DNA from: Spirosoma fluviale
Lineage (GTDB): Bacteria; Bacteroidota; Bacteroidia; Cytophagales; Cyclobacteriaceae
Assembly: GCA_945868725.1 (NCBI GenBank)
Contig: CAMBMU010000007.1
Location: 1-55,429, forward strand
Reading direction: 5' to 3'
DNA: 55,429 nucleotides
Below the pieces are notes generated by a model. That model was not told where the DNA came from. It saw only the letters and a program-made list of their open reading frames with translations, and searched no databases. Every line of letters begins with the position of its first letter. Position 1 is the first letter of the stretch. Both the position numbers and the translations under genes were made by a program. This document shows, one piece after another, positions 1 to 55,429 of the stretch.

Positions 1-1
1 G

Positions 2-130
2 CGCGGCTACAGACAAGGAGATGCAGGTAAAAAAAAGCAGGTAAAAACCCCGAAGAGCAACTTTTCTTTTTACCAGAAAAAAAGTATCCTGGACAAGCCG
101 GGCTTGAAAAGCAATGGAAAGAAACTTTGA
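2..130 (+). CDS. Possible 3' end of a CDS truncated by the left window edge; basic Lys-rich C-terminal tail, function unknown
   Basis: Frame 2 is open from the window edge to TGA at 128-130 (RGYRQGDAGKKKQVKTPKSNFSFYQKKSILDKPGLKSNGKKL*); short, no recognisable domain. Confidence 0.35.
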   Translation, partial: RGYRQGDAGKKKQVKTPKSNFSFYQKKSILDKPGLKSNGKKL

Positions 131-180
131 TGGAGAAGTAGACCTCATACTAGCTAAAGTTAGTGTTACAAAATTATAAA

Positions 181-230
181 GTTAGAATAATCTAACAAAT
201 TTGTTTTACTAAAAGTCTTTTCTAATTTTG
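181..230 (+). promoter_or_regulatory. Putative promoter/operator of the DtxR-family gene: TTTG (200-203) - N19 - TAATTTTG (223-230), with palindromes GTTAGA-ATAA-TCTAAC (181-196) and AACAAATTTGTT (194-205)
   Basis: Match to Bacteroidota TTTG/TAnnTTTG promoter consensus; perfect short palindromes overlap the -33 element. Confidence 0.55.
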
Positions 231-247
231 GATCAATTCGATAATCC

Positions 248-925
248 ATGGCTTCTCCGACCGAAGAAAACTACCTTAAGGCTCTTTTTAACTTAGCAAA
301 CAGCCAAGGAGAAATCACTCTTTCTGAATTGGCCTCGCGCCTAGAGGTAAGCTTACCTACTGCCAACAGTATGGTCAAATCCTTACAAAAAAGTAATTGG
401 CTGAACTACGAAAAATATAAACCGCTCACCCTCACCCCTGAAGGGCGCCGTCTAGCAGCTTCCATCATAAGAAAGCACCGGCTAACGGAAATGTTTTTGG
501 TGGACGTAATGAAGTTTGGCTGGGAGGAAGTACATGAGGTGGCAGAGCAAATCGAACACATTCATGCGCCAAAATTTTTTGATCGTATGGATGAAATGCT
601 TGGCCATCCAGCTGCAGATCCCCATGGATCCCCGATTCCTGATATTGAGGGAAAACTTGAGCAACAAAGTTATGTGCCATTAAGTAGTGTATTACCAGGG
701 CAAAAAGTTCAACTGCTCGCGCTAAGCAATTCATCGGCAGAATTCTTGGAATTTTTAAACAGCCGCGGGCTCTCGCTAGGCCTTACCCTTACGGTGATTT
801 CAACGGAGCGTTTTGACCAAAGCATGGTAATAGGCTATTTAGAGCACCCAAGCGAAACCCTCAGTGGAAAAGTCTGCGAACGACTCTTAGTTTGTGTACA
901 GACGGCAGCTGCTAAAATTACCTAA
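248..925 (+). CDS. DtxR/MntR-family metal-dependent transcriptional regulator
   Basis: N-terminal winged helix (PTEENYLKALFNL..ITLSELASRLEVSLPTANSMVKSL), dimerisation region HEVAEQIEHIHAPKFFDRMDEMLGHPAADPHGSPIPD, C-terminal SH3-like FeoA domain. Confidence 0.9.
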   Translation: MASPTEENYLKALFNLANSQGEITLSELASRLEVSLPTANSMVKSLQKSNWLNYEKYKPLTLTPEGRRLAASIIRKHRLTEMFLVDVMKFGWEEVHEVAEQIEHIHAPKFFDRMDEMLGHPAADPHGSPIPDIEGKLEQQSYVPLSSVLPGQKVQLLALSNSSAEFLEFLNSRGLSLGLTLTVISTERFDQSMVIGYLEHPSETLSGKVCERLLVCVQTAAAKIT

Positions 926-944
926 TTTGGTCTGGCACTAAAAA

Positions 945-1958
945 TTACTTAGGAAGCGTCAACTGCCATCTCCAACTGTCTTTCATACAATCTTCCAAGG
1001 AAAATTTGGGGTACCAGCCCAAGACCTGATTGATTTTGGTGGTGTCGGCCCAGGTCTTCACCACATCCCCTGCCCTTCTGGGGCCAATTTCATAGGCCAA
1101 TTGAACGCCATTTACTTTTTCAAAGGCATGAATCACCTCTAGAACGGTATTGCCTCTCCCTGTACCCACATTGAAAACCTCATAAAAATCAAGCGGCTTC
1201 TCAAAAAGAAAGCGAAGGGCTTTCACATGTGCATCTGCTAAATCTACTACGTGGATGTAATCCCGAACGCAACTCCCATCGGCTGTATCGTAATCGTTAC
1301 CAAAAACGGTCAACTTCTCTCGAATACCTGCGGCAGTCTGGGTGAGGAAAGGAACCAAATTCTGTGGAGTACCCATAGGCAGCTCCCCAATCTTTGCACT
1401 TGGATGTGCCCCTACTGGATTGAAATAGCGAAGAGCCACCACTCGAATTCCTGGTTTACTCTTTACGTAATCCGCCAAAATATCTTCCCCAATCTTCTTG
1501 GTATTGCCATAAGGACTTTCGGCATCTTTGCGAGGTGTTGCTTCTGTTACTGGCAAGACATCGGGTTGCCCATAAACGGTGCATGAAGAGGAAAATACGA
1601 TGTTTTGAATTCCCTTATCCTGCATAAATTCGAGTAGTACGAGCAAGGAGCCTAGGTTATTTTTGTAATACGCCAAGGGCTGCTGGGTACTTTCTCCCAC
1701 TGCCTTAAAAGCTGCAAAATGGATGACCCCTTCAAGCTGATGATCTTGAGCGATTTGATCCAAAATCTCCCGCTGGTTGCAATCGCCCTTGTAAAACGCA
1801 AATCGCTTCCCCGTAATCTCGGCTAGGCGATCCAGCACGGTCTCATGGGAATTTGAAAAATCATCTAAAATGATCGGCTCAAGTCCTGCATTCCAAAGTT
1901 CTACGGCAGTATGAGAACCAATGTATCCGGCCCCACCGGTGATCAATATTTTTTTCAT
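945..1958 (-). CDS. galE: UDP-glucose 4-epimerase
   Basis: ITGGAGYIGSHTAVEL Rossmann motif, SSSCTVYG and YGNTKK catalytic YxxxK, GalE C-terminal NVGTGRGNTVLEVI. Confidence 0.95.
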   Translation of the reverse strand: MKKILITGGAGYIGSHTAVELWNAGLEPIILDDFSNSHETVLDRLAEITGKRFAFYKGDCNQREILDQIAQDHQLEGVIHFAAFKAVGESTQQPLAYYKNNLGSLLVLLEFMQDKGIQNIVFSSSCTVYGQPDVLPVTEATPRKDAESPYGNTKKIGEDILADYVKSKPGIRVVALRYFNPVGAHPSAKIGELPMGTPQNLVPFLTQTAAGIREKLTVFGNDYDTADGSCVRDYIHVVDLADAHVKALRFLFEKPLDFYEVFNVGTGRGNTVLEVIHAFEKVNGVQLAYEIGPRRAGDVVKTWADTTKINQVLGWYPKFSLEDCMKDSWRWQLTLPK

Positions 1959-2039
1959 TTCAAAAAAGTTGAGAAGACAAAACTAGGGAATTTATACCAA
2001 TTCGGCTTAAAAAAGGAAACAAGCAAGTGCAGCTTTCGG

Positions 2040-5000
2040 TCAAAGAACCAAAAGAACAGATCCTCGGAAAGTCACTTGAACCGTGTTGCCTTCCATCAGG
2101 TAGCTGTAGGTGGTCGCATAGGAATAGGTTCCTGTTGGGGCACTATCCCCAGCAAAAGTTCCATCCCAACCTTCCTTGCCAGAATAGACAAGTTGCCCCC
2201 AGCGGTTGTAAATAATCATGGAGAAATTGACTACACAGTTGGAAACTCCTGTAAACTTTCCTGGAGCAGCAGTAGGATTAAAGGCGTTGGGCATTCGGAT
2301 TTTTGGGGCTTCCTCTAGTACCGTGCCAGAACCAAAAGAAATGCATCCAGCAGCGTCAGTTACTTGCACGGTGTAGCTGCCTTTAGCCAAGCCCGCTGCT
2401 AAATCCGTGGTTTGGGCAGAAGGATTCCATAGGAATTGAAAAGGGCCAGCTGGACCTGAAGGGACTACTAGCAGCTCTCCATTGTCTTCTCCAGGACAAG
2501 CAGTCTTTGATAGGGTCACATCCACTACCAAAGGTGGTGGAGATGTAATTTCAAATAAAACAGGGATTTTACAGCCATTCGCATCGGTTACTTCCCAAAC
2601 GTACTTTTCTTTCTTGAGTGTATCGAGTTCAAAAATTCCATTGAAAACCTGTTTGCCTCCAAACTCTAAACTGTAAGGCGCTACTCCTCCAATCACTTTC
2701 AAACTCAACTTTCCATCTTTTTTTCCAAAGCAGGTAGTTGCTGTTGTAGTGAGTCCTGATAGTTCTAATAAAGGAGGCTCTTTTATTTCTATTCCTGTGA
2801 TGTTTTTCTCACAGCCGAGACCATCGGTAACCTTCACCGAATACAATCCTGCCTTTAGATTTGATGCGAGTAGGGTCTTTAAGGTGGCATCGTGGCTCCA
2901 TGTAAAGGTGTATGGAGGAGTTCCTCCATTGGCTATCACTTCAATTTTTCCAGTAGCTTGACCAAAGCAAGCCACGGGACTTACTGTCAGGACGGCCAGC
3001 TTGAGCTCTTTCGCCACTTTTACTTGAATATCAGGTGCTGTTCCAGCACAGGAATTATCGACCAAACTGTAAGCGGTGTACCCTATCGTACCCGTAACAT
3101 CTGCTTGATCCCAAACGACAGTGATCTTCTCCGAATTTTGACCACTTACTAAGGTTCCTCCCTTGACAATCCATTCATACCTTCTTCCAGAAGAAGGGTC
3201 TGGTGCCGAATAGGTGAAATTAACCGAAGGATCATAGCAGACCTCTTTTTTGCCTAATGCTTCAGTAACGACAATTCGAAGGTTGATGACGACAGGAAGT
3301 TCAACCGCAGCACCTGGACAACCATTGGCAGAGAAAGGCAGTACTCGAACCTTGGCATTGGTGTTGGAGGGACCCCAACGAACTAGAACCGAATCGGAAT
3401 AGGTCTGCAGAATCGTTCCTCCTTCCACTTCAAAGAGCATTTTGGAGATATTTTGCTTGTTTTTTACTCGATACATCACCTCCTCTACAAGAGGACAAAC
3501 AGATTGGGAACCAAACAACTCCACTTTCGTCTCCAAGACCTCCACTTCAAAGGTGGTTTCTTCCTGCTGATCACAAGAGTTAGGGCTCAAAGAGGCGACA
3601 ATGATGACTTCGTACTTTCCTGGTTTGGTATAGGTATGGGTTACTGTTTTACCAATTTTGGTAGCTGTTCCATCTCCAAAGTTCCACACAAAATAAGTGA
3701 AGTCCGGATTTTCGGGATTCACTGTCCAAGATCCCCCCTGGTTGAGGCAGGCCACATTATCTCCTACCACATCAAATCCATAATCTGGCTCAGTTTCAAA
3801 ATTTAAATTAGTCAAGGAGGCCCCTGCTGCATAGCCATAGGACTCAATGTTTCCAAATCCATAAACATAGGCTGCAAAGCCAGCTGGATTGGAAAGAGTG
3901 TGAACTCCCTGGGTAATTTCTATTCGAGCAACCTTATAGCTTGGATCTCCAGGAAGCATTTGAAAACTTGCGCCCACAACTGCCCCATCCAAGCGGGTTT
4001 TATTTTCTTCCCCTGCCTTGACTACAATGTTGACGTAATGATTGACGATAGAAGGTAAGGCGTAGGCATTGAAGGTTAAATCCGTGAGTAATTGCTCCGT
4101 AGGGCTGTAGGTGATCATGAAAGGATCTCCATTTGTTGCAAATGGATCTGAAGGACTATTGCAAGATTGGCTTTTTGAAAATACTGTGACGGAGGAAGGC
4201 TTAGAAGTATCAATTTTTCCTGACACATTGGCTCCAAACTCCAAGGACATCCATTCGCCACGATTCAAGACCTTGGCTTGAAGGAGTCCATTGACCCGTA
4301 CCTCGGTATTGTCTTCCGAAGCCAATACTTTGACCAATTCACCTGAAGATCGACCCAATAATGCAGTATGCACAAAGGAACTTCCCCAGGTATTGATGGG
4401 ATAAGCCTGCTGATACAAGTGATCATTGGCTTGTCCACAGGCGCCTACCGAAGTCCATTTATTTCCTCCATACACTGCAATTTTTTTGCAATCATCGGCT
4501 TTGTCTCCGACTACACGAACTCTCGATCCCGTCAGATCTCCACGTGCCTTGATTTGGTAGCTCTGCCCACGATTCAGGGTGATTTCGGATGGAACTCCTT
4601 TAACATTTCCTGAAATAGAGTTCTCGCTAGTCGTAATTTCAATACGCGTATTGTCTTCAGTTGCCACGACCAATAGGGTACTCTCGTTGTTGATATTTAG
4701 GTTGGAAGAGGGGTTGACTTCAAAATGTGAAGTAATGTAATGATCCTTGCCTAAAGCCGTAATCGGAAGCACCACCGTTCCATCCGCACTTCGATAGCGT
4801 TCGTTGATGGCATGAACCGCAATTTTACCTGATGCGGTAATGTGTATGCCTAGGTTTTCGATCACACCCGAACTCCGATGCAACAAATCCAAAGTCGCAG
4901 AAGACAAGCGAAAAATATACTGCTGCCCCACCGTTAGCGTAAATGGAGTGTTCTGCCCAAGATACTCGATCACCCCAGTCGTATTTTCTGTAGCCGTGAT

Positions 5001-5159
5001 CAATAAGACAGCATAATCCGGTGTAGCAGGAAGAGATCGATTATTCTCCATAAAACCAACCCAAAATTCTTTCCCCGTAGTAGAAAGCTGCGCATACCCC
5101 GATATGGAGGATGCCAGCACGACCAAAAGAAGAAAGAGGGCACGGAAAATCACTCGCAT
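2040..5159 (-). CDS. Large secreted adhesin-like protein: IgGFc-binding-like N-terminal region, PKD domain, SprB-like repeats, T9SS type-B (gliding-associated) C-terminal domain
   Basis: ORF 2040..5273; likely start Met at 5159 followed by signal peptide MRVIFRALFLLLVVLASSISGYAQ. PKD motif FVWNFGDGTATKIGKTVTHTYTKPGKYEV; repeated GGTPPYTFTWS..LKAGLYSVKVTDGLGC units; C-term MPNAFNPT..FSMIIYNRWGQLVYSGKEGWDG. Confidence 0.88.
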   Translation of the reverse strand: MRVIFRALFLLLVVLASSISGYAQLSTTGKEFWVGFMENNRSLPATPDYAVLLITATENTTGVIEYLGQNTPFTLTVGQQYIFRLSSATLDLLHRSSGVIENLGIHITASGKIAVHAINERYRSADGTVVLPITALGKDHYITSHFEVNPSSNLNINNESTLLVVATEDNTRIEITTSENSISGNVKGVPSEITLNRGQSYQIKARGDLTGSRVRVVGDKADDCKKIAVYGGNKWTSVGACGQANDHLYQQAYPINTWGSSFVHTALLGRSSGELVKVLASEDNTEVRVNGLLQAKVLNRGEWMSLEFGANVSGKIDTSKPSSVTVFSKSQSCNSPSDPFATNGDPFMITYSPTEQLLTDLTFNAYALPSIVNHYVNIVVKAGEENKTRLDGAVVGASFQMLPGDPSYKVARIEITQGVHTLSNPAGFAAYVYGFGNIESYGYAAGASLTNLNFETEPDYGFDVVGDNVACLNQGGSWTVNPENPDFTYFVWNFGDGTATKIGKTVTHTYTKPGKYEVIIVASLSPNSCDQQEETTFEVEVLETKVELFGSQSVCPLVEEVMYRVKNKQNISKMLFEVEGGTILQTYSDSVLVRWGPSNTNAKVRVLPFSANGCPGAAVELPVVINLRIVVTEALGKKEVCYDPSVNFTYSAPDPSSGRRYEWIVKGGTLVSGQNSEKITVVWDQADVTGTIGYTAYSLVDNSCAGTAPDIQVKVAKELKLAVLTVSPVACFGQATGKIEVIANGGTPPYTFTWSHDATLKTLLASNLKAGLYSVKVTDGLGCEKNITGIEIKEPPLLELSGLTTTATTCFGKKDGKLSLKVIGGVAPYSLEFGGKQVFNGIFELDTLKKEKYVWEVTDANGCKIPVLFEITSPPPLVVDVTLSKTACPGEDNGELLVVPSGPAGPFQFLWNPSAQTTDLAAGLAKGSYTVQVTDAAGCISFGSGTVLEEAPKIRMPNAFNPTAAPGKFTGVSNCVVNFSMIIYNRWGQLVYSGKEGWDGTFAGDSAPTGTYSYATTYSYLMEGNTVQVTFRGSVLLVL

Positions 5160-5278
5160 GGAAGTGGAAGTCTCTTTAAAATGACGAGGTGAATATAAAA
5201 GTATTTTATGTAACAATTTAGGTATACGTGAAGGGATAAATTTCAGCCGATTAGTAGACATACAAATCCTCAAAAAAA

Positions 5279-5298
5279 GGGATTAATCCCTATCTTTG
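5279..5298 (+). promoter_or_regulatory. Putative -7 element TATCTTTG abutted by perfect palindrome GGGATTAATCCC
   Basis: GGGATTAATCCC 5279-5290, TATCTTTG 5291-5298, 23 bp upstream of ATG 5321; no clear -33 TTTG. Confidence 0.45.
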
Positions 5299-5308
5299 CG
5301 CTTCTTAA

Positions 5309-6943
<1,635 letters not shown>

Positions 6944-6960
6944 AACCTAGAATAAGGACC

Positions 6961-8358
6961 GTGCTGCTTACTGCAATTCTTATTTACCTAGCCATCACCC
7001 TTGCGATTGGAGCTTGGTCGGCTAGGTTAGTTAAAAATTCGAATGACTTTGTGCTTGCAGGTCGATCGCTGCCGCTCTTTTTGTCGGCATCGGCACTTTT
7101 TGCAACCTGGTTTGGCTCTGAAACCATTTTTGGGGCCTCCTCTGTCTACTTGGAAGAGGGCCTAATTGGAGTCATTGAAGATCCCTTTGGAGGAGCCTTA
7201 TGCCTGATCTTATTCGGGCTTTTTTACCTTCGCCCCATGTACCGCATGAATGTGCTGACTATTGGGGATGTGTTTAAGAAAATCTTTGGGGAACGCCTGG
7301 CCTTTTTTGCCTCCATGTTCATGATTCCTGCCTACTTTGGCTATGTAGCTGCTCAGCTGATTGCCTTAAGCCTGGTTTTAGGAGCTGTAACTGAACTCAG
7401 TATGATGGAGGGAATGGTCATTTCTGCGGGTATCGTTGTCTTTTATACCTTCTTGGGAGGCATGTGGGCCATTTCCATTACTGACTTTATGCAGACTACC
7501 TTAATCGTCGTAGGCTTACTTGCTGTAGCCTACTTGGTAGCAGACCAAGCGGGGGGTGTTCACGTGATTTTTGAAAAAGCGCCTCCAGAAAGTTTCCAGT
7601 TTTTCCCCGAACCCAACTTCTCAGCTTGGACTACTTACTTTGGGGCCTGGATCATCTTGGGATTGGGTAGCATTCCTTCCCAGGATATCTACCAACGGGT
7701 CATGTCCTCCAAATCAGAGAAAGTAGCCGTTCAGTCCACCTATCTTGCAGGAATATTCTACCTTACTTTTGGATTGTTGCCTCTATTCATCGCTTTAGGA
7801 GCTAAAATCCAGTATCCAGAGTTGTATTTAGCAGATAAACAAATGCTCTTGCCGGCCATGGTATTACAGCACAGCAACCTTCCGATTCAAGTACTCTTTT
7901 TTGGAGCATTGATCTCTGCGATTATGAGCACCACCAGTTCAGGATTATTGGCGCCAGCTGCGATTATTTCTGAGAATTTGATTCGACCCTACTTTGGAAA
8001 AAATTTGAAAGACAGCCATTTTTTATGGATACTAAGAGCGAATGTGCTGCTGGTAGCTGCCATAGCTTTAGGGATGGCCTCTTGGAAATCAGATATTTAC
8101 GAGCTAGTAGCTGGAGCATCTATTTTAATGCTGGTATCCCTTTTTGTTCCGCTTACTGCAGGCTTGTATTGGAAAAAAGCCTCAGCAGTAGGAGCCTTTC
8201 TTGCTTTGTTTGTAGGAATGGGCGCCTATCTTGCTGCTGAAATGGTTCTACCCAATCAAGAAACGCATCTTATTGGGCTTTTCGCGAGTGGACTAGCCAT
8301 GGTCCTGGGCAGCTATATTTTTCCAACCAAAATTCCAACCATACATGACCTATCCTAA
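6961..8358 (+). CDS. Sodium:solute symporter family protein (SSF/SSS)
   Basis: GTG start; about 13 TM segments; NDFVLAGRSLPLFLSASALFATWFGSETIFG is typical of SSF. Confidence 0.88.
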   Translation: MLLTAILIYLAITLAIGAWSARLVKNSNDFVLAGRSLPLFLSASALFATWFGSETIFGASSVYLEEGLIGVIEDPFGGALCLILFGLFYLRPMYRMNVLTIGDVFKKIFGERLAFFASMFMIPAYFGYVAAQLIALSLVLGAVTELSMMEGMVISAGIVVFYTFLGGMWAISITDFMQTTLIVVGLLAVAYLVADQAGGVHVIFEKAPPESFQFFPEPNFSAWTTYFGAWIILGLGSIPSQDIYQRVMSSKSEKVAVQSTYLAGIFYLTFGLLPLFIALGAKIQYPELYLADKQMLLPAMVLQHSNLPIQVLFFGALISAIMSTTSSGLLAPAAIISENLIRPYFGKNLKDSHFLWILRANVLLVAAIALGMASWKSDIYELVAGASILMLVSLFVPLTAGLYWKKASAVGAFLALFVGMGAYLAAEMVLPNQETHLIGLFASGLAMVLGSYIFPTKIPTIHDLS

Positions 8359-9526
8359 GATCGTATTGCAAAAAGGCAAGGAGGTATCTCTCCTTCGGAA
8401 ACACCATTGGGTATTTTCTGGGGCCATTGCCAAGGGAACAGAGGAGCTGAAGACTGGAGATTTGGTAACTGTTTATTCTTCAAAAGATGATTTCTTGGGC
8501 ATCGGCCATTTTTCTCAAGGATCCATCATGATACGCATTATTTCCTTCGAGGAGCGGGCCATAGACCTCGCCTTTTGGATAGAAAAGTTGACTGCAGCTC
8601 ATGCCGTTCGAACAGCCTTACAGCTCACCGACCAAAAAGATACCAGCGTCTACCGACTAGTCCATGGGGAGGGCGATGGCTTGCCTGGATTAATCATTGA
8701 TTATTACCAAGGAACGGCGGTAATTCAAGCACATAACCTAGGCATGCACCAGCACGTGGCCGAAATAGCCGAAGGATTGAAGGCTGTTTATGGGAAGAAA
8801 CTGAAGGGTGTATATGATAAAAGTGCCGAAACCTTACCCAAGACAGACAGCTTGCTCGGAAACGAATGGGTATGGGGTAAAGCAGAAACCGACTTGGTCA
8901 AAGAATACGGCGCTACCTACAAGATCGATTGGGAGAAAGGCCAGAAAACAGGCTTCTTCATCGACCAGCGGGAAAACAGAAAGTTGGTAGCCAGCTATGC
9001 CAAAGGAAAGAAGGTGCTGAACACCTTCTGTTACTCTGGAGGGTTTTCAGTCCTAGCCCTACAAGAAGGTGCCAAAGAAGTGCATTCGGTAGACATTTCT
9101 CAGAAAGCCATTGAATTAACGGATGAAAATATAGCCTTGAATGCAGGTTTCAAAGGCAAGCACCAATCGATCGTAGCAGATGTGGTCAAATACATTCGGG
9201 AGATTGGCGATGACTTTGATCTCATTATTTTGGACCCCCCAGCCTTTGCCAAAAGTCTCAAGGCCAGACACAATGCGGTGCAGGCTTACAAGCGGCTCAA
9301 TGCCGAAGCTCTTCGGAAAATAAAACCTGGAGGCATTCTGTTTACCTTCTCCTGCAGCCAGGTGGTGGATAAACGGCTTTTTGCAAATACGATCACCGCG
9401 GCAGCCCTTGAGAGCAAGCGGAATGTACGGATCCTGCATCAACTCTCTCAGCCAGCAGACCATCCAATCAATTGCTTTCACCCAGAAACTGAATATTTGA
9501 AGGGCCTAGTCTTGTATGTCGAGTAG
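8345..9526 (+). CDS. Class I SAM-dependent rRNA (cytosine-C5) methyltransferase, RlmI-like (PUA + MTase)
   Basis: N-terminal PUA (KHHWVFSGAIAKGTEELKTGDLV), GFFIDQRENRK, VLNTFCYSGGFSVLALQEGAKEVHSVDIS, LDPPAFAKS; 14 bp overlap with upstream gene. Confidence 0.9.
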   Translation: MTYPKIVLQKGKEVSLLRKHHWVFSGAIAKGTEELKTGDLVTVYSSKDDFLGIGHFSQGSIMIRIISFEERAIDLAFWIEKLTAAHAVRTALQLTDQKDTSVYRLVHGEGDGLPGLIIDYYQGTAVIQAHNLGMHQHVAEIAEGLKAVYGKKLKGVYDKSAETLPKTDSLLGNEWVWGKAETDLVKEYGATYKIDWEKGQKTGFFIDQRENRKLVASYAKGKKVLNTFCYSGGFSVLALQEGAKEVHSVDISQKAIELTDENIALNAGFKGKHQSIVADVVKYIREIGDDFDLIILDPPAFAKSLKARHNAVQAYKRLNAEALRKIKPGGILFTFSCSQVVDKRLFANTITAAALESKRNVRILHQLSQPADHPINCFHPETEYLKGLVLYVE

Positions 9527-9592
9527 TTTTCAAAGATATTGCCTTCCGGAATAAACTAATTTTCCATAATTCATCTCCTAAACACCCTATCC

Positions 9593-10030
9593 ATGTATAC
9601 AGGACTTCAACACACACACTCAGGCTTGGCTTATTTAGCGTTACTTGCCTTGGTTCTTGTCATTATTTGGGCCTTAGTTGGCGCACTTTCTGGCAGAGAG
9701 TTTCAAGAGAAAGATCGAAAAATTGCCTTGGTTGCATTTATCCTTTGCCACATCCAACTTTTGGTAGGTTTAATTCTCTACTTCGTGAGCCCATTGGGCT
9801 ATTCCTTGCTAGCAGGTGGTGGTGCCATGGCAGATGCTACTGCTCGATTGACCGCCTTGGAACACCCATTAATCAACATTCTTGCGATCGTATTGGTTTC
9901 TGTTGGCTTCATCCGCGCAAAGAAATTGGAAAGTTCAACCGCCAAATTTAGAAGCATCTACATGATGTACGCCATTGGCTTGGTATTGATTTTGAGCCGC
10001 ATTCCTTGGGGAAATTGGCTTGGTAATTAA
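9593..10030 (+). CDS. Small 4-TM membrane protein (often annotated cytochrome b-like in Bacteroidota)
   Basis: 145 aa, four hydrophobic segments, N-terminal HTHSGLAYLALLALV. Confidence 0.6.
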   Translation: MYTGLQHTHSGLAYLALLALVLVIIWALVGALSGREFQEKDRKIALVAFILCHIQLLVGLILYFVSPLGYSLLAGGGAMADATARLTALEHPLINILAIVLVSVGFIRAKKLESSTAKFRSIYMMYAIGLVLILSRIPWGNWLGN

Positions 10031-10050
10031 GTCTACATGCCTACAAACAT

Positions 10051-10082
10051 AAAAATCCAGCGCTACTGCTGGATTTTTTTTT
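10051..10082 (+). terminator. Rho-independent terminator
   Basis: AATCCAGC-GCTACT-GCTGGATT followed by T run. Confidence 0.85.
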
Positions 10083-10141
10083 GATTGAGAATTTGGCGTG
10101 AGCAACAACTACACAGCTATAAAATTTTCCTTTGATTATTA

Positions 10142-10199
10142 TTTGCAACTTTGTTACAAAAAGATTGGGTAGTATTAAATGAAACTTTACTTTTGCAAC
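10142..10199 (+). promoter_or_regulatory. Putative operator/promoter upstream of the TonB receptor: TTTGCAAC-TTT-GTTACAAA (10142-10160), ATTG-N20-TACTTTTG (10164/10188-10195), repeated half-site TTTTGCAAC (10191-10199)
   Basis: Near-perfect inverted repeat (7/8) plus repeated half site and TAnnTTTG match. Confidence 0.5.
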
Positions 10200-10200
10200 T

Positions 10201-12507
10201 ATGATTCAAAAAGCAATTTTGCTTTGTCTGGCTCTGGTAGCTTCAGTGGGTACCCTATCTGCTCAAAAATGCGACCTCGTCCTACGAGGGAGGGTACTTC
10301 ATTTGGAGAATAACCTGCCCATAGAAGCTGCTTACGTTTGGCTTTCGGAATCAGCTACCGGAGTGGCCACAGATGCCAACGGCAATTTTGTCCTTAAAAA
10401 TCTTTGTCCCGGTCCGCAAACCATCCAAATCACATTTATCGGACATAAAGAAATCAAACAGTCCATTGTCCTCAATTCCGGCACTAGCAATTTAACCTTC
10501 AAAATGGAGGAAGAGGCAGTAGCGCTCTCGGGAGTAGAGGTGCATGGACACCGAGAAGTGGTACAGACCACCACTGCTGTATCTTCCCTGTATGGTGAGG
10601 CCTTGATTCAAGTGAGAGGAGAGAATTTGGGTGAAAGCCTCAAACGTCTGGCAGGAGTAACCACCTTTTCAACAGGGTCCACCATTTCCAAACCTGTGAT
10701 ACATGGCCTGCATAGCAACAGGATACTTATCCTCAACAATGGAATTCGACTGGAAGGACAGCAATGGGGAGCAGAACATGCGCCAGAAATCGATCCATTT
10801 TTAGCTGATGAATTGACAGTAATTAAGGGTGCAGAAACGGTCCGATTTGGTCCTGAAGCTATGGGCGGGGTTATTTTAGTAAATCCAGCTCCTTTGCCTA
10901 CCTCCAAAAAACAGGTTACAGAACTCAACCTCATTGGCAATAGCAATGGTCGCTCAGGAAATGTGGCAGTGGCCCATTCGGGTGGATCGGGGAAGATTGT
11001 TGGACTAGGTTACCGAATTCAAGGATCTACCAAGCGTGCTGGCAACATACAATCGCCCAATTATTTTCAAGGAAATACAGGACTGTCTGAAACAAGCCTC
11101 TCTAGTTCCTTAGGATATAGCACCGACAAATTGGGTACTGAAGCTTATTACAGTTTCTTCACCACAGAACTTGGCATTTTGAGTGACGCCCATACTGGCA
11201 ACCTATCAGATCTATTGAAAATCATTGAGAATGGTGCACCATTTTCCAATGCAGAATTTACCTATAGCCTCATAAATCCTAAACAGGTAGTCACCCACCA
11301 TTTGGGTAAAATCAAGGCTCATTACCACTTAAATCCCTCTTGGAAACTCAATTTTCAGTACGGGTTTCAATCCAATCACAGGCAAGAGTACGACAAAAGA
11401 AGAGGTGACCTCAATGCACGACCAAGTTTGGATTTGGAGTTATTTACCAACACTGCTGAGCTATTTTTAGATCACAACCTGAAGTCTCACTGGACAGGAT
11501 CTATTGGGCTTCACCTCATTCAACAGGCAAATAGCAATGTGCCCGGTACTGGCGTGACCCCTCTCATTCCCAATTACGACCTGGTCAATGGAGGCATTTA
11601 CCTCCTAGAAAAATATCAAAAAGGGCCCTTGGAACTCGAAGGAGGCCTACGCTACGATTACAGAAGCTTGTCCACATCTCGATATCTTGGCAATAGGCTT
11701 CAGGAAAAGACCTTGACTTATCAAAATGGATCTGCTTTTGTTGGGGGGCTGTACCAAATCAACCCCAAGCTCGCATTTACTTCCAATCTTGGTACGGCAT
11801 GGAGGCCTCCCAACGTAAACGAACTCTTTAGCCAAGGGCTTCACCATGGCGCAGCAGCAGTGGAGCTTGGAGATACCCAACTAATTTCCGAAAAATCGAT
11901 CAAATGGGTGAATAGCTTAGAATTCGAAAGCAAAAAGACAACATTAGAACTCACCGCCTACGCCAACCAAATCCGAGACTACATCTACCTCAATCCCACA
12001 GGAGAGACCTTTGTCAGCCTTCGTGGCACCTTCAATGTTTACGAATACCTCCAAGCCGATGCCTTCTTCTACGGCCTCGATCTTTCGGGAACCTACAGTT
12101 TCTCCAAGCAATTCAATGGCTACGCCAAAGGATCCATCATTCGAGCCAAAAATACCGAAGCAAATAGCTACTTCCCTTTTATCCCTTCCGATCGAATGGA
12201 CTGGGGCCTATCCTATTCCTTTGGTAAACATGCAGACAACGACAATAACCGCATCACACTTAGCCAAGTCTTGGTAGCGCAGCAAAGTCGAGAACCAGAC
12301 TTTGACCTCTCTCCTGCTCCTCCAGGCTATGCTTTGGTAAATTTGGGATTCTCAAAAAAAATTAAGGTTGGGGCTAACGGACTACGCATCAGCGTTCAGG
12401 CAAACAACCTTTTGAATACAGAATACAAAGAATACATGAACCGTTTTCGGTATTTCACTGCCGACATGGGTAGAAACTTACAACTCAAACTCAATTATCA
12501 ATTCTAA
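10201..12507 (+). CDS. TonB-dependent outer-membrane receptor with carboxypeptidase-regulatory-like N-terminal domain; ZnuD-like plug
   Basis: Signal peptide MIQKAILLCLALVASVGTLSAQ; CarboxypepD_reg-like domain; plug PVIHGLHSNRILILNNGIRLEGQQWGAEHAPEIDPF; C-terminal beta strand ending NLQLKLNYQF. Confidence 0.92.
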   Translation: MIQKAILLCLALVASVGTLSAQKCDLVLRGRVLHLENNLPIEAAYVWLSESATGVATDANGNFVLKNLCPGPQTIQITFIGHKEIKQSIVLNSGTSNLTFKMEEEAVALSGVEVHGHREVVQTTTAVSSLYGEALIQVRGENLGESLKRLAGVTTFSTGSTISKPVIHGLHSNRILILNNGIRLEGQQWGAEHAPEIDPFLADELTVIKGAETVRFGPEAMGGVILVNPAPLPTSKKQVTELNLIGNSNGRSGNVAVAHSGGSGKIVGLGYRIQGSTKRAGNIQSPNYFQGNTGLSETSLSSSLGYSTDKLGTEAYYSFFTTELGILSDAHTGNLSDLLKIIENGAPFSNAEFTYSLINPKQVVTHHLGKIKAHYHLNPSWKLNFQYGFQSNHRQEYDKRRGDLNARPSLDLELFTNTAELFLDHNLKSHWTGSIGLHLIQQANSNVPGTGVTPLIPNYDLVNGGIYLLEKYQKGPLELEGGLRYDYRSLSTSRYLGNRLQEKTLTYQNGSAFVGGLYQINPKLAFTSNLGTAWRPPNVNELFSQGLHHGAAAVELGDTQLISEKSIKWVNSLEFESKKTTLELTAYANQIRDYIYLNPTGETFVSLRGTFNVYEYLQADAFFYGLDLSGTYSFSKQFNGYAKGSIIRAKNTEANSYFPFIPSDRMDWGLSYSFGKHADNDNNRITLSQVLVAQQSREPDFDLSPAPPGYALVNLGFSKKIKVGANGLRISVQANNLLNTEYKEYMNRFRYFTADMGRNLQLKLNYQF

Positions 12508-12518
12508 ATTTAACACCG

Positions 12519-13115
12519 ATGAAAAACCTCAAAAAAGTATCCCTGTACCTCCTAGCGTTAGTAGCCTTCGGTTTCGCCTCTTGCAAAAGTGAAGATCCGA
12601 CTCAAGAAAATGATGGAGAAGTAATCACTGATGTGACCCTGAAGTTTCAAGAATTGAATGCTTCAAATGCACTAGTTGGGTCTGTTTTAAGTTTCAAAGC
12701 TAGTGACCCACAAGGAATCGAGGTAGGTAAAACTCCAACAATCCAATCCATCAACCTCGCTAAAGGCAAAAAATATCAAATGACAATTGAGGTAACTAAC
12801 GCGATTGAAAATGAAGACATTACCAAAGAAATCTTGGAAGAGGCTGCTGAGCACCAATTTTTCTTTTTGGGCCAAGTGTTCGATAGCAGCTTCCTCAGTA
12901 TTCAATACGCCGATGCCGGAGGCATAGCCTTGGGTCTCAAAACCATCGTGACTGTATCCTCTTCTACAGGCACCAATAACAGCAGCATGCGGGTAGTACT
13001 TCGACACGACCTGAATAAAAGCTTTCCAGGTGCCACTAACCCTAACTTTGCAAACTTTGTACAGGCAGGCGGAGAAACCGACTTGGACATCACCTTCCCT
13101 GTGATTTTTAGCTAA
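12519..13115 (+). CDS. Lipoprotein partner of the TonB receptor; resembles proteins often labelled 'type 1 periplasmic binding fold'
   Basis: Lipobox ALVAFGFASC|KS; 11 bp downstream of the receptor gene, same strand. Confidence 0.6.
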   Translation: MKNLKKVSLYLLALVAFGFASCKSEDPTQENDGEVITDVTLKFQELNASNALVGSVLSFKASDPQGIEVGKTPTIQSINLAKGKKYQMTIEVTNAIENEDITKEILEEAAEHQFFFLGQVFDSSFLSIQYADAGGIALGLKTIVTVSSSTGTNNSSMRVVLRHDLNKSFPGATNPNFANFVQAGGETDLDITFPVIFS

Positions 13116-13130
13116 GTACTGGAATTGCAT

Positions 13131-13170
13131 AAAAAAAGGGGCTAATCCGATTGGAATAGCCCCTTTTTTG
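13131..13170. terminator. Bidirectional terminator between convergent genes
   Basis: AAAAAAGGGGCTA ... TAGCCCCTTTTTT perfect 13-bp stem. Confidence 0.9.
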
Positions 13171-13677
13171 TTAAAAAGTCTTCCCGCAGACGGCCACTTG
13201 ATTCGGATCAAAATCCGCCTTGGATTTCGGACCTAAATTTCCGGCCACCAAAATAACCGAGTAGTCGGGCCCTTCATTCGCTAAGTGAATTTTGATATGC
13301 CCATCGAAGGTAGTTAACTCATCAAATTTTAAGTTTCTTCCATCTGAAAGTGGACCCAACTGGGTAGTGGATTCCAACTTGCTGGAGGATACCGGATTCA
13401 GCACCTGTGCGATGGGTGCATCGGCTTGGTTGTAACTGCCAAAATGTAAATGGGCAGGAAAAGTATCATCCGTGTAGGATTTAGCTCCATCCATTCGCAA
13501 CACTAATTCCAGATTGCCATCGACCAATTCCCTAAATTCTACCTTACCTTTATAGGCATAGGTACTGGCTTGAAAAAGATCAACTTCCATACTTCTTCCA
13601 GAATATTGATTTTCATCGGCATCTTTGCAAGATCCCATGCAGATCGCTAGCGAAAGAAGAAGCAATAACTTTTTCAT
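13171..13677 (-). CDS. Predicted lipoprotein, possibly CHRD-like
   Basis: Lipobox SLAICMGSC|KD; FPAHLHFGSYNQADAPIAQVLNPV...KIHLANEGPDYSVILVAGNLG resembles CHRD-like pattern; weak. Confidence 0.5.
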   Translation of the reverse strand: MKKLLLLLSLAICMGSCKDADENQYSGRSMEVDLFQASTYAYKGKVEFRELVDGNLELVLRMDGAKSYTDDTFPAHLHFGSYNQADAPIAQVLNPVSSSKLESTTQLGPLSDGRNLKFDELTTFDGHIKIHLANEGPDYSVILVAGNLGPKSKADFDPNQVAVCGKTF

Positions 13678-13802
13678 AGGAAGTAGGTTTTATTTTTAAA
13701 CGCGATTCTTAAAAAGTGGTTCAAATCAATTTCTAATTTAGGCATTCGTTTTGGCTAGTCTACTTTCTTACTGCAAAAATCACTTTCTAGATCTTTATTT
13801 CT

Positions 13803-15383
13803 ATGCAAATTTTTGCAGAACTAATCCATAGACTCGATCAATCCACCAAAACTGGGGATAAGCTCGATGCATTGGCTTGGTTTTTTAGGTATGCTTCAGA
13901 TTCGGATTCGGTCTGGGTGATCGCTATTTTTTCCCATCGAAGGCCCAAGCGTCAAGTGAGCACGAAACAATTGCGAACTTGGTGTCAAGAAAAGGCCGGT
14001 ATCCCGGATTGGCTTTTTGAAGAATCATACCAGTCGGTAGGCGACCTAGCAGAAACAATCGCATTGCTCCTTCCTTCCACCATTGGAACACACAACTTAT
14101 CGCTAACTGAATGGATCGACTGGCTTCGGAATTTGGAAAAGGATGCCGAAGAAGTGAAGAAAACAAAAATTTTAACTGCCTGGGATCAATTCACAAGCCT
14201 GGAGCGATTTGTATTCAATAAATTGATCACAGGAGGATTCCGGATTGGAGTCAGCCAAAACCTGCTCATTCAAGCCCTATCCAAGTTTGCTGGGCTGTCG
14301 CAAGCCCAAGTTGCGCATCGCTTGATGGGCAACTGGAATCCAGAAAAAATAAGCCTTCAAGAGCTCCTTCACCCAGATAATAGCGAGGAAGATTACTCCA
14401 AACCTTATCCTTTTTTCTTGGCGCATCCCATTGAAATAGACTTCCTGGAGAGCAGCACCGTCCCAGAATGGATCGCAGAATGGAAGTGGGATGGCATCCG
14501 CGGCCAACTGATCCGAAGAGGGCAGCAGTCCTTTATCTGGAGCCGAGGCGAGGAGCTGGTCAATGACAAATTTCCCGAAATCCTGGAATTCCTAGATCAA
14601 CTTCCTGATGGTACCGTGCTCGATGGAGAGCTGCTGGCCTACCAAAATGGGGTTCCGCTACCTTTTTCCCTTTTGCAAACGCGCATGGGAAGAAAAAGTG
14701 TATCCAAAAAGATTCTCCAAGAAGCTCCAGTAAGTTTTATGGCCTTTGACCTCTTGGAATGGGAGGGTCAAGACCTCCGAAACTTGCCACTGCAGCAGCG
14801 AAAAATGCAACTTCAAGCACTAAAGGAAGCCCTAGATCAACCCCGATTTGAACTTTCGCCAACCCTTGCATTCACTACTTGGGAGGAGCTCACGCGAACG
14901 AGAGAAGAAGCGAGAACCTTGCAAACCGAAGGCCTGATGCTCAAAAAGAAGGACTCCAGCTACGAAACAGGCCGAAAACGCGGGAGTTGGTGGAAATGGA
15001 AGTTAAACCCCATGCACATCGATGGAGTGCTCATCTATGCCCAAAAAGGTCACGGCAGACGAGCAGACCTATTTACGGATTACACCTTTGGTGTTTGGGA
15101 TGGGGAGGTATTGGTTTCCTTCGCCAAAGCTTACTCTGGATTAACGGATGCAGAGATTCGTGAGGTGGATGCCTATGTCAAAAAAAACACCAAGGAAAAA
15201 TTTGGCCCTGTTCGGACCGTTACCCCTGGGCTAGTTTTTGAAATCGCCTTTGAGGGCATCCAAGCCAGCCCACGGCATAAAAGCGGCATTGCACTACGTT
15301 TTCCACGTATTGCAAGGTGGCGGAAAGACAAAACCATAGAACAAGCCAATAGCATTGAAGATTTGAAAGCCCTACTTCCCTGA
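13803..15383 (+). CDS. ATP-dependent DNA ligase (ligase of the ligase-associated DNA damage response family)
   Basis: Adenylation motif EWKWDGIRGQ, VLDGELLAY, TEGLMLKK, SWWKWK motif V, C-terminal OB fold. Confidence 0.92.
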   Translation: MQIFAELIHRLDQSTKTGDKLDALAWFFRYASDSDSVWVIAIFSHRRPKRQVSTKQLRTWCQEKAGIPDWLFEESYQSVGDLAETIALLLPSTIGTHNLSLTEWIDWLRNLEKDAEEVKKTKILTAWDQFTSLERFVFNKLITGGFRIGVSQNLLIQALSKFAGLSQAQVAHRLMGNWNPEKISLQELLHPDNSEEDYSKPYPFFLAHPIEIDFLESSTVPEWIAEWKWDGIRGQLIRRGQQSFIWSRGEELVNDKFPEILEFLDQLPDGTVLDGELLAYQNGVPLPFSLLQTRMGRKSVSKKILQEAPVSFMAFDLLEWEGQDLRNLPLQQRKMQLQALKEALDQPRFELSPTLAFTTWEELTRTREEARTLQTEGLMLKKKDSSYETGRKRGSWWKWKLNPMHIDGVLIYAQKGHGRRADLFTDYTFGVWDGEVLVSFAKAYSGLTDAEIREVDAYVKKNTKEKFGPVRTVTPGLVFEIAFEGIQASPRHKSGIALRFPRIARWRKDKTIEQANSIEDLKALLP

Positions 15384-15384
15384 C

Positions 15385-17844
15385 ATGGATGATCCTCGGT
15401 TGACCCCAGGCCTTGCCTACTTCAAGCAAAAAGGATGGACTCCATTTCCATTCCAAATTCAAGCATGGAAAGATTACCTGGATGGAAAATCCGGACTCCT
15501 CAATGCGCCCACAGGCTCTGGAAAAACCTATGCCCTATGGTTTCCTGTACTTTTGAACTACATTCAAAATAATCCAAACGATTGGAAAACCCCTAAAAAA
15601 AATGGGATTCAACTCATTTGGGTAACTCCCCTCAGGGCACTTGCCCAAGATCTACAAAAGGCCATGCAAGCGGCTTGTGATGGCTTGGGGGTACCCTGGA
15701 CCGTAGCTGTGCGAAATGGAGATACCGATGCCAAAACAAGGGCTCGCTTCCAACGTAATCCACCCGAGTGTCTGATTACGACCCCAGAAACCTTACATAT
15801 TTTATTGTCCCAGAAAGATACCGCAGCTCTCTACCAAAATCTCCGGTGCGTAGTAGTAGATGAATGGCATGAACTGGTGGGAAACAAACGAGGGGTACAA
15901 ATCCAATTGGCTCTTTCCTACTTACAAGCCAAATGCAGCCATCATTTTATGCGTTGGGCGATATCTGCCACGCTTGGCAACTTGCAGGAAGCGGCCAGCA
16001 CCTTGCTGGGCCATGAGCTCCCCTTACATATCATCAAAGCAAATCTTCAAAAAGAGATTCGACTTCAGTCTATATTCCCAGAAGAAATAGAAAAATACCC
16101 CTGGTCTGGGCATTTAGGGCTTCGATTAGTGGATCAGGTCATCGAGACCATTGAAGGGGGCAGATCCGTTTTACTTTTTACCAATACCCGCTCACAAACA
16201 GAGATGTGGTACCAGAAAATTCTTGAAATCAGACCTGATTGGGCAGGATGGATGGCCATGCACCACGGCTCCTTGGATAGCAGCATCCGAAACTGGGTAG
16301 AAAATGCGCTACACGAGGGGATTCTAAAGGTGGTGGTCTGTACCTCTAGTTTGGATCTAGGAGTTGATTTTCGGCCAGTAGACCGAGTCATTCAGATCGG
16401 AAGCCCAAAGGGAGTTTCTCGATTTGTACAGCGAGCCGGAAGAGCCGGCCACCAACCTGGCCTTCCTTCTGTGGTGTTTTTTGTACCTACGAATGCCTTG
16501 GAACTCATTGAAGCAGCCGCCTTGCGAAATGCCATCGAAGCAGAAGATTTGGAATCTCAATATCCACCAGCCCTTCCCTATGATGTATTGATTCAATTTT
16601 TAGTGACGCTGGCGGTAGGTGAGGGATTTGAAGCCCAACCTCTTTTTCAAATCGTCCAGAAAACAAAGTCCTTCGAGCAATTAAGCCCTGAAGAGTACCA
16701 TTGGATCCTTGAATTCATCACCAAAGGCGGAAGTTCTCTAGGAAGCTACGATGAATTCTTAAAAGTAGTGGTAGAGGAAGATGGGTTCTACCGAGTAAAA
16801 AACAAGAAAATTGCCATGAAGCACCGCCTCAGCATGGGCACCATCGTGAGCGATGTGTCTATGAAGGTGAAATTCAAAAATGGGGCCTACTTGGGCACCG
16901 TAGAGGAATACTTTATTGCCAAGCTAAAGGTTGGAGACCGCTTTTATTTTGCAGGCAGAAATCTAGAGCTGCTCTATGTCAAAGGATTGGATGCCGTAGT
17001 TCAGCTGACTACTAAAAAAGCCAACCAAGTGGTGAGCTGGATGGGTGCGCGCATGTCTCTATCCTCTAAATTGGCACATCAGGTACGCGAAATCTTCAAG
17101 TCCTACAATCAGGGCATCATTAATTCCGAAGAAGTGAGGCGTGTTTTGCCCATTTTAGACCTACAGCAGCAACTTTCCTTGGTTCCCGATAACCACACCT
17201 TCTTGATTGAGTCCTTGCAAACTCGGGAAGGATACCACCTTTTTTTCTACCCTTTTGAAGGTAGAATGGTGCATGAACTGCTCAGCGCCTTGCTTGCTTA
17301 TCGAATTGCGCAGCGATTTCCAATATCCTTCAGCATGGCCATGAATGACTATGGTTTTGAATTATTTTCAGATGTACGCGTGGATATCGAGGAATTGCTG
17401 GAAGAGGACTTATTCAGCCTAGATCACTTGGAAGAGGATATACTCCACTGCATCAATGAAAGCGAACTCTCCAAGCGCAAGTTTCGGGAAATCGCCAGTA
17501 TTGCAGGACTAGTATTTCAAGGATATCCTGGCAAGCCCACTAGTTTCAAACACATTCAAGCCAATTCAGGACTTCTCTTTCAGGTGTTTGAAGAATATGA
17601 TCCAGAAAATCTCCTTCTCAAGCAAGCACGTGCCGAAGCCTTAAACCAGCAGATGGAACAAGAAATGTTTGTGGAAGCCGTACGGAAAATCAACGGACAA
17701 TCCATACAAGTTCGCTACCCGAGCCAATTTACCCCCTTCTCCTTCCCCATCTTAGTAGATCGATTGAGCCGAACCAGCCTATCCTCAGAATCGGTAGAAG
17801 ATAAAATCGCCAAAATACTGGCACAAATGGATTTGGATTCTTGA
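15385..17844 (+). CDS. Lhr-like DEXH-box helicase, ligase-associated
   Basis: Walker A NAPTGSGKTYALWF, VVVDEWHEL, AISATLGNL, QRAGRAGHQPG; starts 2 nt after the ligase stop. Confidence 0.92.
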   Translation: MDDPRLTPGLAYFKQKGWTPFPFQIQAWKDYLDGKSGLLNAPTGSGKTYALWFPVLLNYIQNNPNDWKTPKKNGIQLIWVTPLRALAQDLQKAMQAACDGLGVPWTVAVRNGDTDAKTRARFQRNPPECLITTPETLHILLSQKDTAALYQNLRCVVVDEWHELVGNKRGVQIQLALSYLQAKCSHHFMRWAISATLGNLQEAASTLLGHELPLHIIKANLQKEIRLQSIFPEEIEKYPWSGHLGLRLVDQVIETIEGGRSVLLFTNTRSQTEMWYQKILEIRPDWAGWMAMHHGSLDSSIRNWVENALHEGILKVVVCTSSLDLGVDFRPVDRVIQIGSPKGVSRFVQRAGRAGHQPGLPSVVFFVPTNALELIEAAALRNAIEAEDLESQYPPALPYDVLIQFLVTLAVGEGFEAQPLFQIVQKTKSFEQLSPEEYHWILEFITKGGSSLGSYDEFLKVVVEEDGFYRVKNKKIAMKHRLSMGTIVSDVSMKVKFKNGAYLGTVEEYFIAKLKVGDRFYFAGRNLELLYVKGLDAVVQLTTKKANQVVSWMGARMSLSSKLAHQVREIFKSYNQGIINSEEVRRVLPILDLQQQLSLVPDNHTFLIESLQTREGYHLFFYPFEGRMVHELLSALLAYRIAQRFPISFSMAMNDYGFELFSDVRVDIEELLEEDLFSLDHLEEDILHCINESELSKRKFREIASIAGLVFQGYPGKPTSFKHIQANSGLLFQVFEEYDPENLLLKQARAEALNQQMEQEMFVEAVRKINGQSIQVRYPSQFTPFSFPILVDRLSRTSLSSESVEDKIAKILAQMDLDS

Positions 17845-17872
17845 CTGGCGCTTAAAAATCTACTCCCAAGGA

Positions 17873-19114
17873 TTACTCCTCCAAATACCGACTACTCTCC
17901 CCTTCTGGCAATTCCTGCATCTCTTTGAGTTTGCGTTGGATGATTCGCGTACGTACCCCGACTAACTTATCCAATTCAGAATTAGCCTCGCTAATTTTCT
18001 TTTGGGTGCGTTCCAACAGGACTCCAAACTTCCCAAATTCAGTTTTGATGGCTCCCAAAACCTGCCAGACCTCTGAACTTCTTTTCTGGATAGCCAGGGT
18101 ACGAAAGCCCATCTGCAGGGAATTCAGGATAGCAGAAAGGGTCGTTGGGCCTGTCACAATCACTTTGTACTCCTGCTGCAGGTATTGCGCAAGTCCCGGT
18201 TCCCGAAGAACCTCCGCATAGAGACTTTCCATGGGAAGAAATAACACCGCAAAGTCAGTGGTCTGTGGTGGGTGGATGTATTTAGTAGAAATATCTGCAG
18301 CAGATTTTTTCACCGCCTTGATCAATTCCAGGCGGTATTGGTCTGCCAAGGCCTTATCCGCGATTTCTTGTGCATCGACTAATCGTAAATAGGCTTCTTG
18401 AGGAAATTTTGAGTCAATGGGCAAGTAAATTTCTTCGCTTTGACCGGGCATCTTGATGGCAAACTCTACCCGTTCCCTGGTTCCTGTAACCGCCGCATTG
18501 ACCACATACTGCTCAGGGCTGAGTACATTCTCTAGGATGGCTTGCAATTGATATTCACCGAGTATCCCCCTACTTTTGACATTCGTCAGCACCCGCTTGA
18601 GGTCTCCCACTCCGCTTGCGAGGCTTTGCATTTCGCCTAGGCCTTTTTGAACCGCCTGCAGCTGGGTGCTCACCAAGTCAAAAGACTGCCCCAATCGAGT
18701 TTCTAAGGTCTTTTGAAGCTTCTCATCGACAGTTTCCCTGATTTTCTCCAAGCGCTGCTCGGTATTTTTCAATAGCTCATCTTGCCGCCGACTCAGTTCG
18801 GTAAGCTTCTCCCGTTGGACAGCACTCAAGTCACTCAAGGCCTGCCGCACCCGATCGCCAAACTGCTGTAAGGCTTCATTTTGCTCCTTTCCTGCAAGAC
18901 GCTGATGATCAAATACTAACTGAAACTGCCTATGGAGGTTTTCTGAAGCTTCTTTTCGTGCATCCGCCAAATTCTGACCTAAAGTTCTACTTAAAGCTCG
19001 AAGCTCCTCACGCAGGGCTGCATCAACCGCTTGTTTTCTCCTTCCAAAAAGTAAGACACCCAATGCACCCATTGAGGCCGCTAATAGTAGGTAAACTAAA
19101 TTTTCAATTGGCAT
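17873..19114 (-). CDS. rmuC: DNA recombination protein RmuC
   Basis: N-terminal TM anchor, long coiled coil, RmuC core (GVGDLKRVLTNVKSRGILGEYQLQAILENVLSPEQYV, LPIDSKFPQEAY, LFLPMESLYAEVL). Confidence 0.93.
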   Translation of the reverse strand: MPIENLVYLLLAASMGALGVLLFGRRKQAVDAALREELRALSRTLGQNLADARKEASENLHRQFQLVFDHQRLAGKEQNEALQQFGDRVRQALSDLSAVQREKLTELSRRQDELLKNTEQRLEKIRETVDEKLQKTLETRLGQSFDLVSTQLQAVQKGLGEMQSLASGVGDLKRVLTNVKSRGILGEYQLQAILENVLSPEQYVVNAAVTGTRERVEFAIKMPGQSEEIYLPIDSKFPQEAYLRLVDAQEIADKALADQYRLELIKAVKKSAADISTKYIHPPQTTDFAVLFLPMESLYAEVLREPGLAQYLQQEYKVIVTGPTTLSAILNSLQMGFRTLAIQKRSSEVWQVLGAIKTEFGKFGVLLERTQKKISEANSELDKLVGVRTRIIQRKLKEMQELPEGESSRYLEE

Positions 19115-20123
19115 AGGCTACTTGTTTCGACGGCTGAAGGTAGGTCTTTCGAACCTCCACACCGAGAAAACTAAGGTATTCTGCGACAGTCTCCGTCGGT
19201 ATTTCTTCCATCGGCACATGTCCTGCCGCATCAAAAACAACCAAGTTTGCTCCCGGAATCAATTGCTGCAGCCGCTGCCCTTGGGACAATGGATTCCAGG
19301 TGTCCTTGGCTCCCCAGAGAATGAGTGTTGGCATAGTCAGCCGATCAAACCGTATGGAATTGCTTCTTGGAACGCTCAAACGATCTAAGGTAGCTTTCCG
19401 ATTGCCTTCGCGCAACATCAATTCGTAGTATCGGGTAGTAACTTCGGCCGTCACTTTTGCTTCATCTCCATATACCTGTTTCATGTTGAGTTCAAAAAGA
19501 AATTTTGGGGTACAGTAAAGCAGTAATTTTGAAAATATGGGATGCCTTGCGAACTGAACAATCCATGCACCTCCAGAACTTGTTTTCTTTTGAGCACTGG
19601 AATCTGCCGATTTCCGTTCAGGTGCAGTTGCGCCCACTGCATCTATCAGATTGAGCGAAAGTACCTGTTCCGGATGATCTGAAGCCAACTGCAAAGCGAC
19701 TCCTCCACCCATGGAATTGCCTGCCAAGTGGTATTTGGGTAGATTTAATTTTTGAGCCAATCCATAAACTAACTGACTGTAATCTTTTGTGGAGTAACGC
19801 TTTAAAGAATCTGGACCCGTAAGTCCATGTCCTGGAAAATCTAAAGAAATGGTTTGGTAGTAAGGACTCAATTCCTGCTGCCATGGCTCCCAGGTATGTA
19901 AGGAGGCAAAGCTACCGTGGAGTAAAAAAATAGGCTCCCCTTCACCCTTAATTCTCACATGAACACGAATACCGCCTACTTCTATAAATTGAGATTCTGG
20001 GGTAAGGTATTTTGCATTGACTAGGTCAGGGGAAATATCACTACGATACAAGGAAGCAAGAAATAGCACCATTAAGAGTAGTAAAACCCCTAAAACCTTT
20101 CCAATTCTTTTGATCCAATTCAT
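19104..20123 (-). CDS. Alpha/beta hydrolase
   Basis: HGSFASLHTWEPW oxyanion region, nucleophile elbow GNSMGGGVAL, WGAKDTWNPLSQG, AAGHVPMEE; N-terminal TM. Confidence 0.9.
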   Translation of the reverse strand: MNWIKRIGKVLGVLLLLMVLFLASLYRSDISPDLVNAKYLTPESQFIEVGGIRVHVRIKGEGEPIFLLHGSFASLHTWEPWQQELSPYYQTISLDFPGHGLTGPDSLKRYSTKDYSQLVYGLAQKLNLPKYHLAGNSMGGGVALQLASDHPEQVLSLNLIDAVGATAPERKSADSSAQKKTSSGGAWIVQFARHPIFSKLLLYCTPKFLFELNMKQVYGDEAKVTAEVTTRYYELMLREGNRKATLDRLSVPRSNSIRFDRLTMPTLILWGAKDTWNPLSQGQRLQQLIPGANLVVFDAAGHVPMEEIPTETVAEYLSFLGVEVRKTYLQPSKQVAYAN

Positions 20124-20197
20124 TTGATTTTTTGAAAGTATAATTCAAAACCTACAAAAATTCTTTTCAATTACCTATTTTCCGAAAAATTCCCAAG

Positions 20198-21424
20198 GTG
20201 AACCTAAAAAAACTCATTTCATCCATCGGCCCAGGCCCCTTGATCACAGCAGCCTTCATTGGTCCAGGAACGGTCACGGTTTGCACCCTAGCAGGCATCC
20301 AATTTGACTATACCCTACTTTGGGCATTGGCTTTAAGCATCGTCGCGACGATTTTTCTTCAAGAGCTCTCAGGAAAAATTGGAATCGTTACCCGTATGGA
20401 TCTCAGCCAGTTACTACGGAGACCATCCAATAACCCGATCTGGAGATTTCTACTCATGGGGCTCATTTTGATAGCGATAGGCTTAGGCAATGCAGCGTAC
20501 CAAAGTGGCAATATTACGGGTGCTTATCTTGGTTTGGAGATCTTTTTGGAGCTACCCACCTGGAGCTTAGGCCCTTTTCAAGTGCAATCGGGAAATTTAC
20601 TGATAGGGCTTTTAGCAACACTTCTTTTATGGACTGGAAATTACAAACGTCTAGAAATGGTCTTGGTGGGTTTGGTGCTCCTCATGTCCATCGCTTTTCT
20701 GGTTGCTGCAGCATTGACAAAGCCTGCCATCACTCCAATGCTCCAAGGGTTTGTTCCTCAATTTTCTACCGATAGACTTCCTACCATCGTAGCGCTTATC
20801 GGTACTACAGTCGTTCCGTACAACTTATTTCTTTACGCCAGCTTGGTCCAAAAGCAATGGACAACTGAAAAGGACCTGCCTGTAATGAAGCGGGACATTT
20901 GGATTTCAATTCTTTTGGGAGGCTTGGTATCCATGGCCATCTTGGTTGCAGGTGTGGCAAATCCAGCAAGTAACTTGGAAACGGCTCAGGATATTGCCAA
21001 AGGCCTTACGGGAGTTTTTGGAATTTTTGGCACCTACCTGATGGGCTTTGGCTTATTGGCGGCAGGCATGACTTCTGCACTGACGGCTCCACTTGCAGGT
21101 GGATTGGTGATTTGCGGAATATTGGGATGGAACCAACAGATGCAATCCCTACCTATGCGTTTCAGTATGGGAATAATTCTTCTACTCGGAATTATTTTCT
21201 CTTCCTTGGGAATAAAACCTGTAACCTTAATCACCTTAGCGCAGCTTGCCAATGGCGTGCTTTTACCCCTTATCAGCGGTTGGCTAGTATGGATTTGTAC
21301 CAAAAAAGAGATTTTGGGGGTACATGCGCTAGGTACTAAAGGGGTGATTTTTGGTGGTCTTATTTGGTTGATAACTCTCCTTCTTGGGATCAAAAGCCTG
21401 GGAGCTGTTTTTGGATGGTTTTAA
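20198..21424 (+). CDS. NRAMP-superfamily (Mn/Fe/Mg-type) transporter with non-canonical TM1/TM6 motifs
   Basis: GTG start; TM1 FIGPGTVTVCTLAGIQFDYTLLWAL, TM6 GTTVVPYNLFLYASLVQ, about 11 TMs; overall alignment to MntH pattern. Confidence 0.85.
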   Translation: MNLKKLISSIGPGPLITAAFIGPGTVTVCTLAGIQFDYTLLWALALSIVATIFLQELSGKIGIVTRMDLSQLLRRPSNNPIWRFLLMGLILIAIGLGNAAYQSGNITGAYLGLEIFLELPTWSLGPFQVQSGNLLIGLLATLLLWTGNYKRLEMVLVGLVLLMSIAFLVAAALTKPAITPMLQGFVPQFSTDRLPTIVALIGTTVVPYNLFLYASLVQKQWTTEKDLPVMKRDIWISILLGGLVSMAILVAGVANPASNLETAQDIAKGLTGVFGIFGTYLMGFGLLAAGMTSALTAPLAGGLVICGILGWNQQMQSLPMRFSMGIILLLGIIFSSLGIKPVTLITLAQLANGVLLPLISGWLVWICTKKEILGVHALGTKGVIFGGLIWLITLLLGIKSLGAVFGWF

Positions 21425-21522
21425 AGAGAATACGATTACAAAAAAATAGCTTTGAATTGACTCAAAATTCCCGAACTTATTCATTCAATTAACACCCAAC
21501 CCATCACAAACCTGAAATACTG

Positions 21523-22275
21523 ATGAAAGTCCAGTTTCAATCTATCCTAGTGCTACTCCTGGTAATACTTACCTGTGCCAGTAGTTTTGGCCAGCAAAAA
21601 TCATACTTAGGAACTCCCCCTCCTGCAGGAGCCAAGCTCTATTTGGATGGAAGCAATGCCTCTTTACAACAAAATTGGACCTATTGGAATGGCCCACGAT
21701 TGGCGGCAACTCCACCTATCAAATGGCCAGAAATGACGGATCCAGTAGAAGGAAAAAAGACGATTTCTAGCAACGACCCCGCAGGTGCTGGGGGCAAATA
21801 CGGTGCGGCTGATATTGTAACCAAGGATGAATTCCGAGATTTTGAGGCCCATGTGGAGTTTCTCATTCTGAAAGAAGGCGGCAATAGCGGCGTCTACTTA
21901 CAAAATCGCTATGAAATGCAAGTTTTAGATGGAGATTATAGTCTTCATGGTATGGCCGCCGTTATCAACGAAACGCTCCCCACCAAGCAAGCCTACACAG
22001 GCATTGGTACTTGGAATGCCTACGACATACATTTTACAGCAGCAAGATTTAGTGCCGGTAAATTGGTGGAAAAAGCAAAAGTAACCCTGTATTTCAATGG
22101 AGTTAAAGTTCACGATCAGGTCTCCATACAACAAGTTTGGGGTGGCCCAAATTCTGGTATCGACGGAGGAAATGACGGAGGAAAGGGCATCACTGATCGT
22201 CCGGGAGGCCTAAAATTACAGGCTGAAGGGCATGATGTGCTTTACAGAAACATTTGGATTAAGCCTTTGAACTAG
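21523..22275 (+). CDS. DUF1080 / 3-keto-disaccharide hydrolase-like (LamG-fold) secreted protein
   Basis: Signal peptide; FRDFEAHVEFLILKEGGNSGVYLQNRYEMQVLD..., PGGLKLQAEGHDVLYRNIWIKPL. Confidence 0.88.
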   Translation: MKVQFQSILVLLLVILTCASSFGQQKSYLGTPPPAGAKLYLDGSNASLQQNWTYWNGPRLAATPPIKWPEMTDPVEGKKTISSNDPAGAGGKYGAADIVTKDEFRDFEAHVEFLILKEGGNSGVYLQNRYEMQVLDGDYSLHGMAAVINETLPTKQAYTGIGTWNAYDIHFTAARFSAGKLVEKAKVTLYFNGVKVHDQVSIQQVWGGPNSGIDGGNDGGKGITDRPGGLKLQAEGHDVLYRNIWIKPLN

Positions 22276-22291
22276 GCCAAATCAACCCTTT

Positions 22292-22684
22292 TTAAAATCC
22301 TTGGCGTATTAAGGTGGCGGTATCTGCTAGCTCCTGTTGGGTCAACTTCAATTTTGGGCGGGTGAAATTGATGTCATCCACTGTTCGGAGGGGAACTAGG
22401 TGAATGTGCACGTGGGGAACTTCCAAGCCAATCACTGCCATACCAATACGTGAACAAGTCAAGGTCTTGTCCATGGCTTTGGCTACTTTCTGTGCAAACA
22501 GATGAAGGGCCGACAATTCACCCGGCTCGAGATCAAAAATATAGGATACCTCGCGCTTGGGAACTACCAGCACATGTCCCTTTACCAAGGGCATGATGTC
22601 CAAAAAAGCAATGAAGTGCTCGTCTTCAGCTAAAATTTCAGCTGGAAGTTCTCGGGCAATGATTCTTGAAAATAAACTAGCCAT
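22292..22684 (-). CDS. HIT family protein
   Basis: ORF 22292..22825; likely start MASLFSRIIARELPAEILAEDEHFIAFLDIMPLVKGHVLVVPK at 22684; HIT motif HVHIHLVPL. Confidence 0.9.
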   Translation of the reverse strand: MASLFSRIIARELPAEILAEDEHFIAFLDIMPLVKGHVLVVPKREVSYIFDLEPGELSALHLFAQKVAKAMDKTLTCSRIGMAVIGLEVPHVHIHLVPLRTVDDINFTRPKLKLTQQELADTATLIRQGF

Positions 22685-22727
22685 AGATAGGAATAAAGAA
22701 AAAGCGAACCTTAAATCGGGACCCGTA

Positions 22728-23201
22728 TTAAAAAGAAATATCCAAGATTTCAAATTGCAGCGTCCCTGCAGGAGCATTGATTTCAGCGATGTCACCGACT
22801 GCTTTACCCGCCAAGCCCTTGCCAAAAGGAGATGCTAGGGATATTTTCCCAGCCTTGAGATCCGCCTCTTCCTCAGATACGAGGGTGTAGGTAACTGTCA
22901 TGCCATTCTTGACATTCTTAATTTTTACGGTACATAGGATTCCAACTTTGGAAGTGTCCATTTTGCTATTGTCAAATACACGCGCATTGCCAACTACTTC
23001 TTCCAACTTCGCGATTTTGAGTTCCAAAAGTCCTTGTGCGTCTTTTGCAGCATCGTATTCCGCATTTTCGCTCAAATCCCCCTTGTCTCGGGCTTCAGCA
23101 ATCTGATGGGCAATATCTATTCTCCCTTTTGTCTTCAACGCGTGAAGCTCATCTTTCAATTTCTTAAGTCCCTCTTCGGTGTAATACTGTACTTTTGACA
23201 T
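22728..23201 (-). CDS. greA: Transcription elongation factor GreA
   Basis: YYTEEGLKKLKDELHALK, DKGDLSENAEYDAAKDAQGLLE, ASPFGKGLAGKAVGD. Confidence 0.95.
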   Translation of the reverse strand: MSKVQYYTEEGLKKLKDELHALKTKGRIDIAHQIAEARDKGDLSENAEYDAAKDAQGLLELKIAKLEEVVGNARVFDNSKMDTSKVGILCTVKIKNVKNGMTVTYTLVSEEEADLKAGKISLASPFGKGLAGKAVGDIAEINAPAGTLQFEILDISF

Positions 23202-23233
23202 AGCTTATAAATTTTCAAAAGGCTCAAAAAACA

Positions 23234-23265
23234 AAGTAACGGTCACCTTTTGGTGACCGTTACTT
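23234..23265 (-). terminator. Strong hairpin (14-bp stem, 4-nt loop) upstream of greA; terminator-like for the upstream minus-strand gene
   Basis: AAGTAACGGTCACC-TTTT-GGTGACCGTTACTT; followed on minus strand by TTTGTTTTTT. Confidence 0.8.
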
Positions 23266-23334
23266 CCTGTTGCCTTTATATACCTCACAAAGATAGAAAA
23301 GCATTTTCACAAAGCAAGTGCCTTCCCTTCTTCC

Positions 23335-24288
23335 TTAATTGATGAAATTATTGAGTTGCTTGCCGAAAGTTTGAAGAATCTGTTTTACAAGAACTTCATT
23401 TATTTTTTGATAGGATTCTACTGTCCAGCCGGCTACATGAGGCGTAAATAGTACATTTTCTCGTTTGGCAAGCAAATCAAATTGAAGCTTTTGATCAGGA
23501 CTGAAGCGCTCAAATTTTTCATTCTCCAATACATCCAAGACCAGTCCTTTCAGAATGCCCAAATCTAGGGCTTGATTGAGGGTTTCCATTCGGATGACCT
23601 CTCCCCTAGCTGTATTGATCAACCAGAAGGGTTTAGCAAAACTTTTCAGCTCTTCAATCGTAAAAAAATCTCGGGTTTCAGGAGTTAAGGGGACATGGAT
23701 AGTCAGTACATCTGCCTCTTTTTTTAGTGTATCCCAAGTCACTTCCTGAACCCCCTTTTTTCCAAAATCTTTTTTGTATTTATCGTAGGCTAAGACCTTT
23801 ACTCCAAACCCTTTCAATCGCTTGGAAAATGCTTTGCCCATATTTCCAAACCCGAAAATACCGACTGTTTTCCCTTTCAATTCAACTCCGCGATTCCCTT
23901 CTCTATCCCAAATTCCTTTTTTTACCTGAGTATCTGCTTGGTTTAAGTGATTGAATAGCGCCAATAATCCTCCAATTGCATGTTCAGCTACCGCATCTCG
24001 ATTGCCTTTGGCCGCATGAAAAAGTGCAACTCCCCGCTCTTCTAAATAATCGAGATCCAACTGGTCTAAACCCGCTCCTGCCCTTCCGATAAATTGAAGT
24101 CGAGTAGCCCGCTCGAGTAGCTCACGATCCAGTGGTGTTTTTGATCGAATAATAATTCCTTCATAGGAACTGATTTGTTCAAAAATCTCTTCTCGAGTAA
24201 TCTTTGGTGCATAGGTTACCTCAAATCCATACTTTCCCAAAAGCCCAAGGATACTCTCATGCATTAGGTCCACAATCAGCACCTTCAT
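23335..24288 (-). CDS. D-2-hydroxyacid dehydrogenase (phosphoglycerate dehydrogenase-like)
   Basis: VGIFGFGNMGKAFSKRLKGFG NAD-binding, LINTARGEVI, FTPHVAGWTVES. Confidence 0.9.
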   Translation of the reverse strand: MKVLIVDLMHESILGLLGKYGFEVTYAPKITREEIFEQISSYEGIIIRSKTPLDRELLERATRLQFIGRAGAGLDQLDLDYLEERGVALFHAAKGNRDAVAEHAIGGLLALFNHLNQADTQVKKGIWDREGNRGVELKGKTVGIFGFGNMGKAFSKRLKGFGVKVLAYDKYKKDFGKKGVQEVTWDTLKKEADVLTIHVPLTPETRDFFTIEELKSFAKPFWLINTARGEVIRMETLNQALDLGILKGLVLDVLENEKFERFSPDQKLQFDLLAKRENVLFTPHVAGWTVESYQKINEVLVKQILQTFGKQLNNFIN

Positions 24289-24290
24289 GC

Positions 24291-25658
24291 TTAGAGATTT
24301 AACAACAACATGGCTACACCAAAATACACAGCCAAACCAAGTAAGTCATTGGTTGTGGTGATAAATGGACCAGATGCAATGGCTGGATTGATGCCGAAAT
24401 GATGCAAAACCAAAGGGGTAACCGTGCCCATAAAAGAAGACAAAAGCACCACGCAAAATAGAGCCACCCCTACTGTAATACCAAATAAAGGTTCGAAACC
24501 ATATAAATATGCGACGACAAGGAAGACAAAAACTCCGAGCACAAAACCATTGAGTAAGGCTACCAAAAAACCTTTGAAAAATCGTTGCCATGGTGTGTCG
24601 TCAAAGGCAGATTTCGAAGCGAGGGACTGCACAATCAGAGAGGATGCTTGAATCCCTACATTGCCACCCGTTGCAGCGACCAAAGGAATGAAAGATGCCA
24701 ATGCCAAGTATTTCGAAAGTCCTCCTTCAAAAAAGCCAATCAGTTTGGCTCCCATCAACCCTCCTATAACGCCAATCAACAGCCAGGGTAATCGAGCTTT
24801 TGAAATGGTGAATACCGAATCCGATTCTTCAATATCAGCCGAAACACCGGCCATGGCTTGCATATCTTCCTCTGCTTCTTCTTGAACTACGTCCAAAATA
24901 TCATCTACTGTGATTCGGCCTACCAACTTGTTTTTGGCATTGACTACGGGCACAGATTCCAAGTCATACTTTCGCATCAGGGACGCTACTTCCTCTTGGT
25001 CCATATACACAGGAACCGAGATCACCTCATCCTCCATGATGCTTTCAATGGTGGTTTCTGAAGCAGAAAGAATGATTTTTTTGAGCGAAACCCGACCCAA
25101 CAGCTGCTGTTTGTTATTGACTACATAAATGGAGTAGAATTTCTCCACATTTTCTGCCTGTCTCCGGATTTCATTGATGGTCTGTACTACGTTCCAATTT
25201 TTGTTGGCCCGTATAAATTCTTTTGCCATAATTCCCCCAGCCGTATCTTCTTCATAGCGAAGCAATTCCAATATTTGCTCCAGCTTGATTCGATCGTCTA
25301 TTTCAGAAATTATTTCTTCCCGTTCCTTATCAGAAAAGAAACTGATAATATCAGCTCCATCATCAGAGTCCATCAGCTGGATCCAAGATGCAATTTCTTT
25401 TATTTCTACCTCTTGAAGCACTTTTTCAAGGGTATTATCGTAAAGTTCAATCAAAATATCCGCTGCCAATTGACCTTCCACAAGTCGCAGCACATAGATG
25501 GATTCAGCAGTGTCCAGTTCATCCAAAATAGCGGCAATATCCGCCACATTGACCCCCGCTAAAGAATCGAGAATGTAGGTCGTTTCCTCGGCAGCAATCC
25601 CCGATTGGAGACGCTCCAAGTATTCTTTCGAAAGCTCAAATTTTTTAATTTGCTCCAC
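24291..25658 (-). CDS. mgtE: Magnesium transporter MgtE
   Basis: MgtE N domain, tandem CBS domains, TM domain SLIPLVAATGGNVGIQASSLIVQSLA and ASGPFITTTNDLLGLAVYFG. Confidence 0.93.
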   Translation of the reverse strand: MEQIKKFELSKEYLERLQSGIAAEETTYILDSLAGVNVADIAAILDELDTAESIYVLRLVEGQLAADILIELYDNTLEKVLQEVEIKEIASWIQLMDSDDGADIISFFSDKEREEIISEIDDRIKLEQILELLRYEEDTAGGIMAKEFIRANKNWNVVQTINEIRRQAENVEKFYSIYVVNNKQQLLGRVSLKKIILSASETTIESIMEDEVISVPVYMDQEEVASLMRKYDLESVPVVNAKNKLVGRITVDDILDVVQEEAEEDMQAMAGVSADIEESDSVFTISKARLPWLLIGVIGGLMGAKLIGFFEGGLSKYLALASFIPLVAATGGNVGIQASSLIVQSLASKSAFDDTPWQRFFKGFLVALLNGFVLGVFVFLVVAYLYGFEPLFGITVGVALFCVVLLSSFMGTVTPLVLHHFGINPAIASGPFITTTNDLLGLAVYFGVAMLLLNL

Positions 25659-26430
25659 GCCCTTTTTCGATTTGTTGTGTCAAAAATACAAAATCAGCCA
25701 CATCCAATTGCTCTGCTCGCTTATCTAAAATCGGATTAGCCTTAAACTCTTCTGTAAGTTGGAATGATTTTAGAGAATTTCGAAGGGTTTTCCGTCGATT
25801 TCCAAATCCACCCTTTACCACCTGAAAGAAAAGTTTCTCATTGCAGTCCAGGTGCTGCACTTGATTTCTTTTGAGGCGAATGACTCCAGAATTTACCTTC
25901 GGAGGTGGATTAAAGACCCCTGGAGGAACCGAAAATAGGTATTCAATGTCGTACCAAGCCTGAAGTAAAACCGAAAGAATGCCATATTCCTTACTTCCTT
26001 TTGGAGAGGCAATTCGTCTCGCGACTTCTTTTTGGAGCATGCATACTACCTCTGTCACTTGGTTTTTGTTTTCTAAAACTTTAAAGAAGATTTGAGAAGA
26101 AATATTGTATGGAAAATTGCCTGCTACCGCTATCGGAACTTGAAAAGCACTTGACAAGTCAAACTTTAAAAAATCGCCTTCAATAATTCGATTTTGTAAG
26201 TCCGGATACTTCTGATTTAAGTAGGCAATACTCTCCCGATCAATCTCAATCAGATGCACGTCTAAGCTGCCCTTTACCAAAAAATCAGTCAAAACCCCCA
26301 TCCCCGGACCTATTTCGAGCACTTGCTTTACACCCATGTGGCCATCTACCGCCTCAGCAATTCGTGCTGCGATGCTCAGATCAATCAAAAAATGCTGACC
26401 GAGATGCTTTTTAGGTTTGACCTTTTCCAT
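25645..26430 (-). CDS. rsmA: 16S rRNA dimethyladenosine transferase RsmA (KsgA)
   Basis: ORF to 26496; likely start MEKVKPKKHLGQHFLID at 26430; LEIGPGMGVLTDFL, AVAGNFPYNISSQIFFKVL. Confidence 0.95.
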   Translation of the reverse strand: MEKVKPKKHLGQHFLIDLSIAARIAEAVDGHMGVKQVLEIGPGMGVLTDFLVKGSLDVHLIEIDRESIAYLNQKYPDLQNRIIEGDFLKFDLSSAFQVPIAVAGNFPYNISSQIFFKVLENKNQVTEVVCMLQKEVARRIASPKGSKEYGILSVLLQAWYDIEYLFSVPPGVFNPPPKVNSGVIRLKRNQVQHLDCNEKLFFQVVKGGFGNRRKTLRNSLKSFQLTEEFKANPILDKRAEQLDVADFVFLTQQIEKGRGAN

Positions 26431-26532
26431 CGTAACCCTCTGGTTTTTTTTTGTAAATTGCCAACTCAAAATTAAGGGATTATTCCCAGATGGCACGAAA
26501 ATTTGTTTTGCGCCTCTGTACTACTTAACGCC

Positions 26533-27549
26533 ATGCAACTAAAGAAACATAAACCCATCCTTGGAATTAGTATCGGAGATATCAATGGGATTGGACCAGA
26601 GGTAATCCTGAAATCACTAGCTGATTCACGCGTTTTCAGCAACTTTACTCCGCTGATCTATGGGCATGGCAAAGCCTTGTCTCACTATAAAAAATTATTG
26701 AACCTCGAAGAATTTTACTTTACTCAGGTTCGAAACCATGAGGAAATCCAACACCGCAAAGTGAATCTAATCAACTGCCTAGAGGAATGTCCTGAAGTCA
26801 TTCCAGGGGTAGAATCGCAGGAGGCAGGAAAACTAGCGCTTGCGTCATTTGCAGCAGCAGTGGAGGATTTGAAGTCTGGAAAAATTCAGGGATTAGTTAC
26901 GGCACCCCTGTCAAAAAGTAATATCAACTCAGCCGCAGTCCCTTTTGTGGGGCATACCGAATATTTAATTGAGGCCACTGGAAGTTCTTCTGGACTAATG
27001 ATGCTAGTGGGTGAAGACCTACGAGTAGGCTTAGTTACAGGCCATATCCCCTTGTCGCAAGTTGCTGCTGCTGTAACCAAAGAAAAAGTAATCGAGAAAA
27101 CTAAGATTTTCATCAAGAGCCTAGAGCAGGATTTTGGCATCAATAAACCAAAAATTGCCATCCTAGGCTTAAATCCACATGCTGGTGAAGATGGGCTATT
27201 GGGCACAGAGGAAGAAACAATTCTCAAGCCAGCCATTCAAGAATTGAAAGACGCCAAACATTACGTTTTCGGCCCCTACCCCGCAGATGGCTTTTTTGGC
27301 ATGATGCACCAGCAGAAGTTTGACGGGGTGCTCGCCCTTTACCACGATCAAGGACTTATCCCTTTCAAATCCATTGCATTTAGTAGCGGAGTCAACTTTA
27401 CTGCAGGACTTTCAGTGGTGCGGACTTCTCCAGATCATGGCACAGCTTATGCTATTGCAGGAAAAAATATTGCGGATTGCTCCTCCATGAGAGCCGCACT
27501 ATTCCTTGCATCTGATATTGTCGAACGGCGTTCACCAAGCACAGAATAG
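26533..27549 (+). CDS. pdxA: 4-hydroxythreonine-4-phosphate dehydrogenase PdxA
   Basis: ORF from 26503; likely start MQLKKHKPILGISIGDINGIGPEVILK; FVGHTEYLIEATG, GLNPHAGEDGLLG, ALYHDQGLIPFKSIAF. Confidence 0.94.
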   Translation: MQLKKHKPILGISIGDINGIGPEVILKSLADSRVFSNFTPLIYGHGKALSHYKKLLNLEEFYFTQVRNHEEIQHRKVNLINCLEECPEVIPGVESQEAGKLALASFAAAVEDLKSGKIQGLVTAPLSKSNINSAAVPFVGHTEYLIEATGSSSGLMMLVGEDLRVGLVTGHIPLSQVAAAVTKEKVIEKTKIFIKSLEQDFGINKPKIAILGLNPHAGEDGLLGTEEETILKPAIQELKDAKHYVFGPYPADGFFGMMHQQKFDGVLALYHDQGLIPFKSIAFSSGVNFTAGLSVVRTSPDHGTAYAIAGKNIADCSSMRAALFLASDIVERRSPSTE

Positions 27550-27623
27550 CGCTAAAAAGTAAAAAAGATCGATGAAGCCGAATTATATTTCAATTTCTGT
27601 TTCACTGATGATAAATTATTACC

Positions 27624-27631
27624 TAAATTTG
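27624..27631 (+). promoter_or_regulatory. Putative -7 element TAAATTTG upstream of DUF177 gene
   Basis: TAnnTTTG match 26 bp upstream of GTG start. Confidence 0.4.
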
Positions 27632-27656
27632 CGGACTTAATTCGAAAGGAAGTAAC

Positions 27657-28223
27657 GTGAAGTTTTGGAAAACCTTTGATATTGAAGTCATTAAATTTAA
27701 GGAAGGGCTACACGAAGTAGACTTCCCTATTGGAGATGCTTTCTTTCAGCAGGTAGCCGGAAACGACCTTTTGGAAAAAGGCAACTTAACCGTACGGGTT
27801 AAGGTAGACAAAGGCGCAAATTTGATCGAACTTACCTTCCACATTGATGGAAAGGTGACGCTGGTTTGCGACAGAAGTCTAGAAACATTTGAACATCCCT
27901 TGGATTTCACTGAAAAGATGATTTACAAGTTTGGTTCAGAAGTAAAGGAAATAGATGAGAGCGTCATGATGATTACAAGGGACACCCCTTCCATCAATGT
28001 AGCGCAACTCATCTACGAATTTATTTTACTTGCCTTGCCTATAAAAAAAATTCATCCCGATTACAAAAATGAATTAGATGAAGAGGACAATGAATTGGAA
28101 GGTGGTTTCGTGTACGTAGACGAAGCCTTAACTGATGGTTCATTAGAAGAAACAGAAGAAGAGTCAACTACACCTGTTGATCCCCGTTGGGAGAAACTTG
28201 AAAAATTAAAAAATAAAGAATAA
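27657..28223 (+). CDS. DUF177 (YceD-like) protein
   Basis: GTG start; LVCDRSLETFEHPLDF; immediately upstream of rpmF as usual. Confidence 0.88.
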   Translation: MKFWKTFDIEVIKFKEGLHEVDFPIGDAFFQQVAGNDLLEKGNLTVRVKVDKGANLIELTFHIDGKVTLVCDRSLETFEHPLDFTEKMIYKFGSEVKEIDESVMMITRDTPSINVAQLIYEFILLALPIKKIHPDYKNELDEEDNELEGGFVYVDEALTDGSLEETEEESTTPVDPRWEKLEKLKNKE

Positions 28224-28241
28224 CCATAAATCACGCATAAA

Positions 28242-28433
28242 ATGGCACATCCTAAACGCAAAATTTCGAAAACCAGAAGAGATAAAAGAAGAACGCATTA
28301 CAAGCTGGAGGCTCCTGGATTAGCAAAATGTCCTACTACTGGCGAAATGCACCTACCTCACAGAGCATTCTGGTTGGATGGCAAATTGTACTACAAGGGA
28401 CAAGTAATCATCGAAAAAGAGATGAAAGCTTAA
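28242..28433 (+). CDS. rpmF: 50S ribosomal protein L32
   Basis: [43 protein letters not shown]. Confidence 0.97.
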
Positions 28434-28453
28434 TTTCCTTCAATCGACTGCTG

Positions 28454-28490
28454 ATTCCACTCCCAAAAGGAGTGGAATTTTCATTTTTAT
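28454..28490 (+). terminator. Rho-independent terminator after rpmF
   Basis: ATTCCACTCC-CAAAA-GGAGTGGAAT then TTTCATTTTT. Confidence 0.88.
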
Positions 28491-28542
28491 AAAACGCAAG
28501 TGCGCTGATTAACAGGGTCTTAATTCTACAAAAATAGAAGTC

Positions 28543-28574
28543 TTTGGCGTTAAGAAGTCATTGTGTTATTTTTG
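28543..28574 (+). promoter_or_regulatory. Putative Bacteroidota promoter: TTTG (28543-28546) - N20 - TATTTTTG (28567-28574), driving fabH
   Basis: Exact TTTG/TAnnTTTG consensus with 20-bp spacer, between rpmF terminator and fabH start. Confidence 0.65.
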
Positions 28575-28645
28575 AATCTTACTTCAACTCCCGTTGACTA
28601 TTTCAATGGGTTGAATAGAAAGCAAAAAGAACTGAATCCGATACA

Positions 28646-29644
28646 ATGGATAAACTAAGAGCAATGGTAACCGGCATTCACGGATATGTTCCTGAATACC
28701 GGCTTACCAACAAAGAATTGGAATCACTTGTGGATACCAATGACGAGTGGATCATGTCCAGAACGGGCATCAAAGAGCGAAGAATTCTAAAAGGCGAAAA
28801 CCAAGGAACATCAGTACTTGGCATTGAAGCAGTCAAAGGTTTGCTTGAAAAAACAGGAACCGATCCGCTAGATATTGAGCTCATCATCTGCGCTACCGTG
28901 ACTCCGGACATGCCCTTCCCTGCCACTGCCAACATTATTGCGGATAAAGTAGGAGCAAAAAATTCCTTTTCCTTCGATATTGGAGCCGCCTGTTCAGGCT
29001 TTTTGTATGCGCTACAGCTCGGTGCTCAATTTATCCAAGCAGGAACCCACAAAAAAATAGTGGTGGTTGGCGCTGATAAAATGTCCTCAATTGTGGACTA
29101 CCAAGACCGTACCACTTGCATTCTATTTGGCGATGGAGCGGGCGCTGTTCTCCTTGAGCCTACCACCGAAAACCTAGGAATTATTGACGCCATTTTGAAA
29201 GCGGATGGGTCTGGAGAAAACTTCCTTCACATGAAAGCTGGGGGTAGCCGTAGGCCAGCAACCATGGAGACCGTTGCAAACCGAGAGCATTTCGCGTACC
29301 AAGAGGGTACTAGTGTTTTCAAGTTTGCCGTGACCAACATGGCAGATGTAAGTGCAGAAGTGATGGAACGAAATGGGCTAACAGGTGATGATATTGCTTG
29401 GCTAGTACCCCATCAAGCCAACAAACGCATCATCGATGCTACCGCCAATAGAATGGGTGTAGGCCCTGAAAAAGTAATGATGAACATTGAACGCTATGGC
29501 AATACTACCGCAGCGACCATTCCACTTTGCCTCTGGGAATACGAGAGCCAATTGAAAAAAGGAGACAACCTTATTCTTGCTGCCTTTGGTGGCGGATTTA
29601 CCTGGGGATCGATCTTTCTGAAATGGGCCTTGGATCCAAAATAA
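28646..29644 (+). CDS. fabH: Beta-ketoacyl-ACP synthase III
   Basis: [28 protein letters not shown] catalytic Cys, [27 protein letters not shown]. Confidence 0.95.
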
Positions 29645-29663
29645 TTAAATTGACTAAAAGAAT

Positions 29664-30227
29664 ATGGCAAGTACTGCAGATTTTAAAAACGGGCTTTGTC
29701 TCGAAATGAACAACGACATCTACACGATTGTCGAGTTTCAACATGTGAAGCCAGGAAAAGGAGCCGCCTTTGTTCGCACGAAAATGAAAAGCTTGCGAAG
29801 TGGAAAGACCCTTGAAAAAACGTTCAATGCAGGAGAAAAAGTGACTACTGCACGCGTTGAAAAAAGAGGCCATCAGTTTCTTTACAAAGATGATCTAGGT
29901 TACAACTTCATGGACACGAGCAATTATGAGCAAATCTCCTTGGAAGAGCGCTTAATTGAACGCTACAACCTGCTGAAAGATGGTCAACTTGTGGATATTC
30001 TAGTACATGCCGAGCATGAAATTCCGCTTTCTGTAGAGCTTCCTCCTTTCGTAGAATTGATGATTACCTATACTGAACCTGGGATAAAAGGAGATACCGC
30101 TACCAATGCCCTCAAGCAGGCAATAGTGGAAACAGGTGCAACTATCATGGTGCCACTTTTTGTGGAACAGGACATCCTAATCAAGGTAGACACCCGAGAT
30201 GGATCTTACTCAGAAAGAGTTAAATAA
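29664..30227 (+). CDS. efp: Elongation factor P
   Basis: EFQHVKPGKGAAFVRTKMKSLRSGKTLEKTF, GLSVELPPFVELMI-like OB domains, KVDTRDGSYSERVK C-term. Confidence 0.96.
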   Translation: MASTADFKNGLCLEMNNDIYTIVEFQHVKPGKGAAFVRTKMKSLRSGKTLEKTFNAGEKVTTARVEKRGHQFLYKDDLGYNFMDTSNYEQISLEERLIERYNLLKDGQLVDILVHAEHEIPLSVELPPFVELMITYTEPGIKGDTATNALKQAIVETGATIMVPLFVEQDILIKVDTRDGSYSERVK

Positions 30228-30323
30228 GTAGTTTAAATCTCTCGATTTATAGTAAATTACCTTCCCTTTTTGAATTAGTTGAACCCCTAAATGCTCCAGC
30301 TCACGGAACAAAAAAAGAACACT

Positions 30324-30776
30324 ATGAAACCTAAAGAAATCCAAGATTTAATTGACTATATCTCAAGTACCGGCCTTGCAGAAGTAAAAATCAAGACTGA
30401 AGAGTTTGAGCTTTCCGTAAAAAAATATGCAGATGGCTCGACTTCAGCACCTGCACCTCAATACATCGCAGCACCGGCACCTGCCTCAGCAGCACCTACT
30501 CCTGCTTCGCCTAGTCCAGCACCTAGTTCAAATTTAGTAGAGATAAAGTCTCCAATGATTGGCACTTTTTACCTAACTGCAAATCCTGATTCGGCTCCTT
30601 TTGTTACAGAAGGAGGATCGATCAGTGCTGGAAAAACCGTATGCATCATTGAAGCAATGAAGCTATTCAATGAAATTGAGGCGGAAATCTCTGGAAAGAT
30701 TGTCAAAATTCTTGTGGCCAACGCGAGCCCAGTGGAATACGACCAGCCTCTTTTCCTTGTAGACCCAGCAGGTTGA
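30324..30776 (+). CDS. accB: Biotin carboxyl carrier protein of acetyl-CoA carboxylase
   Basis: Likely start [13 protein letters not shown]; Ala/Pro linker; biotinylation motif [14 protein letters not shown]. Confidence 0.95.
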
Positions 30777-30800
30777 TTTTTGCACTAAATAAAATAACAC

Positions 30801-32150
30801 GTGTTTAAAAAAATATTAATTGCCAACCGCGGGGAAATTGCCCTACGGGTGATTCGTACCTGTAAGGAGATGGGGATCAAAACTGTAGCCGTCTATTCCA
30901 CAGCGGATAAAGACAGTCTTCACGTGCGATTTGCAGATGAAGCAGTTTGCATTGGGCCCGCCCCAAGCCGAGAATCCTATTTGAATATCCCGCGTATCAT
31001 TGCTGCTGCTGAAATCACCAATGCAGACGCCATCCATCCTGGCTATGGCTTCCTATCCGAAAACGCAGAGTTCTCAAAAGTTTGCGAGGAATATGGCATC
31101 AAGTTTATCGGGGCCTCCCCAGACATGATTGCTAAAATGGGGGATAAAGCAACTGCAAAGGCCACTATGAGAGCGGCAGGAGTCCCTATCATTCCAGGTT
31201 CTGAAGGCTTGCTTGACTCCATCGAACAGGGTTTAGTCATTGCCAATGAGATGGGCTACCCCGTCATACTAAAAGCTACAGCAGGTGGAGGAGGTAAAGG
31301 AATGCGCATCGTACGAGAAGACAGCGAATTCAAGAAAGGTTGGGATGATGCCAAAATGGAATCTGGTGCTGCTTTTGGAAACGACGGGCTGTATTTGGAA
31401 AAGTTTGTCGAAGAACCTCGACACATTGAAATTCAAATTGTTGGCGATAGAACAGGTAAAGCCTGTCACCTATCTGAGCGCGACTGCTCTATCCAACGAA
31501 GACACCAAAAGCTTGTAGAAGAAACTCCCTCACCATTTATTACGGATGAACTTCGGGATGCAATGGGCAAAGCTGCCATCAAAGGAGCTGAAGCCATTGG
31601 TTATGAAGGAGCAGGTACCATCGAGTTTTTGGTCGACAAAAACCGCAATTTCTATTTTATGGAGATGAATACCCGAATTCAGGTAGAGCATCCCATCACC
31701 GAAGAAGTAACCGACTTTGACCTCATCAAAGAACAAATAAAAGTAGCCGCGGGCGAGACTATTTCTGGTAGAAATTACTACCCGAAGCTATTCGCAATGG
31801 AATGCCGCATCAATGCGGAGGATCCATCCAATGGATTCCGACCTAGCCCAGGCAAAATTCTGAATTTGCATATCCCAGGAGGCCGTGGTGTACGGGTAGA
31901 TTCGCATGTTTACGCGGGCTATGTCATCCCTCCCAATTATGATTCCATGATCGCCAAGCTGATCGTGAGCGGGCAAACAAGAGAAGAAGTAATTGTTCGG
32001 ATGAAGCGGGCATTAGAGGAGTTTGTGATCGATGGCATCAAAACCACCATTCCATTCCATATCGCCTTGCTAGATAACGAAGAGTTTAAGGCAGGTAACT
32101 TCACCACCAAGTTCTTGGAAACCTTCGATTTTTCGATGATCAAGAAATAA
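30801..32150 (+). CDS. accC: Acetyl-CoA carboxylase biotin carboxylase subunit
   Basis: GTG start; [57 protein letters not shown]. Confidence 0.97.
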
Positions 32151-32155
32151 AATCT

Positions 32156-32232
32156 GATTATCCGCAATCATGCTGGCAGTTCAGCATGTCTATTTAAAAC
32201 TGCGGATAATCGTTGACAGACCGCAGTCAACG
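32156..32232. repeat. Cluster of inverted repeats downstream of accC
   Basis: GATTATCCGCA (32156-32166)/TGCGGATAATC (32201-32211) enclosing CATGCTG-GCAGTT-CAGCATG (32169-32188); CGTTGAC-N8-GTCAACG (32211-32232). Confidence 0.8.
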
Positions 32233-32334
32233 GTCCACAGCCCACCTAATTGAACCTCAAACCTTTATCTCTAGGATTGGTGTAACATAAACGGATAATC
32301 AAAAAATAAGAAATCCAGGTCCTGGAATTCATGC

Positions 32335-32370
32335 ATAAAAAAAGGAGAAACTTTGTTTCTCCTTTTTTAT
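32335..32370. terminator. Bidirectional terminator between accC and pyk
   Basis: AAAAAAGGAGAAA-CTTTG-TTTCTCCTTTTTT perfect 13-bp stem. Confidence 0.9.
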
Positions 32371-32395
32371 GCTACAAGTAAAATGCCTGCAGGGA

Positions 32396-33826
32396 TTATC
32401 CTACCACATGCAGTTTCAACATGTTTGTTTTTCCTTTTTCGTTGAGTGGCATGCTCCCAGTATTCACAATCACATCTCCCTCGTGCACATGCCCATCTTG
32501 CTTCAAAATGGCCTCAATATCCGCAAACACCCCATCTGTAGAGGCCTGTCCTTCGTAATAATAAACCCGAACTCCCCAAACTAGGGACAATTGGGTCAAG
32601 AGTTTCTGATTTCTCGTAAATACAAAAATATTGGATAGCGGACGGTGAGAAGCCAATCGAAATCCTGTAAACCCTGAAGAAGTAAGGCCTACAATAGCTT
32701 TTGCCTTCACATTTCTAGAAAGCCTCGCTGCCATGAGAATCAGGTTATTGCTCAAAAAGGTAGCATCTTCCTCCGGTATTTTGTAAAGGTTGTGGTACAC
32801 CTCCGCATTTTCTTCCAAATAGGTAATGATGCTGGTCATCGCCTTCACTGCGTGGATAGGATACTTTCCAGAGGCCGTTTCTGCTGAAAGCATCACTGCA
32901 TCAGCCCCATCCAATACCGCGTTCGCTACATCATTGGTCTCCGCACGAGTAGGGCGAGGATTTTGAATCATGCTTTCCATCATCTGTGTAGCAATGATGA
33001 CTGGCTTGCAGGCCAGCTTGCATTTTTCCACCATCTTCTTTTGCCAAAGTGGTACAATTTCCATGGGAACTTCTACTCCTAGATCTCCGCGGGCAACCAT
33101 GATTGCATCGGTAGCTTCAATGATGGCGTCAATATTTTCGAGCGCTTCCGGCTTTTCAATTTTGGCGACAATTTTACAATCCTTTCCTGCTTTTTTAATT
33201 CGCTCACGCAAATCTGTGATATCCTCAGCGGAACGCACAAAAGACAAAGCAATCCAATCGACATCATTTGCCAATCCAAACTCTAGATCTTCCAGGTCTT
33301 TTTCAGTCAGAGAAGGTGCAGAAACTTTCGTATTCGGTAGATTGATTCCCTTTCTAGATTTCAAAATACCGCCATGGATTACCGTGCAATTCACATCTTT
33401 TCCATTGGTACTATTGACCACCAATTCCAGATTTCCATCGTCAATCAAGATGTGCTCCCCTTCTTGAACATCCTGAGGAAGGTTCTTGTAGACGGTGCTC
33501 ACCAACGAGGCTGTGCCGATCACTGGATCAGAGGTAATGGTGATTTTGTCTCCTGGATTAATTTCAACTCCATTATTTTCAACTTCACCCACTCGTATTT
33601 TTGGACCTTGCAGATCTTGAAGAATGCCTAAATGGCAATTCAACTCTTGATTTACTTTTCGGATGGTCTCAAGTACTTCTTTGTGCACCTCATGGGTGCC
33701 ATGGGAAAAATTAAGGCGAAAAACATTCGCTCCAGCAAAAGCCAAACTTTTGATCATTTCGTACGAATTCGAAGCCGGACCAATGGTGGCTAAAATTTTT
33801 GTCTTTTTAAAAGGTAAATGAGACAT
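32396..33826 (-). CDS. pyk: Pyruvate kinase
   Basis: KTKILATIGPASNSYEMIKSLAFAGANVFRLNFSHGTHE, KIEKPEALENIDAIIEATDAIMVARGDLGVE, MLSAETASGKYP. Confidence 0.97.
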   Translation of the reverse strand: MSHLPFKKTKILATIGPASNSYEMIKSLAFAGANVFRLNFSHGTHEVHKEVLETIRKVNQELNCHLGILQDLQGPKIRVGEVENNGVEINPGDKITITSDPVIGTASLVSTVYKNLPQDVQEGEHILIDDGNLELVVNSTNGKDVNCTVIHGGILKSRKGINLPNTKVSAPSLTEKDLEDLEFGLANDVDWIALSFVRSAEDITDLRERIKKAGKDCKIVAKIEKPEALENIDAIIEATDAIMVARGDLGVEVPMEIVPLWQKKMVEKCKLACKPVIIATQMMESMIQNPRPTRAETNDVANAVLDGADAVMLSAETASGKYPIHAVKAMTSIITYLEENAEVYHNLYKIPEEDATFLSNNLILMAARLSRNVKAKAIVGLTSSGFTGFRLASHRPLSNIFVFTRNQKLLTQLSLVWGVRVYYYEGQASTDGVFADIEAILKQDGHVHEGDVIVNTGSMPLNEKGKTNMLKLHVVG

Positions 33827-33832
33827 AGTGTA

Positions 33833-34261
33833 TTAATAGGTTAATAGGTTTTCTTTTGATTTTAGCTTGGAAATATCTATCCGTACAATGCTTTGAACCA
33901 ACGAATTTCTCGAAAGCTTTTCCATAAAATTACTTAAATCCAATTGCTCGGTTTCATCTTGAACTAAAAGGAAATAGTCTAAATTTTTTAACTCAGGGAT
34001 CAAATAAGCGAGTTGCTGCGTGGAATTAATCGCCTTGTTTTTTAAAAGCTGAATAAATCCATGGGGCAAAGAAAGAAAATACTGAGCGATTTCTAACTTC
34101 TCAGCATTTAGAAACTCCAACTCCAAGTCATCAGCTTTTACCAAATTGAGTTCCAATTCCTGGTTGACTAACCAAGCCATCCGATATTCCCGTATTGGAG
34201 ACACTATTCCGAGCAATTCAAAGTCAAAAGTAGGTTCAATTTGTAGCTTGGCCTTCTTCAT
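33833..34261 (-). CDS. IPExxxVDY family protein
   Basis: Family signature as IPELKNLDYFLLV; located next to pyk and divergent from acpP, a typical Bacteroidota context. Confidence 0.82.
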   Translation of the reverse strand: MKKAKLQIEPTFDFELLGIVSPIREYRMAWLVNQELELNLVKADDLELEFLNAEKLEIAQYFLSLPHGFIQLLKNKAINSTQQLAYLIPELKNLDYFLLVQDETEQLDLSNFMEKLSRNSLVQSIVRIDISKLKSKENLLTY

Positions 34262-34412
34262 TGGGGAAGATCAGTAGGAAACACAAAAATAGAAATTAAA
34301 ACGAAGCAAGGGCCATATTCGCACGATGCAAAATTTACTTCCTCCATTTCTTTGTCAATTAGGCATTAAATATATTTCTTTGCGGAGAGTTATTAACTAA
34401 ACTGATCACAAA

Positions 34413-34649
34413 ATGTCTGAAATTGCACAAAAAGTAAAGGCCATCATTGTTGACAAACTTGGCGTAGAAGAATCTGAAGTAACTATGGAAGCAAGCTTCA
34501 CCAATGATCTTGGCGCTGATTCTTTGGATACTGTAGAATTGATTATGGAATTCGAAAAAGAATTCAACATTTCTATTCCAGACGACCAAGCAGAACAAAT
34601 CGGTACCGTAGGCGCTGCTGTAGCGTACCTTGAGGCTAACGTAAAATAA
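34413..34649 (+). CDS. acpP: Acyl carrier protein
   Basis: [38 protein letters not shown]. Confidence 0.97.
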
Positions 34650-34669
34650 AAATCACTCAAATTCATTCT

Positions 34670-35920
34670 ATGAATTTAAAAAGAGTTGTAGTAACGGGCA
34701 TAGGTGCACTCACTCCGATCGGTAATACCAAAGACGAGTTCTGGAAAGGATTAGCTTCTGGTGTGAGTGGCGCCGCGCCCATTACTCATTTTGATGCCTC
34801 CCTTTTTAAAACCCAGTTTGCCTGCGAAGTTAAAAACTTTGATATCGAGCAATTTGTCGAGCGCAAAGAAGCACGCAAAATGGACCCCTTCACCCAATAT
34901 GCAATGGTAGCCGCTGAGGAAGCCATGAGCGATTCAGGACTCAACCTTGAAACCCTTGACCTTTCCCGTGCGGGAGTGATTTGGGGCTCGGGAATCGGAG
35001 GAATCAAAACCTTCCAAGACGAAGTAACCGCCTTCAATCAAGGTGACGGAACTCCTCGATTCAATCCCTTCTTTATTCCTAAAATGATTGCAGACATTGC
35101 TGCGGGTTTTATCTCCATAAAATATGGATTTAGAGGCCCTAACTTTGTCACTGTTTCCGCCTGTGCTTCTGCAACCAATGCTTTAATCGATGCATTTAAT
35201 TACATCCGATTGGGCAAAGCAGATGTATTTATTAGTGGTGGATCCGAGGCTGCCGTTACCGAATCAGGTATCGGTGGATTCAATGCGATGAAAGCCCTTT
35301 CCCAGCGAAATGATTCTCCTCAAACTGCCTCTAGACCATTTGACAATGACCGCGATGGTTTTGTCTTAGGTGAAGGAGCGGGTGCTTTGATCCTAGAGGA
35401 ACTAGAGCATGCCAAAGCCAGGGGAGCGAAAATATACGCCGAATTGGTCGGCGGCGGAATGACCGCAGATGCCAACCACATCACTGCTCCTCATCCTGAA
35501 GGATTGGGTGCTAGCAGTGTGATGAAAATTACACTTGAAGACGCAGGGCTTCAGCCTGAACAAATTGATTACATCAATGTGCATGGCACCTCTACCCCAC
35601 TTGGCGATGTAAGCGAAACTAAGGCCATACAGCAAGTATTTGGAGAGCACGCGTACCAAATGAACATCAGCAGCACAAAGTCCATGACAGGGCATCTTTT
35701 AGGAGCTGCAGGGGCCATTGAAGCAATCGCTTGTATCCTTGCTATTCAGCATAGCCTTGTTCCTCCTACGATTAACCATTTTACGGACGACGAAGCATTT
35801 GACCCTAGGCTCAACCTGACTTTCCATAAGGCTCAGGAGAGAGAAATTAACTACGCGCTAAGTAATACCTTCGGATTTGGCGGTCATAATTGCTCTGTCA
35901 TTTTCAAAAAATACAACTGA
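34670..35920 (+). CDS. fabF: Beta-ketoacyl-ACP synthase II
   Basis: RVVVTGIGALTPIGNTKDEFW, VSACASATNALIDA, NVHGTSTPLGDVSETKAI, TKSMTGHLLGAAGAIE, NTFGFGGHN. Confidence 0.97.
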   Translation: MNLKRVVVTGIGALTPIGNTKDEFWKGLASGVSGAAPITHFDASLFKTQFACEVKNFDIEQFVERKEARKMDPFTQYAMVAAEEAMSDSGLNLETLDLSRAGVIWGSGIGGIKTFQDEVTAFNQGDGTPRFNPFFIPKMIADIAAGFISIKYGFRGPNFVTVSACASATNALIDAFNYIRLGKADVFISGGSEAAVTESGIGGFNAMKALSQRNDSPQTASRPFDNDRDGFVLGEGAGALILEELEHAKARGAKIYAELVGGGMTADANHITAPHPEGLGASSVMKITLEDAGLQPEQIDYINVHGTSTPLGDVSETKAIQQVFGEHAYQMNISSTKSMTGHLLGAAGAIEAIACILAIQHSLVPPTINHFTDDEAFDPRLNLTFHKAQEREINYALSNTFGFGGHNCSVIFKKYN

Positions 35921-35925
35921 TCCGC

Positions 35926-36666
35926 GTGAAGCTCTTTCAGCGATTAGGAATCTCCTCCCTCTTTTTTAGTGCTAAAGACAAAAGGCTTGCCACCTCGATT
36001 CAATTGATTCTAGGAAGCAAGCCTTTTAACTTAGCCCTCTACCGACTTGCACTTACACCTGCAGGATTAGGTGAAGAAATCAATAAAGGATTTCGGAAGT
36101 CCAATGAACGACTGGAATTCTTAGGTGACGCAATTCTTGGCGCTGTTATTGCCGAATATTTATTTAAAAAATATCCGTATAGAGATGAGGGATTTCTCAC
36201 AGAGACAAGGTCCAAACTGGTCAATAGAGAAACCCTGAACGAGGTTGGAATAAAAATAGGTTTAAAAAAAACCTTGCAGCAGGTAATCGATAATCGTCAA
36301 TTTGTCGCAAATAAATCCCTTTATGGAGATATCCTTGAAGCATTTTTAGGCGCTATCTATTTGGATCGAGGGTATGCATTTACTAAAAAATTGATTCTCC
36401 AACGGATTCTAATTCACCTAGATTTGGAAGGAATGGTCACCACCGTTTCCAACCATAAAAGCAAGCTAATTGAATGGTCTCAGCGGGAAGGAAACCAGGT
36501 TGAATTTCAAGTTGTCCATGTTAGCAGCAACCAAAGGTACAAGGAGTTTGTTGTAGCTGTGGTAGTCAACGGAGAAGAGGTAGCTCAAGGAAAAGGAGAA
36601 ACCAAGAAAAAGGCAGAGCAAGAAGCTTCAAAAAATGCCTGTGAGAAACTTCAGATAGCTCGTTGA
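35926..36666 (+). CDS. rnc: Ribonuclease III
   Basis: NERLEFLGDAILGAVIAEYLF signature, C-terminal dsRBD; likely GTG start at 35926 just after fabF stop (ORF opens at 35890). Confidence 0.93.
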   Translation: MKLFQRLGISSLFFSAKDKRLATSIQLILGSKPFNLALYRLALTPAGLGEEINKGFRKSNERLEFLGDAILGAVIAEYLFKKYPYRDEGFLTETRSKLVNRETLNEVGIKIGLKKTLQQVIDNRQFVANKSLYGDILEAFLGAIYLDRGYAFTKKLILQRILIHLDLEGMVTTVSNHKSKLIEWSQREGNQVEFQVVHVSSNQRYKEFVVAVVVNGEEVAQGKGETKKKAEQEASKNACEKLQIAR

Positions 36667-36690
36667 TCCGTTAAATTCACTGAGGAAAGC

Positions 36691-38529
36691 ATGAATGCAT
36701 TAAAGATTGCCGGCGCAACACTGAATCAAACTCCTCTCGATTGGAAGGGTAATTTTGAGCGCATTGTCCTCGCAATTCAAAAAGCACGCGCAGCGCAAGT
36801 GGAGCTACTTTGCTTTCCTGAGCTCAGCATTACTGGCTATGGTGCGGAAGACCTTTTTCTAAGCCCCTGGTTTGCCGACAAAGCCAAGCTACAACTCGAG
36901 CAGCTTCTACCCCATTCTAAAGACATTACCCTAGCTGTTGGACTGCCCATCCGATTGGAAAACAAGGTTTACAACACCATGGCTATCCTTGAAAATGGTG
37001 CGGTAAAAGGCATTGTAGCCAAGCAGTTTATGGCCATCGATGGCGTTCACTATGAATTCCGTTGGTTTACCCCCTGGCCTGCATCGCAACAAACCACTGT
37101 TGAAATCAACGGCATACAAGTCCCCTTTGGAGATCTTACTTTTCACTTGAAAGGCATACACTACGGATTTGAGATCTGTGAAGATGCCTGGAGAGGAGAA
37201 GCTCGGCCTGGATACCGGCTTTTTGAAAGACAGGTGGATTTAATTTTAAATCCCAGCGCCTCTCATTTTGCAATGAACAAGACCCTGGAGCGGAAAGCAC
37301 TAGTTTCCAAGAGCTCAGCAATGTTCAACTGCTACTATTTTTATGTCAACCTACTTGGCAATGAGGCGGGTAGAATGATTTTTGATGGGGAGATATTACT
37401 CGCCAAGGATGGTGAGGTACTCGGCAGAAACCAGTTACTCTCGTTTGAATCGGTTCAGTTATGCACCTTTTCCCTCGAAAATAAGCAGCAACACCTCGCT
37501 CCAATTCAGTCCAAAGAATGGGAGTTTGTACAGGCCGCTAGCTTGGCACTTTTTGATTACCTCCGCAAGAGTAAAGCCAAAGGGTTTGTCCTTTCCCTTT
37601 CTGGCGGAGCAGACTCTTCGACCATCGCCGTGCTCGTTGCTGAAATGGTACGAAGAGGCATCCAAGAACTTGGCGTAGACGGCTTTATATCCAAACTTGG
37701 GCTACCGCTCAGAGCAAGCAAGGAAGACCCAGAGAAAAGCTTGGTGAATCAGCTCCTAACCACCGCCTACCAAGGCACGGAAAACTCTTCAGACCCCACA
37801 TTTAACTCAGCCAAAGGCTTGGCTGAAAGTCTTGGAGCAACCTTTATGAGTTGGACCATCGACGACGAAGTCCAGGGCTACAGCCAAAAAATCGAAGCCG
37901 CTTTGGGAAGGGCACTTACTTGGGAGCAAGACGATATCAGTTTACAGAATATCCAAGCACGCACACGCTCACCCATCATCTGGCTAGTGGCCAACCTAAA
38001 AAACGCCTTGCTCCTATCCACTTCCAATCGAAGTGAGGGGGATGTGGGCTATACGACCATGGATGGAGACACGAGTGGAAGTATTTCACCCATCGCGGGA
38101 GTAGACAAGGATTTTGTAATCCACTGGTTGCAGTGGGCTGAAAAAAACCTAGACCGTCCAGGCCTTCGTGAAGTGAATGCGCTTACCCCTACAGCCGAAC
38201 TTCGGCCTCAAGAGCGAAGCCAAACGGATGAAAAAGACCTCATGCCCTATTCCCTTTTGGTTGAGATCGAACGCTTGGCAATCCGAGACCGTCGTTCACC
38301 CCTAGAGGTATTTGTAGCGCTTCGGAAAAAAAATGAGTTTGAAGAGGCCGAATTGAAGGAATATATTAAAAAATTCTTCCTACTTTGGTCTCGAAATCAA
38401 TGGAAAAGGGAACGATTAGCGCCCTCCTTCCACTTGGATGATTTCAATGTAGACCCCAAAACCTGGTGTCGATTCCCCATCCTCTCTGGAGGATTTGAAG
38501 AAGAATTAAATCAATTAGATCAGAACTAA
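36691..38529 (+). CDS. nadE: Glutamine-dependent NAD+ synthetase
   Basis: N-terminal nitrilase domain (FPELSITGYGAEDLFL, YGFEICEDAW), SGGADSSTIAVLV P-loop, SNRSEGDVGYTTMDGDTSGSISPIAGVDK. Confidence 0.95.
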   Translation: MNALKIAGATLNQTPLDWKGNFERIVLAIQKARAAQVELLCFPELSITGYGAEDLFLSPWFADKAKLQLEQLLPHSKDITLAVGLPIRLENKVYNTMAILENGAVKGIVAKQFMAIDGVHYEFRWFTPWPASQQTTVEINGIQVPFGDLTFHLKGIHYGFEICEDAWRGEARPGYRLFERQVDLILNPSASHFAMNKTLERKALVSKSSAMFNCYYFYVNLLGNEAGRMIFDGEILLAKDGEVLGRNQLLSFESVQLCTFSLENKQQHLAPIQSKEWEFVQAASLALFDYLRKSKAKGFVLSLSGGADSSTIAVLVAEMVRRGIQELGVDGFISKLGLPLRASKEDPEKSLVNQLLTTAYQGTENSSDPTFNSAKGLAESLGATFMSWTIDDEVQGYSQKIEAALGRALTWEQDDISLQNIQARTRSPIIWLVANLKNALLLSTSNRSEGDVGYTTMDGDTSGSISPIAGVDKDFVIHWLQWAEKNLDRPGLREVNALTPTAELRPQERSQTDEKDLMPYSLLVEIERLAIRDRRSPLEVFVALRKKNEFEEAELKEYIKKFFLLWSRNQWKRERLAPSFHLDDFNVDPKTWCRFPILSGGFEEELNQLDQN

Positions 38530-38531
38530 GC

Positions 38532-39632
38532 ATGCTTTCATTTCTTTTTAGCTTTATTGTTTGGGATCCTAGCCCCACGATTTTCGAGAGCTTTGATCGC
38601 TTCAGATGGTACGGTTTACTTTTTGCTTTAGGATTTATCATCTCCCAGCAAATCATGGTTTACTTTTTTAAGCAAGAAGGAAAAAACCCTGCATTGGTAG
38701 ATCAACTCACGATTTACATGGTTTTGGCCACCATCATAGGCGCACGTTTGGGACATGTGTTGTTTTATGAGCCTGAAAAATACATGGGCAACCCATTGAA
38801 TATCCTTAAAATTTGGGAAGGAGGACTAGCTTCCCATGGTGCTGCGATTTCCATTCCTATTGCCCTATGGCTCTACACAAAGCGCAACCAAGGGATGCGC
38901 TACCTTTGGGTAGTGGATCGGATTGTGATCGTTGTAGCACTGACTGGAGTGCTGATTCGGACGGGTAATTTGATGAACTCAGAGATTGGCGGGAAAGACA
39001 CCAACTCGGACACTGGAATCGTCTATGCTCGAGATACAGAAGAAATTTTGAATACGCTACGTGTACCTATCGAATCTATAGAAGCCTATCAGCCAACAGA
39101 TCGAGACACTGAGCTGAAGGGTACAGGGATTGTTCCAGTAAATTTCGATGTGGTGATTACCAAAGGGAATTATACAAAAGAGAGTTTGGAATCTATCCTT
39201 TCCCAAGACATCAAGTATGCGCTCACGCAGTTTAATTCTTCCAAAGAGTTTTTGGCGGAGCCTCTGAACACACCCCTCCAGCTAGAAGTCAAAGAACAGG
39301 CGACCAATTATTTGGTAACAGTTAAAACCCTTGGACGAGTAAAATACCCCACTCAGATCTTCGAAGCAGCGTCCTATTTCTTAATTTTTCTTTTGCTGCT
39401 AAGCTTGTGGATTAAGTACAAATCCAAACTCCCTGACGGGCTACTTTTCGGCCTATTTTTCATTCTGGTGTTCGGAGCACGCTTTGGATGGGAATTCTTC
39501 AAAGAAGTTCAGGTGGACTTTGAACAATCCATGCAGTTGAATATGGGGCAACTCTTGAGTATTCCTCTCATTACTATAGGATTGATCATGGTGATTCGAG
39601 CCTTAAAAAAGGGAAGTCCAAAAATCGACTAA
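38532..39632 (+). CDS. lgt: Prolipoprotein diacylglyceryl transferase with enlarged internal region
   Basis: [33 protein letters not shown] signature, YPTQIFEA; about 115 aa between the signature and YPTQ. Confidence 0.92.
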
Positions 39633-39865
39633 GGTACTGGGTCGTGACCATGGCCTCCCCAAGGATGGCATCTAACGATCCGTTTGAGCCCCAACAATCC
39701 TCCTTTGAATACACCATGCTTGAGAATGGCTTCTTTCATGTATTGACTGCAGGTAGGGCTGTATCGGCAGCTTGCTGGAAAAATTGGTGAAATCACATAT
39801 TGGTAGACCAGTACAGGAAATATGGCTATCTTTCGGAGGTAGGTCTTGAACATAGTGCTTACCAT
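39629..39865 (-). CDS. yidD: Membrane protein insertion efficiency factor YidD
   Basis: [61 protein letters not shown] at 39874 or ATG at 39865/39853 possible starts. Confidence 0.92.
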
Positions 39866-39876
39866 TTTGGTCAAAC

Positions 39877-41355
39877 ATGCAACGATTGGAGCAAATTTAT
39901 CGGTATAAATTTTCTTTTAGCCAGTTTTTATTTTTCCTACGCACTTTCTTTATATGGGCTGGGTTAAATCTTTTTTTATTTCCCCTACAAGCCCAAGATA
40001 GCCTTCCGATTCAAGATACGCCCAAACAAATAAAGGTTAACTCCATCTACATCATCGGGAACGAAAAAACTGAGAAGGAGATTATTTTACGGGAATTAGA
40101 CTTTGTTACGAATTACCTCTACGATTGGGAAACCTTCCTAGGCATCCTCAAAGCGGATCAACAGAAAATTTTTAACCTCCGCCTATTCAATGAAGTAGAG
40201 ATTACTCCACTACGCACTGGCCCAGAAGAAATCGAAGTATTGATTGCCGTCAAAGAACGCTGGTACCTTCTCCCATCGGTGATTTTTCAACTTGCCGACC
40301 GAAACTTTGCTGAGTGGTGGACCAATCAGGGGCGGGATTGGTCACGCGTGAATTATGGCTTAAAAATCAACCACGCCAACGTGGGAGGAAGAAATGAAAA
40401 ATTTAGATTTTCCGGTCAACTAGGGTTTACGAAAGGGCTTGAACTCATTTATTCCAAGCCTTATATAGATCGGCAACAAAAGCATGGCCTCTCTTTTCAG
40501 CTCAGCTACCGAGATCAGAAAACTGTTCCAATCGCCTCAAAAAACAATCGTCAACTATTTTATACTTCGCCCCTCGAAGAAGTATTACGGAAAAATTTCG
40601 CCACAGCGCTTCGCTACACTTTCCGACGCACCTTTTACAACTTTCATCTATTGACACTGGGCCATAGCACCACTTGGGTATCTCCAAAGGTCTTGGAGCA
40701 AAACCCAAACTACTTTTTACAGCCAGGCAATCGACTCTCTTTTTCCTTTTTACAATATTCCTTTCTCCACGACAAGCGAGATAACATTGCCTATGCCACT
40801 AAAGGGGAATTGCTGCAGCTGACCGCTACAAAATATGGGCTCATTTCACGCAAGGAATTAGATGAATTGGAAATAAATGTAACCGCCAATAAATATATTT
40901 CGCTTGGCAAAGGGTTTCATTTTGCATCAGGATTGAGTGCAGGATGGTTTACAAGTCCCAACCAACCCTACACCTTGATAAGAGGCATTGGCTATGCTCC
41001 CAATTTCATCCGAGGCTACGAACTCAACGTCATCGAAGGCCAGCAACTTGTTGTTCATAAGAATAGCTTGCGTTTTCAACTGATAAACACCAGTTTTGAC
41101 CTTTCTCGAACCATCTACAACGATCAATTCAATACGCTTCCGCTCAGTATTTACCTCAGTGGCAACTTTGATCAGGGGGCTGTGCGAGATCGAAATCGGA
41201 TTCCAGAAAACTTAGCCCTTACCAACCAGTACCTTTTCGGCTATGGAGCAGGTATCGACCTAGTAACAGGCTATGACGCCGTGTTCCGATTGGAATATTC
41301 CATCAACAAGCAGGGCCTAGGCAACTTATTCTTCAATTTCAAGGCTCCTTTTTAA
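39877..41355 (+). CDS. BamA/TamA-type outer-membrane protein with a single POTRA-like domain
   Basis: Signal region, POTRA-like [46 protein letters not shown], beta-barrel ending [12 protein letters not shown]. Confidence 0.85.
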
Positions 41356-41500
41356 CGCTGCTATATGCGGACTTTTTTGAGTGGAAAAGAGAAAAGCAGG
41401 ATTGCTTAAAATTTTTCGTCCATTAAAAATTTAATCCAAGGAGGAAGTGTAATACACGCTTAGGTTGAGCTACTGGCATGATTGCAGCTAATCCTTTTTT

Positions 41501-41815
41501 TTAATCTCCTGTTTTGATTTCCCTAGTTGAAAGTTCGATCTGAAATTTGACATTTGCCTTTAATGCCGCAAACACTCGCAGCAGGGTATCCATGGTCATA
41601 TTGCTGACATTGTTTTCTAGTCGCGAAATTTGGGCTTTTTGAACCCCTATAAGCTTGCCTAGATCCTCTTGCGTCAAGTTTCGTTGTTGACGGGTTTGCT
41701 TTATCGCTTTTCCGATAAATTCTAGTTGAAGCTCGTATTCAAAAACGTCCCGTTCGGGTGTCCCTCGCTCACCAATGAGCTTGTCTTGAACTTGATCTAA
41801 GGTGTATGTTTTCAT
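41501..41815 (-). CDS. XRE-family HTH antitoxin (HigA-like)
   Basis: Cro/C1 HTH: KQTRQQRNLTQEDLGKLIGVQKAQISRLENNVSNMTMDTLLRVFAALKA; overlaps the toxin by 4 nt. Confidence 0.9.
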   Translation of the reverse strand: MKTYTLDQVQDKLIGERGTPERDVFEYELQLEFIGKAIKQTRQQRNLTQEDLGKLIGVQKAQISRLENNVSNMTMDTLLRVFAALKANVKFQIELSTREIKTGD

Positions 41816-42156
41816 TTCTTTTGGTTTTTAGTCAGATAAGCATCCCTACTTAACCTCGCTTTTTGAATTTCGTTGGTGGGCACTTTGCTTCTTTTTTTGA
41901 TGAATCCATGGGTTGCTACGACTAACGTATTTACCGATGCACTCTTGTCCCAAAAAGCAAGTAATCGATAGTGCAACCCTTGATAAACTGTTCTAAATTC
42001 CCAAATATCATCTGTCAGTTTTTTGAAAAGGTTAGGGTCTAACTCAACTTGTGATTTTCGGATGTTGTATAAAATTTTTTCATAGTGTTTTCTTTCTAAA
42101 CCAGTTAAAAAATCAAAAGCCTCCTCCAAAAACAGGATTTCAAAATAGTTCTTCAT
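41812..42156 (-). CDS. Type II toxin, RelE/HigB (phage Gp49-like) family
   Basis: KLTDDIWEFRTVYQGLHYRLLAFWD...VVATHGFIKKRSKVPTNEIQKARLSRDAYL; toxin-first order. Confidence 0.9.
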   Translation of the reverse strand: MKNYFEILFLEEAFDFLTGLERKHYEKILYNIRKSQVELDPNLFKKLTDDIWEFRTVYQGLHYRLLAFWDKSASVNTLVVATHGFIKKRSKVPTNEIQKARLSRDAYLTKNQKK

Positions 42157-42159
42157 AAG

Positions 42160-42219
42160 CTAAAAAAGTTAGAATAATGAAGTTATAAAAGGTTTCGTTA
42201 TAAAGAAACTTTTTTAGCC
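42160..42219 (-). promoter_or_regulatory. Candidate TA operator/promoter: 12-bp perfect inverted repeat with two internal GTTATAAA direct repeats
   Basis: GCTAAAAAAGTT (42160-42171) / AACTTTTTTAGC (42208-42219); GTTATAAA at 42183-42190 and 42198-42205; immediately upstream of toxin start. Confidence 0.6.
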
Positions 42220-42358
42220 TTCTTTTCTTATGGTAATGAAATTAAATCCACCTAAACAAACAGTCAAGAAAGACGTCAATTTATCCTCTGATAACGAAGT
42301 TAGAGCGAATGATGCGTGTTACCGTTCCTTTGGAACACCTGAAAAGCAATTAAAAAAA

Positions 42359-43129
42359 TCAGAATTTCTCCTCTACTCCTAGTCCAAATAGGGCAAAATC
42401 GTACTTCACAGGATCTAGCGGATCGAAGGAACGAAGGACTTGAGTGAGTTCCAGGGCGGTGCCCCAGTCGGTTTGCTTCCGGGTAATCAATCCTAATTTT
42501 CTCCCTACCCGATCCACATGCAAGTCACAGGGACAAATGAGTTGGGCAGGACTAATTTGCTTCCAAATCCCAAAATCTACCCCCTGCTCATCCTGGCGGA
42601 CCATCCAGCGCAGGTACATGTTGATCCGCTTGCATGCCGACCGCGTAGCGGGAGAGGAAATATGCTTCTTGGTTCGGGATGGGGCATCCTCCAAGCTAAA
42701 AAAATGGCGTTGAAACTGAATCAGCATGGACTCCATGCTATCTACTGCGCCGGTTTGACCGATAAGAAAGGCTTTTTCCAAACTATCCTGATGCCGATAA
42801 AACCAGGATAAAAAGTGGATAAAATAAAGTGCATCAACTTCGTTGAAAGTGCGGTGCTTGAAACCTAAAAACGATTTCAGATCTCCTTCAGAATGATTGA
42901 CTAGAAAATCGTGGGGCGCATCATCCATGCGTGCGAGGAGCTCACTGCATTTATTGAGGATGGTTTTCCGCTGTCCCCAAGCCAGGATCGCTGCAAAAAA
43001 ACCCGCAATTTCAATATCCTGTTTTTTATCGAAGCGATGCGGAATGGAGATTGGATCTAACTCGATAAAATTAGGCCTGTTGTAAAGTGCTACTTTTTGA
43101 TCTAAAAAATCTTTGATTCGCTGGTTCAT
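42359..43129 (-). CDS. TIGR02757 (DUF2400) family protein
   Basis: DPISIPHRFDKKQDIEIAGFFAAILAWGQRKTILNKCSELLARMD, KRINMYLRWMVRQD, LICPCDLHVDRVGRKLGLI. Confidence 0.9.
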   Translation of the reverse strand: MNQRIKDFLDQKVALYNRPNFIELDPISIPHRFDKKQDIEIAGFFAAILAWGQRKTILNKCSELLARMDDAPHDFLVNHSEGDLKSFLGFKHRTFNEVDALYFIHFLSWFYRHQDSLEKAFLIGQTGAVDSMESMLIQFQRHFFSLEDAPSRTKKHISSPATRSACKRINMYLRWMVRQDEQGVDFGIWKQISPAQLICPCDLHVDRVGRKLGLITRKQTDWGTALELTQVLRSFDPLDPVKYDFALFGLGVEEKF

Positions 43130-43680
43130 ATTTGTACTTCCCGTTCCCCTCCTTGGGTACCATCAAACCATTTGAATACCAATTCATTGTCTTTTTCTTC
43201 GGCAAGGTGCCAGTCGAAACAACTGATTTGAGTTAGAAAACGAATGCTATCCATTTCTGGATCATAAAGGCAAATGTCAAAATCTGGAAGTGCCGTTGAT
43301 TCTAAGGTATTCCATTTCTCCAAAATATAACCCTTCTCAATCAGGCGTACTTTTTTTCCAAAAACATGTTCACTCAAGACGGTTGGGACACCATCTTTTC
43401 GTCTCAGTCTTACTCCTACCGGTCCAAAAAGAATTTGTTTTTCCACTTTTGACTCCAACAAGTCATTGGAATTTGGGAGCGTCTCCCAAGCAGTCTCTAC
43501 CAATACCCCACTTTTACTATCCGGCTTCAAGCGAGTCAATAGCTGAGACAACTTCGAAAACAAAAAGGTGAGCCCAATGAAAAGCAAACCAAAACTTGCC
43601 AAGATGGGATAGGAAAGAATAAAAATACCATTCCAAATAAATCGGAACACATGATGAAAGAACAGCTGGATTTTTGACAT
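43126..43680 (-). CDS. Hypothetical protein with N-terminal TM segment(s)
   Basis: Intact 184-aa ORF overlapping the downstream gene by 4 nt; two hydrophobic helices at N-term. Confidence 0.75.
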   Translation of the reverse strand: MSKIQLFFHHVFRFIWNGIFILSYPILASFGLLFIGLTFLFSKLSQLLTRLKPDSKSGVLVETAWETLPNSNDLLESKVEKQILFGPVGVRLRRKDGVPTVLSEHVFGKKVRLIEKGYILEKWNTLESTALPDFDICLYDPEMDSIRFLTQISCFDWHLAEEKDNELVFKWFDGTQGGEREVQI

Positions 43681-43763
43681 GCAAAATCAGGGAGAAAGCC
43701 TACTTGAATTGGAACAGGCCTACTGAAAACAGCCCAAAAACTACTGGAGCAAATCCTGTATTT

Positions 43764-45176
43764 TTAATACAAGATCTCAACAGGGAATCGTGTATTCACT
43801 CCTTTTAATTGTTCAAATGCTGCTTGCGAAAGTTTGATCAGCACTTTAGAGTTGTCCCCAGTCTCGGGCAAAACTCCTACCACACGAGCAAAGATGGTCA
43901 GGTCATTTTCCTCATTTTTTATTCGGATCACACTGCCAATGGGCGCATTCCGGTGTAGTACCAGGTACTTTTTATTTGCTTCGGTACCAGGAATAACCTC
44001 GGCCAAGCCAGACTCTTTCGTATTGGTAAATCCTCCTGAAGTATTTGGCGCCGTAGACTCCTGCTTTGGTTCAGCAGCAGGAACAGTTACGGTTGGCTCA
44101 CTTTTTACTTCTTCGGCCACATCCTCAGAAGCAGTAGTGTTAGTAGATGCAGCAGTTGTGGTAGCAGCTCGGCCGACTTGAAGCGTTTGACCTACTTTTA
44201 TATTATTGGAAGTCAGACCGTTCCATTGTACCAATTCCTCTATGGAAGATCCATACATCTTGGCAAGTGAAAATAAAGATTCGCCAGGCTTGACGGTATG
44301 AGAAATTCCATCCCCCGTCGCATTTGTGGTTGCCGTTGGGGACTTTGTGGAAACAAAGACTACCTCCTTAGTTTCATTGGGGTTCTCGGTTTTTCTATCA
44401 GCAACTTTGGGTTCTTCCTTTTTAACTTCTTCCTTCATGGCTGCATCGGCCACCAAGGGTTCAGCTTGGGTCTGAGTACCGTTTTGCTTCACAGGTACCG
44501 CTTTTTTAGTGATTACTTTCAAGGCCTTACCTATTGAAAGCTTATCACTTGACAACGAATTCCAAGACTTTAGCTCTGCTACCGAAACCTTATATTTTTT
44601 GGCAATGGTAGATAAGGACTCACCGCTTTTTACCTTGTGCGTGATTTTAACTTTTTGAATGGTGAACGTAGCTGCTGTTTTGGATGGATTAGTTACAGGC
44701 GATTCTACAGTTGGAGCTGCTGTTGTTTTATCGTTTTTGGTGGGAATTGATGAAGCAGGTGATGGAGTGGCCACTGAAGTCAAGGAACCTGGATCAGCAG
44801 CATTTTCAGTGCTTGTATTCCGATTGAGCGTGCTGGCTGAAGTCTCGGATGAGACAGCTGCATCAGAAGAATTTGGCATTGAGGAATCCAAACTGCTGTT
44901 TGTTTGGCCATAGGGAACAAGCAGCATTTGACCTTCCTTCAGGCCCTGTTTCAAGATTCTATTGGATTGTTGAATCTCGGACATTTGAACCTTGTATCTC
45001 CTTGAAATGGAAAACAAGGTTTCCTGATAGGCGACCTTATGAATGATAAATACCCTGCCTTCTATTCGCTGAATTCCTACAGAATCCAATCCTTCCGAAG
45101 TTGCTGCATGGGCAGCAAACTGGAAGCTGAGGAATAAAAAAACGCTACAGAAGAAAAGTTTGAATCTACCAGACAT
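43764..45176 (-). CDS. Secreted LysM-repeat protein (three LysM domains, Ser/Thr/Ala-rich linkers)
   Basis: LysM copies: HKVAYQETLFSISRRYKVQMSEIQQSN, HKVKSGESLSTIAKKYKVSVAELKSWN, HTVKPGESLFSLAKMYGSSIEELVQWN; likely start MSGRFKLFFCSVFLFLSFQFAAHA at 45176. Confidence 0.9.
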   Translation of the reverse strand: MSGRFKLFFCSVFLFLSFQFAAHAATSEGLDSVGIQRIEGRVFIIHKVAYQETLFSISRRYKVQMSEIQQSNRILKQGLKEGQMLLVPYGQTNSSLDSSMPNSSDAAVSSETSASTLNRNTSTENAADPGSLTSVATPSPASSIPTKNDKTTAAPTVESPVTNPSKTAATFTIQKVKITHKVKSGESLSTIAKKYKVSVAELKSWNSLSSDKLSIGKALKVITKKAVPVKQNGTQTQAEPLVADAAMKEEVKKEEPKVADRKTENPNETKEVVFVSTKSPTATTNATGDGISHTVKPGESLFSLAKMYGSSIEELVQWNGLTSNNIKVGQTLQVGRAATTTAASTNTTASEDVAEEVKSEPTVTVPAAEPKQESTAPNTSGGFTNTKESGLAEVIPGTEANKKYLVLHRNAPIGSVIRIKNEENDLTIFARVVGVLPETGDNSKVLIKLSQAAFEQLKGVNTRFPVEILY

Positions 45177-45368
45177 AAGGGGCTGACAAAAAGGATCTGA
45201 GATGAGGCGAATAAGTACGCCAACAAAATTAACCTTCATCCCTCATTAATCAAGTTGAAAACGGTAATTTTCCTTAATTTAGAGCATTACTTTTAACAAA
45301 GAATCAATTTCACTTTAGGTTTTGCACCAAGTTATCCCATAGCTTTCAACAGGGAAAAAGATCTTTAC

Positions 45369-46709
45369 ATGACTCGAATACTACTTATTATTCTATTGAC
45401 GATTTCAGCAGGCGTATTGTCTGCCCAGCAAACGCGAAAAAAGGTATTCACCTTTGCGATTGATCAAGATATTGATCCAATAATGAATCGTCGGGTAAAG
45501 TTGGCAATGGATCAGGCAGAAAAAATCAAAGTAGACGTGATTCTTATCCAAATGGATACCTATGGCGGAGCAGTAACGGATGCAGACGAGATTCGAACTC
45601 GAATTTTAGAATCCAAAATCCCAGTTTATGTATTTATCAACAAGGATGCTGCCTCTGCTGGTGCATTGATTTCCATTGCCTGCGATAGCATTTACATGGC
45701 TCCAGGTGCAAGTATTGGTGCGGCTACAGTGGTCAATGGAACCGATGGAACTGTCGCACCAGACAAATACCAATCCTACATGCGCTCCATGATGCGCAGC
45801 ACCGCTGAGGCTACTGGACGCAACCCGCAAATTGCAGAAGCGATGGTTGATGAAAAGTTGGTAGTGCCTGGAATTTCCGATTCTAGCTCGGTCATTACTT
45901 TTTCAGTGACCGAAGCCATTAAAAATGGCTTTTGTGAAGGACAATATGCTTCCACTAAAGAAATTTTAGCCGCCCAAAATTTGCAGTCTGCCGAAATCAT
46001 TGCCTACGAAGAGAAAACAGTAGACACCATCATTTCATTCTTTTTAAGTCCAGCGGTAAGCGGTATTTTGATCCTTTTGATCATTGGAGGAATCTACTTT
46101 GAGTTGCAAAGTCCTGGAATAGGTTTCCCGCTAGCCCTAGCTGTAAGTGCAGCACTTTTATATTTTATTCCCTATTACCTGAATGGCTTAGCAGAAAATT
46201 GGGAAATCCTAGCTTTTGTAATTGGCCTCATCCTGCTTGCCGTCGAATTGTTAATTATTCCTGGCTTCGGGGTGTTTGGGGTTGCGGGAATTGTGCTGAC
46301 CCTAGGTGGGCTGGTGCTGGGTATGCTTCCAAACCAGGCTTTTGATTTTGACTTGGTACCCGCTTCACAACTTTTTGAGGCTTTGCTTACCGTGATTTTG
46401 GCTGCTTTGGCTGGAGTTGGCTTGGTATTTTGGCTCACCCCAAAAGTAAACGAATGGGGCGCATTTAAGCATTTGACCTTAGCCAGCACCCAAGAAAGTG
46501 CCCAAGGATATACCGTGAGAGTCTACGATGAAGGTTTGGTCGGAAAAATTGGCACCGTGCACTCCAGACTTCGACCGAGTGGCAAGGTGGAGATCGCCGG
46601 AGAAATTTACGATGCCTATTCCCGAGGTGAGTTTTTGGAACAAGGAGAATCGATCGAAGTCATTTCTACCGAAGGAACTTCCCTAAGAGTGAAAAAATGG
46701 GAAGCCTAA
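45369..46709 (+). CDS. NfeD-family membrane-bound ClpP-class serine protease
   Basis: Signal peptide; IQMDTYGGAVTDADEIR, NKDAASAGALISIACDSIYMAPGASIGAA, 4 TM, C-terminal NfeD OB domain. Confidence 0.92.
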   Translation: MTRILLIILLTISAGVLSAQQTRKKVFTFAIDQDIDPIMNRRVKLAMDQAEKIKVDVILIQMDTYGGAVTDADEIRTRILESKIPVYVFINKDAASAGALISIACDSIYMAPGASIGAATVVNGTDGTVAPDKYQSYMRSMMRSTAEATGRNPQIAEAMVDEKLVVPGISDSSSVITFSVTEAIKNGFCEGQYASTKEILAAQNLQSAEIIAYEEKTVDTIISFFLSPAVSGILILLIIGGIYFELQSPGIGFPLALAVSAALLYFIPYYLNGLAENWEILAFVIGLILLAVELLIIPGFGVFGVAGIVLTLGGLVLGMLPNQAFDFDLVPASQLFEALLTVILAALAGVGLVFWLTPKVNEWGAFKHLTLASTQESAQGYTVRVYDEGLVGKIGTVHSRLRPSGKVEIAGEIYDAYSRGEFLEQGESIEVISTEGTSLRVKKWEA

Positions 46710-46735
46710 AATTCAAAATTGGCTAATTTTAACGC

Positions 46736-47119
46736 ATGAACTCCTTAGGCTTACTTTACCCACGCATCGGTGAAGCTTCACTCCAAGAATTAGCTAAAAA
46801 TTTCTACGAGGAAGTTGGCAAAATCCCTGAACTAAGAAGTTTGTATCCAGAAGATCTAGAAGCTGCCGAAAGACGCATCTACTTGTTTCTTGTTCAGGTC
46901 CTTGGAGGTCCTCAAACCTATTCCGAAGAACGAGGTCACCCCAGACTTCGCATGCGCCACATGCAATGGAAAATTGACTCAAAAATGAGAGCTCATTGGA
47001 TGAATGCCATGCTCCAAGCAGTGGATAAAGTACCCCTGGAACAAGAAATCCGTGAGGAATTGTTGGGTTATTTCACACAAGTCGCTAATGCAATGATCAA
47101 CCAAGACCATGTGGAGTAA
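46736..47119 (+). CDS. Truncated hemoglobin (group II-like globin)
   Basis: SLQELAKNFYEEVGKIPELRSLYP, VLGGPQTYSEERGHPRLRMRHMQWKID with proximal His, ANAMIN C-term. Confidence 0.87.
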   Translation: MNSLGLLYPRIGEASLQELAKNFYEEVGKIPELRSLYPEDLEAAERRIYLFLVQVLGGPQTYSEERGHPRLRMRHMQWKIDSKMRAHWMNAMLQAVDKVPLEQEIREELLGYFTQVANAMINQDHVE

Positions 47120-47828
47120 ACGAATCTACACCTATTACGTCGCAGTTGCTGCTTTGCTGACTTTTGCGATCTTATACCCTTTTTTCCTTTGCTGCATCTG
47201 GGTTCCAGCTTGGAATAAGTATGGTAGAAAAATCAATCAATATTGGGCCAAAACGCTCTTTTCAATCATCTTCCTACCGGTGAAAGTTGAAGTTGAAGGA
47301 ACCCTTGAAAAAGGAAAACCCTATATTTTCTTGGCCAATCATTTCAGTTACCTAGATGTGCCAATGATGGGATTTATTCCTGGAGATGCTGTTTTTGTTG
47401 GCAAGGCATCCATTCGAAAGGCTCCTTTTTTTGGGTACTATTTCAAAAATCTACACATCGCAGTGGACCGGGATCGTGTCAAAAGCCGAGCAGAAACCAT
47501 GCGGAGAGCAGGCTTGGCACTAGATCGTGGGAGCAGCTTGGTGTTGTTTCCTGAAGGAGGCATCTACACCCAAAATCCGCCACATTTAATTCCATTTAAA
47601 AACGGAGCGTTTCGATTAGCCATGGAGAAACAAATCTCCATCATTCCTGTAACCTTATCCTACAATCATGTAATTTTAACAGATCAAAAAGATTTGATTT
47701 TAAAGCGAATGCCAGCCAAAATGGTCCTGCATCAAGCGCTCCATCCAGCAGATTTTGAATCGGATGAAGCGCTCAAGCAATGCTGTTTTGAAGTAATTCA
47801 GGGGCAATTGCTAAAAGATAATCCCTAA
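47109..47828 (+). CDS. plsC: 1-acyl-sn-glycerol-3-phosphate acyltransferase
   Basis: LANHFSYLDVPMM (HX4D-like), FPEGGIYTQNPPHLIPFKNGAFRLA; N-terminal TM. Confidence 0.92.
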   Translation: MWSKRIYTYYVAVAALLTFAILYPFFLCCIWVPAWNKYGRKINQYWAKTLFSIIFLPVKVEVEGTLEKGKPYIFLANHFSYLDVPMMGFIPGDAVFVGKASIRKAPFFGYYFKNLHIAVDRDRVKSRAETMRRAGLALDRGSSLVLFPEGGIYTQNPPHLIPFKNGAFRLAMEKQISIIPVTLSYNHVILTDQKDLILKRMPAKMVLHQALHPADFESDEALKQCCFEVIQGQLLKDNP

Positions 47829-47879
47829 ATCCAAAGGCCTGATTTGAATTTGATTTCAAGCCACAATTTATCTATTCGC

Positions 47880-48167
47880 ATGAAAATTGAACAGGAAACG
47901 CTACAGAAAATTGCTCATTTGGCTCGCCTAAATTTTGATGCCCAAGAAGCAGAAAAGATGAGTGCCGACCTTTCACAGGTACTGAATTGGGTGGAGCAGC
48001 TTCAAGAGGTAGATACAGATGGCGTGGCACCACTCACAAATATGTCTTCTGAAGTCAATGTACTCCGAACAGATGAAATTGGGGTACAACTCACTCAGGA
48101 AGAGGCCTTAAAAAATTCACCTCAACAGGAGAATGGCTTTTTTTCTGTTCCCAAAGTCTTGGAATAA
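47880..48167 (+). CDS. gatC: Asp-tRNA(Asn)/Glu-tRNA(Gln) amidotransferase subunit C
   Basis: MKIEQETLQKIAHLARLNFDAQEAEKMSADLSQVLNWVEQLQEVDTDGVAPL; likely start at 47880. Confidence 0.94.
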   Translation: MKIEQETLQKIAHLARLNFDAQEAEKMSADLSQVLNWVEQLQEVDTDGVAPLTNMSSEVNVLRTDEIGVQLTQEEALKNSPQQENGFFSVPKVLE

Positions 48168-48168
48168 G

Positions 48169-50907
48169 ATGTCTATTCCCTCCAACACCTATTCTTTGGG
48201 TAAAATCCTAGCAATCCTTTTCTTGGGAGTTGGTGCCATTCTAGCAGCATATTCCTTGATTAGTCCCAGTTTTACCCATCCCAATCTCCAAACGGGTGCT
48301 TTTTTGGATAGGTTGCCCGTACCCTTTTCGAAAGTAAATGTAGGGGAAGTCGAAATTCCAATTCAAGTGGATCACTTTCTTGTTTTCCAAAACTACCAAG
48401 TAACACGCTACCCTTTTACACCGAATGAAAATTACCTCTTCGGTATTTTTATTTTACTTGCTTCCGTCACTGTTTTAGCAAATCTAAGTAGGTTTAAAAA
48501 AATACCCTTTATCGGAGCTGGTGCCGGATGGATTCTACTCCTTACCCTTTCCAACTTCAATGGACTAAATATTGGAGGCCCAAGTTCAAGTCTTTCGCTC
48601 CTGTTACTTTTAGGCGCCACCTTGATTCCTACCATTTACTTCCATATCTGGGGAACCCAATTTCCCTTCTGGATCCGTTGGCTAGTCATTGCAGGTGCCA
48701 CAGGAGGCACCCTAATTACTGTCATCTGGATAAGCCCGATCATTAATCCCAGCCTTTACTTAGCTGAGCAAAGTTTAATTATTGGAATTGGGTTTAGCAT
48801 TGCTTGGATTTTTTGGCAAGGCCATGGGATGCTATCGGGACTATTAATTCTTATTTCAAAAGCCAATGCAGGCCTAAATACCAAAACCAGCATTCAATTC
48901 GCTGCAGTCGCCCTACTCTATCTTGGATTACTTTTTGTTTTACTTCTCCATGTTAAAGGAGATGTCACTTGGCCGATCGCCGATTTCTTACCCCTTTATC
49001 TCATCCTTCCATTAGGGCTATTGGGATGGCATTCCACACGAGAAAAATTAGCCCAAAGTGATAATTTAGCCAGTTCAACTCAAATCCTCCAAAACTTATA
49101 TTTTTTGGGTTTTGCATGTACCTTATGGACAATTTGGAAGTTGACATTATCCCATAATCAAGCAGGAGAAGAGCTGATTAAGCATTTGGTGATTTACTCC
49201 CAACTAGGATTTTCGCTATTCTTCTTTATTTACCTAGCAATCAACTTTTTTCCACTAATGCACCGAGGAAAGGCTGTTCATCCGGTGCTGTACAAACCCT
49301 TTGTCCTACCGTATTACCACCTCCGAATCGGAGGAACGATTGCCTTCATGGTTATTACAACCTTTTTGGAAGCCATTATTGCATCCCAAGTAAGTGCTTT
49401 AACTAGCAATATTGTGGCGGATTACTACTATCAAACCAATCAAAAGCTTGAAGCAAGTATCCTCTATGAAAATAGTTGGGACCAGTATCGATACAACCCA
49501 AAGGCAAAAAATCTAACTGCACAACTCCTTTTTGAATTAGACCAACCAAGTTTGGCTAAGGAGCACTTGGAAGAAAGCTTTGATCTAGCTCCGCAGGTAG
49601 ACAATATTCTACTCCTATCGGAGCGGCTTCAAAAAGAGAATAAACCATTTGAGGCAGTTTTTTACCTTAAAAATGGCTTACAATTCTTTCCAAATAACCC
49701 GTATCTCAGTCAAAACCTAGCCTTGCTTTATACCCTGGTCAAAAAAGACGAGGAAGCGCAAGCCCTCTTTGCTGACCTCTCCAAAAACAATTTGGTAGCA
49801 GCTGCAAATTGGCTTGCTATTTCTGCTAAACTAGGGAAAAAAGTGGAAATCCCTGAAGCAGAAGAAGACCTTATTTTTCTGATCAATCAGGTGGCCACAG
49901 AACGAAAAAACGGAACGCTAGTTGATGCACAAATTTTGAATCTCTTGAAGGAAAAGCTAGCAAAAGAAAGTTCTCCACTTCTACTTCAAGCGGGGTACCG
50001 GAATTTGCTGGCTACCCAAAATCTAGAAGACCCAACCAAAGATCTCGCCTTTTTGGATTCCTTGGCAAAAAGGGAAGAGGTACTAGAATATACCATGCAG
50101 GTTCAGGAAACTGCGATTTTGAGAAGTTTGGGAGCAGGAAGAATCAACGAGGGAGTCAAAAATTTGAATGGCCTCGCTTTTCGAAATCCAGGTGATGCCG
50201 CCTACTACCTCAATTTGTCCGGGCTTGTATTGGCGCAGCAACTCGATTTTGAAAAAGCTGCCAAGGATTTTGCTTTTTCGGCAGAAAAAGGATTTCAAGC
50301 TCCGCTTCCCATCCATGAAGCAATCCGAAATTGGCAAGGTACAAGCAATGATGAACCCGAGCAGAGTAACCTGGTTCAAGCTGAGTTCGCCTTCTTGGGA
50401 ACATTCAACCAGTCTCATCCTCAAAAATTATTCAACGAATGGAAGAACATCCCTTCGGCAAAATTCAAGTTGGAGGTTGCATTGAAACTACTGAGCCATA
50501 AAGCACATGGCCTTACGACGCCGCAGCTGCAGGAGATTGGTGCCTTTTTGAAAGGAAAAACAGACCGAATAGCAGATTTAGATGCATTTCTTCAAGCACC
50601 AGATTGGACCAATGCGAATTCGTTGCGCTCATTTACCAAGTTTATAAGTTCCTCAGAGGAACTCACCGCCAATCCCTATTTCGGCCCCTTAATTTGGACT
50701 GCCTATTTGCAAAACAAAGATAAACTACAAGCCTACGAGCTGCTTCAATCTGCCAGTGAATTTACTAAGGATCCGCTACTTTGGGCAAAGAAAGTACAGG
50801 CAGCTCAAGATCTTGGGCTGGATCAATATGCCGCAGCAGCTCGAGAAGAAATGAAGACCTGGATGAGAGAAGAAGAAATTGAAGCCCTTTTGGGGGAGAT
50901 GAATTGA
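48169..50907 (+). CDS. Large polytopic membrane protein with C-terminal TPR-like region, function unknown
   Basis: About 10 hydrophobic helices in first ~430 aa, then repeats such as ASILYENSWDQYRYNPKAKNLTAQLLFELDQPSLAKEHLEESFDLAPQVD; likely start at 48169 (ORF opens 48133). Confidence 0.8.
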   Translation: MSIPSNTYSLGKILAILFLGVGAILAAYSLISPSFTHPNLQTGAFLDRLPVPFSKVNVGEVEIPIQVDHFLVFQNYQVTRYPFTPNENYLFGIFILLASVTVLANLSRFKKIPFIGAGAGWILLLTLSNFNGLNIGGPSSSLSLLLLLGATLIPTIYFHIWGTQFPFWIRWLVIAGATGGTLITVIWISPIINPSLYLAEQSLIIGIGFSIAWIFWQGHGMLSGLLILISKANAGLNTKTSIQFAAVALLYLGLLFVLLLHVKGDVTWPIADFLPLYLILPLGLLGWHSTREKLAQSDNLASSTQILQNLYFLGFACTLWTIWKLTLSHNQAGEELIKHLVIYSQLGFSLFFFIYLAINFFPLMHRGKAVHPVLYKPFVLPYYHLRIGGTIAFMVITTFLEAIIASQVSALTSNIVADYYYQTNQKLEASILYENSWDQYRYNPKAKNLTAQLLFELDQPSLAKEHLEESFDLAPQVDNILLLSERLQKENKPFEAVFYLKNGLQFFPNNPYLSQNLALLYTLVKKDEEAQALFADLSKNNLVAAANWLAISAKLGKKVEIPEAEEDLIFLINQVATERKNGTLVDAQILNLLKEKLAKESSPLLLQAGYRNLLATQNLEDPTKDLAFLDSLAKREEVLEYTMQVQETAILRSLGAGRINEGVKNLNGLAFRNPGDAAYYLNLSGLVLAQQLDFEKAAKDFAFSAEKGFQAPLPIHEAIRNWQGTSNDEPEQSNLVQAEFAFLGTFNQSHPQKLFNEWKNIPSAKFKLEVALKLLSHKAHGLTTPQLQEIGAFLKGKTDRIADLDAFLQAPDWTNANSLRSFTKFISSSEELTANPYFGPLIWTAYLQNKDKLQAYELLQSASEFTKDPLLWAKKVQAAQDLGLDQYAAAAREEMKTWMREEEIEALLGEMN

Positions 50908-50980
50908 GAGATTTCATGTATTTTTAAAGCAAATGAGTACCTTTCCATATTGCTAAACCAACAAGTAAACAAATATCACC

Positions 50981-51697
50981 ATGAGCAAAGTCATTGAAAC
51001 GCACGAGATCAATAAAACCTATAAAATGGGTTCTGAAATTATTCAGGCTTTGAAATCGGTTAGCATCAGCGTAAACAAAGGAGAATACGTCGCTTTCATG
51101 GGGCCTTCTGGATCAGGAAAATCCACCTTGATGAACATCATTGGTTGCTTAGACTCTCCTACCTCTGGCAGCTATGTGCTCGCAGGAAAAGATGTCAGCG
51201 ACATGAGTGAAAACGAGTTGGCCGACATTCGAAACAAGGAAATTGGCTTCGTCTTCCAAACTTTCAACTTGCTACCAAGAGCTACTTGCTTAGACAACGT
51301 GGCACTGCCACTGGTTTATGCAGGCTATTCTAAATCAGAGCGCCAAGAAATTGCATTCACAGCACTAGACAATGTGGGTCTAGGCGACCGAACAACACAC
51401 CGTCCGAACGAACTTTCAGGTGGCCAGCGACAGCGTGTGGCTATTGCCAGAGCATTGGTCAACAGCCCTAGTATCATTTTGGCGGATGAGCCAACAGGTA
51501 ACCTTGATTCCAAAACCTCTTACGGTATCATGGAACTTTTTCATGAGCTACATGCCAAAGGAAATACGATTATCATGGTGACCCACGAGGATGATATTGC
51601 CCATTATGCTCACCGAATCGTGCGTCTCCGAGATGGCTTGGTTGAATCAGATAAGGTCAATTCAAATCCTAACCGAGCGCTAGTGACATCTGCCTAA
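50981..51697 (+). CDS. ABC transporter ATP-binding protein (MacB/LolD-type)
   Basis: [56 protein letters not shown]. Confidence 0.93.
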
Positions 51698-51705
51698 TTC
51701 TAGAT

Positions 51706-52254
51706 ATGAAAATTTATACTAAAACAGGGGATCAAGGGATCACCTCCTTATTGGGCGGAGTACGGGTACCCAAATCAGATTTACGTATAGATGCCTATGG
51801 TACCTTGGATGAATTAAATGCCTACATTGGCCTACTTCGAGATCAAGAAGTGAATAAAAAAAGAACGGAATTACTCCAAACTATCCAAGACCGATTATTC
51901 ACTATTGGGGCAGATTTGGCAACAGTTCCTGGCAAAGACAAGGTGAAAAAACCTGATCTACTTCCAGAGGATGTGGAAATTTTGGAAAGAGAAATGGATG
52001 CCATGGATGCTGAACTCCCCATGCTTACCGCCTTTATTCTCCCAGGTGGGCATACTGCAGTTTCGTTCTGTCATCTGGCCAGAACAGTTTGCAGGCGCTC
52101 CGAACGAATTGTAGTTGAGCTAGCTTCCGAAGAGCATGTATCGGAACTCGTCATCCAATACCTCAACCGACTTTCTGATTTCCTTTTTGTCTTGGGTCGG
52201 AAAATGGCTCAAGAATTGGAAGTTGAAGAAGTAACCTGGAAACCGCGTTGGTAG
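51706..52254 (+). CDS. Cob(I)yrinic acid a,c-diamide adenosyltransferase (PduO type)
   Basis: MKIYTKTGDQGITSLLGGVRVPKSDLRIDAYGTLDELNAYIGL, CRRSERIVVELA, YLNRLSDFLFVLGRKMA. Confidence 0.95.
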   Translation: MKIYTKTGDQGITSLLGGVRVPKSDLRIDAYGTLDELNAYIGLLRDQEVNKKRTELLQTIQDRLFTIGADLATVPGKDKVKKPDLLPEDVEILEREMDAMDAELPMLTAFILPGGHTAVSFCHLARTVCRRSERIVVELASEEHVSELVIQYLNRLSDFLFVLGRKMAQELEVEEVTWKPRW

Positions 52255-52308
52255 CCTTCGGCTGACGCAAGAAAAATATCCTTTGCAAAAATAAATGCAC
52301 CCTTCCTT

Positions 52309-53373
52309 ATGAGCACCATTTCAATTCCCGTTACCAAAACTACCCATTCCAAACTTTCGGAAACAGACTTCTCTTCCCTAGTTTTTGGAAAGTCCATTTC
52401 TGACCACATGTTTGTGGCGGACTACCAAAATGGAGCTTGGGGAGATTTTAGAATTGTGCCTTATGGTCCCATGGAAATTTACCCTGGAAATGCTACCCTT
52501 CACTATGGGCAAGCCATTTTCGAGGGCATGAAGGCGTATAAAAATGAAAAGGGACAAGTAATTGTCTTTAGGGCTGAGTCCAATGCCAGAAGGCTAAATG
52601 AATCAGCCAAGCGAATGTGCATGCCTACCGTACCTGAAAATATCTTCATTGAAGCGCTAAGACAATTGCTCTCTTTGGATAAAGGTTGGGTTCCTCAAGA
52701 AAAAGGATCAAGCCTGTATATTCGGCCATTTATGTTTGCGATGGACAATTACTTGGGTGTAAAGCCTTCCGAGAGCTATAGATTCATGATTTTTACCAGT
52801 CCAGTGGGCGCCTACTACACCAAACCGGTCTCTGTTAAGGTAGAAACGAACTACACCCGTGCCTGTGAAGGAGGTACTGGAGAAGCAAAAGCTGCGGGCA
52901 ACTATGCTGCATCGCTCTATCCAGCGCTTCAAGCACAAAAAGAGGGCTATGACCAGCTGCTTTGGACTGATGGCAAGACCCACAGCCAAATCGAAGAAAG
53001 TGGAACCATGAATGTCATGTTCAAAATCAAGGGGACTCTCATCACGGCACCGACTGGAAATGGGACTATCTTAAAAGGAATCACCCGAGACTCGGTTATC
53101 CAACTTGCAAAAGATTGGAGCCAGGAGCTTGTGGAGCGCTTCCTTACGGTAGCTGAACTTCAAGAGGCCTTGGAAAACGGGACCATGGAGGAGGCTTTTG
53201 GCGTAGGTACTGCAGCAACAATTGCTTTCATCAATAAAATCAATGTGAACGGGAAAGATTATTTTCTTCCAGAACCAAAGCCGGATGCCTTTTCCAAGCG
53301 TGTTCTAAGCACCTTGGATGGCATCAAATATGGAGAAATCCAGGATCCACACCAGTGGATGCTCAGCATTTGA
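52309..53373 (+). CDS. ilvE: Branched-chain amino acid aminotransferase
   Basis: LHYGQAIFEGMKAYKNEKG, RPFMFAMDNYLGVKPSESYRFMIFTSPVG, EAKAAGNYAASLYPALQAQKEGYDQLLWTD, IEESGTMNVMF. Confidence 0.96.
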   Translation: MSTISIPVTKTTHSKLSETDFSSLVFGKSISDHMFVADYQNGAWGDFRIVPYGPMEIYPGNATLHYGQAIFEGMKAYKNEKGQVIVFRAESNARRLNESAKRMCMPTVPENIFIEALRQLLSLDKGWVPQEKGSSLYIRPFMFAMDNYLGVKPSESYRFMIFTSPVGAYYTKPVSVKVETNYTRACEGGTGEAKAAGNYAASLYPALQAQKEGYDQLLWTDGKTHSQIEESGTMNVMFKIKGTLITAPTGNGTILKGITRDSVIQLAKDWSQELVERFLTVAELQEALENGTMEEAFGVGTAATIAFINKINVNGKDYFLPEPKPDAFSKRVLSTLDGIKYGEIQDPHQWMLSI

Positions 53374-53380
53374 AAACTAA

Positions 53381-53926
53381 ATGAAAAAAGCGCGCTCTAA
53401 ATTACTAGTAATCGGAACGGCAGTATTGACAATCCTCTTGATTGGTCATTTTTCCCTATCGATTCAAGCCCAAGAGCAGCCTAGAAAATTTTTACTCCTC
53501 AAAAGAGGATTCAATCAAAAATCTCAGATCCGCTTTTACCCAGGAGAAACCATCACCTACAAAAGTAAAAAAATCGGGTTTTTTGTCACCGATATACTCG
53601 TAAACTTAGATACGGAATACCTCTACCTGAGCGAAAACGTCTTGAAACCTTCGGATATTTTGGCCATTGATGTTCAAAGAAAAGATCCAAGAAATCGAAC
53701 CTTGAAAAATTTAACTGCGCTTTCATTAGGAGCTGGAAGCATGATTATTGGTTTGGAAGGCATCAACAATCTAACCCAAAAAGGACAGCTGAAAATCAGT
53801 GCTGGTGTAGCCAAAGCATCTGCCCTGCTGTTAGGTACTGGACTGGCCCTGCTGCCTCTTCGCTACAAAATTTTTACGCTCTCCGACAAAAATAAGGTGC
53901 AGCTCGTACTCCTTGAAATTGAATGA
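53381..53926 (+). CDS. Hypothetical protein with signal peptide and possible C-terminal TM helices
   Basis: N-term MKKARSKLLVIGTAVLTILLIGHFSLSIQAQEQ; intact 181-aa ORF, 7 bp after ilvE. Confidence 0.75.
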   Translation: MKKARSKLLVIGTAVLTILLIGHFSLSIQAQEQPRKFLLLKRGFNQKSQIRFYPGETITYKSKKIGFFVTDILVNLDTEYLYLSENVLKPSDILAIDVQRKDPRNRTLKNLTALSLGAGSMIIGLEGINNLTQKGQLKISAGVAKASALLLGTGLALLPLRYKIFTLSDKNKVQLVLLEIE

Positions 53927-53989
53927 GGGCATTGGCTGGTAAAACCGAGATTTTTTCCGATTTTTGCAACACATTTTTAACTTAGACAG

Positions 53990-55091
53990 ATGACTTCAGA
54001 CCAACTGAAAGACTTGAAAGCCCGCACATCGGCTTTGAGGAGGTATCTTTGACTACGATCGTAAGAAAGTAGAAATTCAAGACCTAGAGGCCGTATCGGC
54101 CCAAGCCGATTTCTGGAATAATCCAGATGAAGCTGAAAAAACCATGAAACAAATCCAAGCCAGAAAAGGCTGGACTTCCGCTTTTGAAAGCGTGGACCAG
54201 CGAATTGAGGATTTGGAGGTGCTGTATGAATTTTTTACCGCAGGAGAAGTAACTGAAGAGGAGCTTAAAAAAGACTTCCTGCTGAGCAAAGATGCAGTCG
54301 AAGAGCTTGAACTCAAGAAAATGCTCTCTGCCGAAGAAGATCAACTCAATGCAGTTCTTGAAATCAACCCAGGTGCTGGCGGAACAGAAAGTAACGATTG
54401 GGCATCCATCCTGATGCGTATGTACATCATGTGGGGAGAAAAAAATGGCTATAAGGTACGTGAAATGGATTTGCAGCCCGGAGAAGTTGCTGGCATCAAG
54501 TCCGCTACACTCCTCTTTGAAGGGCCATTGGCATACGGATTTCTAAAATCAGAAACAGGTGTACACCGCCTCGTACGGATCTCTCCTTTTGATTCAGGAG
54601 GAAGAAGGCATACTTCCTTTGCATCTGTATATGCCTATCCAGAAGTAGATGATTCGATCGAAATCGACATCAATCCTGGAGACGTGGAACTACATACTTC
54701 TAGATCTGGAGGTGCGGGTGGACAGAACGTAAACAAGGTGGAAACCAAAGTGCAGCTTACGCACAAGCCTACAGGCATTGTTGTCGTGTGCCAAGTGGAG
54801 CGCTCTCAACTTGCCAACAGAGAATTGGCCATGCAAATGTTGAAATCTCGATTGTACCAATTGGAGCTGGAAAAAAGAAATGCGGAAATCGCTAAAATCG
54901 AATCCTCCAAACTACGCGTGGACTTTGGTTCCCAAATCCGAAACTATGTGCTACATCCCTACAAGCTGGTCAAGGACAATCGCACAAGTCATGAAACCTC
55001 TGATGCCCAAGCTGTGCTTGATGGTGGCCTGAATGAATTTATGAAAGCATTCCTTCTTGCACAAAGCGAGGAAAGCGCAAACAAAGAATAA
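53990..55091 (+). CDS. prfB: Peptide chain release factor 2, expressed by programmed +1 frameshift: join(53990..54049, 54051..55091)
   Basis: Zero-frame [20 protein letters not shown] then TGA (54050-54052); +1 frame continues [14 protein letters not shown]... into the listed ORF 54144..55091; [28 protein letters not shown]-type motif ([11 protein letters not shown]). Confidence 0.96.
54038..54053 (+). other. Programmed +1 ribosomal frameshift signal of prfB (internal SD AGGAGG, slippery CTT TGA C)
   Basis: AGGAGGTATCTTTGAC, matching the RF2 autoregulatory frameshift pattern. Confidence 0.95.
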
Positions 55092-55097
55092 GTTACC

Positions 55098-55125
55098 AGG
55101 CCGAGGAAATCATCTTCGGCCTTTT
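55098..55125 (+). terminator. Terminator after prfB
   Basis: AGGCCGA ... TCGGCCT followed by TTT. Confidence 0.75.
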
Positions 55126-55142
55126 CATTGCTCCTACCTACC

Positions 55143-55429
55143 ATGAGGTTACTCCCCTCCTTTTTTACGCTCGATTTTTTTCTGCTCTGCTTGAGTAGCT
55201 TTTTATTTTTTTCAAGCTTCAACATGATCATTTCCGAATTACCTGCTTACTTAACTTCCATGGGAGGAGAATCCTATAAAGGATGGATTATCGCCCTCTT
55301 TACCCTGTCCGCAGGACTTTCAAGGCCCTTTAGCGGAAAGCTTGCAGATAAAATTGGTCGAATTCCTGTCATGATTTTTGGAGCCAGTGTCTGCTTTGTG
55401 GTTGGCTTAAGTTACCCGCTCCTTCACTT
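55143..55429 (+). CDS. MFS transporter, 5' part only (truncated by right window edge)
   Basis: MRLLPSFFTLDFFLLCLSSFLFFSSFNMIISELPAYLTSMGGESYKGWIIALFTLSAGLSRPFSGKLADKIGRIPVMIFGASVCFVVGLSYPLLH; open to the edge, missed by the ORF track. Confidence 0.85.
   Translation, partial: MRLLPSFFTLDFFLLCLSSFLFFSSFNMIISELPAYLTSMGGESYKGWIIALFTLSAGLSRPFSGKLADKIGRIPVMIFGASVCFVVGLSYPLLH

Follow-up and report, generated by a model that had tools for sequence, protein, structure and literature searches.

The locus at positions 20198 to 21424 (forward strand) of the window, by which we mean the whole 55,429-nucleotide stretch of DNA analysed here, raises the question of what an Nramp-fold transporter might carry when its metal-binding residues have been replaced. 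The open reading frame is intact, begins with GTG and encodes a protein of 408 aa, for which we propose a role as a 5-oxoproline importer. It matched the Pfam Nramp family PF01566 with an E value of 4.5e-72, while among the NCBIfam models the general model NF037982 alone passed (score 55.9, cut-off 50) and the scores with the MntH and nramp models fell far under both cut-offs. An AlphaFold model built from 27 homologues (mean pLDDT 88.6, pTM 0.88) gave DraNramp (TM score up to 0.84), EleNRMT and BfraNramp as its top PDB matches in Foldseek, with APC amino-acid carriers such as ApcT ranking below the Nramps; 9a52, the YcsG-FabL integrative model, was also in the list. The Pfam match and the LeuT/Nramp fold together place the protein in the PF01566 superfamily, and the Nramp fold that a preliminary description had read from the DNA is confirmed by the model. 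The transporter gene is under purifying selection, with a Ka/Ks of about 0.06 for L098 compared with L096, both of them close relatives, the Ks to the window gene itself being large or saturated. Promoter and terminator scans gave no signal above chance. In one close relative (G146, contig C93, positions 10729-11952) the transporter gene has an internal TGA, reflecting either an assembly error or a recent loss.

The putative substrate site was compared with that of DraNramp by alignment. The unwound segment of TM1 reads G22-P23-G24-T25, exactly as encoded at 20261-20272, where canonical Nramps have DPGN (D56 to G22 and N59 to T25). In TM6, where TTVVPYNLFLYAS is encoded at 20804-20842, the unwound segment TTVVPYNLFLY (residues 203-213, positions 20804-20836) carries T203, V206, Y208 and Y213 at the positions of A227, M230, H232 and H237. 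The preliminary description had claimed that TM1 and TM6 were altered in this way and that the metal-coordinating Asp, Asn and Met were all replaced, and the alignment upholds it on each point. It had missed TM3, in which the motif GNAAYQSGNITG (residues 97-108, positions 20486-20521) has Y101 and N105 in place of the canonical residues, D131 being replaced by Q102 and E134 by N105; the TM3 acid is used by BfraNramp for Mn binding (PMC12873925). By the alignment with DraNramp, no acidic or Met residue is left at the canonical metal site. Thus, while canonical MntH/Nramp proteins such as DraNramp and BfraNramp share the fold of the window protein, they differ from it at all the metal-site and proton-pathway residues examined, and the canonical marks DPGN, A-x-x-M-P-H and E134/D131 of TM3 are lacking, as is a position among the canonical proteins in the tree described below. 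In TM10, a conserved polar pair, Q349 to N352 (21242-21253), faces the site by homology. TM8 has T292-S293 (21071-21076) at the place where many LeuT-fold carriers have the Thr/Ser pair of an Na2-type site; the pair is not diagnostic of an Na2 site, since canonical Nramps have Ser-Ser at the same place.

The altered site is neither an oddity of one protein nor a product of chance, but the fixed signature of a clade, since the same residues recur throughout the orthologues: G22, P23, G24, N105, T203, V206, P207 and Y208 are identical in 95-96 of 96, and T25 is present in 94 of the 96. The GPGT segment as a whole was found in 94-95 of the 96 orthologues, in 12/12 members of a second Bacteroidota clade (g2) and in 8/8 haloarchaeal relatives. 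Two of the changes are confined to fewer proteins. The statement that both conserved His had become Tyr holds for the window protein, but the change at H237 is restricted to Algoriphagus and its near kin (19/96), with the His kept in the other 77. Likewise, Q102 occurs in 12 of the 96 orthologues, as against Glu in 84.

A maximum-likelihood tree of 65 proteins, in which the rows for EleNRMT, BfraNramp and DraNramp were the phmmer-aligned parts and thus less than full length, separated the canonical Nramps from all other proteins, the window protein included, with a support of 100/100. The window protein fell within the Algoriphagus lineage, itself part of a Bacteroidota clade (g1) that together with g2 and the haloarchaeal clade formed a larger GPGT group (support 96/78). 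YcsG-type proteins, with Bacillus badius YcsG (same gene order, pxpA-ycsG-hydro-lyase) standing in for that of B. subtilis, formed a clade apart, whose exact position is unsure because its branch is very long, and EleNRMT was a single very long branch (2.64). In a tree without the long branches the GPGT group still stood apart from the canonical Nramps at 100/100, with g1 as one clade weakly supported (64/56). The residues of the window protein appear to match those of the Slc11 'orphan outgroup' described by Cellier (PMC9606685, PMC10606218), which has Tyr/Asn in helix 3 and Thr/Val/Tyr in helix 6; the outgroup residues that the published mutants employed correspond exactly to Y101, N105, T203, V206 and Y208 of the window protein. 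That work gives the outgroup no substrate, and the connection with 5-oxoproline is our own proposal. We also observed a third Nramp-related clade (L046, L047, L048, L050 and L051) with IFGPGS in TM1 and ASxFSI in TM6, whose gene always has two others after it, one for an epimerase-family protein of 338 aa and one for a protein of 358 aa with no Pfam match, making up a recurrent three-gene set.

The genes surrounding the relatives point to a substrate. In 58 of the 80 named orthologue loci, pxpA, pxpB and pxpC, recognised by Pfam (PF03746, PF02682 and PF02626), lie directly downstream on the same strand, and pxpABC was found within 200 nt of the orthologue in 18 of 39 family genomes. The genes of the sister clade g2 come after a eukaryotic-type 5-oxoprolinase, which is non-homologous to PxpABC, in 7 of 12 loci. 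The haloarchaeal relatives share about 35-44% identity, and their genes lie next to HyuA-HyuB in 9 of the 11 loci read, one of the other two running off its record, and glutamate dehydrogenase lies near the transporter in two Haloarcula loci; this haloarchaeal line is less specific, because HyuAB can also act on hydantoins. In two Kordia loci (L156 and L170) the pxpA match is 483 aa long and no separate pxpB follows, so that a pxpA-pxpB fusion is probable there. In most of the haloarchaeal loci the transporter gene is preceded by one for a CopG-type regulator, and an Asp/Glu racemase-family gene follows HyuB in four of them, from Haladaptatus and Halorussus (L175, L181, L182 and L187).

In 45 of the 80 loci (L113:5883-6977 and 44 others) the gene immediately before the transporter encodes a DUF2891 protein, and a DUF2891 gene also adjoins a g2 member (G004, contig 181). 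The protein has a hydrophobic N-terminus, and the structure modelled for it agrees with the crystal structure of Campylobacter jejuni Cj0554 (8iev), with 38% identity and a TM score of 0.87. A mutant of the corresponding operon, cj0552-4, loses the use of 5-oxoproline (PMC12795558). DUF2891 may be a new enzyme of pyroglutamyl metabolism. The DUF969/DUF979 5-oxoproline transporter of C. jejuni (cj0552-3) likewise adjoins DUF2891 and 5-oxoproline metabolism, although it belongs to an unrelated family.

The same association was seen across 99 family genomes, in which membership of g1 and g2 was assigned by identity, length and a motif table. Counted without regard to shared ancestry, pxpA was present in all 39 genomes with a close orthologue as against 19 of the 60 without; OPLAH/HyuB in 18 of the 22 with g2 as against 8 of 77 without; and either oxoprolinase in 62 of the 63 with any GPGT member as against 20 of 36 without. 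Five further family genomes have a YcsG-type transporter, with pxpA in 5/5 and g1 in 0/5, and in the 99 genomes sampled the YcsG type and the window type never occur together. Within the genus, transporter and pxpA were both found in 41/41 high-quality genomes and are kept together even in reduced genomes of 2.2-2.8 Mb. Nine family genomes with pxpA lack both transporter types (G067, G068, G089, G018, G034, G032, G007, G061 and G031), and therefore probably have other 5-oxoproline carriers or another route; six family genomes with OPLAH also lack both types.

The window's own genome, at 82% completeness, has an intact pxpABC set on contig 28, where no transporter gene adjoins it, and the window gene is linked neither to pxpABC nor to DUF2891. 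When linkage to pxp is followed along the tree, g1 shows four changes of state, a pattern consistent with the loss of an old linkage in the window's lineage. OPLAH, a YcsG-type transporter, DUF979 and DUF2891 were not found in the 82% of the genome that is assembled, which leaves the window gene as the only candidate of these kinds there, with parts of the genome missing. Near pxpABC in this genome, at a distance of about 3.6 kb, lies a gene for what by eye is a gamma-glutamyltranspeptidase-like protein (L074:9061-10761), and a protein of about 503 aa is encoded after pxpABC here (L074:1509-3020) and at most unlinked pxp loci. The two neighbours of the window gene are not thought to be functionally linked to it. 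The divergent alpha/beta hydrolase gene (19104-20123, reverse strand) serves in Algoriphagus as a marker of synteny, in the order RmuC - hydrolase - transporter, and the next gene, of the 3-keto-disaccharide hydrolase family (PF06439; 21523-22275, forward strand), is kept in close relatives only.

With the fold, the loss of the metal site, the placement outside the canonical Nramps and the association with oxoprolinases established, we infer from the lost metal-site residues and the 5-oxoprolinases adjoining the relatives that the window protein, with its Nramp/LeuT fold, acts as a secondary transporter that takes up 5-oxoproline (pyroglutamate), a reading to which we give a probability of about three in four and which extends to substrate, direction and mechanism. 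The 'other solute' that the preliminary description had allowed for agrees with this gene context. 5-Oxoproline is the cyclised form of glutamate, and in APC amino-acid carriers the glycine motifs of TM1 bind the substrate carboxylate through backbone amides. By analogy with LeuT-fold carriers in general, the backbone amides of the TM1 GPGT segment and the Thr hydroxyl would hold the carboxylate, T203, T204, Y208, N209, N105, Q349 and N352 would line the pocket for the ring, and a rocking-bundle cycle would carry 5-oxoproline inward, probably coupled to Na+ or H+ given that 5-oxoproline is negatively charged. Once imported, it would be hydrolysed to glutamate at the expense of ATP by PxpABC, whose genes lie elsewhere in this genome.

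The best explanation is that this proposed importer works like PxpT of Corynebacterium glutamicum and YcsG (MntG) of Bacillus subtilis, the 'G-motif 3' Nramp-related proteins, while belonging to a different clade. Like the window clade, these proteins combine the PF01566 fold with Gly for the TM1 Asp, Asn for the TM3 Glu and pxpABC neighbours; a pxpABC operon of this kind accompanies most orthologues, whereas in the window's genome pxpABC and the transporter gene are on different contigs. In contrast, they are about 25% identical to the window protein and read GPGF in TM1 and GTVGGY in TM6, against GPGT and TTVVPY. The experimental backing for 5-oxoproline transport thus comes from a different clade and would extend to the window protein by analogy: PxpT, a distant relative, is needed for growth of C. 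glutamicum on 5-oxoproline (PMC13274462).

Metal ions were weighed as alternative substrates. The preliminary description had suggested an Mg-type transporter, and Thr at the position of A227 is indeed common to NRMTs, among them EleNRMT (PDB 7qia), which has the same overall fold (TM score up to 0.83) and transports Mg and Mn (PMC8806188). NRMTs, however, keep the TM1 Asp and the TM3 Glu, both absent here, and EleNRMT has Ala where the window protein has Val, so that the NRMT site DxxG-TxxA/T with its retained TM1 Asp (PMC8806188) becomes GxxT-TxxV. Part of the NRMT group has an M-box or an MgtE-N fragment as neighbour, whereas neither is found in the context of the window gene, the recurrent operon has no MgtE-N fragment, and a scan of the window and six relatives gave no M-box or other Rfam element that passed the threshold. 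A full MgtE gene does lie nearby (24291-25658), but a link to Mg through it was rejected, as this gene has the opposite orientation, is 2.9 kb away from the transporter and does not belong to the recurrent operon. The suggestion of an NRMT-type Mg2+ transporter thus finds no support and is very improbable. The other metal reading, in which Mn2+ or another transition metal is imported through an unorthodox site and the oxoprolinase link reflects a metal need or regulation, draws on a study that makes B. subtilis YcsG/MntG a Mn importer, its overexpression raising cellular Mn, and that notes polarity on pxpBC as a potential cause of the earlier evidence tying ycsG to 5-oxoproline (PMC10448178). 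It is also favoured by the window's genome, which has no canonical Nramp above the Pfam cut-off; the one match to a second Nramp, on contig 18, is weak, partial and below that cut-off. Against it, Gly, Thr, Val, Asn and Tyr replace D56, N59, M230, E134 and H232, in keeping with the earlier judgement that a soft transition metal held through Met was unlikely; YcsG belongs to a different clade than the window protein, and its own homologue PxpT serves growth on 5-oxoproline; the association of the GPGT clade with oxoprolinases extends to two unrelated enzyme types and to both bacteria and archaea; and control by a riboswitch was rejected, with nothing above threshold at the window or in the six relatives. 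We consider Mn import unlikely.

Slightly less remote, although still doubtful, is import of a related amide or organic acid, such as hydantoins, D-5-oxoproline or another cyclic amide, or a substrate that has moved in Algoriphagus. The haloarchaeal HyuAB, with the racemase-family gene at some loci, would suit the former. The latter is conceivable because linkage has been lost in the case of the window gene and its lineage has two changes of its own near the site, Q102 and Y213. Nevertheless, 5-oxoproline is the substrate common to all the partners, pxpABC is specific to it, and pxpA is kept with the transporter genus-wide, small genomes included, which favours 5-oxoproline as the substrate of the window protein.

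A 2026 BfraNramp preprint describes the Nramp-related groups beyond the NRMT-like and G-motif 3 proteins as 'entirely uncharacterized'. We tentatively suggest, at somewhat less than even odds, that the GPGT clade of bacteria and haloarchaea, together with YcsG/PxpT, carries 5-oxoproline or close cyclic amides, so that the metal Nramps would have arisen from an outgroup of amino-acid-like carriers, with the metal site as a later invention within the family. As a second, independent Nramp-related clade with the same 5-oxoprolinase association, the GPGT proteins bear on the dispute over manganese and 5-oxoproline as the substrate of YcsG/MntG. Databases name the clade 'Nramp family divalent metal transporter', which may be the wrong function in thousands of genomes, and a substrate for the orphan outgroup would give the missing step from LeuT-fold amino-acid carriers to metal carriers.
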